Assembly (NCBI GenBank): GCA_035624455.1
Contig: DASPRM010000126.1
Coordinates: 1-43,637 of the forward strand
From: Terriglobales bacterium
GTDB taxonomy: Bacteria > Acidobacteriota > Terriglobia > Terriglobales > Acidobacteriaceae
Direction of reading: 5' to 3'
DNA: 43,637 nucleotides
Below, in pieces: positions 1-43,637 of this stretch. Each line of letters begins with the position of its first letter. Position 1 is the stretch's first letter. The position numbers and the translations under genes are program-made. The notes below the pieces were generated by a model. That model made no database searches. It was given only the letters and a program-made list of their open reading frames with translations, and had not been told where the DNA came from.

Positions 1-1
1 C

Positions 2-2401
2 GCGGGGGTCGGCGCCGGAGCCGCCGATTACCTCACCAAACCGTTCTCCACTCGCGAACTGCTGGCACGTGTCAATTCGCAGCTGAATATGGCACGAACA
101 CGGCGAGAAGCTGCGGAAGTAGAACGCAAGCTCCGTGCCGAAGCTGAACTCGAACGCAATCGGCTCCAGCACGAGATCGCCGATATCAAACTCCTGCGGG
201 GCGTCAGCGCGCAGTTGATCTACGAGGACGTCGGCTCAATTTACGAGAAGATCTTGGATGCTGCGGCCGCCATCATGGGTTCGGACTACGCCACCATGCA
301 GGCGTTTTATCCCGAGCGTGGTAATGGTGGGGAGCTTCGCATGCTCGGCTACCGGGGACTGAGTCCACAAGCTGCGAAGTTCTGGGAATGGGTGCGACCT
401 GATTCGGGATGCACATGCGGTGAGGCTCTCCGCACCGGGAAGCGGGCGATCGCAGCCGATGTGAAAACCTGCGAATTCATGGCTGGCAGCGCCGACCAAG
501 CAGCCTACCTGGCAGCCGACATTCACGCCGGGCAGAGCACACCTCTGCTGTCGCGCAGCGGAAAGTTGCTGGGCATGATCTCCACCCACTGGCGCAACCC
601 ACACCAGCCGTCGGAGCGTGACCTGCGCCTGCTGGACATCCTCTCGCGACAAGCCGCCGATCTCATCGAGCGAGTGCAGGCCCAGGAGGCGCTGCGCCGA
701 AGTGCAAAGTGGCTTGCCGGCCAGAAGGAAGCGTTCCAAGCCGCAGTCAACGCTGCGCCGCTTGACGTATCTCTTGGTGTCCTCGTCAAGGCCGCTGTCG
801 AGCAGACAGACGGCGAAGCCAAGTGTGCCTTTTATATTGCCGATGCCAGCGGGACCACGCTGCAGCACGTCACGGGCATGCCCGAAGACTACGCGGAATG
901 TGTTGATGGATTTAAGATCGGTCCGGAGTCGCTGGCGTGCGGCTTGGCCGTACACACCGGTCAGCCGGTCATTACTCCCGATGTAACCAAAGAGGCGCGC
1001 TGGAAGCCATGGTTGGGGGTGGCTGAGAAGTTTGACTACCGCGCATGCTGGTCCTTTCCCGTGGAAACGTCGGGAGGGAAAGTGGTCGGCACCTTTGCCA
1101 TGTATTTCAAGGAGCCGCGAGACGCGACATCGCGCGACCGTGAGCTCGCAGCGTTGCTGGCACAGGCCGCGGGCATCATCATCTCTCGTTATCAAGAGGG
1201 GGAAGAGCGAGCACGAGCCGAAAGCGTGCTGCGCGAAAGCGAGGGGCGGTTCCGCGCACTCGTCAATGCCACTTCCTATGTGGTCTATCGTATGAGTCCC
1301 GACTGGAGCGAGATGCGCCAGCTCGAAGGCAGGGGATTTATCTCCGATACAGGAAAACCCAGAACGGATTGGTTGGAAGAATACATCTATCCCGATGATC
1401 GGGAATTGGTATTGCGGGCGATGCGCGAGGCAGTGCGGGCCAAGAGCATATTCCAACTTGAGCATCGAGTCCGTCGGACAGACGGGACCTTGGGATGGGC
1501 TTACTCGCGCGCTGTTCCGCTACTCGATGACAAAGGTAAGATCATCGAATGGTTCGGTGCGGCAAGCGACGTGACAGCGCGCAAAGACGCCGAGGACAGA
1601 TACCGGAAGTTGGCTGAGACGCTGGACGCAGAGGTACGCGCTCGCACGCGAGACTTGGAGAAGCGAAATGCCGAAATACTGAGGCAATCCGAGCAAGTTC
1701 GGGAGCTCTCCTGGCGTTTGCTGCGATCGCAAGATGAAGAACGCAGACACATTGCGCGAGAATTGCATGACAGTGCCGGCCAAACATTGACGGTCTTGGG
1801 CGTCAACCTGGTTCAGCTTGCCCAGAAAGCGGGCCGCAACGCTCCTGAACTTGCGACCGAAGCGGAAACCATCCAGGAAATGGTTCAGCAGTTGCATCGA
1901 GACATTCGAACCACGTCTTATCTGCTGCACCCGCCTTTGCTGGACGAGAGCGGGCTGTACTCTGCCCTCACCTGGTATACACAAGGCCTTGTCGAGCGCA
2001 GCGGGTTGCAAATCAACCTGGAGATCTCAGAAGACTTCGGAAGATTGCCGCGCGATATGGAACTGGTAGTTTTTCGCTTAGTACAAGAGTGTTTGACGAA
2101 TATCCATCGTCACTCGGGAAGTAAAACGGCATCCATCCGAATTGCGCGTCTAGGAAGTGAGGTCACCGTGGGCATAGAGGATAAAGGCCACGGCATGTCA
2201 CCTCAGCGGTTGGCTGAAATTCAATCCGGAAGTTCAGGCGTGGGCATCCGCGGGATGAGGGAACGGCTGCGTCAATTTGAAGGCGAAATGAAGATTCATT
2301 CGGAGGGCAGCGGAACTAAGATCTTGGTCACGATTCCACTTCCGAAAGGCGCGGGAGAAGAAGATTCGCCGACAGCCGAGTCTCTCCAAGCCGCTATTTA
2401 G
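2..2401 (+). CDS. Hybrid sensor histidine kinase (REC-GAF-GAF-PAS-HisKA_3-HATPase), 5' end missing
   Basis: Cytoplasmic two-component sensor kinase of the NarX/DegS (HisKA_3) type. The frame is open from base 2. Before the first ATG (position 89) it encodes the end of a receiver domain, with DYLTKPFSTRELLARV as the usual last strand and helix. ATG 89 is therefore internal and the gene starts upstream of the window. Counting from ATG 89: GAF 1 about residues 35-200, GAF 2 about 225-375, PAS/PAC about 390-500 (GRFRALVNAT to EWFGAASDVT), a short coiled coil, the dimerisation/phosphoacceptor helix with His560 in RELHDSAGQ, and a HATPase_c domain (VQECLTNIHRHS as N-box, GIRGMRERL as G-box). No membrane segment is visible, so the signal is probably cytosolic. 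Its partner is likely the receiver gene 22 bp downstream or an off-window regulator. The domain order is clear; the ligand is unknown. Confidence 0.9.
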   Translation, partial: AGVGAGAADYLTKPFSTRELLARVNSQLNMARTRREAAEVERKLRAEAELERNRLQHEIADIKLLRGVSAQLIYEDVGSIYEKILDAAAAIMGSDYATMQAFYPERGNGGELRMLGYRGLSPQAAKFWEWVRPDSGCTCGEALRTGKRAIAADVKTCEFMAGSADQAAYLAADIHAGQSTPLLSRSGKLLGMISTHWRNPHQPSERDLRLLDILSRQAADLIERVQAQEALRRSAKWLAGQKEAFQAAVNAAPLDVSLGVLVKAAVEQTDGEAKCAFYIADASGTTLQHVTGMPEDYAECVDGFKIGPESLACGLAVHTGQPVITPDVTKEARWKPWLGVAEKFDYRACWSFPVETSGGKVVGTFAMYFKEPRDATSRDRELAALLAQAAGIIISRYQEGEERARAESVLRESEGRFRALVNATSYVVYRMSPDWSEMRQLEGRGFISDTGKPRTDWLEEYIYPDDRELVLRAMREAVRAKSIFQLEHRVRRTDGTLGWAYSRAVPLLDDKGKIIEWFGAASDVTARKDAEDRYRKLAETLDAEVRARTRDLEKRNAEILRQSEQVRELSWRLLRSQDEERRHIARELHDSAGQTLTVLGVNLVQLAQKAGRNAPELATEAETIQEMVQQLHRDIRTTSYLLHPPLLDESGLYSALTWYTQGLVERSGLQINLEISEDFGRLPRDMELVVFRLVQECLTNIHRHSGSKTASIRIARLGSEVTVGIEDKGHGMSPQRLAEIQSGSSGVGIRGMRERLRQFEGEMKIHSEGSGTKILVTIPLPKGAGEEDSPTAESLQAAI

Positions 2402-2423
2402 GAATTGAAGCGGAGAATCGCCC

Positions 2424-2807
2424 ATGCGAATCCTGATCGCTGATGACAACCAGTTCGTTCGGCGGGCGATAGTGGGGCTTCTCGCGCAGCAAGACGGCAT
2501 TGAAGTGTGTGGGGAAGCATCGGACTCGGCAGATGCGATTCAAAAAGCAACTGAGCTACAGCCTGACATGATCTTGCTGGACATCAGTATGCCGGGGAGA
2601 AACGGCCTGGAAACAGCGCGTGTTCTGAAGCAGAAGTTTCCGGAAACCAAAATCCTGATTGTCAGCCAACACGACCCTAAACAGATGCTGGCGCGCTCGC
2701 TCGAGGTGGGGGCCAGTGGTTGTATCGAGAAGGCTCGACTCGCGATCGATCTGCTGCCGATGATTCGAGGTCTGCAAAAGGCATCCTGTAGTCACGTTCC
2801 TCGTTAG
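2424..2807 (+). CDS. Receiver-only response regulator
   Basis: A 127-residue CheY-like receiver with no output domain. Phosphorylation residues are present: acidic pair in LIADDNQF near residues 6-7, phosphoacceptor Asp in ILLDISMPG near residue 51, the Ser of ILIVSQHD, and Lys in GCIEKARL near residue 98. Sequence flavour is that of NarL/FixJ receivers, but the protein ends about 20 residues after the receiver with no helix-turn-helix. It starts 22 bp after the kinase stop, with GGAG upstream of ATG 2424, so the two are probably co-transcribed. It could act as a phosphate sink, an allosteric partner of the kinase, or a NarL-type regulator that lost its DNA-binding half. I see no HTH coding remnant downstream in frame. 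Confidence 0.88.
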   Translation: MRILIADDNQFVRRAIVGLLAQQDGIEVCGEASDSADAIQKATELQPDMILLDISMPGRNGLETARVLKQKFPETKILIVSQHDPKQMLARSLEVGASGCIEKARLAIDLLPMIRGLQKASCSHVPR

Positions 2808-2859
2808 TCTGCCAGCGGCCGCGGGGTCACTTCAGCTGTTGCGTGCGACGAATCCTGTT

Positions 2860-2888
2860 CCCACCCTTCGCCCCCGGCTCAGGGTGGG
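2860..2888. repeat. Imperfectly spaced hairpin, GGGTGGGGCACC type
   Basis: An 8-bp perfect stem (CCCACCCT at 2860-2867, AGGGTGGG at 2881-2888) around a C-rich loop, between the response regulator and the MOSC gene. No T-run follows, so it is not a standard intrinsic terminator. The GGGTGGGGCACC sequence resembles the intergenic repeat seen at 31352 and 38325. Confidence 0.5.
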
Positions 2889-2993
2889 GCACCCCGGCTA
2901 CATCGGGTCGTTTGATCTGCGGTTTCTTATGCGAGTGAAACCTGTCTGGATCGAGCGGGTTCTAACCAGATGCCGGACTTCGACGAGGTATCA

Positions 2994-4751
2994 ATGCCCC
3001 GATTGCTTTCGCTAAATGTCGGTCTTCCACGCGACGTGACATGGAACGGCAAAACTGTCCGCACCGCAGTCTGGAAATCTCCGGTCACGGGACGGCGAAT
3101 GGTGCGCAAGCTCAATATTGTTGGCGATGCCCAAGGCGATCTCGTTGGTCATGGTGGGGAGCGGCGAGCCGTTTTTGTTTATCAGATGGACTCCTATCAC
3201 TATTGGGAACGCATCCTTGCACGTAATGACTTCATCTTCGGCCAGTTCGGAGAAAACTTCACGGTTGAGGGACTTCCTGATAACGAGGTCTGCATTGGGG
3301 ATCGCTACCGCATTGGTGACGCGATATTTGAGGTGACACAGCCGCGCGTAACGTGCTACCGCGTGGGCATCCGCATGAACGAAGCTCGTATGCCGGCCCT
3401 GCTCGTAGCACATCGCAGACCAGGATTTTACTTTCGTGTATTGCAGGAGGGAGAAGTTGGTGCGGGCGATGACATCGTGAAAATTGCTGACGGTCCAGAA
3501 CGGATGAGCGTGGCCGATATTGATGCTCTCCTGTATTTGCCTGGACACTCTCGCGAGCAACTGGAACGTGCGCTCCGCATACCGGCTCTAAGCAAAGGTT
3601 GGCAATCTTCTTTCCAAGCGATGCTCGAACAAGAGTCGAGCGCGAAAGGCGTTGCAGGGAATCCGGGACTCGCAAATGAGGAACAAGCTCCAGCATGGCC
3701 CGGCTTTCGACCCATGCGAGTCGGGAACATTCATAAGGAAAGCGATAGCGTAACTTCCTTCATCCTTAAGCCAATCGATGGGCAACCACTCCCTGTCTTC
3801 CAGGCGGGTTTATTTGTTGTCTTGCGCTTGCATCTCGACCCGGGCAACTCCCCCGTTCTTCGCAGCTATTCGCTGTCTGATCTGCCGGCAGCCGACCATT
3901 TCCGCATCAGCGTCAAGAGCGAATTAAACGGGATTGGAAGTTCCTATCTGTGCAACCGTACACACGAAGGCGATGTATTGGATGTTAGTGCACCGCGAGG
4001 AAGCTTCACGCTGCGTCAAAGCCAGGGTCCTGTGGTTCTGCTGAGCGCTGGAGTGGGCGCAACGCCAGTCATGTCGATGCTCCACGCACTGGCCGCCGAA
4101 AGCTCGCAACGAGAGGTCTGGTGGATCTATGGAGCGCGCAATCGCGTCGACCACCCCTTTGCAGAAGAATCGCGTTCCTTACTGAAACAGCTCTCTCGCG
4201 GACGAGGATACATCGTGTACAGCAGGCCCGCTGCAAGCGACCGCGTCGGGATAGACTTCGATGCTCCCGGACACATTGACATAGCTTTGCTTGAGAGAAT
4301 TGGCGTGTCACAGGCTAGTGACTTCTATCTGTGTGGACCATCTGCATTTTTGCAAAATATGCGCGATGGGCTGCGAAACTGGGGCGTGCTCCCCGGGAAT
4401 GTGCACACGGAAATCTTCGGTTCTCTCGAGACTATTACCCCTGGTATGGCGCCGGTTAATCACACGCCTCACCTGCCACAAGGGCCGCCCGGATCTGGCC
4501 CCCCAGTCTCATTCGCACGTAGCGGGATTACCGCCGCTTGGGATCCGAAATTCGCGAGCTTGCTTGAACTGGCTGAAGCCTGCGACGTTCAGGTCAGATG
4601 GTCGTGCCGGACTGGAGTCTGTCACACCTGCATGACCGGTCTGATTGCCGGATCGACTGTTTATAACCCTGAGCCGCTGGAGAGGCCCGCTCCCGGGAAC
4701 GTGCTCGTGTGCTGTTCCCAGCCGAACGCGGATGTCACTCTGGACCTTTGA
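2994..4751 (+). CDS. MOSC domain / flavin reductase / [2Fe-2S] ferredoxin fusion
   Basis: A 585-residue cytosolic redox enzyme joining a YiiM-like MOSC module to a phthalate-dioxygenase-reductase-type electron chain. ATG 2994 is preferred over ATG 2970 because GAGG lies 5 bp upstream. MOSC spans about residues 15-165, with GHGGERRAVFVY and Cys121 in PRVTCYRVG, the position expected to bind the molybdenum cofactor; a YiiM-type helical segment follows to about 215. The reductase carries RSYSLSD (flavin), GVGATPVMSM (nucleotide) and FYLCGPSAF. The C-terminal ferredoxin has Cys538, Cys543 and Cys546 in SCRTGVCHTC and Cys573/574. By family knowledge MOSC proteins reduce N-hydroxylated compounds using a separate reductase. 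I infer a self-sufficient version here, with NAD(P)H to flavin to FeS to Mo in one chain. The substrate is unknown. Confidence 0.88.
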   Translation: MPRLLSLNVGLPRDVTWNGKTVRTAVWKSPVTGRRMVRKLNIVGDAQGDLVGHGGERRAVFVYQMDSYHYWERILARNDFIFGQFGENFTVEGLPDNEVCIGDRYRIGDAIFEVTQPRVTCYRVGIRMNEARMPALLVAHRRPGFYFRVLQEGEVGAGDDIVKIADGPERMSVADIDALLYLPGHSREQLERALRIPALSKGWQSSFQAMLEQESSAKGVAGNPGLANEEQAPAWPGFRPMRVGNIHKESDSVTSFILKPIDGQPLPVFQAGLFVVLRLHLDPGNSPVLRSYSLSDLPAADHFRISVKSELNGIGSSYLCNRTHEGDVLDVSAPRGSFTLRQSQGPVVLLSAGVGATPVMSMLHALAAESSQREVWWIYGARNRVDHPFAEESRSLLKQLSRGRGYIVYSRPAASDRVGIDFDAPGHIDIALLERIGVSQASDFYLCGPSAFLQNMRDGLRNWGVLPGNVHTEIFGSLETITPGMAPVNHTPHLPQGPPGSGPPVSFARSGITAAWDPKFASLLELAEACDVQVRWSCRTGVCHTCMTGLIAGSTVYNPEPLERPAPGNVLVCCSQPNADVTLDL

Positions 4752-4897
4752 GGGAAACGGGAGGAGTCCAATGCGTCCTGATATTGTGCCCTGAGATCAT
4801 CGAGAACTTGCTGGAGATGCCATAGCGGTGAAATGAGACTCTTCGTATTCTCACGGTGGATAGCGATCATTTCTGGTGGGCCCTCTACGACGACCCT

Positions 4898-5977
4898 CTA
4901 CTGCATCGCCTGATACTTCGGATGTGCGTAATATCCTTTGCGGGCGTAGACTTTGTAGCCTCGCTGTTGAGTGACGATCTGGATTTTGCGGAATTTTCCA
5001 TCCCAGTTCTGGTTCTCAGGGTAGTAGCCGAGGCTGTACTGCTGATGAAGTTCGTTTGAGATTTCGTCCAGCGCGGCATTCAGCCTATCCATGCCTCTCA
5101 CCTCAAGCATGCGACCCCCGGTTGCCTCCGCCAGCTTCTTCAGCACTTCTTCTCCGTGCTCATCTCTCTCATAGGTATGAATCACATCACAGTGATCGCG
5201 GTGCGTGCGATCGCGAGGCGGATCGTAGATCTGCAGGACATAAGCAATGACGTCATTTTGCAGCAAGACCTCTAGAGCGTCCTCCAGCGTGGATTCGCTC
5301 TTGGAATCCCCCGACATGGCAACCACTACCACCGCTTTTCGTCCTATCTCGTGCTGAAGGTAGCGGAGTGTAGAAACCCGGAGGGCATCGTAAAGGTGGG
5401 CTTCACGGTGCTGGTTGTAGGGCTGCCCCGTGGGTCCAATGGGAGGAATTGGTCCGGGAAAGGTTCGCGGCGGGGGCGCCTGATCAGGAGTACCGAATGT
5501 CGTTGCCCAGTTGCGAATCTCATCGACCCTTTCCTGTAACAACTGAGTGTCGGAGGTGGGAACTTGAAGCGTGTCCACGCGGGCGTGATAGCTCAAGATA
5601 AAGCCAAGATCAGTCGGTCGAACTACGTGTTGCATGAACATGCTCGTGGCCGCCGCCTCTTCGTTGAGAATCCAGGCCATACCTGTGCCGGTATCGAGCA
5701 GCACGCCAACGTTGAGCACCACATCGCTGTGGTTGGCAAAAAATTTGATGGGCTGTTCTTTGCCATCTTCGAGCACCCGGAATTCTCCTCGGTCCAGCTG
5801 GCCGGCCAGGCGCTTCTTGTCATCGCGTACAGTGAAGTACACGGAGACCAGGTCGACGTTCTTTTTGAAGACGTTGTCCTGATCGGTTTTATCCTGTGCA
5901 ACTGCGGCTGCCGATAAAACAAGGATGACGATGGAGAAAACCAGGACCAGCAGAGACACTTCTGTCGTCCGACGCAT
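4898..5977 (-). CDS. Exported VWFA-related protein with degenerate metal site
   Basis: A 359-residue acidobacterial VWFA-related protein. ATG 5977 is chosen over the longer frame (to 6133) because GAGGAG lies just upstream and a signal peptide starts there: MRRTTE, a hydrophobic run to residue 25, then AAAVAQ. The N-terminal strand (VDLVSVYFTVRDD) and DRGEFRVLEDGKEQ are the family signature. A VWA domain follows, ending in ELHQQYSLGYYPENQNWDGK and a final RKGYYAHP. The metal-binding (MIDAS) residues are altered: DTGTG at 95-99 instead of DxSxS, REAHLYD without the usual Thr, and AMSGDS in place of TDG. It probably lies in the periplasm or at the outer membrane. Substrate or partner unknown. 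It stands apart from the three other VWFA genes at 19151-22963. Confidence 0.85.
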   Translation of the reverse strand: MRRTTEVSLLVLVFSIVILVLSAAAVAQDKTDQDNVFKKNVDLVSVYFTVRDDKKRLAGQLDRGEFRVLEDGKEQPIKFFANHSDVVLNVGVLLDTGTGMAWILNEEAAATSMFMQHVVRPTDLGFILSYHARVDTLQVPTSDTQLLQERVDEIRNWATTFGTPDQAPPPRTFPGPIPPIGPTGQPYNQHREAHLYDALRVSTLRYLQHEIGRKAVVVVAMSGDSKSESTLEDALEVLLQNDVIAYVLQIYDPPRDRTHRDHCDVIHTYERDEHGEEVLKKLAEATGGRMLEVRGMDRLNAALDEISNELHQQYSLGYYPENQNWDGKFRKIQIVTQQRGYKVYARKGYYAHPKYQAMQ

Positions 5978-6213
5978 ACAACGCTCCTCGAAGAGGGGAC
6001 GGTAAGAGTAGATGCGGGTATTCCGCCGAGTTGTTGCTCGCCCGCGGCAAAATTCAAGCCCAGGCGGACGTGAGCCCATCCTGATGCCGTCGAAGCTGAG
6101 CTTAATCTCTACATCACAAGTAATCCTGATCACTTGGAGGCGATAGTAGCACTATCTCCATCAGCGGCGGAGTGTTGCGTGCGCTTCACGCGCAGTCTGC
6201 GGCAGGCGGCGGA

Positions 6214-7311
6214 TCAGGAGAGAAACGCCGCGGTCGCAATGCCCGCGAGAATTCCGGTCAGGGAGATGGCCGCAAATACCGAGGACGCGGTGCGCCAGGA
6301 AATCGCTTTGCCGGTCACCAGGAAAGAATAGACGCTGTAGGCGCCGAGGGTGCAGAGGAGGGTGGCCACGTAGGGCAGCGGAACGCCGCTGCGCAGGGCG
6401 ACAAAAGAGGCAAACACATCAAACGCCATAGGCACCGGCAAGAATGTGCCTACGATCGCGACTGCGGTCAGGCGAAGTGGGGTCACCGCCGCGTGCAAAG
6501 CGGTTTGTGGGATCAGTTCGATGGCCAGCGCTCCCAACGCAGCCGCCAGCAGCATTAGCAATCCTGCGGTGCGCAGCAGGTACCAGAGATTTTTGAGGTA
6601 GGTCTTCAGAGTGGTGAACAGGGCGTGATTCCAGGAAAGCGCTTCCGCGGCGGGAACCGCACAAGTCCCACTCGAGTCGGCACTGACGGATTTTGCAGCC
6701 AAGCGAGGCAGGAAAACCAACAGCACGAGGAATGTCATTCCAAGCTTCAAGGCAGCCAGCGGCAAAGGAAAGAGACTGAACAGGGCCGCCAAAACTACCA
6801 CGTTTAAAGTTGGAGAGCTGATCATGGTCGCCAGCGCGGATTCCCGGCGCACGCCCGAGGCATAAAGGCCCTGGCCGATGGGAGCGACACAATTCGCGCA
6901 CACTCCCAGCGGCACTCCGGCCAGCGTTCCCCACAGCACGTTCTTATATGGATTATTCGTGGCGGCGCGTTTCAAGCGCGGCAGCAGGCTGAGAAGCCCT
7001 GCGCCGAACAGGAATCCGAAGGTCATTCCGACGCGATTTGCCGCCAGCCAGTTCACAGTCGTGAACGCGACCCGCTTCGGCAATGGCATTGCAGGGGTGA
7101 CTGGCAGCACGTTGTCGAATGTTATGGCGCCGCGCACCCGCACATTCGCTCCCTGATGGAATTTCTTGTAAAGCGCTGGATAGCGGGAATCGATCCAGAA
7201 AATGCTGGCCACAAGGACGAGGATCGCGAGAGTCAACGCGACGGGAAGCCAAGGTGTAGTGGATTGGCCCGAAATTTCCCTGTGACCGGCAGTGACGGTG
7301 GTGGATGCCAT
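6214..7311 (-). CDS. Permease, ArsP_1/DUF318 family
   Basis: A 365-residue polytopic inner-membrane protein with about eight to ten hydrophobic segments: one near 22-42, then a periplasmic stretch (SRYPALYKKFHQGANVRVRG), then two bundles separated by a soluble loop near 205-225. The first bundle holds GVCANCVAPIGQGLYASG followed by SSPTLNVVVL, the small-residue/Cys/Pro and P-x-x-N signatures of the ArsP/DUF318 permease family. GAGG lies 8 bp before ATG 7311. Family members export organoarsenicals or are linked with metal handling. No arsenic regulator or reductase is adjacent, so the substrate cannot be named. CANC could bind a soft metal or trivalent arsenical (inference). Confidence 0.75.
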   Translation of the reverse strand: MASTTVTAGHREISGQSTTPWLPVALTLAILVLVASIFWIDSRYPALYKKFHQGANVRVRGAITFDNVLPVTPAMPLPKRVAFTTVNWLAANRVGMTFGFLFGAGLLSLLPRLKRAATNNPYKNVLWGTLAGVPLGVCANCVAPIGQGLYASGVRRESALATMISSPTLNVVVLAALFSLFPLPLAALKLGMTFLVLLVFLPRLAAKSVSADSSGTCAVPAAEALSWNHALFTTLKTYLKNLWYLLRTAGLLMLLAAALGALAIELIPQTALHAAVTPLRLTAVAIVGTFLPVPMAFDVFASFVALRSGVPLPYVATLLCTLGAYSVYSFLVTGKAISWRTASSVFAAISLTGILAGIATAAFLS

Positions 7312-7481
7312 TTTCTGGACCTCGGGAGAAGGTTATTTTCATCGTGCAATGGGACGAGACTTCAGCTTGCGGCTGATGATTTGGAAGATAATTTTTCCGT
7401 GCTCTTGCCCGTTGCCCCACTGCGAAATGTTGAGGGCGGATTTAATCGTGCGGAGGGTGCGTGAGCAATAGTACAAAACTA

Positions 7482-8141
7482 CTACTCGCCGGCAATCCGC
7501 AGCAGTTCGCCTAGTGTCTGGACCTTGGCCAAGCCTAATTCGGTCAGCAACTTCTGCCAGAGACGCGCGGTTAGAAACGCATCGTAGAGCGCGTGATGAG
7601 CGTCCTCGACCTCGATCTGATGCTCGCGGGCTACGGAGATCAGATCGAGGCGGTCGGTGCGGTCGTCCCAGGCCTCGGGGCTGCGCTTGTTGCGCAAGGA
7701 GAGCCAACGATGCACTTTAGCAGTGTCAACGGCAGGGAGATCGAACTCCAGGCCGGCCGTGCGACATTCCTTACGCAACACCTCGAGGTCGATGCGCACA
7801 AAATGACCAACGAGCACCGCGCCGGCGGTGAATTCTCTTAACTGCTGCAGCACCTGTCTGGGAGGCTCGCCCTGCGCGACATCATCGGGACGCAGTCCGT
7901 GAACCAGGATGGTCTTGACCGGAACCGCTACGCCCGGATTAACCACGCGATAGAACTGCTCGCCCACCCGAATCTTTCCGCCGTCCATGATGATGGCCCC
8001 AATGGAAAGGAGGCGGTTCGACTGGTTATCGAGAGAAGTCAGTTCGCTATCGAGGACAGCCCAGCGCGCGCAATCAAGCCGGGTGCGCCGGGATAGATGA
8101 CCGAGTCGCGAAGGCCGCCACAGACTCAAGCGCCAGGGCAT
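7482..8141 (-). CDS. 3'-5' exonuclease, DnaQ-like (DEDDh)
   Basis: A 219-residue exonuclease-fold protein. Exo motif I is VLDSELTSLD (D-x-E), Exo II is VGHFVRIDLEVLR with the Asp kept, and Exo III is HHALYDAFLTARLW with the DEDDh His and Asp. These match the epsilon-subunit/RNase T superfamily, so single-strand DNA or RNA trimming is likely. Its ATG lies only 3 bp after the stop of the cNMP/CBS/DUF294 gene, so translation is probably coupled. A DnaQ-like exonuclease following a DUF294 signalling protein recurs in other bacteria, which hints at a nucleotide-regulated nuclease, though the joint role is not established. The first 25 residues (Arg/Trp rich) are unusual for the family. Confidence 0.85.
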   Translation of the reverse strand: MPWRLSLWRPSRLGHLSRRTRLDCARWAVLDSELTSLDNQSNRLLSIGAIIMDGGKIRVGEQFYRVVNPGVAVPVKTILVHGLRPDDVAQGEPPRQVLQQLREFTAGAVLVGHFVRIDLEVLRKECRTAGLEFDLPAVDTAKVHRWLSLRNKRSPEAWDDRTDRLDLISVAREHQIEVEDAHHALYDAFLTARLWQKLLTELGLAKVQTLGELLRIAGE

Positions 8142-8144
8142 GCG

Positions 8145-10094
8145 TTATCCGACTTGGGAATCAAGTTGCGCCCAAACAGCCGTGCGGAAATGTGATTCCA
8201 CCAGCGATTGTGTGCGCGCGACGGTTTGAAATGCTTCCTTAAGCGTGCTCTTCTGCAGTGCTGTGAGGGATTCAGGGTTCACGTAATTGCTGGGCGGCAA
8301 GCCAGATTGCTTCTGTTCCAGTTGCCGCTCTAATCGCAGCAGCAGCAGGAACTCGTACGCTTCGTGCAGGTCGTTGAGCAGTTGGGGATCCTGATAGTCG
8401 ATGGCTTGCAGGGAGAGCAGGCGGTCGAGGGTGCCGGTGCGCGCGATGCCGACATCGATGGCAAACAACCGGGCGGCATGCACGATGGGCGAGGTGCCGT
8501 TGAGTTTCAGATCCAGTTCATGCTTGTGCTCACCGCCGCGCTCGACTACCAGGGTGCGGAAGAAACCAAGTGGCGGCTTGTGCATGATAGAAAGATAGGC
8601 GAGCACGGATTTGAACAGCCCCGCCGATGCCAGCAAATCGCGAACGTATTCTTCAAGCGCGTGATAAAGGCTGAGATCGCCACCCACCGGGCGCATATCA
8701 AAGAAGATCACCGCATCCTGGGCCGAGAGGATGCTGGGATCCTTAATCCATTGATAGAAGTATCTCTTCCACTGCGCGAGCGGCTGCCGCCAGCGCGCGT
8801 TGCTGGCCATGTACCCACCGGGGCATGGCGGATAGCCGCAAGCCGTCAATCCTTTGTGCACAAAATCGGCAAACTCCGCGAAGTATTGCGCTGCCGCTGG
8901 CTGCCGCTCGTCGGCGAGATCGGCATAAATCAAGCCGTTGTCCTGATCGGTTTTGAAGGTCTGCTCGCGGCGGCCTTCGCTTCCCAGCACTACCCAGCAG
9001 TAAGGCGCGGGAGGCTTGCCCAGCTTGCTTTCCGCCAGCTGCAGGATCTTATTCAGGACGTGGTCGTTCAGTTCCGCAACTACGCGAGTGATGTGGCTGG
9101 CGCGGGCGCCCTCGCGCATCAGCAGGGGAATCAAATGCCCAATGCGATCCTGCGAGACCGCCAGGCTCTCCACATCGGTCTTAGCGGCAATATCGCGCAC
9201 GATGCTCAAAGGCGAATCACTTTGCAGCAGAAGCAGATCATGATGACTGATTGCGCCTTTGGGCACCCCGTCCTGCGTCACCAGGATGTGGTGAATGTTG
9301 TTGCCCAGCATTAAGACCAGCGCCTGGAACGCCGGTTCGCTAGCCTCAATCGAGACCACTGGCGAACTCATGATCAGGGTTACGGGCATTTCGGCCGGCA
9401 GTTTTAGGGCGACGATTTTGACGGAAAAATCCTTGTCGGTGACGATTCCCTGAGCACGACCCTCGTCGTCGGTAACGAAGAGGCAAGTGGCGTCTGACTT
9501 TGCCAGCAGTTCTGCCGCGGCTTGGGCAGTGGTCGTCATATCGCAAAGCAATGGAGGACGGGCCACCAGCTCGCCTACCGTGAGCGAATAGAGAAGGCGT
9601 TCGCTGTTGCCCAGAAGCTGTGAACGCGAACGAATCTCGCTCAAACTGCGATCCATGTAGCGAGTGACCGAGGTGTGAATGAAGTGGCTGGCGACGTTCG
9701 GGTAGGAGGTGATGATCCTTTGCATCTCGCTCCACGGCAGGCTGTAGCAGAGCGTATCTTCTAAGGCGGTCACATCCAGGCGGGCGCGATTGCCGCCGAC
9801 CACGGAAAGCAGGCCGAAGATCTCTCCCTCGCTGCGCATGTCGAGCGGAACTTCTTCTCCCAACTCCGTCCGGATGGTCAGCTTGACCGCGCCTTTCTGC
9901 ACGATGTAAAGCGAATCGGAAGCCTTGCTTCCGGCGGTAAGAATCGCCTTGCCGCGCGGGAAATATTCCAGCGATATGGTTCCTGCCAAACGGCGGAGCT
10001 CGTTTTCAGGCAGATATTGGAAGGGCGGAATGCTCTTCACAAAGGTCACGACTGCATCGGTGACCATCGAGCGGGAAGATTGAGTGGGTGCCAC
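8145..10094 (-). CDS. cNMP-binding / CBS-pair / DUF294 nucleotidyltransferase-like signalling protein
   Basis: A 649-residue soluble protein. The domains are a cyclic-nucleotide-binding fold about 15-135 (FPRGKAILTAGSKASDSLYI, EGEIFGLLSVVGG), a CBS pair about 175-295, the DUF294 nucleotidyltransferase-like domain about 320-450 (VVLGSEGRREQTFKTDQDN, with the G-S and D-x-D pattern of pol-beta-type transferases as in GlnD/KdpD relatives), and the DUF294 C-terminal helical domain about 490-640. The start is GTG 10094; ATG at residue 10 (MVTDAVVTF) is an alternative, and neither has a strong ribosome site. The architecture predicts sensing of a cyclic nucleotide and an adenylated ligand, coupled to nucleotidyl transfer or a protein switch. 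It precedes the DnaQ-like exonuclease in an apparent two-gene operon. The target is unknown. Confidence 0.88.
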   Translation of the reverse strand: MAPTQSSRSMVTDAVVTFVKSIPPFQYLPENELRRLAGTISLEYFPRGKAILTAGSKASDSLYIVQKGAVKLTIRTELGEEVPLDMRSEGEIFGLLSVVGGNRARLDVTALEDTLCYSLPWSEMQRIITSYPNVASHFIHTSVTRYMDRSLSEIRSRSQLLGNSERLLYSLTVGELVARPPLLCDMTTTAQAAAELLAKSDATCLFVTDDEGRAQGIVTDKDFSVKIVALKLPAEMPVTLIMSSPVVSIEASEPAFQALVLMLGNNIHHILVTQDGVPKGAISHHDLLLLQSDSPLSIVRDIAAKTDVESLAVSQDRIGHLIPLLMREGARASHITRVVAELNDHVLNKILQLAESKLGKPPAPYCWVVLGSEGRREQTFKTDQDNGLIYADLADERQPAAAQYFAEFADFVHKGLTACGYPPCPGGYMASNARWRQPLAQWKRYFYQWIKDPSILSAQDAVIFFDMRPVGGDLSLYHALEEYVRDLLASAGLFKSVLAYLSIMHKPPLGFFRTLVVERGGEHKHELDLKLNGTSPIVHAARLFAIDVGIARTGTLDRLLSLQAIDYQDPQLLNDLHEAYEFLLLLRLERQLEQKQSGLPPSNYVNPESLTALQKSTLKEAFQTVARTQSLVESHFRTAVWAQLDSQVG

Positions 10095-10228
10095 GGCAAA
10101 TCAACTCGCGCTGCGCTTCCTGGGGCGGTTATATCACCAAACTTCACGGCAACCAAACCGCTTCTGCGGGGCTGGGCTTTCGCGTTGCAGACCATTTGGC
10201 AAACTAGAAAGGAGTTCTCGCACACACT

Positions 10229-11683
10229 TCAGGGGGCGGTTTTGGGAGTCAGAATGATCTTTTGCAGTCCTGTGGGCGATTCCACGATCAGGTAAGTGAA
10301 GGATGATCCCTGCAGCAGCTGGGTCATCACATCCCGGGGGTTGCCGGGTCCGAGTTTGGCCACTACGCGCTCAAAGGCTCCCTCGGCCATCGGCATATCG
10401 ACCTGCGCACCCGTTTGCGAGCTTACTTCGTAGAGGATGTCGGCCATAGTGGAATTTTCCGCGTCGATGGTCAGCAGGCCGTTCTGGAAAATCACCTTTG
10501 GTTTCTGCGGCGTAATACCCGAGACCTCAGCCCCGGCAGCTTCTGGCGCAGGCTGGGATGAGGGCGCGGGCGCAGCGGACGCCGCGCTATGAGACGGTGA
10601 ATTCGCGGCGGTTGGTTGAGCGGCTGCTGCAAGATGTTGAGAGACCGCGGCTGCGGTCGGCGCCACGGAACGAGCAGGCGGATTTGCAGCCACCCGGCTC
10701 ACGCGAGGCGGGCGCGGATTAACGGCGTTAGCAGCGACGCCGGAAGCGCTGCCGGCTTCCACTGGCTGGATGACGACGTCATTCGCGTTCAAGGAAATCT
10801 TTGGCGGTCGCTTCGCGCTCTCTACCTCGAGGACCACGCGAGTGATGGGCGGATTTTCCTGAAACAGCCCCAGGCGCACTGTCTGAATTCCATCCTGATG
10901 CACAGCGAGGCGGCGTGGAGCAGTTCCTGGCAACGTATTAGGGAAGTCCACAACAATACGCTCGGGATTGCTAAGCGCTGAGACCAGCGGCTTGATAGGT
11001 CCACTAAGCTCGGCTTTCACTACCATCCCATCCGGCTGCCGTACGATGGATAGTCCACGAAGTGCCAGCGTGCTGGGGCTGGCGGTCGTGCCGGGGCTGG
11101 GCGAATTCTTCGGTGTCTCGTTCGGGTGCAGCGGCACATTGGACGCTAAGGCCACCGGGGGCTTGGAAGTCGGGGGTGGAGGTGAATTGGAAGCCGCGGG
11201 CGCAGGGGCCACTTTAGGAGGCGCAGCGGCTATTGCCGCCGGCGGCCCGCTTGTTGCGACAGAGCCGATCTGCAAGATCAATTTATTTCCTTGCGAGATG
11301 AGCTGGTGAGCCGCGGGCTTCTCGAGATCGACCACGACCCGCAGCGTAGGGGGATTGGTGCGGAAGAGCGATTCACGGATCGCAGTGACTCCGGATTTCT
11401 GCACCGGAATGCGGCGATACTCGGCACGCGGCGCATCGACAGGGATGTCGACCGCGATGCGCGGCGGATTTTCGAGAACGGTTACGGTTCCGGTCAGCGC
11501 AGCTGTGCCGGAGATCTCGACGTCGACGCCTTTTTCGGTGGAAACGGCCTGAATGTTGGTGATCTCGAGAGAAGCCGCGGTTGGATGTTGTGCCGGAGGG
11601 GTTTCAGCAAAACCCGGACAGAGCCAGGTAGCCAGGAAAACCAGACATCCTGGGACGAGTCCGGTACGAAGCGAATAAGACAT
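10229..11683 (-). CDS. Exported AMIN-AMIN-STN domain protein (PilQ-like N-terminal part without a secretin)
   Basis: A 484-residue exported protein. The open frame reaches 12214, but the part beyond 11683 lies antisense to the methyltransferase gene. ATG 11683 begins a signal peptide (MSYSLRTGLVPGCLVFLATW, cleavage probably after GFAE). AMIN 1 covers about 38-139 and AMIN 2 about 205-308; both carry the PPRIAVD/PERIVVDFPN and RVVVDLE/RVVLEVE strands. Pro/Ala-rich linkers span 141-204 and 309-392. The C-terminus, about 395-480, looks like an STN/secretin short N-terminal domain (LLTIDAENSTMADILYEVSS). PilQ has this order but continues into a secretin barrel, and here the protein stops. AMIN domains bind peptidoglycan, so an envelope-anchoring or pilus-assembly accessory role is plausible. 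It is divergent from the methyltransferase, with 259 bp between the starts. Confidence 0.8.
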   Translation of the reverse strand: MSYSLRTGLVPGCLVFLATWLCPGFAETPPAQHPTAASLEITNIQAVSTEKGVDVEISGTAALTGTVTVLENPPRIAVDIPVDAPRAEYRRIPVQKSGVTAIRESLFRTNPPTLRVVVDLEKPAAHQLISQGNKLILQIGSVATSGPPAAIAAAPPKVAPAPAASNSPPPPTSKPPVALASNVPLHPNETPKNSPSPGTTASPSTLALRGLSIVRQPDGMVVKAELSGPIKPLVSALSNPERIVVDFPNTLPGTAPRRLAVHQDGIQTVRLGLFQENPPITRVVLEVESAKRPPKISLNANDVVIQPVEAGSASGVAANAVNPRPPRVSRVAANPPARSVAPTAAAVSQHLAAAAQPTAANSPSHSAASAAPAPSSQPAPEAAGAEVSGITPQKPKVIFQNGLLTIDAENSTMADILYEVSSQTGAQVDMPMAEGAFERVVAKLGPGNPRDVMTQLLQGSSFTYLIVESPTGLQKIILTPKTAP

Positions 11684-11942
11684 GGGCCTAGGACGACAGA
11701 TCACAGCTTGGCAACTTAGATGATGGTAACCGAATTGTAAACCAGAACCATCGGGCAAACTGCCATGAAGCAGAGAAGTTAATGCCGATCGGAGAGGAAG
11801 GTTAATTCCCCGCGCCGCAGTCACTAGCGCTTTTGCCGGCCCCGAGACGAATGCGAGTGTTCGCCGCAAGAGAGGACAGCAACCATTTTCTGCTTTCAGA
11901 GTCTTTATCGTAGCAAGGACGACCGTCCTTTCTGAGGAACCA

Positions 11943-12611
11943 ATGCCCAAATCGCGAATTGCCGCGCTCATGCTGGCCGTGGCCACCTTGATTGGCGCGG
12001 AGATGCTCCCGGGCGGAACCGGCCAGCAGGTCGATAGCCGTAAAGCCAGCCCGCCGTACACCGGCAATCTCTCCATCTTCGATTCCCCCGGCCGCGAAGA
12101 CCGACTGCAAATCGAGCGCGTCATGGATCTGCTCAGCATCACACCGGGCAAAACCGTTGCCGACATCGGCGCTGGTTCCGGCTGGTTCACGGTGCGCGCG
12201 GCACGCCGCGTCACGGGTACCGGCGTCGTCTACGCCGAGGACATCAATCCCGAGGCGATCGCGTACATCAACGATCGCGCGCAGAAAGAACAGCTGCTGA
12301 ATATCCACACGATTCTCGGGCACGAAGACAGCGCGCTGCTTCCCGCCGGTCAGATCGATGTCGTCCTCATTCTGAAGAGCTACCACGAGTTCGCGAAACC
12401 AGTAATTCTCCAGCGTAACCTCCGTGGGGCGCTCCAGCCCGGCGCGAAGGTGGGCATCATCGACCGCAACGGCAACGACACAACTCACGGCGTCAACCGG
12501 GATGTGGTCCTCAAGGAAGCGGCACAAGCCGGCTACGATGTCATCGGCCAATATGACTTTGTCAAAGACGACATGAATTATTTCCTGATATTCACTCCCA
12601 AGCCCAACTGA
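11943..12611 (+). CDS. Exported class I SAM-dependent methyltransferase-like protein
   Basis: A 222-residue protein with an N-terminal signal-like segment (MPKSRIAALMLAVATLIGAE, basic then hydrophobic) followed by a complete Rossmann methyltransferase core: motif I VADIGAGSGWFTVRAA near 73-88, acidic residue in VVYAEDINPEA for ribose, and a post-I segment IDVVLILKSYHEF. GAGG sits about 6 bp before ATG 11943. Similar predicted methyltransferases with signal peptides occur in proteobacteria and acidobacteria. How they obtain S-adenosylmethionine outside the cytoplasm is unclear, and the N-terminus may instead be an uncleaved anchor. It is transcribed away from the AMIN gene. A long antisense frame (11802-12728) is a shadow. 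The substrate is unknown. Confidence 0.85.
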   Translation: MPKSRIAALMLAVATLIGAEMLPGGTGQQVDSRKASPPYTGNLSIFDSPGREDRLQIERVMDLLSITPGKTVADIGAGSGWFTVRAARRVTGTGVVYAEDINPEAIAYINDRAQKEQLLNIHTILGHEDSALLPAGQIDVVLILKSYHEFAKPVILQRNLRGALQPGAKVGIIDRNGNDTTHGVNRDVVLKEAAQAGYDVIGQYDFVKDDMNYFLIFTPKPN

Positions 12612-12888
12612 CCGATCGAATCGACTTGCGTCACAACGGCTCCCCACCGCTCCGCCATCCCCGGTCGGGCCGGGATGATCCATTCGTGGCGCAATATCGA
12701 TCTGCCTCCGACGGAACGTTCCGGTCACTCATGCCAGCGATCAAGAGCAGGATGCCGGCACCGTTCCTTTTGCGGAACGGCCCACAGTGTGTGACTGGAC
12801 GCATTGCGCAGCCTCGGCCTGCAGGTGCAAAATTCAGGCTGTATCAAGGAAGCGCAAGGTCTCTACTTCGGACGTAAAAGGAGAGCCC

Positions 12889-13371
12889 ATGCCAGTCGCT
12901 AAACTGCGGGAATTTCTCGACAGCCACAATGTGAAGTACCTCGTAATCTCCCATTCCAAGGCTTACACCGCGCAGGGCATCGCTGCCCTGGCGCACATTC
13001 CTGGCCAGGAGCTGGCAAAGACCGTGATTGTCCGGGTCGATGGCGCTCTGGCTATGGCGGTGCTGCCGGCATCCTTCCAGGTCGATCTCAGCCTGTTCAA
13101 GGAAGCATGCAGGGCGAAAGCCGTCAGCCTGGCGAGTGAGGCAGAATTCAAGGACAGCTTCCCGGATTGCGAAGTGGGAGCGATGCCTCCGTTCGGCAAT
13201 CTTTACGGATTGCGGGTATACGTGGAGGAGATGCTCACGCGCGACAAGGAAATCGCTTTCAACGCCGGCTCACACCTGGAGCTGGTCAGGCTGGCCTATG
13301 CGGATTTCGAGAGGCTGGTGAAGGCGACAGTGTGCCGGTTTGCGCGCAAAGTGGCAGCTCCAGCAGCCTAA
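12889..13371 (+). CDS. YbaK/ProX-type aminoacyl-tRNA deacylase domain protein
   Basis: A 160-residue single-domain protein of the YbaK/EbsC editing family, which hydrolyses mischarged aminoacyl-tRNA in trans. ATG 12889 has AAAGGAGA about 7 bp upstream, so the 34 upstream in-frame codons are excluded. Recognisable parts are HSKAYTAQGIAALAHIPGQ, the conserved Lys in ELAKTVIVRVDG, and GAMPPFGNLYGLRVYVEE (G-x-x-P-P-F-G) that forms the active-site wall; the protein ends after FNAGSHLELVRLAYADFERL. Length fits the family. It is a single gene with no synthetase beside it, so the amino acid edited (Cys, Ala or Pro class) cannot be told. Confidence 0.85.
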   Translation: MPVAKLREFLDSHNVKYLVISHSKAYTAQGIAALAHIPGQELAKTVIVRVDGALAMAVLPASFQVDLSLFKEACRAKAVSLASEAEFKDSFPDCEVGAMPPFGNLYGLRVYVEEMLTRDKEIAFNAGSHLELVRLAYADFERLVKATVCRFARKVAAPAA

Positions 13372-13689
13372 GGATCAGTTGGCTGTTGGGATCGGCCCCT
13401 GGTCCTGGGATCGTGGACTGCCTCGCTCAGGATTTTGCTTGTTAAGAGCCCCACCCTATCGCTCCGAGAGCGGGAGGGATGAAGGCGTGCCTCCCAGAGC
13501 TTCGTCCACTCTTCCGGCCTCTTTTGGCGGACGGCGGTGAAATCTATTTTGTTATCCTGTCTATAACGACGAGCAAGGACCGGGCACGCCAGACCCGCCC
13601 GAGTCGAAGGATCTTGAAGTTCTCAGCCTGCAGGCCCACTCTTCCGCCTGTTTGTGCCAAAGGCTGCTATTAACGCCGCTGCCCTCTTC
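13372..13689. other. Intergenic region without a recognisable gene
   Basis: 318 bp between the convergent YbaK-type gene and the TIG lipoprotein gene. The only local structure seen is a small inverted repeat near 13461-13477 (CTCCGAGAGCGGGAG). Short frames here have no ribosome site or recognisable protein and I do not call them. Confidence 0.5.
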
Positions 13690-14064
13690 TCAATTCACCA
13701 TGAAATTCACCATGTTCGACGCCTGGTTGCTGGCGTTGTACATGCCGCCCACCGTGAGCACATACACCGGTTTCACGCCGGCCATGACAATCTGGGCGGC
13801 GGGAATGCTGGCCTGCACCTGATTCCCCGAGACGAACATAGTCGTCATAGCGGTGTTGTTGAAGTAAACCACCGAATTGGATGCGAAGCCGCTTCCGTCC
13901 ACCGTCAGCACGAACCCTGACCCGCCCGCCGTCGCATTGGTGGGCGCGATCGACATGATCTGGGCCGCACCCACGGCTGACATGGTGCTCGAGCCCATTG
14001 AGGAGTTATAGCCGCTGCATCCCACAGCTAACATCGCTAATAGAAGCAGACATATGGTCTTCAT
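13690..14064 (-). CDS. Small IPT/TIG-like lipoprotein
   Basis: A 124-residue lipoprotein. ATG 14064 is selected over the longer frame because GGAG lies 8 bp upstream and MKTICLLLLAMLAVGCSG is a textbook lipoprotein signal (lipobox LAVGC, acylated Cys near residue 16). The mature part has a short Ser/Met-rich linker and then one immunoglobulin-like IPT/TIG-type fold: IMSIAPTNATAGGSGFVLTVDGSG, FASNSVVYFN, VQASIPAAQI and YVLTVGG, the strand pattern seen in acidobacterial cell-surface TIG repeats. A single repeat alone is small. It may be a surface-exposed binding module, partner unknown. The Lgt needed for acylation is at 24294-25097. Confidence 0.75.
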   Translation of the reverse strand: MKTICLLLLAMLAVGCSGYNSSMGSSTMSAVGAAQIMSIAPTNATAGGSGFVLTVDGSGFASNSVVYFNNTAMTTMFVSGNQVQASIPAAQIVMAGVKPVYVLTVGGMYNASNQASNMVNFMVN

Positions 14065-14268
14065 GATGTATCTCCGAAGGCAGAAATCCCGTCGCATCCT
14101 GACAGAGCGGCGGTTTCTTCCAGTTCGCAGGGAACGCTGCAGAACTAGTTTAGGAACCAGCCTGTGATGGTTTTGTCAGCGGCTTGTCATCTGAAAGTAA
14201 AACTTTCGTTGTCAATGGAAGCTTGAAATTTGGAAGGGCAAGGCTGTGGCCGACTGCGGAATGTTGGG

Positions 14269-14700
14269 TCAGACTCGCAGAATCATGACCTCCGTGGATT
14301 TGATCAGAGCGGCGGCGGTCTGCCCCACCTTGAGTTGCATCTCCCGTGCTGAACTCGCGGTAATGATCGACGTGATCTGCTGTCCCCCGATGGAAATCTT
14401 CACCTCGGCCATCAGACCGCTGATGCGGACGGAATCGATTCTTCCCACCAGCTGATTGCGCCCACTCACGCGGCGGGTTGCGTCCTTACGTTCCTTCTCA
14501 GTACCGCCGCGGGTTCGGAACAGCAGCCGGTCCACTTCGCTCCGCGGAATACGGTGATGCCCGCCAGCAGTCTGCACGCTGCGAATCTTCTTCTTGTAGA
14601 TCCACTGCTTGATAGTGGGAAAACTAATCCCTAATTCCAGGGCTGCATCGCCCAGCTTCAGCAACTCGGCTGGCTTGGCCGCCTTGGGATTTTTCGGCAT
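14269..14700 (-). CDS. HTH (excisionase/MerR-like) - Mop domain regulator
   Basis: A 143-residue cytosolic protein. Residues about 14-60 (LKLGDAALELGISFPTIKQW to GGHHRIPRSEVDRLL) form an excisionase/MerR-like winged helix. Residues about 78-143 (RNQLVGRIDSVRISGLMAEV to LIKSTEVMILRV) form one Mop/TOBE domain, the molybdate- or tungstate-binding fold of ModE and molbindins. Mop domains bind oxyanion between subunits, so the protein probably oligomerises and acts as a one-component molybdate-responsive regulator; this is inferred, since ModE itself has a different HTH. It lies divergent from an outer-membrane protein gene across an AT-rich promoter region with overlapping -10 boxes, the likely operator. 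A molybdate transporter is not in the window. Confidence 0.8.
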   Translation of the reverse strand: MPKNPKAAKPAELLKLGDAALELGISFPTIKQWIYKKKIRSVQTAGGHHRIPRSEVDRLLFRTRGGTEKERKDATRRVSGRNQLVGRIDSVRISGLMAEVKISIGGQQITSIITASSAREMQLKVGQTAAALIKSTEVMILRV

Positions 14701-14784
14701 GGCAACAAATCGTAAGTTGAATCCACGGCGTGGTCAACGAGCCAGACTCGCGCCCCGGGTGTTGCCCGGAGATTCCACAGGAGA

Positions 14785-14832
14785 CATATAGTATATAATC
14801 GTTTTATTTATTTAGTTTAAATAGTATTGGAA
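14785..14832. promoter_or_regulatory. AT-rich divergent promoter region
   Basis: The DNA between the HTH-Mop gene (-) and the outer-membrane protein gene (+) turns sharply AT-rich. A + strand TATAAT at 14794-14799 overlaps a - strand TATACT (14795 down to 14790). Neither has a strong -35 box. Overlap would make the two promoters mutually exclusive, and autoregulation by the HTH-Mop protein is a reasonable guess. Confidence 0.45.
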
Positions 14833-14881
14833 ATACAATTTGGCCTGTTGTCGATTTCCCAAAAGAATTCTTGAGACGCAA

Positions 14882-15709
14882 ATGCGACAATTTCCTCTCT
14901 CCTCCGCAATCTTGCTCACCTTCGCTATGGCCTCGACCGCAGTCTGCCAGGACGGATACTTTTCCAATTGGTTCGCGCGCGTCGACAAGACACAGAAGGA
15001 GCAGCCTCACTGGGTGACGCCCATTGCGACCACCACTCCCCGCCTGGAAGAAGAGTTTCGCTACGACCAATTGTGGCAGGTGAATTCTGCCGGCGTCACC
15101 ACCAACAACTTTGACGGCGGCAAAGGGCTGGAGTTGATTCCCTTGGAAAAAGTTGAAGTGATTTTCAATCTTCCGCCATACCTGATGCACAACAACCGGG
15201 CAGTGCAGGACGGATTCGGCGACGTCGCCTTCCTGGTGAAGTATCGCTTGCTATCCTCCAACGAGGAGCGCGGCAATTACATCCTGACCGCATTTCTGGG
15301 CTGGAGCCTGCCGACCGGCTCGCACACCAACGGCGCCCGGCACGCAGTCATCACGCCCACGATTGCCTACGGGAAAGGCTTCGGCCACTTCGACCTGCAG
15401 GGGACTTTTGGCGTCGGACTTCCCGTGGCCGATACTAGTCTCATCGGCCGGACCTTTGTGTGGAACAACGCCTTTCAGTATCGACTGTTTCGCAAGTTCT
15501 GGCCTGAGGTCGAATTCAATTCCACCTTCTTTCAGGAGGGCAAAAACGACGGCCAGAAACAGAACTTTGTCACTCCCGGCCTGGTCATCGGGCGATTTCA
15601 TCTCTGGGAAAGACTCGGCTTCACGTTCGGCGGGAGCTTCCAGATTGCCACCACCCGCTTCCACACTACCAATCACAACGGAATCTTGACGGTACGTTTC
15701 CCATTCTGA
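14882..15709 (+). CDS. Outer-membrane beta-barrel protein, transporter-like
   Basis: A 275-residue exported protein. ATG 14882 begins a signal peptide (MRQFPLSSAILLTFAMASTA, cleavage near VCQ). The mature part is built of alternating amphipathic strands rich in aromatic residues and Gly (YILTAFLGWSLPTGSH, FDLQGTFGVGLPV, LGFTFGGSFQIATTRFHTT) and ends in a Phe (RFPF), typical of outer-membrane barrels. Overall it resembles the MetA-pathway/phenol-degradation 'transporter' family of about 270-300 residues. The upstream in-frame TTG 14840 lacks a ribosome site. Its divergence from the HTH-Mop gene suggests control by that regulator. The solute is unknown. Confidence 0.75.
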   Translation: MRQFPLSSAILLTFAMASTAVCQDGYFSNWFARVDKTQKEQPHWVTPIATTTPRLEEEFRYDQLWQVNSAGVTTNNFDGGKGLELIPLEKVEVIFNLPPYLMHNNRAVQDGFGDVAFLVKYRLLSSNEERGNYILTAFLGWSLPTGSHTNGARHAVITPTIAYGKGFGHFDLQGTFGVGLPVADTSLIGRTFVWNNAFQYRLFRKFWPEVEFNSTFFQEGKNDGQKQNFVTPGLVIGRFHLWERLGFTFGGSFQIATTRFHTTNHNGILTVRFPF

Positions 15710-15717
15710 AGGCGCCT

Positions 15718-15756
15718 GAGGGTGCCCCGTTCAAGCGAAGCTTGGGCGGGGTAGTT
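15718..15756 (-). repeat. Dispersed repeat A, copy 1 (inverted)
   Basis: 39 bp just after the outer-membrane protein stop. Its reverse complement is identical to 31352-31390. It contains the self-complementary core TTCAAGCGAAGCTTG and the ends GGGGCACCCTC and AACTACCCC. Confidence 0.85.
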
Positions 15757-15825
15757 CGAAGCACTTGCGATTCAGCACTCAGTCTGAACTTCTAACTTCC
15801 CCGATCTCAGATCACCCGATTGCGT

Positions 15826-16230
15826 TCACGGCACTTCCACGTCCAGCTTTGCCTTCGCGCCCATCTCCTTGTATTGCGTGTTCAGCAGCGACACCGTGAC
15901 CGTGTGCTTGCCGGAGCTGAGGTCGCGAAACATGACTCGCGTATCTTCGGTCACCACCGGCGGATCTTGATCGATCTGGTATTCAAGAATTCCCACGTCA
16001 TTTCCCCCATAACCAGGGGCGCCCACATCCACCAGACCGACATTCTGAGTTTCGACTTCGACCACCGCGGCATGATTTTTCGCGTTCTTGTCCTTGTCTT
16101 GCAACGTGGCGCGCAGCCTGGGATGATCTTTCTGCCCCTGCCAGGCTCCTTCCTGCGCCGCCAATCCTCCCGTAAGAAATCCTCCCAGACACAACGCCAG
16201 CGTCACTTCTCTCCACCAACCTGCTTGCAT
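15826..16230 (-). CDS. Small exported protein of unknown function
   Basis: A 134-residue protein I do not recognise. ATG 16230 is chosen over the in-frame ATG 16290 because GGAGG lies 7 bp upstream and a signal peptide begins there (MQAGWWREVTLALCLGGFLT, cleavage near LAAQ). The mature part is a single beta-rich domain: RLRATLQDKDKNAKNHAAVV, an acidic stretch DVGAPGYGGNDVGILEYQID, then MFRDLSSGKHTVTVSLLNTQ and a final KLDVEVP strand. The pattern (GKHTVTVSLL) resembles Ig-like or DUF domains that follow a statement of excess or loss in small periplasmic proteins, without a specific match. It is divergent from the RsbRD-type gene. Confidence 0.7.
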   Translation of the reverse strand: MQAGWWREVTLALCLGGFLTGGLAAQEGAWQGQKDHPRLRATLQDKDKNAKNHAAVVEVETQNVGLVDVGAPGYGGNDVGILEYQIDQDPPVVTEDTRVMFRDLSSGKHTVTVSLLNTQYKEMGAKAKLDVEVP

Positions 16231-16293
16231 ATCTATCCTCCTTGCATGTTCGATCACAGCCGCTTTGGGTCCCTGGCCGACTTTCTTCATATT

Positions 16294-16306
16294 ATCGTGT
16301 TACGAT
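16294..16306. promoter_or_regulatory. Perfect palindrome ATCGTGTTACGAT
   Basis: Two 5-bp arms (ATCGT/ACGAT) around GTT, in the 215-bp region between the divergent starts at 16230 (-) and 16446 (+), in locally AT-rich DNA. It fits a dimeric repressor site, but no cognate regulator is adjacent. Confidence 0.4.
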
Positions 16307-16445
16307 GTATATGCTGACATTATTGAAGCAGTTTGGCGGTTCACTGAAGCGAATCGCCAGCCGCCGGCGAATCCTTTTCGCTTCCCGGCGCATCTTTATT
16401 GTTAGAGATGGGTTAATTAGGAGTGGGTGAGGAAGGGCCGCACAA

Positions 16446-16943
16446 ATGGTGGGGATGAATCTGGTGCATCTGATCGAGAGCCACTCTGAGGAGCTGGCCA
16501 ATGGTTTAGTAGAGAGGCTGCTCGCGTCGGAGCGGACTTCTGATTTCCGTAACATCCCTCCGGACAAGCTGCGCCTGGCGGCAGCCGAGCTTTATCGCAA
16601 TCTGGGCGAGTGGCTGCTGCAGAAGACGGAAGCGGAAACCGCCGAGCGCTTCCGGTTCGTGGGCGCGCTTCGGGCCGCTGAGGGAATCCGCCTCCATCAA
16701 TTCGTTTGGGCGCTTACCATCAGCCGCAATCATCTCTGGAGATTCCTGCAGCGCCACGGCTTTGCCGACACCATCGTGCAGCTCTACGGCGAACTGGAAT
16801 TGATACAGATGCTCAACCAGTTCTTCGACCGCGTCGTCTACTACGGTGCCGAGGGATACGAACAAGCCATCGCCGAAGGCCGCTTCGGCAAGAGTGTGCC
16901 TCAACCGGCAGAAGCGGAGAGGCTGCCGTTCCTGGCAGTGTAG
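16446..16943 (+). CDS. RsbRD N-terminal-domain protein
   Basis: A 165-residue all-helical protein matching the RsbRD/RsbR-type N-terminal sensor fold: LVHLIESHSEELANGLVERL, YRNLGEWLLQKTEAETAERF (with the typical Y-x-x-L-G/x-W-L) and GIRLHQFVWALTISRNHLWRF. In stress-signalling RsbR/RsbRD proteins this domain precedes a STAS domain; here the chain ends about 25 residues after the helical bundle and no STAS follows. It may act as a free sensor subunit or a haem- or redox-ligand domain. GAGG lies about 11 bp before ATG 16446, and ATG 16455 is an alternative. No Rsb-type kinase or phosphatase gene is near. Confidence 0.75.
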   Translation: MVGMNLVHLIESHSEELANGLVERLLASERTSDFRNIPPDKLRLAAAELYRNLGEWLLQKTEAETAERFRFVGALRAAEGIRLHQFVWALTISRNHLWRFLQRHGFADTIVQLYGELELIQMLNQFFDRVVYYGAEGYEQAIAEGRFGKSVPQPAEAERLPFLAV

Positions 16944-16984
16944 CCACTGAAAATTTCGGGCCATCCTCTCAGCCCGTCAAAAGG

Positions 16985-17005
16985 TGTGGCGCGGACACTC
17001 CTGTC
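16985..17005 (+). repeat. Dispersed repeat B, copy 1
   Basis: A 21-bp sequence (TGTGGCGCGGACACTCCTGT plus C) identical to 32203-32223. Both copies are followed by imperfect inverted GTCCGC elements, indicating a palindromic intergenic repeat. Confidence 0.75.
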
Positions 17006-17072
17006 GGCGTACTCTGTCCGCCGCGTTTCTCATAAGATTAGTCCCCGTTCGATCGGGGATGATTATTAAGAT

Positions 17073-17129
17073 GGGGTTGCCCCATCCTTGTCGCTCCAAA
17101 GGCAGGATCCACAAGGGCGGAGCAACCCC
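17073..17129. repeat. Long inverted repeat between convergent genes
   Basis: Arms GGGGTTGC (17073-17080) and GCAACCCC (17122-17129) enclose a second pair, CCTTGT (17086-17091) and ACAAGG (17111-17116). It lies between the RsbRD-type gene (+) and the TPR-thioredoxin gene (-), where it could end transcription from both sides, but no T-run is seen. Confidence 0.5.
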
Positions 17130-17167
17130 AACGATAGCTACATGGAAAGGGGGGCCAGCCCCCAGCC

Positions 17168-18187
17168 TCAATTGAGCTGCTTCATGGCTTTAAGAGTATC
17201 CTTCAGACGGTAAGCGACAGACTTCTGTGGGTCTGTGCCAACAATTTCCTGCTGGACGATGCCCTCACCATCAATTACCAGGTAAGTTGGGAATGCTCGT
17301 ATCTGGAAAGCCGCGCGAAGTTTCTGGTCTGAGTCCAGGCACTGAGGCCAGTCCATTCCTTTCTTGGCAACGAAATCCTTCCATGCCTGTTCATTCTGAT
17401 CTGCACTAACACTGATCAAAACCAGTTTTTCGCGAGGATACTTCTTAACCAGCTCCTTGATCTCTGGCAATGCGGCTCGACATGATGGACACCAGGTAGC
17501 CCAGAAATCGAGCACCACAATTTTCCCCGAGAGTTGGTTCAGCGAAAGCCTCTCTCCCTGAAGGGTATCTAGTTGGAATCCGGGCGCAAATCGTTCGCGC
17601 GCTCGCCGCGGGTCCGCAATGAGCATGCGCGCCTGATCGGCATAGGTTCCGGAGGGAGCCACGGCCAAATACTCGCTCAGTTCCTTAGTGCCTTCCTCAT
17701 CCCGCTTCTGCTTCAGCAGAACAATACCAAGCTCAAAACGCGCAACATTTTCGTTCGGGTAATCGGCGAGTGCTTGTCGGAATTCACTCTCCGCCGAGGA
17801 TAGAGCCTTGGCATCACTGGCGAAGCTCATCAGAACGAATCCCCTGAGCATGTGGGCTCGAGCACGCTGGGGCGCGTCGGCTGCCAGCCTTACGACTTTT
17901 TCCGCGCAATCTTCAGCGGCCCTGCGATCCCCAATTCGCGTGTAGGCAAGCGACATGCCGGCCCAGCAGTCATAACAAGAGTTGTGCGCCAGTCTGTTTG
18001 CTTCTTTGAAAGCGCGAATGGCATCTTCATACCTTCCGGCGGCGTTTGCCTCCTCCCCTCTTTTTATGGCCTCATCGGGCCGAGACTCATTTAAAGCAGA
18101 CGCTCTTGGCGCATTGCCACAAACAATCAGAGCCAGAACGCCGCACAGCAGTGAACGGCGAAGAGCCTGAACTTTCGAACTGGCCAT
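17168..18187 (-). CDS. Exported TPR - thioredoxin (TlpA-like) protein
   Basis: A 339-residue protein with a signal peptide (basic start, then LLCGVLALIVCGNAPRASA), three to four TPR-like helix pairs about residues 38-190 (EEANAAGRYEDAIRAFKEAN, YTRIGDRRAAEDCAEKVVRL, FELGIVLLKQKRDEEGTKEL), and a C-terminal TlpA/ResA-type thioredoxin domain about 200-335. The redox motif is WATWCPSCRAALPEI, and the cis-Pro is in RAFPTYLVID. The domain should work in the periplasm, reducing disulphides or aiding cytochrome maturation, with the TPR part recruiting a partner; this is inferred. Gene neighbours give no substrate. The stop codon is near the inverted repeat at 17073. Confidence 0.88.
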   Translation of the reverse strand: MASSKVQALRRSLLCGVLALIVCGNAPRASALNESRPDEAIKRGEEANAAGRYEDAIRAFKEANRLAHNSCYDCWAGMSLAYTRIGDRRAAEDCAEKVVRLAADAPQRARAHMLRGFVLMSFASDAKALSSAESEFRQALADYPNENVARFELGIVLLKQKRDEEGTKELSEYLAVAPSGTYADQARMLIADPRRARERFAPGFQLDTLQGERLSLNQLSGKIVVLDFWATWCPSCRAALPEIKELVKKYPREKLVLISVSADQNEQAWKDFVAKKGMDWPQCLDSDQKLRAAFQIRAFPTYLVIDGEGIVQQEIVGTDPQKSVAYRLKDTLKAMKQLN

Positions 18188-18232
18188 TTTTGTTTCTCGC
18201 TAGCCCCTGTAATTGAGCAGACTTAGGAATTC

Positions 18233-18817
18233 CTACCCCTTCTTCAGCTCCACCAGCACCTGCCGGGCAACCTCTTTTAAGGTCTCGAATACGCCCACGC
18301 CCTGAAAGGCCACGGCTTCGAAGCTGGGCTCGCCTTTTTTAACCAGCTCTTTTCGCAGGTCGTCGCAGGGCATCGCGTTAGGGAGGTCGCGCTTGTTGAG
18401 CTGCAGGACGTAGGGGATCTTACTGAATTCGTAGCCGTGCTCTTTGAGGTTTTCCTGCAGGTTCTCCAGGGCTTCGACGTTGGCGTCCATGCGCTCTTCC
18501 TGCGAGTCGGCGACGAACACCACTCCGTCCACTCCGCGCAGGATCAATTTGCGGCTGGCATCGTAGAAAACCTGTCCGGGAACGGTATAGAGGTGGAAGC
18601 GGGTCTTGAAGCCGCGCACCGTGCCCAGATCAAGGGGAAGGAAGTCGAAGAACAGAGTACGGTCGGTCTCCGTGGCCAGCGAGATCATCTTGCCCTTCTG
18701 GGCTTCGCCGGTACGGTCGTAAACCACCTGCAGATTAGTGGTTTTGCCGCCCAGGCCAGGGCCGTAGTAGACGATCTTGCAATTGATCTCGCGGGCGGCG
18801 AAGTTTATGAAGCTCAA
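18233..18817 (-). CDS. mglA: Polarity GTPase MglA
   Basis: A 194-residue small Ras-like GTPase, full length for bacterial MglA. P-loop [12 protein letters not shown] near residues 19-30, the MglA-type switch region with [16 protein letters not shown] in [19 protein letters not shown] (the bacterial MglA variant of DxxG), and NKRD for guanine specificity. MglA cycles between GDP and GTP under its partner MglB and sets leading/lagging pole identity, gliding and pilus reversal in Myxococcus. No mglB (roadblock) gene lies next to it here. In acidobacteria MglA is often found without a motility cluster, so its role here is uncertain. It precedes the TPR-thioredoxin gene by 45 bp on the same strand. 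Confidence 0.93.
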
Positions 18818-19150
18818 GGCCCAGCCTCACTATCCGCGCCGCTCCTGAGCCACTTCGAGCGGCGGGTCCTAATTGCCTCTGTTACCTGGGGAAGCACCAG
18901 TTTTATACCACAGCGGGAGTTTACTGAGCAGTACCGGGTCCCTGGAAGGTAAAACTAAAGTCATGCGACATCCGCAGGATGCCGTGGTCGACTGGGAAGG
19001 AATGATTGCCGATCAACTCTTTCTATTTTGGGATAGTTTCCTCAGCGGCTTAGGCCGGAAAGAGCTTGCGGAGTTATGGCTCGGCTAGAAGCCGAGCCCC
19101 TTCATTGACTCCAGTGGGTGCCTTTTTCCTGGATATCGGCGAACGCGTCG
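18818..19150. other. Intergenic region with mglA leader and a hairpin
   Basis: 333 bp. The right half holds a perfect 8-bp hairpin (19078-19098). The left half is the 5' region of mglA, where a - strand TATAAA-like box preceded by TGTGG occurs near 18900-18906. Short frames (for example 18873-19088) have no ribosome site or family resemblance and are not called. Confidence 0.4.
19078..19098. terminator. Perfect hairpin downstream of a VWFA gene
   Basis: GGCTCGGC and GCCGAGCC pair over a 5-base loop (TAGAA), 53 bp past the stop of the VWFA gene at 19151. No U-tract follows on either strand, so termination is possible but not standard. Confidence 0.4.
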
Positions 19151-20437
19151 TCAGCGGACAGGGGGCAGGGGATAATATCCGCCCTTCGCCGTCACCTTCA
19201 GGTTAGGTCGCTTCACCCGGACTTCGATTTCGCGGTAGGTGCTCGATGGTGTGGCCGGGGTGGTATAGCCGAGTGTGTACTGATTGCGCGCCTCTTCCGT
19301 TACCCGGCTGTAGATTGCTTCGATCGCATCCTGGGAGAACTCATTGAACACCTGTCCGCCGGTAGCGCGCGCGTAGCGCGGCAGAATGTCTCCGTATCCC
19401 TGGCCGGGAATGCGAATTTTCTGCAATTCCCGATAGGGAGGGATGCCAGCATTGCCTACTCCCACGGCATATACCGTAATTTCGTTCGACAACAGCACCT
19501 TAAGCACATCGCTGTAGCTGGCTGAGCTGCGCAGCTCGCGCCCATCGCTCACGATGAAAATAAGCTTGCGGCGATCCCGTTTTTGCTTGGCCAGGTCGAG
19601 TGCGGCGGCCAGTACGGCGTCATTGAGAACTCGCGCATCCGGACGGTAGATTGTGCCGCTCTGGCTGGAATTCACCGTGGCAGATGCACCAGGGTCTAGA
19701 GGATGACTATTGATTGACGGACCCGATCCCAGTGGTCCCCCGATCGCAAACGGACCGGTTTGCTTGCTGCTGGCTGTCTTCTGCAGCTTGCGGAAGACGT
19801 TGGCCAGTTGATTTCCCGCAGCCGGAGTGAATTCCTGTACCTTGGTTACGGTATCGCCATAGGTGTAAATGCTGACCTGATCGAACTGGCCGAAGGCTCC
19901 CACCAGGGCAGGTAGCGTGTCCTGCACCTTCTTAACCACCGTATCTGGCATTCCCAGGTCGAGCACTACGGCGGCGGAAAGGGGAAAGGGATCGCTGGTG
20001 AAAAATGTAATGTTCTGTGCCTTGCCGTCTTCGTAGACGGAAAAGTCATGGGTCAGCAATCCCTCTACCAGATGGCCGGAGCCGTCCTTAACGGTCACCG
20101 GTACAAGCACAAAGTTCACTTCCCTCCGCAGGGTGAAATCCAATGCCGCCCGGCTGTTGGGATCGGGGGCGGGTGCGCTGCCTTCCGGCACCGTGGTGAC
20201 GGTCAGGGGAGGAGCTGTGTTCTGCGGGGCAGGCGCGTCTGGCGCCTGGTTTCCCGAGTCTGGTACTGGCGGGACAGTCGGTTTCGGGAATGGCCGTTTG
20301 GCAGAAGGAGCATCGGGAACCGTCTGTTGCGACTCTCCACTACCGGGCGCCTGCGACAGAAGGGAAGCGCAGGACAACAGAAGCAAAACTGCCGCCGCCA
20401 TTGCCGACCACAACCGGAATCCACCACTGGGAGGCAT
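19151..20437 (-). CDS. Exported VWFA-related protein, metal-site residues lost
   Basis: A 428-residue VWFA-related protein. The open frame continues to 21034, but ATG 20437 has AAAGGAA upstream and starts a signal peptide (FRLWSAMAAAVLLLLSCASL); the upstream part is antisense to the gene at 20567. Residues about 35-100 are a Pro/Ala-rich low-complexity linker. The core has FVLVPVTVKDGSGHLVEGL, HDFSVYEDGKAQNITFF, and a VWA domain in which the MIDAS reads DLGMP (160-164) instead of DxSxS and the Thr position is in DARVLND, although VSDGRE is kept. A loop near 245-285 is Gly/Ser rich. It ends with EEARNQYTLGYTTPA and a GGYYPLP tail. Divergent from the VWFA gene at 20567, with 129 bp between the starts. 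Confidence 0.85.
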   Translation of the reverse strand: MPPSGGFRLWSAMAAAVLLLLSCASLLSQAPGSGESQQTVPDAPSAKRPFPKPTVPPVPDSGNQAPDAPAPQNTAPPLTVTTVPEGSAPAPDPNSRAALDFTLRREVNFVLVPVTVKDGSGHLVEGLLTHDFSVYEDGKAQNITFFTSDPFPLSAAVVLDLGMPDTVVKKVQDTLPALVGAFGQFDQVSIYTYGDTVTKVQEFTPAAGNQLANVFRKLQKTASSKQTGPFAIGGPLGSGPSINSHPLDPGASATVNSSQSGTIYRPDARVLNDAVLAAALDLAKQKRDRRKLIFIVSDGRELRSSASYSDVLKVLLSNEITVYAVGVGNAGIPPYRELQKIRIPGQGYGDILPRYARATGGQVFNEFSQDAIEAIYSRVTEEARNQYTLGYTTPATPSSTYREIEVRVKRPNLKVTAKGGYYPLPPVR

Positions 20438-20566
20438 GGGTTCCTTTCTGGAAGGAAAAACCCGGATTTGGGCCAGGAACGGGCCTGACCATGCATCTAA
20501 TTTACAGCATCCCGATAGGGCTGATTTAGAATTAAGTGGACCGCACCGCGAGGATCCCAGAAACCT

Positions 20567-21598
20567 ATGCCCCGATCCCTCCCCACCGTCAAGTTGGCGT
20601 GGCTTCCAGTCCTCCTCCTTGGCTTTCTTTGCAATCTTGAGGTCCTTGCGCAGCAGGATAAAGCAGATCAGCAAGAGCAGGGAAATGTCCCCACTTTCCG
20701 TTCCGAAGTCAACGTGGTTAACCTGTTTTTCAATGTGAAGGACAAGCACGGCGCGCTGATTCCCAACCTCGCCAAGGACGATTTCGAAGTCTTTGAAGAT
20801 AATCAGCCGCAGCAGATCAAATATTTCGCCGCCGACGCCAATCAGCCGCTGACTCTGGGGATCCTCATCGACAGCAGCGTTAGCCAGGAGCGCGTGCTGC
20901 CGATGGAAAAAGAAGTCGGTGCGTCCTTCCTGCATAGTGTGCTGCGGGACAAGGATCTGGCTTTCGTCATTAGCTTCGACGTGAATGTGGACCTGTTGCA
21001 GGATTTCACCAACGACACGGGCATGCTTAGCCACGCGCTGGATCGGGCCAGAATCAATGGAGGCGGCGGAGGCGGCGGTATCCCCGGTCTAGGCGGCGGC
21101 CCGATACCAACCACCCAGGTCCCCCGAGGAACGCTGCTTTACGATGCGGTTTATCTGGCGTCCTATGAGAAGCTGGCCCGCGAAATCGGACGCAAGGCGA
21201 TGATCCTGCTTACCGACGGCGAGGACCAGGGTAGCCACGAGCGCATTCGCGATGCGATCGAGGCAGCGCAAAAGGCCGACAGCATCGTTTATGTGCTGCT
21301 GATCGCTGACCGCGGTTTTTATGGCGGCGGTTACTCTGGCGACCGCGAGATGAAGAAGCTCTGTGGCGAGACTGGCGGCCGCATGATCGAAGTCGGAAAC
21401 AAGTACGAGAAACTGAAGGAAGGCTTCGATCAGATTGCGAATGAGTTGCGCTCGCAATACAACATCGGATATACCCCCACCAATTCAAAGCATGACGGCA
21501 GTTTCCGTCACGTCGAGATCCGCACCAAGACCACCGGACTCAAGGTGCAGGCTCGCTCCGGATACTACGCCATGGCAAGCGGCAGCAATGGGGACTGA
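20567..21598 (+). CDS. Exported VWFA-related protein with intact MIDAS
   Basis: A 343-residue VWFA-related protein: signal peptide (VKLAWLPVLLLGFLCNLEVL, cleavage near LAQQ), the family strand EVNVVNLFFNVKDKHGALIP, DDFEVFEDNQPQQIKYF, and a VWA domain with all three MIDAS loops intact: DSSVS at 102-106, RGTLLYDAVY for the Thr, and LLTDGEDQG. A Gly-rich loop (about 166-180, mostly Gly) interrupts the domain before PTTQVPRGT. It ends with ELRSQYNIGYTPTNSKHDGS and RSGYYAM. Metal-dependent ligand binding outside the cytoplasm is likely; the ligand is unknown. The start shares a 129-bp promoter region with the gene at 19151. Confidence 0.88.
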   Translation: MPRSLPTVKLAWLPVLLLGFLCNLEVLAQQDKADQQEQGNVPTFRSEVNVVNLFFNVKDKHGALIPNLAKDDFEVFEDNQPQQIKYFAADANQPLTLGILIDSSVSQERVLPMEKEVGASFLHSVLRDKDLAFVISFDVNVDLLQDFTNDTGMLSHALDRARINGGGGGGGIPGLGGGPIPTTQVPRGTLLYDAVYLASYEKLAREIGRKAMILLTDGEDQGSHERIRDAIEAAQKADSIVYVLLIADRGFYGGGYSGDREMKKLCGETGGRMIEVGNKYEKLKEGFDQIANELRSQYNIGYTPTNSKHDGSFRHVEIRTKTTGLKVQARSGYYAMASGSNGD

Positions 21599-21675
21599 GG
21601 CTGGCCTTGGCTGGTGGTGCAGACACGATTTCCACTCACCCTTCGTAGCGCTCTGGATGGGGCACTCACCGCTAG

Positions 21676-21697
21676 TTGACTCATGTGTGTGAGTCGA
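21676..21697. terminator. Hairpin between convergent VWFA genes
   Basis: TTGACTCA (21676-21683) pairs with TGAGTCGA (21690-21697), 8 bp including one G-T, around TGTGTG. It lies between stops at 21598 (+) and 21806 (-). A repeat-A-like stretch follows at 21741-21770. There is no T-run. Confidence 0.4.
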
Positions 21698-21805
21698 CAA
21701 TGACGATTCTCGTTCACCTTAGTACTCCCCCCAAAAAACACCCAAGCTGCGCTTGAGTGGGCACCCTCCGGGGTTTGTGGATTCCCCTTTAGTCTCGCTT
21801 CCCCT

Positions 21806-22963
21806 CTACTGTCGCGGCGCGAAGTATCCCTTGCGGGAGCGTACCTGCAGGCTCTTGTGGTTCTGCGCTACGATCTCGATGCTGCGGAATTTGCCGTTCG
21901 CCAGGAAGTCAGCGGGCTTGTAGGCGACGGCATATTGGCTGCGCAGCTCGTCCTGAATTTCCGAGAAGGCGTTGCTCACGTCCTGAATCTTGAAGGGGAA
22001 GAAGGCGCGGCCGCCGGTAGCGTCGGCAAGCCTTTCCAGAACCTTGTCGCCGCGGGTTTTTACTCCGCTGACATTGGTGCTGATGGCGTAGATGATGACC
22101 TCAGCGCGCTCCGCCATGGCAATCGTTTCTTCCCGCGTCACCCGGCTCTGGTTGTCTTCGCCGTCGGTCAGAAGAATAATGGCGCGGCGGGCGGCCACGT
22201 TCTGGTCATTTTTCATCAGCTTGTCGCGGCAGGCAAAGTAAATGGCATCGTAGAGGGCCGTTCCACCACCCGGACGCAGCATGCGCACGCCGCGCGAGAG
22301 GGCCTCGCCATTGTCGGTGAAGTCCTGGGTGACTTCGGCGGTAGTGTCGAAGCCGAGAACAAAGGCGCGGTCGTAACGTGGACGAATAATCTGACTTAGA
22401 AATTCGACCGCCGCCTCCTGCTCAAAGCGGAAACGGTCGCGGATGGAATTGCTGGCATCGATGAGCAGACCAACACGCAAAGGCAAATTGGTCTCACTCG
22501 AGAAGTTGATGACCGATAGCGGCGGCTTATTGTCATCCAGAACCCGAAAGTCATCTTTACCCAGATTTTTGACGAAGCGGCCGTGCTTGTCGGTGACGGT
22601 GAACACCACATTCACTTCGTCAACCGTCTTGCGAAAGGTCGGCAGATCTTCCGCCGCGGGAGGATCCGGCAGCGCGGCCGAAGGTCCCGGCGGATTGTCA
22701 CGGGGTGGATCTGCGGCAGGCTGACCCCCGGAAGAGGAACGGGCGGCAGCGGCAGAAGGAGGATCCGGTGCCGAAGGCTGACTTGTCGCAGGCTGGTCAG
22801 CGGGCGGCTGGCTTGCCGGTGGATTCGCCGGGGCAGCCCCCCTTTCCATGGCGCGGCTCGCTGACGGAGCCTGCGGCAGATCTTGCGAAGGGGTAGAGTT
22901 CTGTCCCAGGGCAAGAGCAGCCGCCAACAGTCCCAGGCCGATCAGGGTTGGAAGAAACTTCAT
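21806..22963 (-). CDS. Exported VWFA-related protein with intact MIDAS and Pro-rich linker
   Basis: A 385-residue VWFA-related protein (in-frame GTG codons at 22969 and 22972 are alternative starts; the ribosome site is unclear). Signal peptide MKFLPTLIGLGLLAAALALG; residues about 25-105 are a low-complexity Pro/Ala/Ser linker with repeated PADQPA/PPSAAA elements, suggesting a flexible tether through the envelope. The core has VDEVNVVFTVTDKHGRFVKN, KDDFRVLDDNKPP, and a VWA domain with intact MIDAS loops: DASNS (169-173), GGGTALYDAIY and LLTDGEDNQS. It ends with ELRSQYAVAYKPADFLANGK and RSRKGYFAPRQ. It is convergent with the gene at 20567. Confidence 0.87.
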   Translation of the reverse strand: MKFLPTLIGLGLLAAALALGQNSTPSQDLPQAPSASRAMERGAAPANPPASQPPADQPATSQPSAPDPPSAAAARSSSGGQPAADPPRDNPPGPSAALPDPPAAEDLPTFRKTVDEVNVVFTVTDKHGRFVKNLGKDDFRVLDDNKPPLSVINFSSETNLPLRVGLLIDASNSIRDRFRFEQEAAVEFLSQIIRPRYDRAFVLGFDTTAEVTQDFTDNGEALSRGVRMLRPGGGTALYDAIYFACRDKLMKNDQNVAARRAIILLTDGEDNQSRVTREETIAMAERAEVIIYAISTNVSGVKTRGDKVLERLADATGGRAFFPFKIQDVSNAFSEIQDELRSQYAVAYKPADFLANGKFRSIEIVAQNHKSLQVRSRKGYFAPRQ

Positions 22964-23042
22964 CCTCACCACACCATTATATGACGTATAGAACGGGAGC
23001 TAGCTCGACGATGGACCTGATTATAAGCCGAGCAAGCCCAAC

Positions 23043-24125
23043 CTACTTGTGGGAAGTCTCTTTGAGCCTGGCTAGAAATTCTGCAAGCTCCTCGGGAATT
23101 GGACTGGAAAAAGCAAGAGCCTGGCCGGTGTGCGGGTGCTGGAAGGCAATCTGCGCGGCGTGCAGAAAATGGCGGGGGAGAGAGAGTACAGCCGGCGTGC
23201 TCGGCGCGGTGGGAGTTCGGGCCCCTCGTCTTCGTCCAGGCTGTCTGTGTGCAGGCTCCGGAGTGATGTTTCCTGCAGCCCCATAAAGCGTGTCGCCCAC
23301 CACGGGATGTCCTATGGAAGAAAGGTGAACCCGGATTTGATGAGTCCGTCCCGTCTCGATTGCCACCTCCAAGAGTGAAAAGCGGCCGTAATCGGAATCA
23401 ATCTGCTCTACGACCCTGTAGTGCGAAACTGCTTCGCGTCCGCCTGCGCGTCGTGTTGTCATACGAGTGCGGCGCAATAGATCGCGGCTTATAGCGCTCT
23501 TGATGCTTCCCTGTGACCGCTTTAGCCAGCCATGCACCAGGGCGATGTAGGTCTTTCTCACCTGCCGACGCGCGAACTGAGCGGCCAGCTTGCGGTGAGC
23601 GCGATCATTCTTAGCCACCACCAGCAAGCCACTGGTATTGCGATCGAGTCGGTGGACAATTCCGGGTCGGAGCACGCCGCTCACCGTAGATAGCGCACCA
23701 AAACGATGCAACAGGGCATTCACCACCGTACCGCGATTGCGGTCGCTATCGGTTGCGCCCGCACCGGCGTGAACCATCATCCCGGCCGGCTTCTCGATGA
23801 CCGCAAGGTCCTCGTCTTCGTAGATAACCTTAAGCGGAATATCTTCGGCGATGGCACGAAGCGGGTCCGGCGCAGGCAGGTCAATCAGAGTGATCTGCTC
23901 ACCACCACGCAGCCGCAGCGAAGACTTACCAGGCGTTCCATTGACCAGAACCTTCTGTTGCGCAATCCACTGCTGAACGCGAGCGCGGCTGATGTCGGGA
24001 ACATGCGCGACCAGAAACTGGTCGAGGCGCTTGCCGCAATCCTCGGGGGAAGCAATGAGGCTTGCTGGGAACTCGGCGACGGGCGAGCCGTAGCCGGGAG
24101 TGTCCTCTTTGTCACTGCTACTCAA
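23043..24125 (-). CDS. RluD-type ribosomal large subunit pseudouridine synthase
   Basis: A 360-residue RluA/RluD-family enzyme. An S4 RNA-binding domain occupies about residues 25-80 (CGKRLDQFLVAHVPDISRAR and LVNGTPGKSSLRLRGGE). The catalytic domain has GIVHRLDRNTSGLLVVAKND with the nucleophile Asp in HRLDRNTSG, plus KTYIALVHG and IETGRTHQIRVHLSSIGHPV. An Arg/Pro-rich insert (about 300-325) splits the C-terminal strands. Start choice: the frame runs to 24287 with ATG 24188, but both lie in a 40-bp-period tandem repeat; TTG 24125 has GGAAGG 8 bp upstream and is preferred (inference). The family modifies 23S uridines in or near helix 69 (RluD) or others. lgt is immediately upstream. Confidence 0.88.
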   Translation of the reverse strand: MSSSDKEDTPGYGSPVAEFPASLIASPEDCGKRLDQFLVAHVPDISRARVQQWIAQQKVLVNGTPGKSSLRLRGGEQITLIDLPAPDPLRAIAEDIPLKVIYEDEDLAVIEKPAGMMVHAGAGATDSDRNRGTVVNALLHRFGALSTVSGVLRPGIVHRLDRNTSGLLVVAKNDRAHRKLAAQFARRQVRKTYIALVHGWLKRSQGSIKSAISRDLLRRTRMTTRRAGGREAVSHYRVVEQIDSDYGRFSLLEVAIETGRTHQIRVHLSSIGHPVVGDTLYGAAGNITPEPAHRQPGRRRGARTPTAPSTPAVLSLPRHFLHAAQIAFQHPHTGQALAFSSPIPEELAEFLARLKETSHK

Positions 24126-24130
24126 TGCCG

Positions 24131-24210
24131 TGTCCTTCCTATTGTCATCACGGGGTGGCGAAGCCGGCCATCTTCCTCCTATTGTCATCACGAGCCAGCG
24201 AAGCCGGCGA
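24131..24210. repeat. Tandem repeat F, two copies with 40-bp period
   Basis: ATTGTCATCACG occurs at 24141 and 24181, and GCGAAGCCGGC at 24158 and 24198, exactly 40 bp apart. 40 is not a multiple of three, and the repeat sits upstream of the likely rlu start, so it is probably an intergenic repeat rather than coding. Confidence 0.7.
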
Positions 24211-24293
24211 GGGATCTGCTTTTGAGTTGAGCAGTGCGAATCACATGGGAACGGGCGTGTTGTCGGAGAGGCAATGTCGCCCGTCATGGCTGC

Positions 24294-25097
24294 TCAATTG
24301 TGCACCGCATCTGCAAGCACCGGGGCAGAACTTCGGCGCAGCCATAGAACGCCTCCAGCGATGACCAGCAAAATCGAAATCAGCTGTGTGTTGGTCATCG
24401 CACCGTGGAAGAGCGAACCGCGATCGGGATCGCCGCGCAGGAACTCCAGGAAGTATCGCGCCAGGCCGTAGAGGAACAGGTACGAGCCAATCACCTGGCC
24501 TTCAAATTTCTTATGGCGAATTATCCAGAGCAGGATGAAAAAGTTGGCTAGTTCGACCGCCGATTCGAACAATTGCGTGGGCTCGAGCGGCACTCCGAGT
24601 GGTGTTCCTACCCAGGCCTGGGCGAGAGGATTACGGAAGGTGACACCCCACCAATGAGAGGTCGGCTTGCCATAGCAGCAACCTGCCGCAAAGCAGCCGA
24701 TTCGCCCAATGGCATGTCCCAACGCAAGTCCTGGAGCAAAGGTGTCGCACGTGCGCAGCACCGGCATCCGATGCCGGCGAATGTACCACCAGGAAACCGC
24801 CAGGGCAGCGATCAAGCCGCCGTAGAACACTCCGCCCGCTTGCAGAGTCGCTAGACTGAAGATGTCGCTCGGGTGCGCCGAGTACCAATCCCAATTGTTG
24901 AGGAACAAAAGCAGCTTGGCTCCCAGGATGGCGAAGAGCACGGCCAGCACACCCAGATTCCAGGCTGCGTCGGGATCGATTCCCTGGGAGCGAGCGAGCT
25001 TGACGGTGGTCATCAGCCCCACCACTACCCCGAGAGCTACCAGGAACCCATAGGTGGGCAGCGAGAAATTGCCGATCTGGAAGAGTCTGGGAAACAC
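24294..25097 (-). CDS. lgt: Prolipoprotein diacylglyceryl transferase
   Basis: A 267-residue inner-membrane enzyme that moves diacylglycerol from phosphatidylglycerol to the lipobox Cys of pre-prolipoproteins. About seven hydrophobic helices; the Lgt signature is read as GHAIGRIGCFAAGCCYGKPT near 128-147, the Cys-rich variant common outside enterobacteria, with LEPTQLFESAVEL and FLEFLRGDPDRG further on. The start is GTG 25097; only a weak ribosome site is seen. Length matches the family (about 260-290). It lies 168 bp upstream of the pseudouridine synthase start on the same strand and may be co-transcribed with it. Confidence 0.95.
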   Translation of the reverse strand: MFPRLFQIGNFSLPTYGFLVALGVVVGLMTTVKLARSQGIDPDAAWNLGVLAVLFAILGAKLLLFLNNWDWYSAHPSDIFSLATLQAGGVFYGGLIAALAVSWWYIRRHRMPVLRTCDTFAPGLALGHAIGRIGCFAAGCCYGKPTSHWWGVTFRNPLAQAWVGTPLGVPLEPTQLFESAVELANFFILLWIIRHKKFEGQVIGSYLFLYGLARYFLEFLRGDPDRGSLFHGAMTNTQLISILLVIAGGVLWLRRSSAPVLADAVHN

Positions 25098-25202
25098 CGC
25101 GTGTCTACTCAGTTAGATGCGCGACAGTATGCCACTTGTCGCACCTCTCACCCATAGCTCCGAAAAGGCCAGAGCGGGAGGAGGCAGTTCAGTTTAGCAG
25201 GA

Positions 25203-25395
25203 AGGTAAAGCAAAGCCGACCCGCGGGGGCCGTGTGGTGGGCCGTCAATGAACCTAGCCTAGCTAGTGTGGGAACTCGCCGTGATCCTTTAGGCATTTCC
25301 GACTGGCGGAACCTTGCACACCGGACCAATCTACGAGTCGAGCTCCCGTTCATTGAGGTGTTGGTTCAAAAATACGGTTGCCACCATCACCAACC
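25203..25395 (-). ncRNA. Candidate 6S-like structured RNA downstream of zapA
   Basis: A rod-like fold of about 165 nt in a 511-bp region with no convincing gene. Pairs seen directly: TGGTGG (25235-25240) with CCACCA (25381-25386), continued by GTG/CAC; TCAATGAAC (25245-25253) with GTTCATTGA (25348-25356), 9 bp; a central bubble of 12 and 26 nt; GTGTG (25266-25270) with CACAC (25317-25321); CGCC (25277-25280) with GGCG (25305-25308). Closing stem, wide bubble and apical stem are the layout of 6S RNA, and 6S genes follow zapA in many bacteria. On the - strand a C/G-rich palindrome and CTTTGCTTT near 25203-25230 could terminate it. Strand and identity are inferred. The rest of 25098-25608 (25396-25548) shows no gene. 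Confidence 0.42.
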
Positions 25396-25548
25396 TTGCA
25401 GGTCGGCTGCAAAGAGGATGCTAGAGAAAGGTCTTGATCTGCGCAAGTGGTGGGGCGCAAAAAGTTGGAAACCCGAATGCTGAACGTCCCTGGCCCAAGG
25501 TGTCCCAGAGCCAGAACTCAAGTGGGAGCAAAGACTCACGGCCTCAGG

Positions 25549-25577
25549 TGGGAACGGAAATCCTCGTCCGTTCAGGC
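25549..25577 (+). repeat. Dispersed repeat C, copy 1
   Basis: 29 bp (GTGGGAACGG ... CGTCCGTTCAGG) matching 26482-26510 at 26 of 29 positions, in the same orientation. The inner part is palindromic (AACGGA/TCCGTT). The two copies flank zapA and the ZapB-like gene. Confidence 0.75.
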
Positions 25578-25597
25578 GGAGCGCTGCTCCACAGCAG

Positions 25598-25620
25598 CTG
25601 GCCGATCCCTAACCGGCCAG
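25598..25620. other. Hairpin carrying the zapA stop codon in its loop
   Basis: CTGGCCG (25598-25604) pairs perfectly with CGGCCAG (25614-25620); the zapA stop codon (25609-25611) is in the loop. It could protect the mRNA end or terminate, but no U-run is present. Confidence 0.4.
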
Positions 25621-25917
25621 GCGGGTTTCTTCCAGCACTTCATCCAGCGCGCCCGAAAGGGAGTTGGCGCGTTTGTTCAGTTCGGAAGCGATGGAGTCAT
25701 ACTTGCGCCGCAGGATGTGGTACTCATCAGCAATGTTCAAGGCCGCCAGCACGGCCAGGCGCAGGGAATCGACAGTTGCGGTTTGAGCCGCCACGGCGCG
25801 CATTTTGCTGTCGACGTACTCGGCTAGTTTGTGAATATAGTCAGGATCTGTGCCGCGCAGATTGTAGGGCTGATCGTAAATTTCCACGCGCACGCTGTTG
25901 CCGTTGGACTGATTCAA
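25609..25917 (-). CDS. zapA: Cell division protein ZapA
   Basis: A 102-residue cytosolic ZapA, which binds and bundles FtsZ filaments at midcell. The head domain is recognisable: VRVEIYDQPYNLRGTDPDYI, HKLAEYVDSKMRAVA, then VDSLRLAVLAALNIADEYHI leading into a C-terminal coiled coil (LRRKYDSIASELNKRANSLS). Length is close to the usual 90-110. It lies 73 bp after the ZapB-like coiled-coil gene on the same strand, so the two are probably transcribed together. The candidate 6S-like RNA lies downstream. Confidence 0.93.
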   Translation of the reverse strand: MNQSNGNSVRVEIYDQPYNLRGTDPDYIHKLAEYVDSKMRAVAAQTATVDSLRLAVLAALNIADEYHILRRKYDSIASELNKRANSLSGALDEVLEETRLAG

Positions 25918-25990
25918 CGAGATGACCTCCCTGATCCAACTTTCCGGCGGCGGAGCAGCTCCGGCTCACGCCAGCCTGATCACCAGATGA

Positions 25991-26287
25991 TTATGCCTGG
26001 TTTTCTGCGGCTGTCAGTTCATCAATCTGGTTCAGCATCTTTTCAATGCGGGAACGGACTTCTTCCCGTTCCTTTTTCAGGACAACCACCTCGTTGCGAA
26101 GGGAGTCAATCTCTTCCTCGCGCATCTCCAGTTGTTCGCGCAGGCGAGAGGTGTCGCGCTCGGCAGCGGCTTTGGCTTCGCGGGCCGCCTTCAGCAGCTC
26201 GATCGTGCGATAAACCTTCTCTTCCAGGGAATGAAAATCGTCAGTTTGCATCTCAGCGGGCACTTCACGGATCGCTTTGACAGACAT
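25991..26287 (-). CDS. ZapB-like coiled-coil protein
   Basis: A 98-residue, highly charged protein made almost entirely of heptad-like coiled coil (YRTIELLKAAREAKAAAERD, LREQLEMREEEIDSLRNEVV, LKKEREEVRSRIEKMLNQID). Its position directly before zapA and its composition match small ZapB-like division proteins that bridge ZapA; sequence alone cannot prove homology. ATG 26287 has GGAAGG 12 bp upstream; ATG 26251 (MQTDDFHSLEEKV) is a plausible shorter start. If real, the pair would form a Z-ring stabilising layer at midcell. Confidence 0.75.
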   Translation of the reverse strand: MSVKAIREVPAEMQTDDFHSLEEKVYRTIELLKAAREAKAAAERDTSRLREQLEMREEEIDSLRNEVVVLKKEREEVRSRIEKMLNQIDELTAAENQA

Positions 26288-26481
26288 GCGAACAGGGGTC
26301 CTTCCCGGTATATTTCACGAGGGGCGCGAGCGCAGTATAGCGCAGGAAGGGATGGAATTATCCACAAGTTGAGCCGCTTCGCGGGCGTGAGGTCAGCGGG
26401 AGCCCGCTGGCGAAATCCTGAGCGCAGCGAAGGATCTTTTTCCGTGTGGGACAGGCGATCTCGCCTGTCCACCCCAACAAC

Positions 26482-26510
26482 GTGGGAACGGACGTCCCCG
26501 TCCGTTCAGG
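26482..26510 (+). repeat. Dispersed repeat C, copy 2
   Basis: Second 29-bp copy, between the HisC-like gene and the ZapB-like gene, in a 251-bp repeat-rich spacer. Also there: a GGACAGGCGATCTCGCCTGTCC palindrome near 26451-26470 and a CTGAGCGCAGCGAAGGATC element near 26418-26436. Confidence 0.75.
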
Positions 26511-26538
26511 TCGAGGCGCGCCTCGACAGAAGGCGCGC

Positions 26539-27669
26539 TCAGCCCCGTGCCGGCGCCATCTGATCCCACACCCGCCAAAACTCCCTCATCTCCCCCGGCA
26601 AGCCAAGGGAAATGCGCATGTAGGTGTCCATGGGAGGAAATGGGCGGCCAACGATCACATTGTTTTTCTCGAAGTAGGAAATCACTTCCTTGATGGGCCG
26701 GTGAGTATCGAACATCAGGAAATTGGCATAGGAGGGGATGGGAGAAATCCCGCGACTGGAAGCCTGTCGAATGAACTCGGAGCGATCGTTGGCGTTGCGC
26801 GAAGCCGCCGCTCCCAAGGCGGCGTCATCTTCCAGAGCGGTAACGGCGCAGCGGACTGCGACCATGTTGAGGGTGTCCTCCAGTTGGTAGGGCTTAAGGC
26901 GTTTAATGGTTTCCTTCGTGCTCACCCCGTACCCCAGGCGTAGCCCCGCCAGACCGTAGACTTTGGAGAAGGTACGGATCGTGATGACGCGCCTATCGTG
27001 GTGACCAATGAAAGAGGAATATCCGGTCCCACCGTTTGCGAAGTGAAAGTACGCCTCATCAATCAGAACACTAGTGGTCGGCGGGAGTTTAGCAATGAAG
27101 GTTTCGATATCGCCGCGCGGGGTGAGGCTGGCGGTAGGGTTGTTGGGATTGCAGATATAAACCAGCCCGGTGCTCGAGTCAGTGGACCGCAGCATTGCAT
27201 CCAGGTCGTGTGCGAAATCTTTGGTCAGGGGAACTGGGATGATCTCTGCCCCAAAGGCTTGCGCGTAGCGACCCAGAGACTCATAAGTTGGAACAGGAAC
27301 GATCAGTTTCTTCCCCGGCCCGGTGAAGGCCTGGGCACAGATGCGGAGCAGCTCCGTCGATCCGTTGCCAAGTAATACTTGTTCCGCGCCGATCGAGTGG
27401 CGTTCGGCGATGGTCGCAGTGAGGCGATCCCACTCCTTGTAGGGGTAGCGGTTGCAATAGGGAAGTGCTCTCTGCATGGCCTCTACCACGCTCGGGAATT
27501 GACCGTAGGCATTCTCGTTTCCGTTGAGCAGCACGGGTCCGCCGGGCTGAGTGGTTCGGAAAGGCTCAGTGGGCGCGAGCAGGTACTCGCGTGACAGCGG
27601 CGGTGTCACAACCGCGGCAGTGGCGCCGGCTCCCATGCCCCGAAGAAATGATCGGCGAGAAAGCGGCAA
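26539..27669 (-). CDS. Tat-exported HisC-like PLP aminotransferase
   Basis: A 376-residue class I/II aminotransferase close to histidinol-phosphate aminotransferase. Core motifs: LNGNENAYGQFPSVVEAMQR, ELLRICAQAF, VYICNPNNPTASLTP, LIDEAYFHF, and the PLP Lys in RTFSKVYGLAGLRLGYG. The N-terminus is a twin-arginine signal (PLSRRSFLRGMGAGATAAVV), so the folded enzyme is probably exported. Start: TTG 27669 is preferred because GGAGAGGGGG lies 7 bp upstream and it gives a clean Tat signal; ATG 27696 has no ribosome site, and the frame extends to 27735. Export is odd for a histidine-pathway enzyme, and no other his gene is near, so a different periplasmic amino-acid or phosphate-ester substrate is likely. 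Confidence 0.82.
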   Translation of the reverse strand: MPLSRRSFLRGMGAGATAAVVTPPLSREYLLAPTEPFRTTQPGGPVLLNGNENAYGQFPSVVEAMQRALPYCNRYPYKEWDRLTATIAERHSIGAEQVLLGNGSTELLRICAQAFTGPGKKLIVPVPTYESLGRYAQAFGAEIIPVPLTKDFAHDLDAMLRSTDSSTGLVYICNPNNPTASLTPRGDIETFIAKLPPTTSVLIDEAYFHFANGGTGYSSFIGHHDRRVITIRTFSKVYGLAGLRLGYGVSTKETIKRLKPYQLEDTLNMVAVRCAVTALEDDAALGAAASRNANDRSEFIRQASSRGISPIPSYANFLMFDTHRPIKEVISYFEKNNVIVGRPFPPMDTYMRISLGLPGEMREFWRVWDQMAPARG

Positions 27670-27832
27670 GGTGCACCCCCTCTCCTGATCGGGCATTTTA
27701 TGTGCTTGGAGCCGTGGCCGCCAGACGATCTTCACCAGTCATCTTGAGCGAGGACCGGGGTGTACTGAGAAGCTATCTCACAATGAAGCGAGAGGACTAC
27801 TGACCGCTAATTGCTAATTACTGCCCGCCGCC

Positions 27833-29941
27833 CTACACCCGCTGCCCTCCCCCCAGCGACCGCAGCACGTTAGCGATCTGCTCCGACCAGCCAGAGACCT
27901 CTTCGTCGCGCAGAGTACGCTCAGACGATTGGAACTCTGCGCGCAGGAGCACAGAGTATTTCCCAGTGGGAACTCCGCCACCGCGAAAAATCTCGACCGG
28001 AAGGAAAGTCTGTATGTGAGGCAGACGCAAGGCCGAAACGGCAGCCTGGATCTGCTCGAACGTTACCCGATCGTCAAAGATGAACGAGAAGTCACGGTCT
28101 ACCGCCGGGAACTTGGAAACCGGCGTATAGCGAGGTTCCCGAAGCGGGTGGTGGAAGAGGCGCTCCAGGTCGAGCTCCGCAATGAACACGTCCTTCCGCA
28201 GCTTGCGTTCGGCCGCAATCCGGGGATGTATCTGGCCAAATCTGGCCACGAGTTCTCCATCCATCACGGCTGCCGCGGAGCGGCCAGGGTGGTAGTAATC
28301 GGCAGCCGAAACCCCCGAAATCTTAGCTCCACGCTTACCATCGCCGGGCTGGTAACAGAGCGATTGGGATTGAAAAGCAGTCAGCAGAGTTTCGATGTCG
28401 CCTTTGAGGTCGAAAAAACTGTATGGACGGGGCTTTTCGTGAACGCTCACCTCATTGGCGTTGCCGGTTGCGCCCAGGCAGATGCGGCGCAGTTCGCGCG
28501 TCTGGTGGCTGGATTTTTCGTAGATGTTGCCCGCCTCGAAGAGCCGCGCATCATTTACTCCGCGATTCAGGTTCCAGGCGAGCATGCCGAGCATGCCGGG
28601 AACCATGGAGGTGCGCATCACTGATGCCTCCTCGCTCAGCGGATTGGCGATCTCGACGATGGTTGCAGCGGAGAATTGCCGCGCTTCCTGATGTGAAATG
28701 AAGCTCAGGGAGATGGCTTCGTTGTAGCCCAGAGCAAGGAGATCGGCGCGCATGCGGCTTTCCTTGCGCGCATCCGGAAGCTCGACCACGCCTCCGGAGA
28801 ACGACGGCAACGTGTCGGGAAAACGGTCGTAGCCATATATGCGTGCGACTTCTTCGATGAGATCGATTTCGCGCTCCACATCCAGGCGCCACGTCGGAAC
28901 CGTAACTCTCAGGGGATGACCGCCGGCTACCTGGAATCCCAGGCGCGTGAGAATGCGGATAATTTCGTCTTCTGGGATGTCCTGTCCCAAAATGCGTTTT
29001 ACTTCTGAGAGGCGCAGCGGCAGTGTAGGACGCTCGATTTGATGGCCGATGACGTCGATCGGTCCGCTCTCGATCTGCCCGCCGCCTGAGGCGAGGATGA
29101 GCTCCGCAACGCGCCGCGCTGCGGCTGCGGTGATGGCAAAATCTGCGCCACGCTCAAAGCGATGGGAGGCGTCTGTATGCATGCCGAGGCGGCGCGCCGT
29201 GCGGCGCACGGTCGCGGGATCGAACCAGGCGGCTTCGATCAGGATGTTGCGCGTCTTCTCGGTGATCATTGAGTCGAAGCCGCCCATCACTCCGGCAATC
29301 GCCACAGGCTTGGAGGCATCGGCGATCACGAGGTCTTGTGGCGTGAGCTGGCGGTCCACACCGTCCAGCGTCTTTATGGTTTCGCCTTGGCGCGCGAGAC
29401 GAACGATGATCTTGCCTTCCAGAAGGTCGAGATCAAAAGCATGCGTGGGATGGCCGAGTTCCCACAGTGCATAGTTGGTCGCATCGGCGCCATTGTTGAT
29501 GGGCCGCGAGCCCAGCAGTGTGAGGCGGCGGGCGATCCTTTCTGGCGATTCCTTGATGCGGACACCGCGCACGACCTGCCCGGTGTAGCGAGCGCAGAGG
29601 TCTGGAGCGTCGATTTGAATAGGGAAGTGCCCCGGGTTCGCGCCACGCTTTTCGGCGCTAACCTGGGAAATGGCGGGATCGCCGGCCGCAGATCTTTCCC
29701 CCACAACACTGGCCAGTGGTTTCAGCTCGGTGTTGTAAATCGCCGAGCACTCGCGCGCTACGCCGTAATGATTCATCGCATCGACACGGTTCGTGCCGAT
29801 CTCAACCTCATAAACATTCTCGCCATCGAGCTGATCGATGCCTTCGACAGAGATGCCGGCCGAAGTGAGCGCCTCGGCGAGCTGGCGATCGTCGGCCGGG
29901 ACGCTAACGAATTCGCGAATCCAGGAGGGAAGAAGTTTCAT
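27833..29941 (-). CDS. pheT: Phenylalanyl-tRNA synthetase beta subunit, lacking the N-terminal OB domain
   Basis: A 702-residue beta subunit, about 90-100 shorter than usual (near 790-800). N-terminal MKLLPSWIREFVSV leads directly through VEGIDQLDGENVYEVEIGTN to NRVDAMNHYGVARE; the EMAP/OB-fold tRNA-binding insert (E. coli residues about 40-150) that normally sits between them is missing. The rest is complete: B3/B4 editing region (ARYTGQVVRGVRIKESPERI, GHPTHAFDLDLL), B5 DNA-binding-like domain (RPTLPLRLSEVKRILGQDIP), catalytic-like core, and C-terminal FDX-ACB (KFPAVDRDFSFIFDDRVTFE). With PheS it charges tRNA-Phe. It follows pheS by 238 bp, an unusually large gap filled by repeat E, and ATG 29941 has no clear ribosome site. 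Confidence 0.94.
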   Translation of the reverse strand: MKLLPSWIREFVSVPADDRQLAEALTSAGISVEGIDQLDGENVYEVEIGTNRVDAMNHYGVARECSAIYNTELKPLASVVGERSAAGDPAISQVSAEKRGANPGHFPIQIDAPDLCARYTGQVVRGVRIKESPERIARRLTLLGSRPINNGADATNYALWELGHPTHAFDLDLLEGKIIVRLARQGETIKTLDGVDRQLTPQDLVIADASKPVAIAGVMGGFDSMITEKTRNILIEAAWFDPATVRRTARRLGMHTDASHRFERGADFAITAAAARRVAELILASGGGQIESGPIDVIGHQIERPTLPLRLSEVKRILGQDIPEDEIIRILTRLGFQVAGGHPLRVTVPTWRLDVEREIDLIEEVARIYGYDRFPDTLPSFSGGVVELPDARKESRMRADLLALGYNEAISLSFISHQEARQFSAATIVEIANPLSEEASVMRTSMVPGMLGMLAWNLNRGVNDARLFEAGNIYEKSSHQTRELRRICLGATGNANEVSVHEKPRPYSFFDLKGDIETLLTAFQSQSLCYQPGDGKRGAKISGVSAADYYHPGRSAAAVMDGELVARFGQIHPRIAAERKLRKDVFIAELDLERLFHHPLREPRYTPVSKFPAVDRDFSFIFDDRVTFEQIQAAVSALRLPHIQTFLPVEIFRGGGVPTGKYSVLLRAEFQSSERTLRDEEVSGWSEQIANVLRSLGGGQRV

Positions 29942-29942
29942 T

Positions 29943-30002
29943 GGTTAGCAATCAGCATTTAGCACTCAGCATTCAGTAATCAGCATTCAGCACTCAGCAA
30001 GG
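29943..30002. repeat. Repeat E array, pheS-pheT spacer
   Basis: Tandem variants of CAGCATTCAG/CAGCACTCAG (for example ATCAGCATTTAGCACTCAGC and ATTCAGTAATCAGCATTCAG) directly upstream of pheT. Relatives lie at 42440-42500. The rest of the spacer (to 30179) has a GGCTGAAGCC-type inverted repeat near 30137-30150. Confidence 0.75.
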
Positions 30003-30179
30003 TATTTTCGACTCTTTCGTGCTGCATGGTGCGCGGCGGACTGAAGGAGCCGGGGCGAAACCTGTAACTGCAGATCCCTCGCGGCCTTCGGGCCGCTCGT
30101 GCTGTCAAAACACAGAAAGCATCTTTTGGCACGGCTGAAGCCGTTGCCCCTTTCGACCGCGCCGTTCAAGCCATCTGAC

Positions 30180-31301
30180 TTACGCGAATTGCCGCAGGAA
30201 CCGGACGTCTCCCTGAAAAAACAATTGAATGTCGTCCACCGCGTACTTCATCAGGGCCAGGCGATCCACACCCATGCCGAAGGCGAAGCCGCTGACCTTG
30301 TCGGGATCGTAGCCCACAAATCCATACAGGGCCGGGTCCACCATCCCGGAGCCGAGCATCTCAATCCAGCCGCTGGCCTTGCAATTCGGACAGCGATTCC
30401 CGCCCTGGTAGCCGGAGCCATTACAAAAAATGCAGCTGATCAGGACTTCCGCGCTGGGCTCCGTGAAGGGGAAAAACGACGGCCGGAAGCGCGTCTTCAC
30501 TGAAGATCCGAACAGCGACTTCATGGCGTGATCGAGCGTGCCCTTCAGATCGCTGAAGGTGATGTTGTTATCCACCGCCAGCCCCTCCACTTGGTGAAAC
30601 ATGGGCGAGTGCGTGGCGTCAGGAGCGTCGTTGCGGTACACCCTGCCCGGAATGACGATGCGCAGCGGCGGCTTCTGCGTCTCCATGGTGCGGATCTGCA
30701 CGGGAGAAGTGTGCGTGCGCAGCAGCAGGCGATCGCGCTGCGGCTTCTGGTCCTGCCCGGCGATGAAGATCGTGTCCTGCATGTCGCGCGCCGGGTGATT
30801 GGGCGGAAAATTCAGCGACTCGAAATTGTAGTAGTCGGTCTCGATCTCCGGGCCGGTACCGACGGAGTAGCCCATGGCCTTGAAGACGTCCACGATCTCC
30901 TGCATCACGCGCATAATGGGATGTTGCGCGCCCAGAGAACGGCGGATGCCGGGAAGCGAGATGTCGAGGCGTTCAGATTCGAGGCGGATGTCGCTGGCGG
31001 TGGCTGAGATGCGCTCGCGGGAGGCCTCGACAACTTCCTCGACTTTCTTCTTAAGGTCGTTGACCCGCTGGCCAACGTCGGGCTTTTGCGGGCCTGGTGC
31101 GGCTTTCAGCCAGAGCTCATTGACCTGGGTCAGCACACCGCTTTTGCGCCCAAGCCAGCAATCACGGAACTCCTTCAACTCACCGTCATTGCTCACGCGC
31201 TGACGCTCAGCCTCCAGTTCGCGGAGCAGATCGGCAACAGCGCGATCCAGCGCTTCCGGCGAATAGTCTTCGAGTTTTGGCACCTGATATGTGAGCGGCA
31301 T
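30180..31301 (-). CDS. pheS: Phenylalanyl-tRNA synthetase alpha subunit
   Basis: A 373-residue class II catalytic subunit. An N-terminal coiled coil (about 15-105) binds the tRNA; motif 1 lies around HPIMRVMQEIVDVFKAMGYS, motif 2 around RTHTSPVQIRTM and VYRNDAPDATHSPMFHQVEG, motif 3 in AFGMGVDRLALMKY. Between motifs 2 and 3 there is a CxxC...CxxC knuckle (SCIFCNGSG then CPNCKASGW), a zinc-ribbon-like insert found in a subset of bacterial PheS. Length is slightly more than E. coli PheS (327). It follows rplT by 122 bp; the spacer carries repeat A copy 2. Confidence 0.95.
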   Translation of the reverse strand: MPLTYQVPKLEDYSPEALDRAVADLLRELEAERQRVSNDGELKEFRDCWLGRKSGVLTQVNELWLKAAPGPQKPDVGQRVNDLKKKVEEVVEASRERISATASDIRLESERLDISLPGIRRSLGAQHPIMRVMQEIVDVFKAMGYSVGTGPEIETDYYNFESLNFPPNHPARDMQDTIFIAGQDQKPQRDRLLLRTHTSPVQIRTMETQKPPLRIVIPGRVYRNDAPDATHSPMFHQVEGLAVDNNITFSDLKGTLDHAMKSLFGSSVKTRFRPSFFPFTEPSAEVLISCIFCNGSGYQGGNRCPNCKASGWIEMLGSGMVDPALYGFVGYDPDKVSGFAFGMGVDRLALMKYAVDDIQLFFQGDVRFLRQFA

Positions 31302-31351
31302 TTTTCAATTGCTGTGTGCTGGGAATAGCAAAGGGTGTTCGGTGAACGTGT

Positions 31352-31390
31352 AACTACCCCGCCCAAGCTTCGCTTGAACGGGGCACCCTC
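31352..31390 (+). repeat. Dispersed repeat A, copy 2
   Basis: 39 bp between rplT and pheS, identical to the reverse complement of 15718-15756. A related diverged copy is at 38325-38361, and looser relatives are at 31913-31962 and 21741-21770. Confidence 0.85.
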
Positions 31391-31423
31391 CGCAGCTTGG
31401 GTTACCCTGAGTCCCGCTCGCGA

Positions 31424-31795
31424 TCAGGCTGCTGCGGGCTTGCCGATCGCCGACCTTGCCTGCGCAGCCAAACTCTTGAAGCCGCTAGGATCGTTCACCG
31501 CCATATCGGCCAGGACCTTGCGATCGAGCTCGAGCCCGCTCTTCTTCAAGCCGTTGATGAACTGGCTGTAGCTCAAGCCATTCAGCTTGGCGGCGGCCCC
31601 GATGCGCACGATCCACAACGAGCGGAACTGGCGCTTCTTCTGACGCCGTCCGGAGTAGGCGAACTTCAGTGCCCGCTCCACCGATTCTTTCGCCGAGCGA
31701 TACAGTTTTGATTTTGTTAAGAAATAACCTTCCGCCCGGTCCAGTATCTTCTTCCGCTTCTGGCGGCGCTTGGTTCCACGTTTTACGCGAGGCAT
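31424..31795 (-). CDS. rplT: Ribosomal protein L20
   Basis: A 123-residue L20, a large-subunit protein that binds 23S rRNA early in assembly. ATG 31795 (AAGGAG upstream) begins the family start [20 protein letters not shown]; the open frame runs on to 31861 but without support. Typical features are the basic N-terminal arm, [40 protein letters not shown] and a slightly extended C-terminal tail (SAIGKPAAA). In enteric bacteria L20 represses its own operon through the mRNA; no equivalent leader structure was worked out here. 181 bp downstream of rpmI. Confidence 0.97.
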
Positions 31796-31912
31796 TCTGT
31801 TTCTCCTTTTTTTGTGTTTATCAGCGGCTGGAGGCAGGAGTTTCAGGACTCGCCTCTTCACACGCCCGGCGTGCCGATGGCATGCGCGTTGTTCATCTTC
31901 CAGGACTAAATC

Positions 31913-31962
31913 AACTACCCCACCCTAGCCCAAAGAGGGCACCAGGATGGGGCACCCTCAAG
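31913..31962 (+). repeat. Diverged repeat-A-like element in the rpmI-rplT spacer
   Basis: Starts with AACTACCCCACCC and ends with GGGGCACCCTC like repeat A, with a different middle. It lies within the 181-bp rpmI-rplT spacer. Confidence 0.5.
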
Positions 31963-31976
31963 CTATTCGCTCACCA

Positions 31977-32171
31977 TTAATACGGCAGCATCCGCTTGAT
32001 CTTCTTGGTGTCTGCCTTGTCCATGATGACATCTTTGTCGAGGTGGCGCTTGCGCTTAGCATCCTTGGAAGTCAGGATGTGCCGCGCGAAAGCGTGGCCA
32101 CGTTTGATCTTTCCGGTCCCCGTCTTCTTAAAACGCTTCGAGGCGCCGCTGTGAGTTTTGAGTTTCGGCAT
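31977..32171 (-). CDS. rpmI: Ribosomal protein L35
   Basis: A 64-residue, strongly basic L35. The full family pattern is present: [40 protein letters not shown], and [20 protein letters not shown] before the last residues PY. It binds the 50S subunit near the peptidyl transferase region. It lies between infC and rplT in the standard order. The 135-bp infC-rpmI spacer contains repeat B. Confidence 0.96.
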
Positions 32172-32202
32172 CGTATTCCTTCTGTTTCAGCAAAAATAAC
32201 TC

Positions 32203-32223
32203 TGTGGCGCGGACACTCCTGTC
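32203..32223 (+). repeat. Dispersed repeat B, copy 2
   Basis: 21 bp identical to 16985-17005, in the infC-rpmI spacer. A second inverted GTCCGC element lies near 32220-32260. Confidence 0.75.
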
Positions 32224-32306
32224 CGCGGATCCTGCATGCTTCCGCAGACACTGTTGTCCGCGTTTGACTGTGAACCTGTATTGCCTGTCCGGGACGTCCG
32301 TGGCTT

Positions 32307-32828
32307 TCAGGCTGTCTTTTTGGGAGGAGCCAAAATCAGGTGCAGGGTATTGCCTTCCTGACGCGGCATGTTCTCCACGATGGCCCTGGGGCCCACATCC
32401 GCGATCAGGCGCTGCAGAATCTCGCGTCCCAGGCCCTGGCGCGTCATTTCGCGCCCGCGGAAGAAAATGGTTGCCTTGACCTTATCGCCCTCTTCCAGAA
32501 AACGCAGCACGTGATTCTTCTTCGTCTGGTAGTCGTGATCGTCTACATTAATGCGAAACTTGACTTCCTTGACGGTGATGATCTTCTGGTGTTTCTTGGC
32601 TTCGCGTTCCCTCTTTTCCTGCTGGTAGAGGTACTTACCGAAATCCATGATGCGGCAGACAGGCGGTTGAGCCGTAGGTGAAACTTCTACCAGATCCATG
32701 TTCTTTTCGCGCGCGATCCGCAGCGCTTCGAATGGCGCCATGATCCCTAGCTGATTGCCCTCATCATCGATCACCCGAATTTCGCGGGCACGGACGCGCT
32801 CGTTGGTGCGAATAAACCTCTTGTCGAT
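32307..32828 (-). CDS. infC: Translation initiation factor IF-3, likely ATC start
   Basis: A 173-residue IF-3, which keeps 30S subunits apart from 50S and proofreads start codons. The first usual start (GTG 32774) would cut off conserved N-terminal residues: the frame continues upstream as DKRFIRTNERVRAREIR, the canonical IF-3 N-terminus. No ATG, GTG or TTG begins it, but an ATC at 32828 follows GGAGG by 4 bp. infC in many bacteria uses ATT/ATA/ATC, allowing IF-3 to repress its own synthesis. The N domain (GNQLGIMAPFEALRIAREKN) and C domain (VKEVKFRINVDDHDYQTKKN to MPRQEGNTLHLILAPP) are complete. First gene of the infC-rpmI-rplT-pheST operon. Confidence 0.95.
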   Translation of the reverse strand: MDKRFIRTNERVRAREIRVIDDEGNQLGIMAPFEALRIAREKNMDLVEVSPTAQPPVCRIMDFGKYLYQQEKREREAKKHQKIITVKEVKFRINVDDHDYQTKKNHVLRFLEEGDKVKATIFFRGREMTRQGLGREILQRLIADVGPRAIVENMPRQEGNTLHLILAPPKKTA

Positions 32829-32860
32829 ATAGCCTCCGACGGAAACAGTAAAGTGTTGAA

Positions 32861-32869
32861 ATTATAGCA
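32861..32869 (-). promoter_or_regulatory. Extended -10 promoter for the infC operon
   Basis: On the - strand, a perfect TATAAT (32866 down to 32861) preceded by TGC gives an extended -10. The -35 region is weak (about TCAATC). It lies about 33 bp upstream of the infC ATC start. Confidence 0.65.
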
Positions 32870-32932
32870 TGATGCAGGCACCAGATTGACGGTTTGGAAA
32901 CGGCGAACTGAGGCGGAATCAGGCCAGTGTAA

Positions 32933-33427
32933 TCAGTTCAGAGCACGAAACGCAGCGGCAAGATCGTCGATCGCCGGACCGGGAGAGGCGGCTTTCGGCA
33001 ACATCGGGCGCGATATGGGAATCGTCCCCAGCGGTTTCTCGAGAAGTTTGAGAGCCTCGGTGGAACTGATTTCCTGATATCGATACCTCCGTCCTCGCAT
33101 GTGGATAATTCGCGGTGAAGCTTCGACCTCGCCAGGCGCTACCGCGATCATGCCTTCGTTGTGCCAGATCGAGTCCCGTTCGTAAGTGATGATGAGGACA
33201 CAATCTGCCTTGCCTGAAGCCTGTGCGATCTCATCGAGAGGGTCCTTGGTGATCAGCAGAGGCACGTAGCAGTCCTCGCAGCCATTGGGTGTTCCTGCGA
33301 GGAAGAGATAGTAAGCATGTCGATAGGGCAGACGCGGCCCAGCCTCAAAATGAGAGAACAACTCCGTTGCTCCCGGCAGCGATGAGGCTAGCAAGCAGAC
33401 GCATAACAACTGGATAATTCGTTGCAC
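32933..33427 (-). CDS. Small exported protein of unknown function with CxxC
   Basis: A 164-residue protein I do not recognise. GTG 33427 has AAGGAAG 9 bp upstream and starts a signal peptide (MQRIIQLLCVCLLASSLPGA). The mature protein has FSHFEAGPRLPYRHAYYLFL, a possible redox or metal-binding pair in NGCEDCYVPLLIT, then VLIITYERDSIWHNEGMIAV and a basic RGRRYRYQEI segment. It is mixed alpha/beta, single domain. It ends 64 bp upstream of the infC promoter and points the same way, so it is separately transcribed or read through into the operon. Confidence 0.65.
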   Translation of the reverse strand: MQRIIQLLCVCLLASSLPGATELFSHFEAGPRLPYRHAYYLFLAGTPNGCEDCYVPLLITKDPLDEIAQASGKADCVLIITYERDSIWHNEGMIAVAPGEVEASPRIIHMRGRRYRYQEISSTEALKLLEKPLGTIPISRPMLPKAASPGPAIDDLAAAFRALN

Positions 33428-33549
33428 GCGGATCTTCCTTTTTCAGATATCCGATGAAATCTCTTGGGGCAGCCACAGTAATGGAAGCGCGAAAGTGTGG
33501 GCGCCCATCAGCGATTCACCCTCTGAGATTGCGTTGCCTCGCACCTTGC

Positions 33550-34506
33550 TCACGAACTTCCGATCAGCACGCCGGTCAGAAACACCAGAATTCCTCCCAC
33601 CATTACCTGCACCGCGGCTGACAGCGCGGGCGTTTCCATGTAGCGATGGCGAATCCAGGAAATCACGCCCAATTCTGCGGCCACGACGAGCACAGCAATT
33701 CCCATGGCAATACGAAAGTCTTTGATCAGGAACGGCAGGGTGTGACCCACGCCGCCAATCGCTGTCATCATTCCGGTAATGAATCCGCGCAGCAACGGCT
33801 GGCCGCGACCGGTGAGGCTGCCGTCATCGGAGAGCGCTTCGGCGAATCCCATGCTGATGCCGGCACCCAGCGAGGCTGCCAGTCCCACAACGAAAGCATC
33901 CCAGCTATTGCGAGTGGCGAACGCGGCAGCAAAAACCGGAGCCAGGGTTGAGACCGAGCCATCCATCAACCCCGCCAGCCCCGGCTGCACCACCTGCAAC
34001 ACGAAGAGTCTGCGCCGCGCCTGCTCTTCGTCGCGCTTGGTTTCCTCCGGAAGCTTTTCCTTGTTCAGTTCTTCCGCACGATACTCGTGGGAACGCTCTT
34101 CCTGGGCCAGATCATCGAGGAGTTGGCGAATTTTGGGATCCTGGGTTCGCGCAGCCGCTTTCTCGTAAAAGCGCCTGGTTTCGACTTCCATCGAACTGGC
34201 CTGCTTGCGGACTACGTCGAGGCCCAGCGGGCGCACCAGCCACACCGGCCTGCGGCTGACGAAGCCTTTCACGTCGTGGCGGCGAATCAGCGGAATGTGA
34301 TCGCCAAACTTCTGCTGATAACTTTCGATCAAACGCCGGCGGTGACCGGCCTCTTCCTCCCGCATGCCCTCGAAGACCGCCGCCGAGCCGGGAAAATTCT
34401 CCCGCAAACCTTCGGCGAAGTCCGAATACACGCGCTCGTCTTCCTCTTCCAGAGAGATGGCCAGCGCCAGGATTTCACGTTCGGAAAGGCTGTCGAAGTT
34501 CCTCAT
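33550..34506 (-). CDS. mbfA: Ferritin-VIT1 fusion iron exporter, MbfA-like
   Basis: A 318-residue membrane protein of the erythrin-VIT (MbfA) family. The N-terminal rubrerythrin/ferritin-like four-helix domain, about residues 1-155, has paired Fe ligands [46 protein letters not shown] and [13 protein letters not shown]. The C-terminal VIT1/CCC1 membrane domain, about 165-318, has [20 protein letters not shown] and [20 protein letters not shown]. Known MbfA proteins export iron and protect from peroxide; the ferritin-like part senses or oxidises iron. AGG lies 6 bp before ATG 34506. Single gene; a relative of repeat G is in the spacer upstream. Confidence 0.9.
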
Positions 34507-34547
34507 GTCTACCTGTTCATCCGCAGAATCGGTAAATCAAACTGGTA

Positions 34548-34570
34548 AATCGGGTAAATTGTAATCGGGG
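34548..34570 (+). repeat. Repeat G, copy 1
   Basis: An AATCGGGTAAATTGTAATCG element between cmk and the mbfA-like gene, shared with 38249-38283. Confidence 0.6.
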
Positions 34571-34624
34571 ATCGGGAACCAGACTCCGCACCCGCGACCT
34601 GCACAAGACGCGGGAGAACGCGGT

Positions 34625-35323
34625 TCAACGTGGAGCATTGTGCTTTAGCTGGTTCTGCACTAAGGCTTCGATCTGTTTTAGGACCTGCTCAATCGTCATG
34701 TGACTGGAGTCGATGATGACGGCATCGTCCGCTGCTACCAATGGTGAAACTGCCCTGGTGGCGTCACGCCGGTCGCGCTCGCGCAAATTGTCGGCGATAG
34801 ATCGTGCGTCGGCGACATGTGTGGCAACGGCCTCCTGCTGCAAGCGGCGCTGTGCCCGGATGTCGGAATTCGCATCCAGGAAGACTTTCACATCGGCATC
34901 GGGAAAAACTCTGGTTCCGATGTCTCGTCCCTCCATCACTACTCCGCCCCCGGAACCCATTTCGCGCTGCCGCGCCACCATCCATTCCCGCACTCCAGGA
35001 AGCACAGACACTTGCGATGCCGCGTCGGTGACGTCTTTCTCACGGATTCGCCGCGAAACATCCTTCCCATCGAGGAGCACGCGATTCCCTCCCGCAAGCG
35101 GCTGCAGCTCGATGGTGGACGCCCGCGCTAACCCCACCAGCGGCAACTCCAGGTCCAAGGGTATTCCCGTCTCGAGCGCCTTCAACGCCAAGGCGCGGTA
35201 CATGGCCCCAGTCTCCAGATTGACGTAGCCAAGCTGCTGCGCCAATCGGGAAGCGATGGTGCTCTTACCCGCGCCCGCCGGACCGTCGATGGCAATGATC
35301 AGCTTGCGGGATGGCGGAATCAT
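34625..35323 (-). CDS. cmk: Cytidylate kinase
   Basis: A 232-residue cytosolic (d)CMP kinase making (d)CDP. P-loop IAIDGPAGAGKSTIASRLAQ, LETGAMYRALALKAL, DVSRRIREKDVTDAASQVSV for the substrate, GRDIGTRVFPDADVKVFLDA, and RAQRRLQQ. Full length for the family. The ATG overlaps the TGA stop of the AlkZ-like gene (ATGA), showing translational coupling in mutL - AlkZ-like - cmk. Confidence 0.96.
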   Translation of the reverse strand: MIPPSRKLIIAIDGPAGAGKSTIASRLAQQLGYVNLETGAMYRALALKALETGIPLDLELPLVGLARASTIELQPLAGGNRVLLDGKDVSRRIREKDVTDAASQVSVLPGVREWMVARQREMGSGGGVVMEGRDIGTRVFPDADVKVFLDANSDIRAQRRLQQEAVATHVADARSIADNLRERDRRDATRAVSPLVAADDAVIIDSSHMTIEQVLKQIEALVQNQLKHNAPR

Positions 35324-36234
35324 TGTTTTGGCTGAGCTTGCAGGCGCCGCCGTTTTTCTCGTGGCACGATCGGTACGGACCTTGCCGGGGCCACTGCTTC
35401 GGCATGCTGTGTGATCTCGACCATGGCGCGATTATCCACGTGGACCAGGGTGTACTCGCGCGCCGAGAGCAAAGCATTGATGGAATCCCGCACCCGCGAG
35501 CGCGACACGAGGTGGGAGAAGAATTCCTCGATTTCGCTCATCTCTGCGGCAACCACTGCATCCAGGTATTTGGAGATTAATGCCGACAATGCTTCCGGTA
35601 CCGAGAGTTGTATCCCCTGCCGGACCGCGTCCGGTGACCAGCGAAAAAGCGCGTCCCAGTATGCTCCTTCGCCCGGGACATAATCGACGCGGGTGATTCG
35701 CAGGCGCGACCACAACTCCCCGAGCGCGCGATCCAGCGCCGCGTCGGATGGTTCTCCCCTCAGCACGGCGCGCATTCGAATTTTGGAAATCGGTCCCTTC
35801 GTACGAATGACTTCAAAGATATCGCGGGCCAGTGGCGAGTACTCCGAGCGGACGCCTGGTTTGGGAACTTGTCGCGGATTACGATCTCCCACTAGGCCAT
35901 AGAAATAAGGAAACACCGAGGAGGCGATCAGGAAATTGGTTTCTCCGAAGAGATTGGCCTCGTAGGCGGATCGCTCGCGCAACAACCGCACCATCAACTC
36001 CGTGGCATCCCCGGCGCGAGAGTCGCCAAACGCCTGTCGCCAGGTGGGCAAGCCCTCATCGCTTCCGCCAAAGGCGCCAATGAAGGTGGGTATAAGCAGA
36101 GGTGGATGCAAGGGGTAGAGCAGACAGAATCCCACCGACTCCATGAACTCGCGCGCCGAGTCCAGGGTGCGGACGGCGTTGCCATCGACATGCCACTTCC
36201 TGCGGCGCATCTCGGTGAGTTCATCGAGTGTCAT
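35320..36234 (-). CDS. AlkZ/YcaQ-like winged-helix protein
   Basis: A 304-residue soluble protein resembling the HTH_42 (AlkZ/YcaQ) DNA glycosylase superfamily, by overall layout and by motifs such as LARDIFEVIRTKGPISKIRM, LDRALGELWSRLRITRVDYV and GAYWDALFRWSPDAV. I cannot confirm the catalytic Gln/Asp pair (AlkZ QxQ), so this may be a non-glycosylase relative. It starts 5 bp after the mutL stop and overlaps cmk by 4 bp, so it is embedded in a repair/nucleotide operon, which favours a DNA-repair role. No signal peptide or membrane segment. Confidence 0.5.
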   Translation of the reverse strand: MTLDELTEMRRRKWHVDGNAVRTLDSAREFMESVGFCLLYPLHPPLLIPTFIGAFGGSDEGLPTWRQAFGDSRAGDATELMVRLLRERSAYEANLFGETNFLIASSVFPYFYGLVGDRNPRQVPKPGVRSEYSPLARDIFEVIRTKGPISKIRMRAVLRGEPSDAALDRALGELWSRLRITRVDYVPGEGAYWDALFRWSPDAVRQGIQLSVPEALSALISKYLDAVVAAEMSEIEEFFSHLVSRSRVRDSINALLSAREYTLVHVDNRAMVEITQHAEAVAPARSVPIVPREKRRRLQAQPKQ

Positions 36235-36239
36235 TGTCT

Positions 36240-38243
36240 TTAAATCCTTTTAAAAGCCCTTTGAATGTCCCTTAGAGAATACCGCAGTACTACCGGCCTG
36301 CCGTGTGGGCAACTCATAGGGCACTCGGTTTTTGCCAGCTCCTTCAGAAGCCACTCCATTTTGTTTTGCTCAAGCGGGGTGTTGATCTTGATGGCTGCAT
36401 GACAGGCGATCGATGCGGCAATGCGGCCGCGAACCTGCTCTAGGTTTACGGCCTGGTCCTCACGCTGCAACTGCTCCAGCAATTCGTGCAGCATACCTTC
36501 GATGTCGTTGGCCTCGACGCCCGCGGGCGCCGTCTTCACCGAGATGGTTCGCACTCCGAAGGGATCGACTTCAAACCCATTGCGCCGCAATTCCTCAGAA
36601 ATTTCTGTGAACACCGCCTGCTGGCTGGGAGTGAGTTCCAGAACCATCGGCATCAGCAGGCGCTGGCTTTCGACGCGCTCCGCGGCACGCTGCCGAAGAA
36701 CCTTCTCGAAGAGCACGCGCTCATGAGCGACGTGCTGATCGATGATCCACAGACCATCGTGATTCACTGCCAGGATGAAGGAATCGCGAATCTGCCCCAG
36801 CGGGCGCAGAGATGCGAGGGCCAGCAAATCCACCTGCCCGGATTCGCCCTCGTCAAGGTCAATGGAACTTGCACAATCGTCGTTGGCTCGCGAAGGAATA
36901 TGCGATCCAAACGTCTGTGCGCCGAGCCGCGCCACCGGAAGGGCGGCATTGGCGCTGAGGTCAAAGCCGTCTTCGAACCCGAGTCCCTGGCTGCGAGCAG
37001 GAGGCGACGGTGGCGCTAAGGCAAAAGCAACGTCGCGAGAGGTAATCCCGAAATCGTCGGCTTCTCCGACCGCCTGGGCAGTTTCCAAGCCGGTGCCGAG
37101 CCGGCCGGGGCTGAACGATGTCGAAGCCGATGGGTAGGCACGAATTTCCGCAGCGAACTGAGGTACAGGGCGCGCCTTCATCAGCGCCGCACGTGCCGAA
37201 TCCCGCACGAAGTCGTGCAAGATGCTCTGCTGGCGGAAGCGCACTTCGGTTTTCGAAGGATGGACATTCACATCGACCTCCGCCGTAGGCATCTCCAGGA
37301 ACAGCAGGACTACAGGAAAAACCGTCGGCGGCAGAATATTTCGGTAGGCTTCAGTGAGCGCGTGCTGCACCAGGCGGTCGCGAATCAGCCGGCCGTTCAC
37401 GAAGACAAAGATAGAATTCCGATTCAGCTTCTGGATCTCGGGCTTGGAGACGAAGCCATGCATCCGCACCTCGCCAGGCTCCGCCAGCCGTCCATCATCC
37501 TCGTCGGCATGACGCTTTGCCCAGGGTGGAGGCTGAGGCAAGCCAATCCGCTGCAGAGGCAGCACCGCCGCAACTGGGATCAGCTGATCCAGCGTGTCCT
37601 TGCCGAAGATCTGATAGATGCGTTCCGAGTGGTTTGCAACCGGCGAAGCAATCAGCAGTTCGTTGGTCGCCGTGTGCAGCTCGAAGTGCATCTCCGGATG
37701 GGCCAGAGCGTAATGTGTCACCAATGAGGCGATATGCGACAGTTCGGTGGACTCCGCCTTCAGGAATTTGCGCCGTGCCGGAGTATTGAAGAAGAGGTCG
37801 CGAACGCTGATGGAGGTTCCCAGCGGGAGCCCGGCTCCTTCTACGCGGGCAATCTTGCCGCCATTGATCTCAACAATTGTGCCTTCTGGCTCCTCCGCCG
37901 TTCTTGTTTCCAGGCGCAAGCGGGAGACGGAAGCGATGGAAGGCAGCGCTTCACCGCGAAAGCCGAGCGTGCCCACATTCAGCAGATCTTCGGCGGTGCG
38001 AATTTTTGAGGTGGCGTGGCGCTCGAAGGCCAGCAGCGCGTCATCGCGGACCATGCCGTAACCGTCGTCTACGATCTGGATCAGCTTTTTGCCACCGGCC
38101 TCGACGTGAATTCGTATGCGGCGTGCGCCCGCATCCAGGGAGTTCTCCAGCAACTCCTTGACCACCGAGGCAGGCCGCTCCACCACTTCGCCGGCAGCGA
38201 TCTTGTTGGCCACGTTTTCCGAGAGAACGTGAATGCGGCCCAT
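36240..38243 (-). CDS. mutL: DNA mismatch repair protein MutL
   Basis: A 667-residue MutL. ATG 38243 begins MGRIHVLSENVANKIAAGEV, the family start; the frame extends to 38417 through a repeat and is not used. N-terminal GHKL ATPase: VVKELLENSLDAGARRI, VDDGYGMVRDD, GTLGFRGEALPSIASVSR. C-terminal dimerisation/endonuclease domain: IDQHVAHERVLFEKVL (the DQHA-x2-E-x4-E motif with Ala to Val), ASIACHAAIK and SCPHGRPVVLRYS. These metal-site motifs mark it as an endonuclease-type MutL, as in bacteria lacking MutH. First gene before the AlkZ-like gene and cmk. No strong ribosome site; repeat G lies at -6 to -40. Confidence 0.96.
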   Translation of the reverse strand: MGRIHVLSENVANKIAAGEVVERPASVVKELLENSLDAGARRIRIHVEAGGKKLIQIVDDGYGMVRDDALLAFERHATSKIRTAEDLLNVGTLGFRGEALPSIASVSRLRLETRTAEEPEGTIVEINGGKIARVEGAGLPLGTSISVRDLFFNTPARRKFLKAESTELSHIASLVTHYALAHPEMHFELHTATNELLIASPVANHSERIYQIFGKDTLDQLIPVAAVLPLQRIGLPQPPPWAKRHADEDDGRLAEPGEVRMHGFVSKPEIQKLNRNSIFVFVNGRLIRDRLVQHALTEAYRNILPPTVFPVVLLFLEMPTAEVDVNVHPSKTEVRFRQQSILHDFVRDSARAALMKARPVPQFAAEIRAYPSASTSFSPGRLGTGLETAQAVGEADDFGITSRDVAFALAPPSPPARSQGLGFEDGFDLSANAALPVARLGAQTFGSHIPSRANDDCASSIDLDEGESGQVDLLALASLRPLGQIRDSFILAVNHDGLWIIDQHVAHERVLFEKVLRQRAAERVESQRLLMPMVLELTPSQQAVFTEISEELRRNGFEVDPFGVRTISVKTAPAGVEANDIEGMLHELLEQLQREDQAVNLEQVRGRIAASIACHAAIKINTPLEQNKMEWLLKELAKTECPMSCPHGRPVVLRYSLRDIQRAFKRI

Positions 38244-38248
38244 GGGGG

Positions 38249-38283
38249 AATTGTAATCGGGTAAGTTGGAATCGGGTAAATTG
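38249..38283 (+). repeat. Repeat G, copy 2 (mutL leader)
   Basis: AATTGTAATCGGGTAAGTTG followed by AATCGGGTAAATTG, related to 34548-34570. It occupies the mutL 5' leader where a ribosome site is expected. Confidence 0.65.
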
Positions 38284-38324
38284 AAGATGGGGTGGAGATT
38301 TGAAGGTTGAAAGCCCCCGCGACT

Positions 38325-38361
38325 AACTACCCGCCAAGCATCGCTTGAACGGGGCACCCTC
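38325..38361 (+). repeat. Dispersed repeat A, copy 3 (diverged)
   Basis: 37 bp aligning to copy 2 with two single-base deletions and one substitution (t to a). It lies in the spacer between aspS and mutL. Confidence 0.75.
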
Positions 38362-38392
38362 AGCAGCGCGAGATACCGCGCACCGAACTGCG

Positions 38393-38420
38393 ATGCAGGG
38401 CTAAAGCCCTGCTCCACCCT
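38393..38420. repeat. Repeat D, copy 1, downstream of aspS
   Basis: GCAGGGCTAAAGCCCTGC followed by TCCACCCT: a 6-bp hairpin with a 6-base loop, 28 bp beyond the aspS stop. The near-identical copy 2 abuts the hisS stop. Confidence 0.75.
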
Positions 38421-38448
38421 AAGGTAATAGCATTTTCAATAGTCCGAA

Positions 38449-40275
38449 CTAGCTTTTCCGGATCGCAATATTCAGTTCTCTCAATTGCGCTTCGCTCACC
38501 GGTGTGGGCGCATCCACCATCAGGTCCTTCGCCTGCGCCGTCTTGGGGAAAGGAATGACTTCGCGCAAGCTCTCCGCGCCTGCGAGAATCATGACGATTC
38601 GATCCAGTCCTAGTGCGATGCCTCCGTGTGGCGGAGTGCCGTACTCCAACGCCTCCAGGAAAAATCCGAAGCGCGATTTCGCCTCCTCTTCCGTCATGCC
38701 CAGAGCGCGAAAAATCCTGCGTTGAATGTCCTGACGATGGATGCGGATCGAGCCCGACCCCAGTTCGGTTCCGTTCAGCACCACGTCGTAAGCGTTGGCG
38801 CGCACGGCGCCGGGATCAGACTCCAGCTTGTCCATGTCCGCTTCATGCGGCGATGTGAACGGATGATGTGCCGCCGCCCAGCGCTTGCCCTCGTCATCCC
38901 ACTCGAACATGGGGAAGTCAGTAACCCAGAGGAATTTGTAAGAGGCAGCATCGTTGCGTGCGCCACCGAGCAAACCATGCCGGTCCGCGTATTTTTTTGC
39001 CAAATCGATGCGTAATCCGCCGGCCGCGGTGTACACGGCGACGTCGTGCTGTTTGACCTCGGGCTTGACTCCGCCTTCCGAGGGATGCGTGCTGGGGGTT
39101 GAGCCGCCGGAGACCAGCACGAGCAGGTCCCCTTCCACGGCGCCGCTTGCTTGCCCAATTCGGGACGCCGCCTCGGGAAACGATTTTTCCAGGCGCTTGA
39201 AATCCTCGAACAACTTGGCCGCATTGCGGGATGCGAAGAGCGTCTTGATGTCGTCGCGCTCCTTGCGCGAAAGCTCGCCGACTTTGGGGATGCGAATCGC
39301 CATCACCGGCAATTGCGAATCGATCTTCAACGTTTCGAGATTTTCGGGTGCGAACGCCTGGCGTACGTCTACCATCGGCGGAAATCGCAAATCCGGCTTG
39401 TCGGAGCCGTATTGCCGCATGGCCTGGTCATAAGTCATCCGCGGAAATGGCGTCTTCACCTGCACGCCTGCCACTTTGAACGCCGCCGCCAGAAATCCCT
39501 CCACGATTTCGAAAACGCGATCCTGTTGCGGGTAGCTCATCTCCAGATCGATTTGCGTGAACTCCGGCTGGCGGTCGGCGCGCAAATCCTCGTCGCGGAA
39601 GCAGCGCACGATCTGGAAATATTTGTCGAACCCCGAGATCATCAGGATCTGCTTGAACAATTGCGGGGACTGCGGCAGGGCATAGAACGCGCCCGGGTGC
39701 ACGCGGCTGGGGACCAGATAATCGCGTGCGCCCTCGGGAGTGGAGCGCGTCATGAACGGCGTTTCGATCTCGAAAAAGCCCTGGCTGGAAAGATATTGCC
39801 GAATCGCGAGCGCCACCTTGTGACGCAGCTCGATGTTGTATTGCATTTTGTCGCGACGGAGATCGATGTAGCGATAGGTGAGCCGCATCTCTTCGTTGGG
39901 GACGGTCTCGCCGGGAAGGAATGGGGGATTCTTCGATTCGTTCAGGATGAGCAGCTCTTCCGCAACGAGCTCGACCTCACCGGTGGGAATGTTCTTATTC
40001 ACGGTCTGCGGTTCGCGCTTGCGCACGGTACCAGTGACTGCAACCACGTACTCTGACCGCAAAAGCTCTGCCTTCTCGTGAAGCGCGGTGCCTGCAGAAG
40101 CGTCGAACACCACCTGCGTGACCCCGGTGCGGTCGCGGACATCAATAAAGATGATGTTGCCCAGATCGCGACGCCGGTTCACCCAGCCCATCAGCACCGC
40201 GCGGCTGCCCGCGTTACTAACCCGCAGTTCGCCGCACATGTGCGTTCGTCGAAGATCACCTAAAAAATCGAGCAA
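38449..40275 (-). CDS. aspS: Aspartyl-tRNA synthetase
   Basis: A 608-residue bacterial-type class IIb AspRS. N-terminal OB fold (MCGELRVSNAGSRAVLMGWV, FIDVRDRTGVTQVV), catalytic core with motif 2 near IVRCFRDEDLRADRQPEFTQ, a GAD insertion in the middle, and motif 3 GIALGLDRIVMILAGAESLR followed by the conserved DLMVDAPTPV. Start: TTG 40275 with AAGGA 9 bp upstream (ATG 12 codons inside is an alternative). Whether it charges only tRNA-Asp or also tRNA-Asn cannot be told from sequence by eye. It lies downstream of hisS, separated by a 239-bp spacer with repeats. Confidence 0.96.
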   Translation of the reverse strand: MLDFLGDLRRTHMCGELRVSNAGSRAVLMGWVNRRRDLGNIIFIDVRDRTGVTQVVFDASAGTALHEKAELLRSEYVVAVTGTVRKREPQTVNKNIPTGEVELVAEELLILNESKNPPFLPGETVPNEEMRLTYRYIDLRRDKMQYNIELRHKVALAIRQYLSSQGFFEIETPFMTRSTPEGARDYLVPSRVHPGAFYALPQSPQLFKQILMISGFDKYFQIVRCFRDEDLRADRQPEFTQIDLEMSYPQQDRVFEIVEGFLAAAFKVAGVQVKTPFPRMTYDQAMRQYGSDKPDLRFPPMVDVRQAFAPENLETLKIDSQLPVMAIRIPKVGELSRKERDDIKTLFASRNAAKLFEDFKRLEKSFPEAASRIGQASGAVEGDLLVLVSGGSTPSTHPSEGGVKPEVKQHDVAVYTAAGGLRIDLAKKYADRHGLLGGARNDAASYKFLWVTDFPMFEWDDEGKRWAAAHHPFTSPHEADMDKLESDPGAVRANAYDVVLNGTELGSGSIRIHRQDIQRRIFRALGMTEEEAKSRFGFFLEALEYGTPPHGGIALGLDRIVMILAGAESLREVIPFPKTAQAKDLMVDAPTPVSEAQLRELNIAIRKS

Positions 40276-40365
40276 TGTGGTTTTTCCTTACCTCGTTGAT
40301 GTCGCCGTAGTATCCTCAGTGTACGGCAGCCGACCTTGGGGCCTGCATGATTCAAGGTAGGTAGA

Positions 40366-40383
40366 GCAGGCCTTCAGGCCTGC
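40366..40383. repeat. GCAGGCC hairpin in the hisS-aspS spacer
   Basis: GCAGGCC (40366-40372) pairs perfectly with GGCCTGC (40377-40383) over TTCA. The surrounding 40300-40514 is a patchwork of short GGCTTTAGCC/GGCTAAAGCC-type elements. Confidence 0.65.
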
Positions 40384-40485
40384 AACAGAAAGCTGCGAGA
40401 ATGCGGGCTTTAGCCCCTGAGGAAAATCGTGTCATATGACCGGGGTTCCTCAGTGGCTAAAGCCGACACTTATGCTCGCTTTACA

Positions 40486-40513
40486 ATGCAGGGTTGAAGC
40501 CCTGCTCCACCCT
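40486..40513. repeat. Repeat D, copy 2, abutting the hisS stop
   Basis: GCAGGGTTGAAGCCCTGC followed by TCCACCCT, two bases past the hisS stop. Hairpin of 6 bp. The same repeat follows aspS. Confidence 0.75.
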
Positions 40514-40514
40514 G

Positions 40515-41795
40515 TTATCTTGCAGCCTGTATTCTTGCTGCCAGGTCTGCACGCTGAACCTTTACCTGCTCGCCGCTGGTTTGGTCCTTCAGCGGAAACA
40601 CGCCCGAGGCAATCTCGTTTTCACCCACAATGATGGCGAAGCGCGCCCCCACCTTCGTCGCCGTCTCCAATGACTTCTTCAGGCGAAAGCTTTCGTCGCC
40701 GAGTTCGATGATCAAGTCGTGCTGCCGCAGCTCTCGCGCCAGTCCTGCCGCCGGACGATTCATCCCGGCGCCAAGTGGCGCAACATAGGCATCCGGCTTC
40801 TTGACCACCGCGTCGGCCGATTCCTGCAGCGACAGCACCAGCCGGTCCTCACCGATGGCGAAGCCGATGCCCGGAGCCTTCGGGCCTCCCAAGGCCTCCG
40901 ACAAGCCATCATAGCGGCCACCGCCAAGGATCGCATTCTGTGCGCCGAGCGCGCCGTGGGTGAATTCAAATGCGGTGCGAGTGTAATAGTCGAGCCCGCG
41001 CACCAGGCGATCGTTCAACACGAAGGGCACACCGACCGCCATCAGGATCGCTTGTACCTCGGCGAAGTGCTCGCGGCACGGTTCATCCAGGTATTGACTG
41101 ATGCGTGGCAGCTTGTCGATGATCGGCTGATCCTCCGGCACTTTGCAGTCAAAGACGCGCAGCGGATTGGTCGCCGCCCGCCGCTGGCAGTCCTCGCACA
41201 TCTGGCCGATCACAGGTTCGAGCGCCTTGCGCAAGGCCTGGTTGTAGCGTTGGCGATCGTCGAAGCAGCCCACAGAATTGAGCAGCAATGTCCAGTTCGC
41301 CACGCCCAGGCGGTCCAGCAGCACGGCGAGCATCTCCAGGATCTCGGCATCACGTGCGGGGGACTCGCTTCCTGCGGTTGGGGGACCGATCACCTCCGCT
41401 CCGATCTGATAGAACTGGCGGTAGCGGCCCTTCTGCGGGCGCTCGCGGCGGAACTGCGGACCAATGTAGAAGAGCTTGTTCAGGCCGCGCTCCCCCAGAT
41501 TGTGCTCGATGTACGCGCGGACCACGCCAGCCGTATTTTCCGGGCGCAGAGTCAGCGACTGGCCTTTATCGCTGTCAGCGCGAGTGCGGTCTTCAAAGGT
41601 GTACATCTCCTTCGAAACGATGTCGGTATCTTCGCCTACGCCGCGCGCGAAGAGCTCGGTCGCTTCGAAAATCGGGGTGCGGATTTCCTGAAAATTGTAT
41701 TGTCGGAAGACGTCGCGGGCCGCCGCCTCTACGAAGTTCCACAGTACCGTCTCCGGCGGCAGCAGGTCGCGGGTTCCTCGAATGGCTTTGATCAT
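40515..41795 (-). CDS. hisS: Histidyl-tRNA synthetase
   Basis: A 426-residue class II HisRS. Motif 1 lies near TVLWNFVEAAARDVFRQYNF and IRTPIFEATELFAR; motif 2 near FYIGPQFRRERPQKGRYRQF; His-specific loops LVRGLDYYTRTAFEF and YDGLSEALGGPKAPGIGFAI followed by GEDRLVLSL (motif 3). A CQRRAAT-type Cys pair (MCEDCQRRA) sits in the insertion domain. A C-terminal anticodon-binding domain of about 95 residues follows (YVAPLGAGMNRPAAGLAREL). 12 bp downstream of the gamma-carbonic-anhydrase-like gene, so the two are probably co-transcribed. Confidence 0.97.
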   Translation of the reverse strand: MIKAIRGTRDLLPPETVLWNFVEAAARDVFRQYNFQEIRTPIFEATELFARGVGEDTDIVSKEMYTFEDRTRADSDKGQSLTLRPENTAGVVRAYIEHNLGERGLNKLFYIGPQFRRERPQKGRYRQFYQIGAEVIGPPTAGSESPARDAEILEMLAVLLDRLGVANWTLLLNSVGCFDDRQRYNQALRKALEPVIGQMCEDCQRRAATNPLRVFDCKVPEDQPIIDKLPRISQYLDEPCREHFAEVQAILMAVGVPFVLNDRLVRGLDYYTRTAFEFTHGALGAQNAILGGGRYDGLSEALGGPKAPGIGFAIGEDRLVLSLQESADAVVKKPDAYVAPLGAGMNRPAAGLARELRQHDLIIELGDESFRLKKSLETATKVGARFAIIVGENEIASGVFPLKDQTSGEQVKVQRADLAARIQAAR

Positions 41796-41807
41796 GAAAT
41801 TCAGAAT

Positions 41808-42347
41808 TCAGCCGTCAGCTTTCACCGGGACAGTGTTGCGCTCTCGCAAGTACGACTCCCGATATCCCAGATAGCGCCGCGCGTATTGCAAAATCGTCTC
41901 CTGCTCCTGCTCCTTCAGCTTGCGGCGTACTTTACCGGGGGATCCCATGACCAGCGAGCCGGGATCAATGATCATCTTCTCCGGGATGAGGGTGCCGGCC
42001 GCGACGATCGATCCTGTGCCGATGCGAGCGCCGTTCAAAACGATCGCCCCCATCCCGATCAGGCAGCGATCTTCCACTACGCAGCCGTGAAGGGTCACCG
42101 AGTGGCCGACGGTTACCCAATCTCCCACCACCACTGGCCACTCGTCCAGCATGCCATGCAGTACGCTGCAATCCTGAATGTTCGAGTTTGCGCCGATACG
42201 GATGTAATTCACGTCACCGCGGACTACGGCATTCATCCACACGCTGGCGCTTTCACCCAACTCGACATCACCGATCACCTGCGCCGACTCGTCGACGTAA
42301 GCCGACGCAGGAATCTTGGGCAACACTCCCTGATAGGGACGGATCAT
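41808..42347 (-). CDS. Gamma carbonic anhydrase family / YrdA-PaaY-like protein
   Basis: A 179-residue left-handed beta-helix protein of the gamma-CA/YrdA family. Hexapeptide turns run through VIGDVELGESASVWMNAVVR, GDVNYIRIGANSNIQDCSVL and GHSVTLHGCVVEDRCLIGMG. Candidate zinc His residues are those of VLHGM, GHSV and TLHG. The C-terminal helix (QETILQYARRYLGYRESYLR) caps the helix. Members bind Zn or Fe; some are active anhydrases, others are not. It starts the transcript leading into hisS. A ribosome site is weak. The 42348-42654 spacer carries repeat E. Confidence 0.88.
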   Translation of the reverse strand: MIRPYQGVLPKIPASAYVDESAQVIGDVELGESASVWMNAVVRGDVNYIRIGANSNIQDCSVLHGMLDEWPVVVGDWVTVGHSVTLHGCVVEDRCLIGMGAIVLNGARIGTGSIVAAGTLIPEKMIIDPGSLVMGSPGKVRRKLKEQEQETILQYARRYLGYRESYLRERNTVPVKADG

Positions 42348-42439
42348 TGCGTCACGCGGGCGCCGGGCAGCATACGTAGGTCTTCGCCCGATGTCCCGAA
42401 AACAATGAACATAACATGCAGGGTGCTGTGGGCCAAAAC

Positions 42440-42503
42440 AGCAACAATCAGCAATCAGTAGTCAGTATTCAGTAGTTAGTATTCAGCATTCACCAATCAG
42501 CTG
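42440..42503. repeat. Repeat E array, second copy
   Basis: Variants of CAATCAGTAGTCAGTATTCAG and TTAGTATTCAGCATTCACC in the 307-bp spacer between divergent genes. The remainder of 42348-42654 shows no gene: it is the promoter side of the TonB receptor and of the gamma-CA gene. Confidence 0.7.
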
Positions 42504-42654
42504 TCTGAAACGCTGTGGAACCTCTTTTGCTTCGCGTTTCGCATCGGGAAGCTGCTTCTCGCGATAAGTCCGGCCATTGCGACACGCCTTACAGACCCGC
42601 CTGCGCGTGAACTGCTATCACTCGTGCGTTCTCATTTCTTGTGGAGTTATCAAG

Positions 42655-43637
42655 ATGAAGTACCCTCTTCCCCGGACGCATACTCTCTGCCTCTGTCTGG
42701 CGCTGGTCTCGTGGATTCTCGTCGGGTTCATCTTATTCATCGCCTGTGCAGCGGCACAGGCTCAGGACGCTTCCACCGGCGCCATTCGCGGAACTGTAGT
42801 TGACAGCGGCGGTGCGCGTGTTCCCGGCGCTGCGGTCGTGGTTACCAGCAGCGACTTTGGCGTGCGGCGGGAACTGCTCACCGACCAGGAGGGAACTTTT
42901 TCCGCACAGTTGCTCTCTCCGGGTGAATATCAGGTTCGCGTCGAAGCCAAAGGGATGGCGCCCGAGCAGCTTACGCGCTTGCAGGTGGACCTGGGCGCGA
43001 GCCTGGAGCTCTGGCTGAAGCTGCGGGTGGCGCAAGCGAGCGAGGCGGTGACTGTTTTCGAGTCCCCTGCGCTGGTCGAGACCAAAACCAGCGAAATCTC
43101 GCACATCATCGATGATCGCGCCATCGACGGCCTCCCCCTGAATGGACGCCGCTATACCGATCTGACTCTACTCGCTCCAGGGGTTACCCAGGATCCTCGT
43201 GGTCTGACCTCGGCTTCAAACGGCGATCTCGCGTATGGTGGAATTCGCGGCTTTCAATCCAGCTTTCTAGTTGACGGCGCGGACAACAACAACAGTTTTT
43301 TTGCCCAGGCTCGCGGCCGCTACCGCGCTCCTTATCAGTTCAGCAATGAAGTGGTGCAGGAATTTCGAGTATCGTCGAACGCCTACGGTGCCGAACTCGG
43401 CCGCGCTGGGGGAGCGGTAGTCAACGTAGTTACCAAGTCGGGATCTAACCATTTTCACGGCAAAGCGTTTTATTTTTTGCGCGACAGCGAATTTGGCGCC
43501 ACGCCCGCGTTTCTCGACTTCAAGCCCGAGGACCGGCAGCACCAATTCGGAGCCACGCTTGGAGGGCCCATGGTGAAAAACCGTGTCTTCTTCTTCGCCG
43601 GATTCGATCAGCACATCTTTCACGTGCCAACGATCGT
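42655..43637 (+). CDS. TonB-dependent receptor, Oar/carboxypeptidase-regulatory type, 3' end missing
   Basis: An outer-membrane receptor fragment, open from ATG 42655 to the window edge (about 327 residues). GGAG is about 9 bp upstream. N-terminal signal peptide (MKYPLPRTHTLCLCLALVSW, hydrophobic to about residue 37, AAAQAQD). Residues about 42-125 form a carboxypeptidase regulatory-like domain (GAIRGTVVDSGGARVPGAAV, SPGEYQVRVEAKGM). The plug follows: ISHIIDDRAIDGLPLNGRRY, LLAPGVTQDPRG, GGIRGFQSSFLVDGADNNNS and RAGGAVVNVVTKSGSNHFHG, then barrel strands (LGGPMVKNRVFFFAGFDQHI). This is the widespread acidobacterial type thought to take up large or surface-bound ligands; the ligand is unknown. 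Confidence 0.92.
   Translation, partial: MKYPLPRTHTLCLCLALVSWILVGFILFIACAAAQAQDASTGAIRGTVVDSGGARVPGAAVVVTSSDFGVRRELLTDQEGTFSAQLLSPGEYQVRVEAKGMAPEQLTRLQVDLGASLELWLKLRVAQASEAVTVFESPALVETKTSEISHIIDDRAIDGLPLNGRRYTDLTLLAPGVTQDPRGLTSASNGDLAYGGIRGFQSSFLVDGADNNNSFFAQARGRYRAPYQFSNEVVQEFRVSSNAYGAELGRAGGAVVNVVTKSGSNHFHGKAFYFLRDSEFGATPAFLDFKPEDRQHQFGATLGGPMVKNRVFFFAGFDQHIFHVPTI

Follow-up and report, generated by a model that had tools for sequence, protein, structure and literature searches.

The 43,637-nucleotide stretch of DNA analysed here (hereafter, the window) belongs to a Terriglobales-type acidobacterium and contains a gap of 511 bp (25098–25608) between two minus-strand genes, zapA upstream (25609–25917; PF05164 ZapA, 70 bits) and lgt downstream (24294–25097; PF01790 LGT, 201.8 bits). 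An earlier note, made by eye from the letters, had placed a 6S-like RNA in this gap. Its account of the spacer was accurate: the zapA frame ends at 25609, lgt starts at 25097, the domain matches confirm both neighbours, and the order recurs in relatives. The search with the Rfam 6S model, which that note had proposed as a check, returned a match above the cut-off on the minus strand. When the whole window was compared with Rfam 15, RF00013 was the only family to exceed its cut-off (62.8 bits against 46.4, E 3.3e-10), and the match spanned the full model (1–187 of 187) over 194 nt, at 25214–25407. Both the 6S identity and the strand given in the note were thereby borne out; its borders, 25203–25395, were not and are replaced by those of the match. 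This was the only RF00013 match in the 4.39-Mb assembly. A search of an 801-base stretch around the gene at a loose threshold gave two matches to other Rfam families, both far below their cut-offs, and no tRNA or tmRNA was found in the window by ARAGORN.

6S RNA, a small RNA well known for switching off RNA polymerase in bacteria at rest, is very probably what the minus strand of 25214–25407 encodes (ssrS). The RF00013 score of the window gene was moderate; a clade model, for which 30 of the 38 RF00013 matches described below were used, gave it 178.9 bits, which placed it in the better half of the 77 aligned genes. The size of the RNA, approximately 190 nt, fits a 180–200-nt rod, and a closing stem, a central bubble and an apical stem were all present in the consensus of 30 homologues.

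In most of the relatives examined, the 6S gene stood beside zapA, lgt or both. Within the fetched flanks of 30 loci, the window included and some of them cut by contig ends, zapA and lgt occurred together at 17, lgt alone at eight, zapA alone at four, and neither at one. Having zapA as the upstream neighbour is a likeness to E. coli ssrS, where zapA presumably also lies upstream, whereas the downstream neighbour, lgt, is unlike that of the known E. coli ssrS and B. subtilis 6S-1 genes.

Two further observations were made on the surroundings. A coiled-coil reading frame of 98 aa upstream of zapA (25991–26287, minus strand) gave sub-threshold matches to ZapB (PF06005, 25.0 against 31.5 bits) and to the coiled-coil family PF13870 (28.4 against 31.6 bits); a relative of this frame was located beside 6S at 18 of the 30 loci, the window included, and it possibly encodes a ZapB-like partner of ZapA. 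Three long reading frames (19151–21034, minus strand; 20567–21598, plus strand; 21806–22972, minus strand) carry a similar motif, e.g., EVNVVFTVTDKHG, and we take them to resemble von Willebrand A-type proteins.

Promoter motif, fold and predicted template site

A -35-like element, TTGCGC (25441–25446), and a -10-like element, TAGCAT (25418–25423), precede the gene on the minus strand. The corresponding motif, TTG(C/T)N..TA(G/C)(C/G/T)AT, was read from upstream regions aligned by the 6S start and then counted on those same rows, where it occurred in 63 of 71 distinct regions (rate in shuffles, 0.002), with a spacer of 17 in 54 rows and 18 in nine. Six of the eight rows lacking it came from other families of the class, and two of these six, L003 and L013, showed TTGACC with TAGAAT or TACAAT. 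A sigma-70 consensus scan returned no promoter anywhere in the window. The comparison of upstream regions suggests that the 6S gene has a promoter motif of its own. Upstream of the -35 element, a box of the form CCA(A/T)(C/G/T)WWWTT was also observed (25459–25468, minus strand; CCAACTTTTT in the window). It stood 61–65 bases before the 6S start in 24 of the 71 distinct rows (0.005 in shuffles) and may serve as an activator site or resemble an UP element.

The minus strand folded at -87.6 kcal/mol, compared with a mean of -67.2 (sd 4.1) for shuffled sequences (z -4.9), and none of 200 shuffles equalled it. In the alignment of 30 genes, the window included, standard pairs occupied 95.2% of cells, against 88.3% after shuffling and at most 51.0% in slid registers, the tested structure having been derived from the same 30 rows and thus being favoured over its slid versions. 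Changes on both sides were seen in 22 of 42 pairs (shuffled mean 9.4; at most 14 when slid), and none of 500 shuffles reached any of the five covariation measures; these homologues had been collected with 6S models, which biases their pairing towards the fold of the model. The covariation that the earlier note had proposed to look for among relatives is present and exceeds both the shuffle and the slide controls.

Other structural details of that note fared unevenly. The TGGTGG/CCACCA stem was recovered in the minimum-energy fold of the minus strand, where 25235–25240 pair with 25381–25386. The proposed apical pairings GTGTG/CACAC and CGCC/GGCG were absent from that fold, although the repeats themselves exist; its apical arm consists of GGGAGCUCG/CGAGUUCCC followed by GGUCC/GGAUC and the cap UUCCG/CGGAA. 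A GC palindrome followed by GCTTTGCTTT, read in the note as pointing to the minus strand, does lie at the 3' end on that strand as a terminator-like hairpin (25217–25232), but approximately 0.9 such hits are expected by chance in a pattern scan of this kind.

In the Rfam fold and in the RNAalifold consensus, the open central bubble is bordered by helix P2, formed by the 5' strand UGAACC (25363–25368) and the 3' strand GGUUCA (25249–25254). The 3' side of the bubble contains a short hairpin in the minimum-energy fold, CUAGC-UAG-GCUAG (25254–25266), which overlaps the P2 3' strand by one base, its last being the first of that strand. A hairpin at -2 kcal/mol or better was predicted at this place in 65 of 67 distinct rows, with a mean z of -3.7 against simple shuffles and with stem sequences that vary among the rows. 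PMC8876501 reports a hairpin at this place in B. subtilis 6S-1 in its free state, so that in this short stable element the RNA resembles B. subtilis 6S-1 and differs from E. coli 6S RNA. The closing stem, central bubble, apical stem and compensatory pairing, together with the promoter motif and a predicted purine start of the pRNA, are features in which the RNA is like both E. coli ssrS and B. subtilis 6S-1.

The template position for the pRNA was predicted by likeness to U44 of E. coli and C40 of B. subtilis, which we take to lie three bases after P2. It falls on a C at 25360 (minus strand), the third nucleotide on the 5' side of the central bubble, from which a pRNA with the 14-mer 5'-GUUGGUUCAAAAAU would be copied. 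Of 71 distinct rows, 47 have C here, 23 have U and one has A; a start with G or A is therefore predicted for every pRNA except that of the single A row. U44 and C40 are given as the pRNA start sites in PMC8876501.

These results bear on whether the spacer might encode another structured RNA, such as an lgt leader or riboswitch or a 3' piece processed from the zapA mRNA, with a likeness to 6S RNA that is due to chance. Its location would suit such an RNA, since it shares the strand of its two neighbours, zapA and lgt, and stands 116 bp ahead of lgt. However, RF00013 was matched over its full length with other Rfam families nowhere near their cut-offs, covariation runs across the 6S fold, the promoter motif recurs in 63 of 71 rows, and the RNA is present at the five of 30 loci whose fetched flank yielded no lgt; we regard this alternative as extremely improbable. 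The locus almost certainly holds a single 6S RNA gene that lies between zapA and lgt on the minus strand and has its own sigma-70-type promoter. A gene first recognised by eye now has an annotation as secure as sequence alone can make it, and its function is suggested by that of its family.

A probable alternative helix of the central bubble

The 9-bp repeat TCAATGAAC (25245–25253) pairs with GTTCATTGA (25348–25356) in the minimum-energy fold of the minus strand. The 5' arm of the resulting helix is UCAAUGAAC (25348–25356) and its 3' arm GUUCAUUGA (25245–25253), as placed by that fold and by pairing probabilities. The earlier note had counted this helix as part of the closing stem; the pairing itself was recovered, but it is absent from the consensus 6S fold. 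As GGUUCA pairs with the upstream UGAACC in both the Rfam and the consensus folds, the nine pairs constitute an alternative helix that closes the bubble. It joins the 3' strand of P2, most of which it shares, to the 5' strand of the central bubble, and it excludes P2.

A central bubble collapse helix, formed when pRNA synthesis opens P2, has been proposed for 6S-1 of B. subtilis and for the 6S RNA of Aquifex aeolicus (PMC8876501, PMC4227106), the second paper calling the A. aeolicus rearrangement not yet proven. The helix of the window has the same layout, with one strand from the 5' bubble and the other from the 3' side of P2. It comprises 9 bp without G-U pairs, whereas two G-U pairs are mentioned for B. 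subtilis 6S-1 in PMC8876501.

The helix was compared among the 77 aligned genes, of which 73 contained the 3' arm and four did not; after removal of six duplicates, 67 distinct rows remained, nine of which lacked a GAA anchor on the 5' side of the bubble and do not enter the per-position table. The longest continuous collapse pairing averaged 6.15 bp over the 67 rows, compared with 5.15 bp when partners were dealt out among the rows (0 of 500), and 7.13 against 5.80 bp (0 of 1000) in the 39 rows outside the group whose arm begins with GGTTCACC; dealing out partners leaves the relatedness of the rows in both tests. A helix of at least 7 bp was found in 27 of the 67 rows, all of them among these 39, and it is not universal there, as the other 12 had shorter pairing. 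The 28 GGTTCACC rows kept 4–5 bp, and L014, L011, L015, L004, L007, L010, L020 and L009 had 3–4 bp, which is no better than chance.

The extra pairs beyond P2 came in differing sets, namely UCAAUGAAC/GUUCAUUGA in the window and GAAUGAAC/GUUCAUUC and UAAUGAAC/GUUCAUUA in other rows; among distant rows, they were CUAUUUGAAC/GUUCAAAUAG in L005 and CUUGUGAAC/GUUCACAGG in L016, with pairing lengths of 10 bp in L005, 11 bp in L013 and 9 bp in L016. At arm position 8, G/C changed twice on a poorly resolved tree from which these columns were omitted, and some of the 33 G/C rows are GGTTCACC rows with that pair outside the continuous helix. Independent pairs at positions 8 and 6 numbered one each on well-supported branches and two each on all branches; 34 of the 64 inner branches were open, and the tree test of the collapse helix is underpowered.

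Folding of the window RNA with its 3' tail (203 nt) gave -87.6 kcal/mol for the collapsed form and -85.8 kcal/mol for the best structure with P2 enforced, a gap of 1.8 kcal/mol that in our judgement lies within the error of such folding models. For the free RNA, the structure of lowest energy is the one that closes the bubble, not the open-bubble form, and the mean pairing probability was 0.87 for the collapse helix and 0.08 for P2. The collapse helix was energetically favoured in 12 of the 27 rows with at least 7 bp, and the best collapse pairing in three of the remaining 40; the 6S RNA of E. coli was folded alongside for reference. Even in the free RNA, the helix is predicted here to prevail over P2; the B. 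subtilis side of this comparison was taken from the literature. Among the variants in section 3.2 of PMC8876501, a free-state helix is predicted for the C44/45 6M mutant and not for wt 6M.

The gene could be a true 6S gene in which the TCAATGAAC/GTTCATTGA repeat arose as a side effect of shared sequence constraint and does not work as a collapse helix, a possibility to which we give some weight while considering it unlikely. Five of the nine pairs reuse the conserved P2 strand, the swaps of extra pairs amount to few events (the two changes at position 8 and the single independent pairs at positions 8 and 6), and the short pairing in the 28 GGTTCACC rows and several others agrees with this explanation. 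However, the continuous pairing exceeded that with dealt-out partners in both the 67 and the 39 rows, with relatedness not removed, and the distant L005, L013 and L016 form long helices from differing sets of pairs. On the comparison of these sequences, the collapse helix is likely to be real, though this is not proven. The locus is otherwise that of an ordinary member of the 6S family, and the long collapse helix is its modestly new point.

The predicted preference for the collapsed fold, with its low P2 probability, might also be expected of a decayed or inactive 6S remnant. Against this, the window gene has both the promoter motif and the template base, it ranks in the better half of the 77 genes by its clade-model score, and the same preference is predicted in 12 of the 27 long-helix rows; it is therefore not peculiar to the window gene, and decay is a most improbable explanation.

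By analogy with E. coli and B. subtilis, an intact 6S RNA of approximately 190 nt would act as a mimic of an open promoter, engage the holoenzyme of RNA polymerase that carries the housekeeping sigma factor, and keep this enzyme inactive once growth has stopped. On the return of nucleotides, the polymerase would copy the RNA from about C25360 into a short pRNA beginning GUUGGUUCAAAA, and this synthesis would open P2. The freed 3' strand GUUCAUUGA could then pair with the second UGAAC copy in the 5' central bubble, and the resulting collapse may help to eject the 6S RNA from the polymerase. The gene, fold, covariation, promoter motif and synteny in this scheme come from sequence; polymerase binding, pRNA synthesis, refolding and release are proposed from the analogy.

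A stronger version, in which the 6S RNA of this group within the Terriglobales is a built-in two-state switch with a duplicated UGAAC competing for one GUUCA and with the free RNA resting in the collapsed state, seems to us improbable. If it were true, the polymerase would have to capture the RNA during transcription or actively open it, and release might need only unusually short pRNAs. In B. subtilis, according to PMC8876501, a stabilised collapse helix led to shorter pRNAs, release kinetics were unchanged when it was placed in an otherwise wild-type RNA, and with altered P2 release was more complete for 8M and 6M and mixed for 5M. Should the long collapse helix be functional, the RNAs carrying it would be natural analogues of these stabilised mutants and would permit a direct test of how the helix affects pRNA length and release.

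Distribution of 6S RNA genes in related genomes

A search of 61 genomes, including that of the window, with RF00013 gave 38 matches at E <= 0.001, 33 over the cut-off and five under it. In the family of the window, 31 of 37 genomes had a match, and the clade model recovered four of the six misses, one of them (G024) partially. In the other two, G022 and G035, zapA was likewise not found; the region may thus be absent from these assemblies.

From 239 contigs with PheT relatives and names such as Terriglobia, Terriglobales or Acidobacteriaceae, the best 80 were taken. A 6S match on the pheT strand was present in 39 of these (35 complete and four cut by the end of the stretch), a count that is not a frequency, as several of the other PheT loci were short; two further minus-strand rows were weak mirror images of listed genes. 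A larger draw, with 16 candidates scored per genome, gave a 6S match in at least 109 of 150 genomes, which is a lower bound and does not speak for loss, as the same draw missed G019 and G026 (matched by the clade model) and G033 (matched by Rfam). The work yields a comparative set of 77 acidobacterial 6S rows, 67 of them distinct and with the 3' arm, together with the promoter motif, the template site and two elements of the central bubble.

A second family of the same order (G037–G050) had no 6S match in any of 14 genomes, whether searched with Rfam or with the clade model (E <= 1). No 6S was found around zapA at the loci of this family (L042, L044–L049, L052–L057 and L059), and lgt was not found within approximately 1.5 kb after zapA in any of the 14 with the Lgt of the window as query. 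The 6S gene of this family may have been lost, relocated or strongly diverged, which are indistinguishable with a whole-genome search of 93 scored candidates per genome and a clade model built from other families. Three further families showed no 6S around zapA (L040, L041 and L043), and G051, G053 and G059, likewise of three further families, gave no 6S match by Rfam or the clade model. No 6S was found around zapA at L058, the family of which has 6S elsewhere.

Wehner et al. (2014) is reportedly a survey of 6S RNA, preceded by a paper of Barrick et al. (2005), and an earlier published listing of acidobacterial 6S genes is likely. We found no paper that pairs 6S RNA with Acidobacteria or Acidobacteriota, Koribacter or Terriglobales in its title or abstract; in two passages of PMC2864571, 6S RNA and Acidobacteria are named apart. 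Finally, one genome of the order contained two equal-scoring 6S matches (G163:C45 and G163:C67), one of them at a contig end, and this is perhaps an assembly duplicate.
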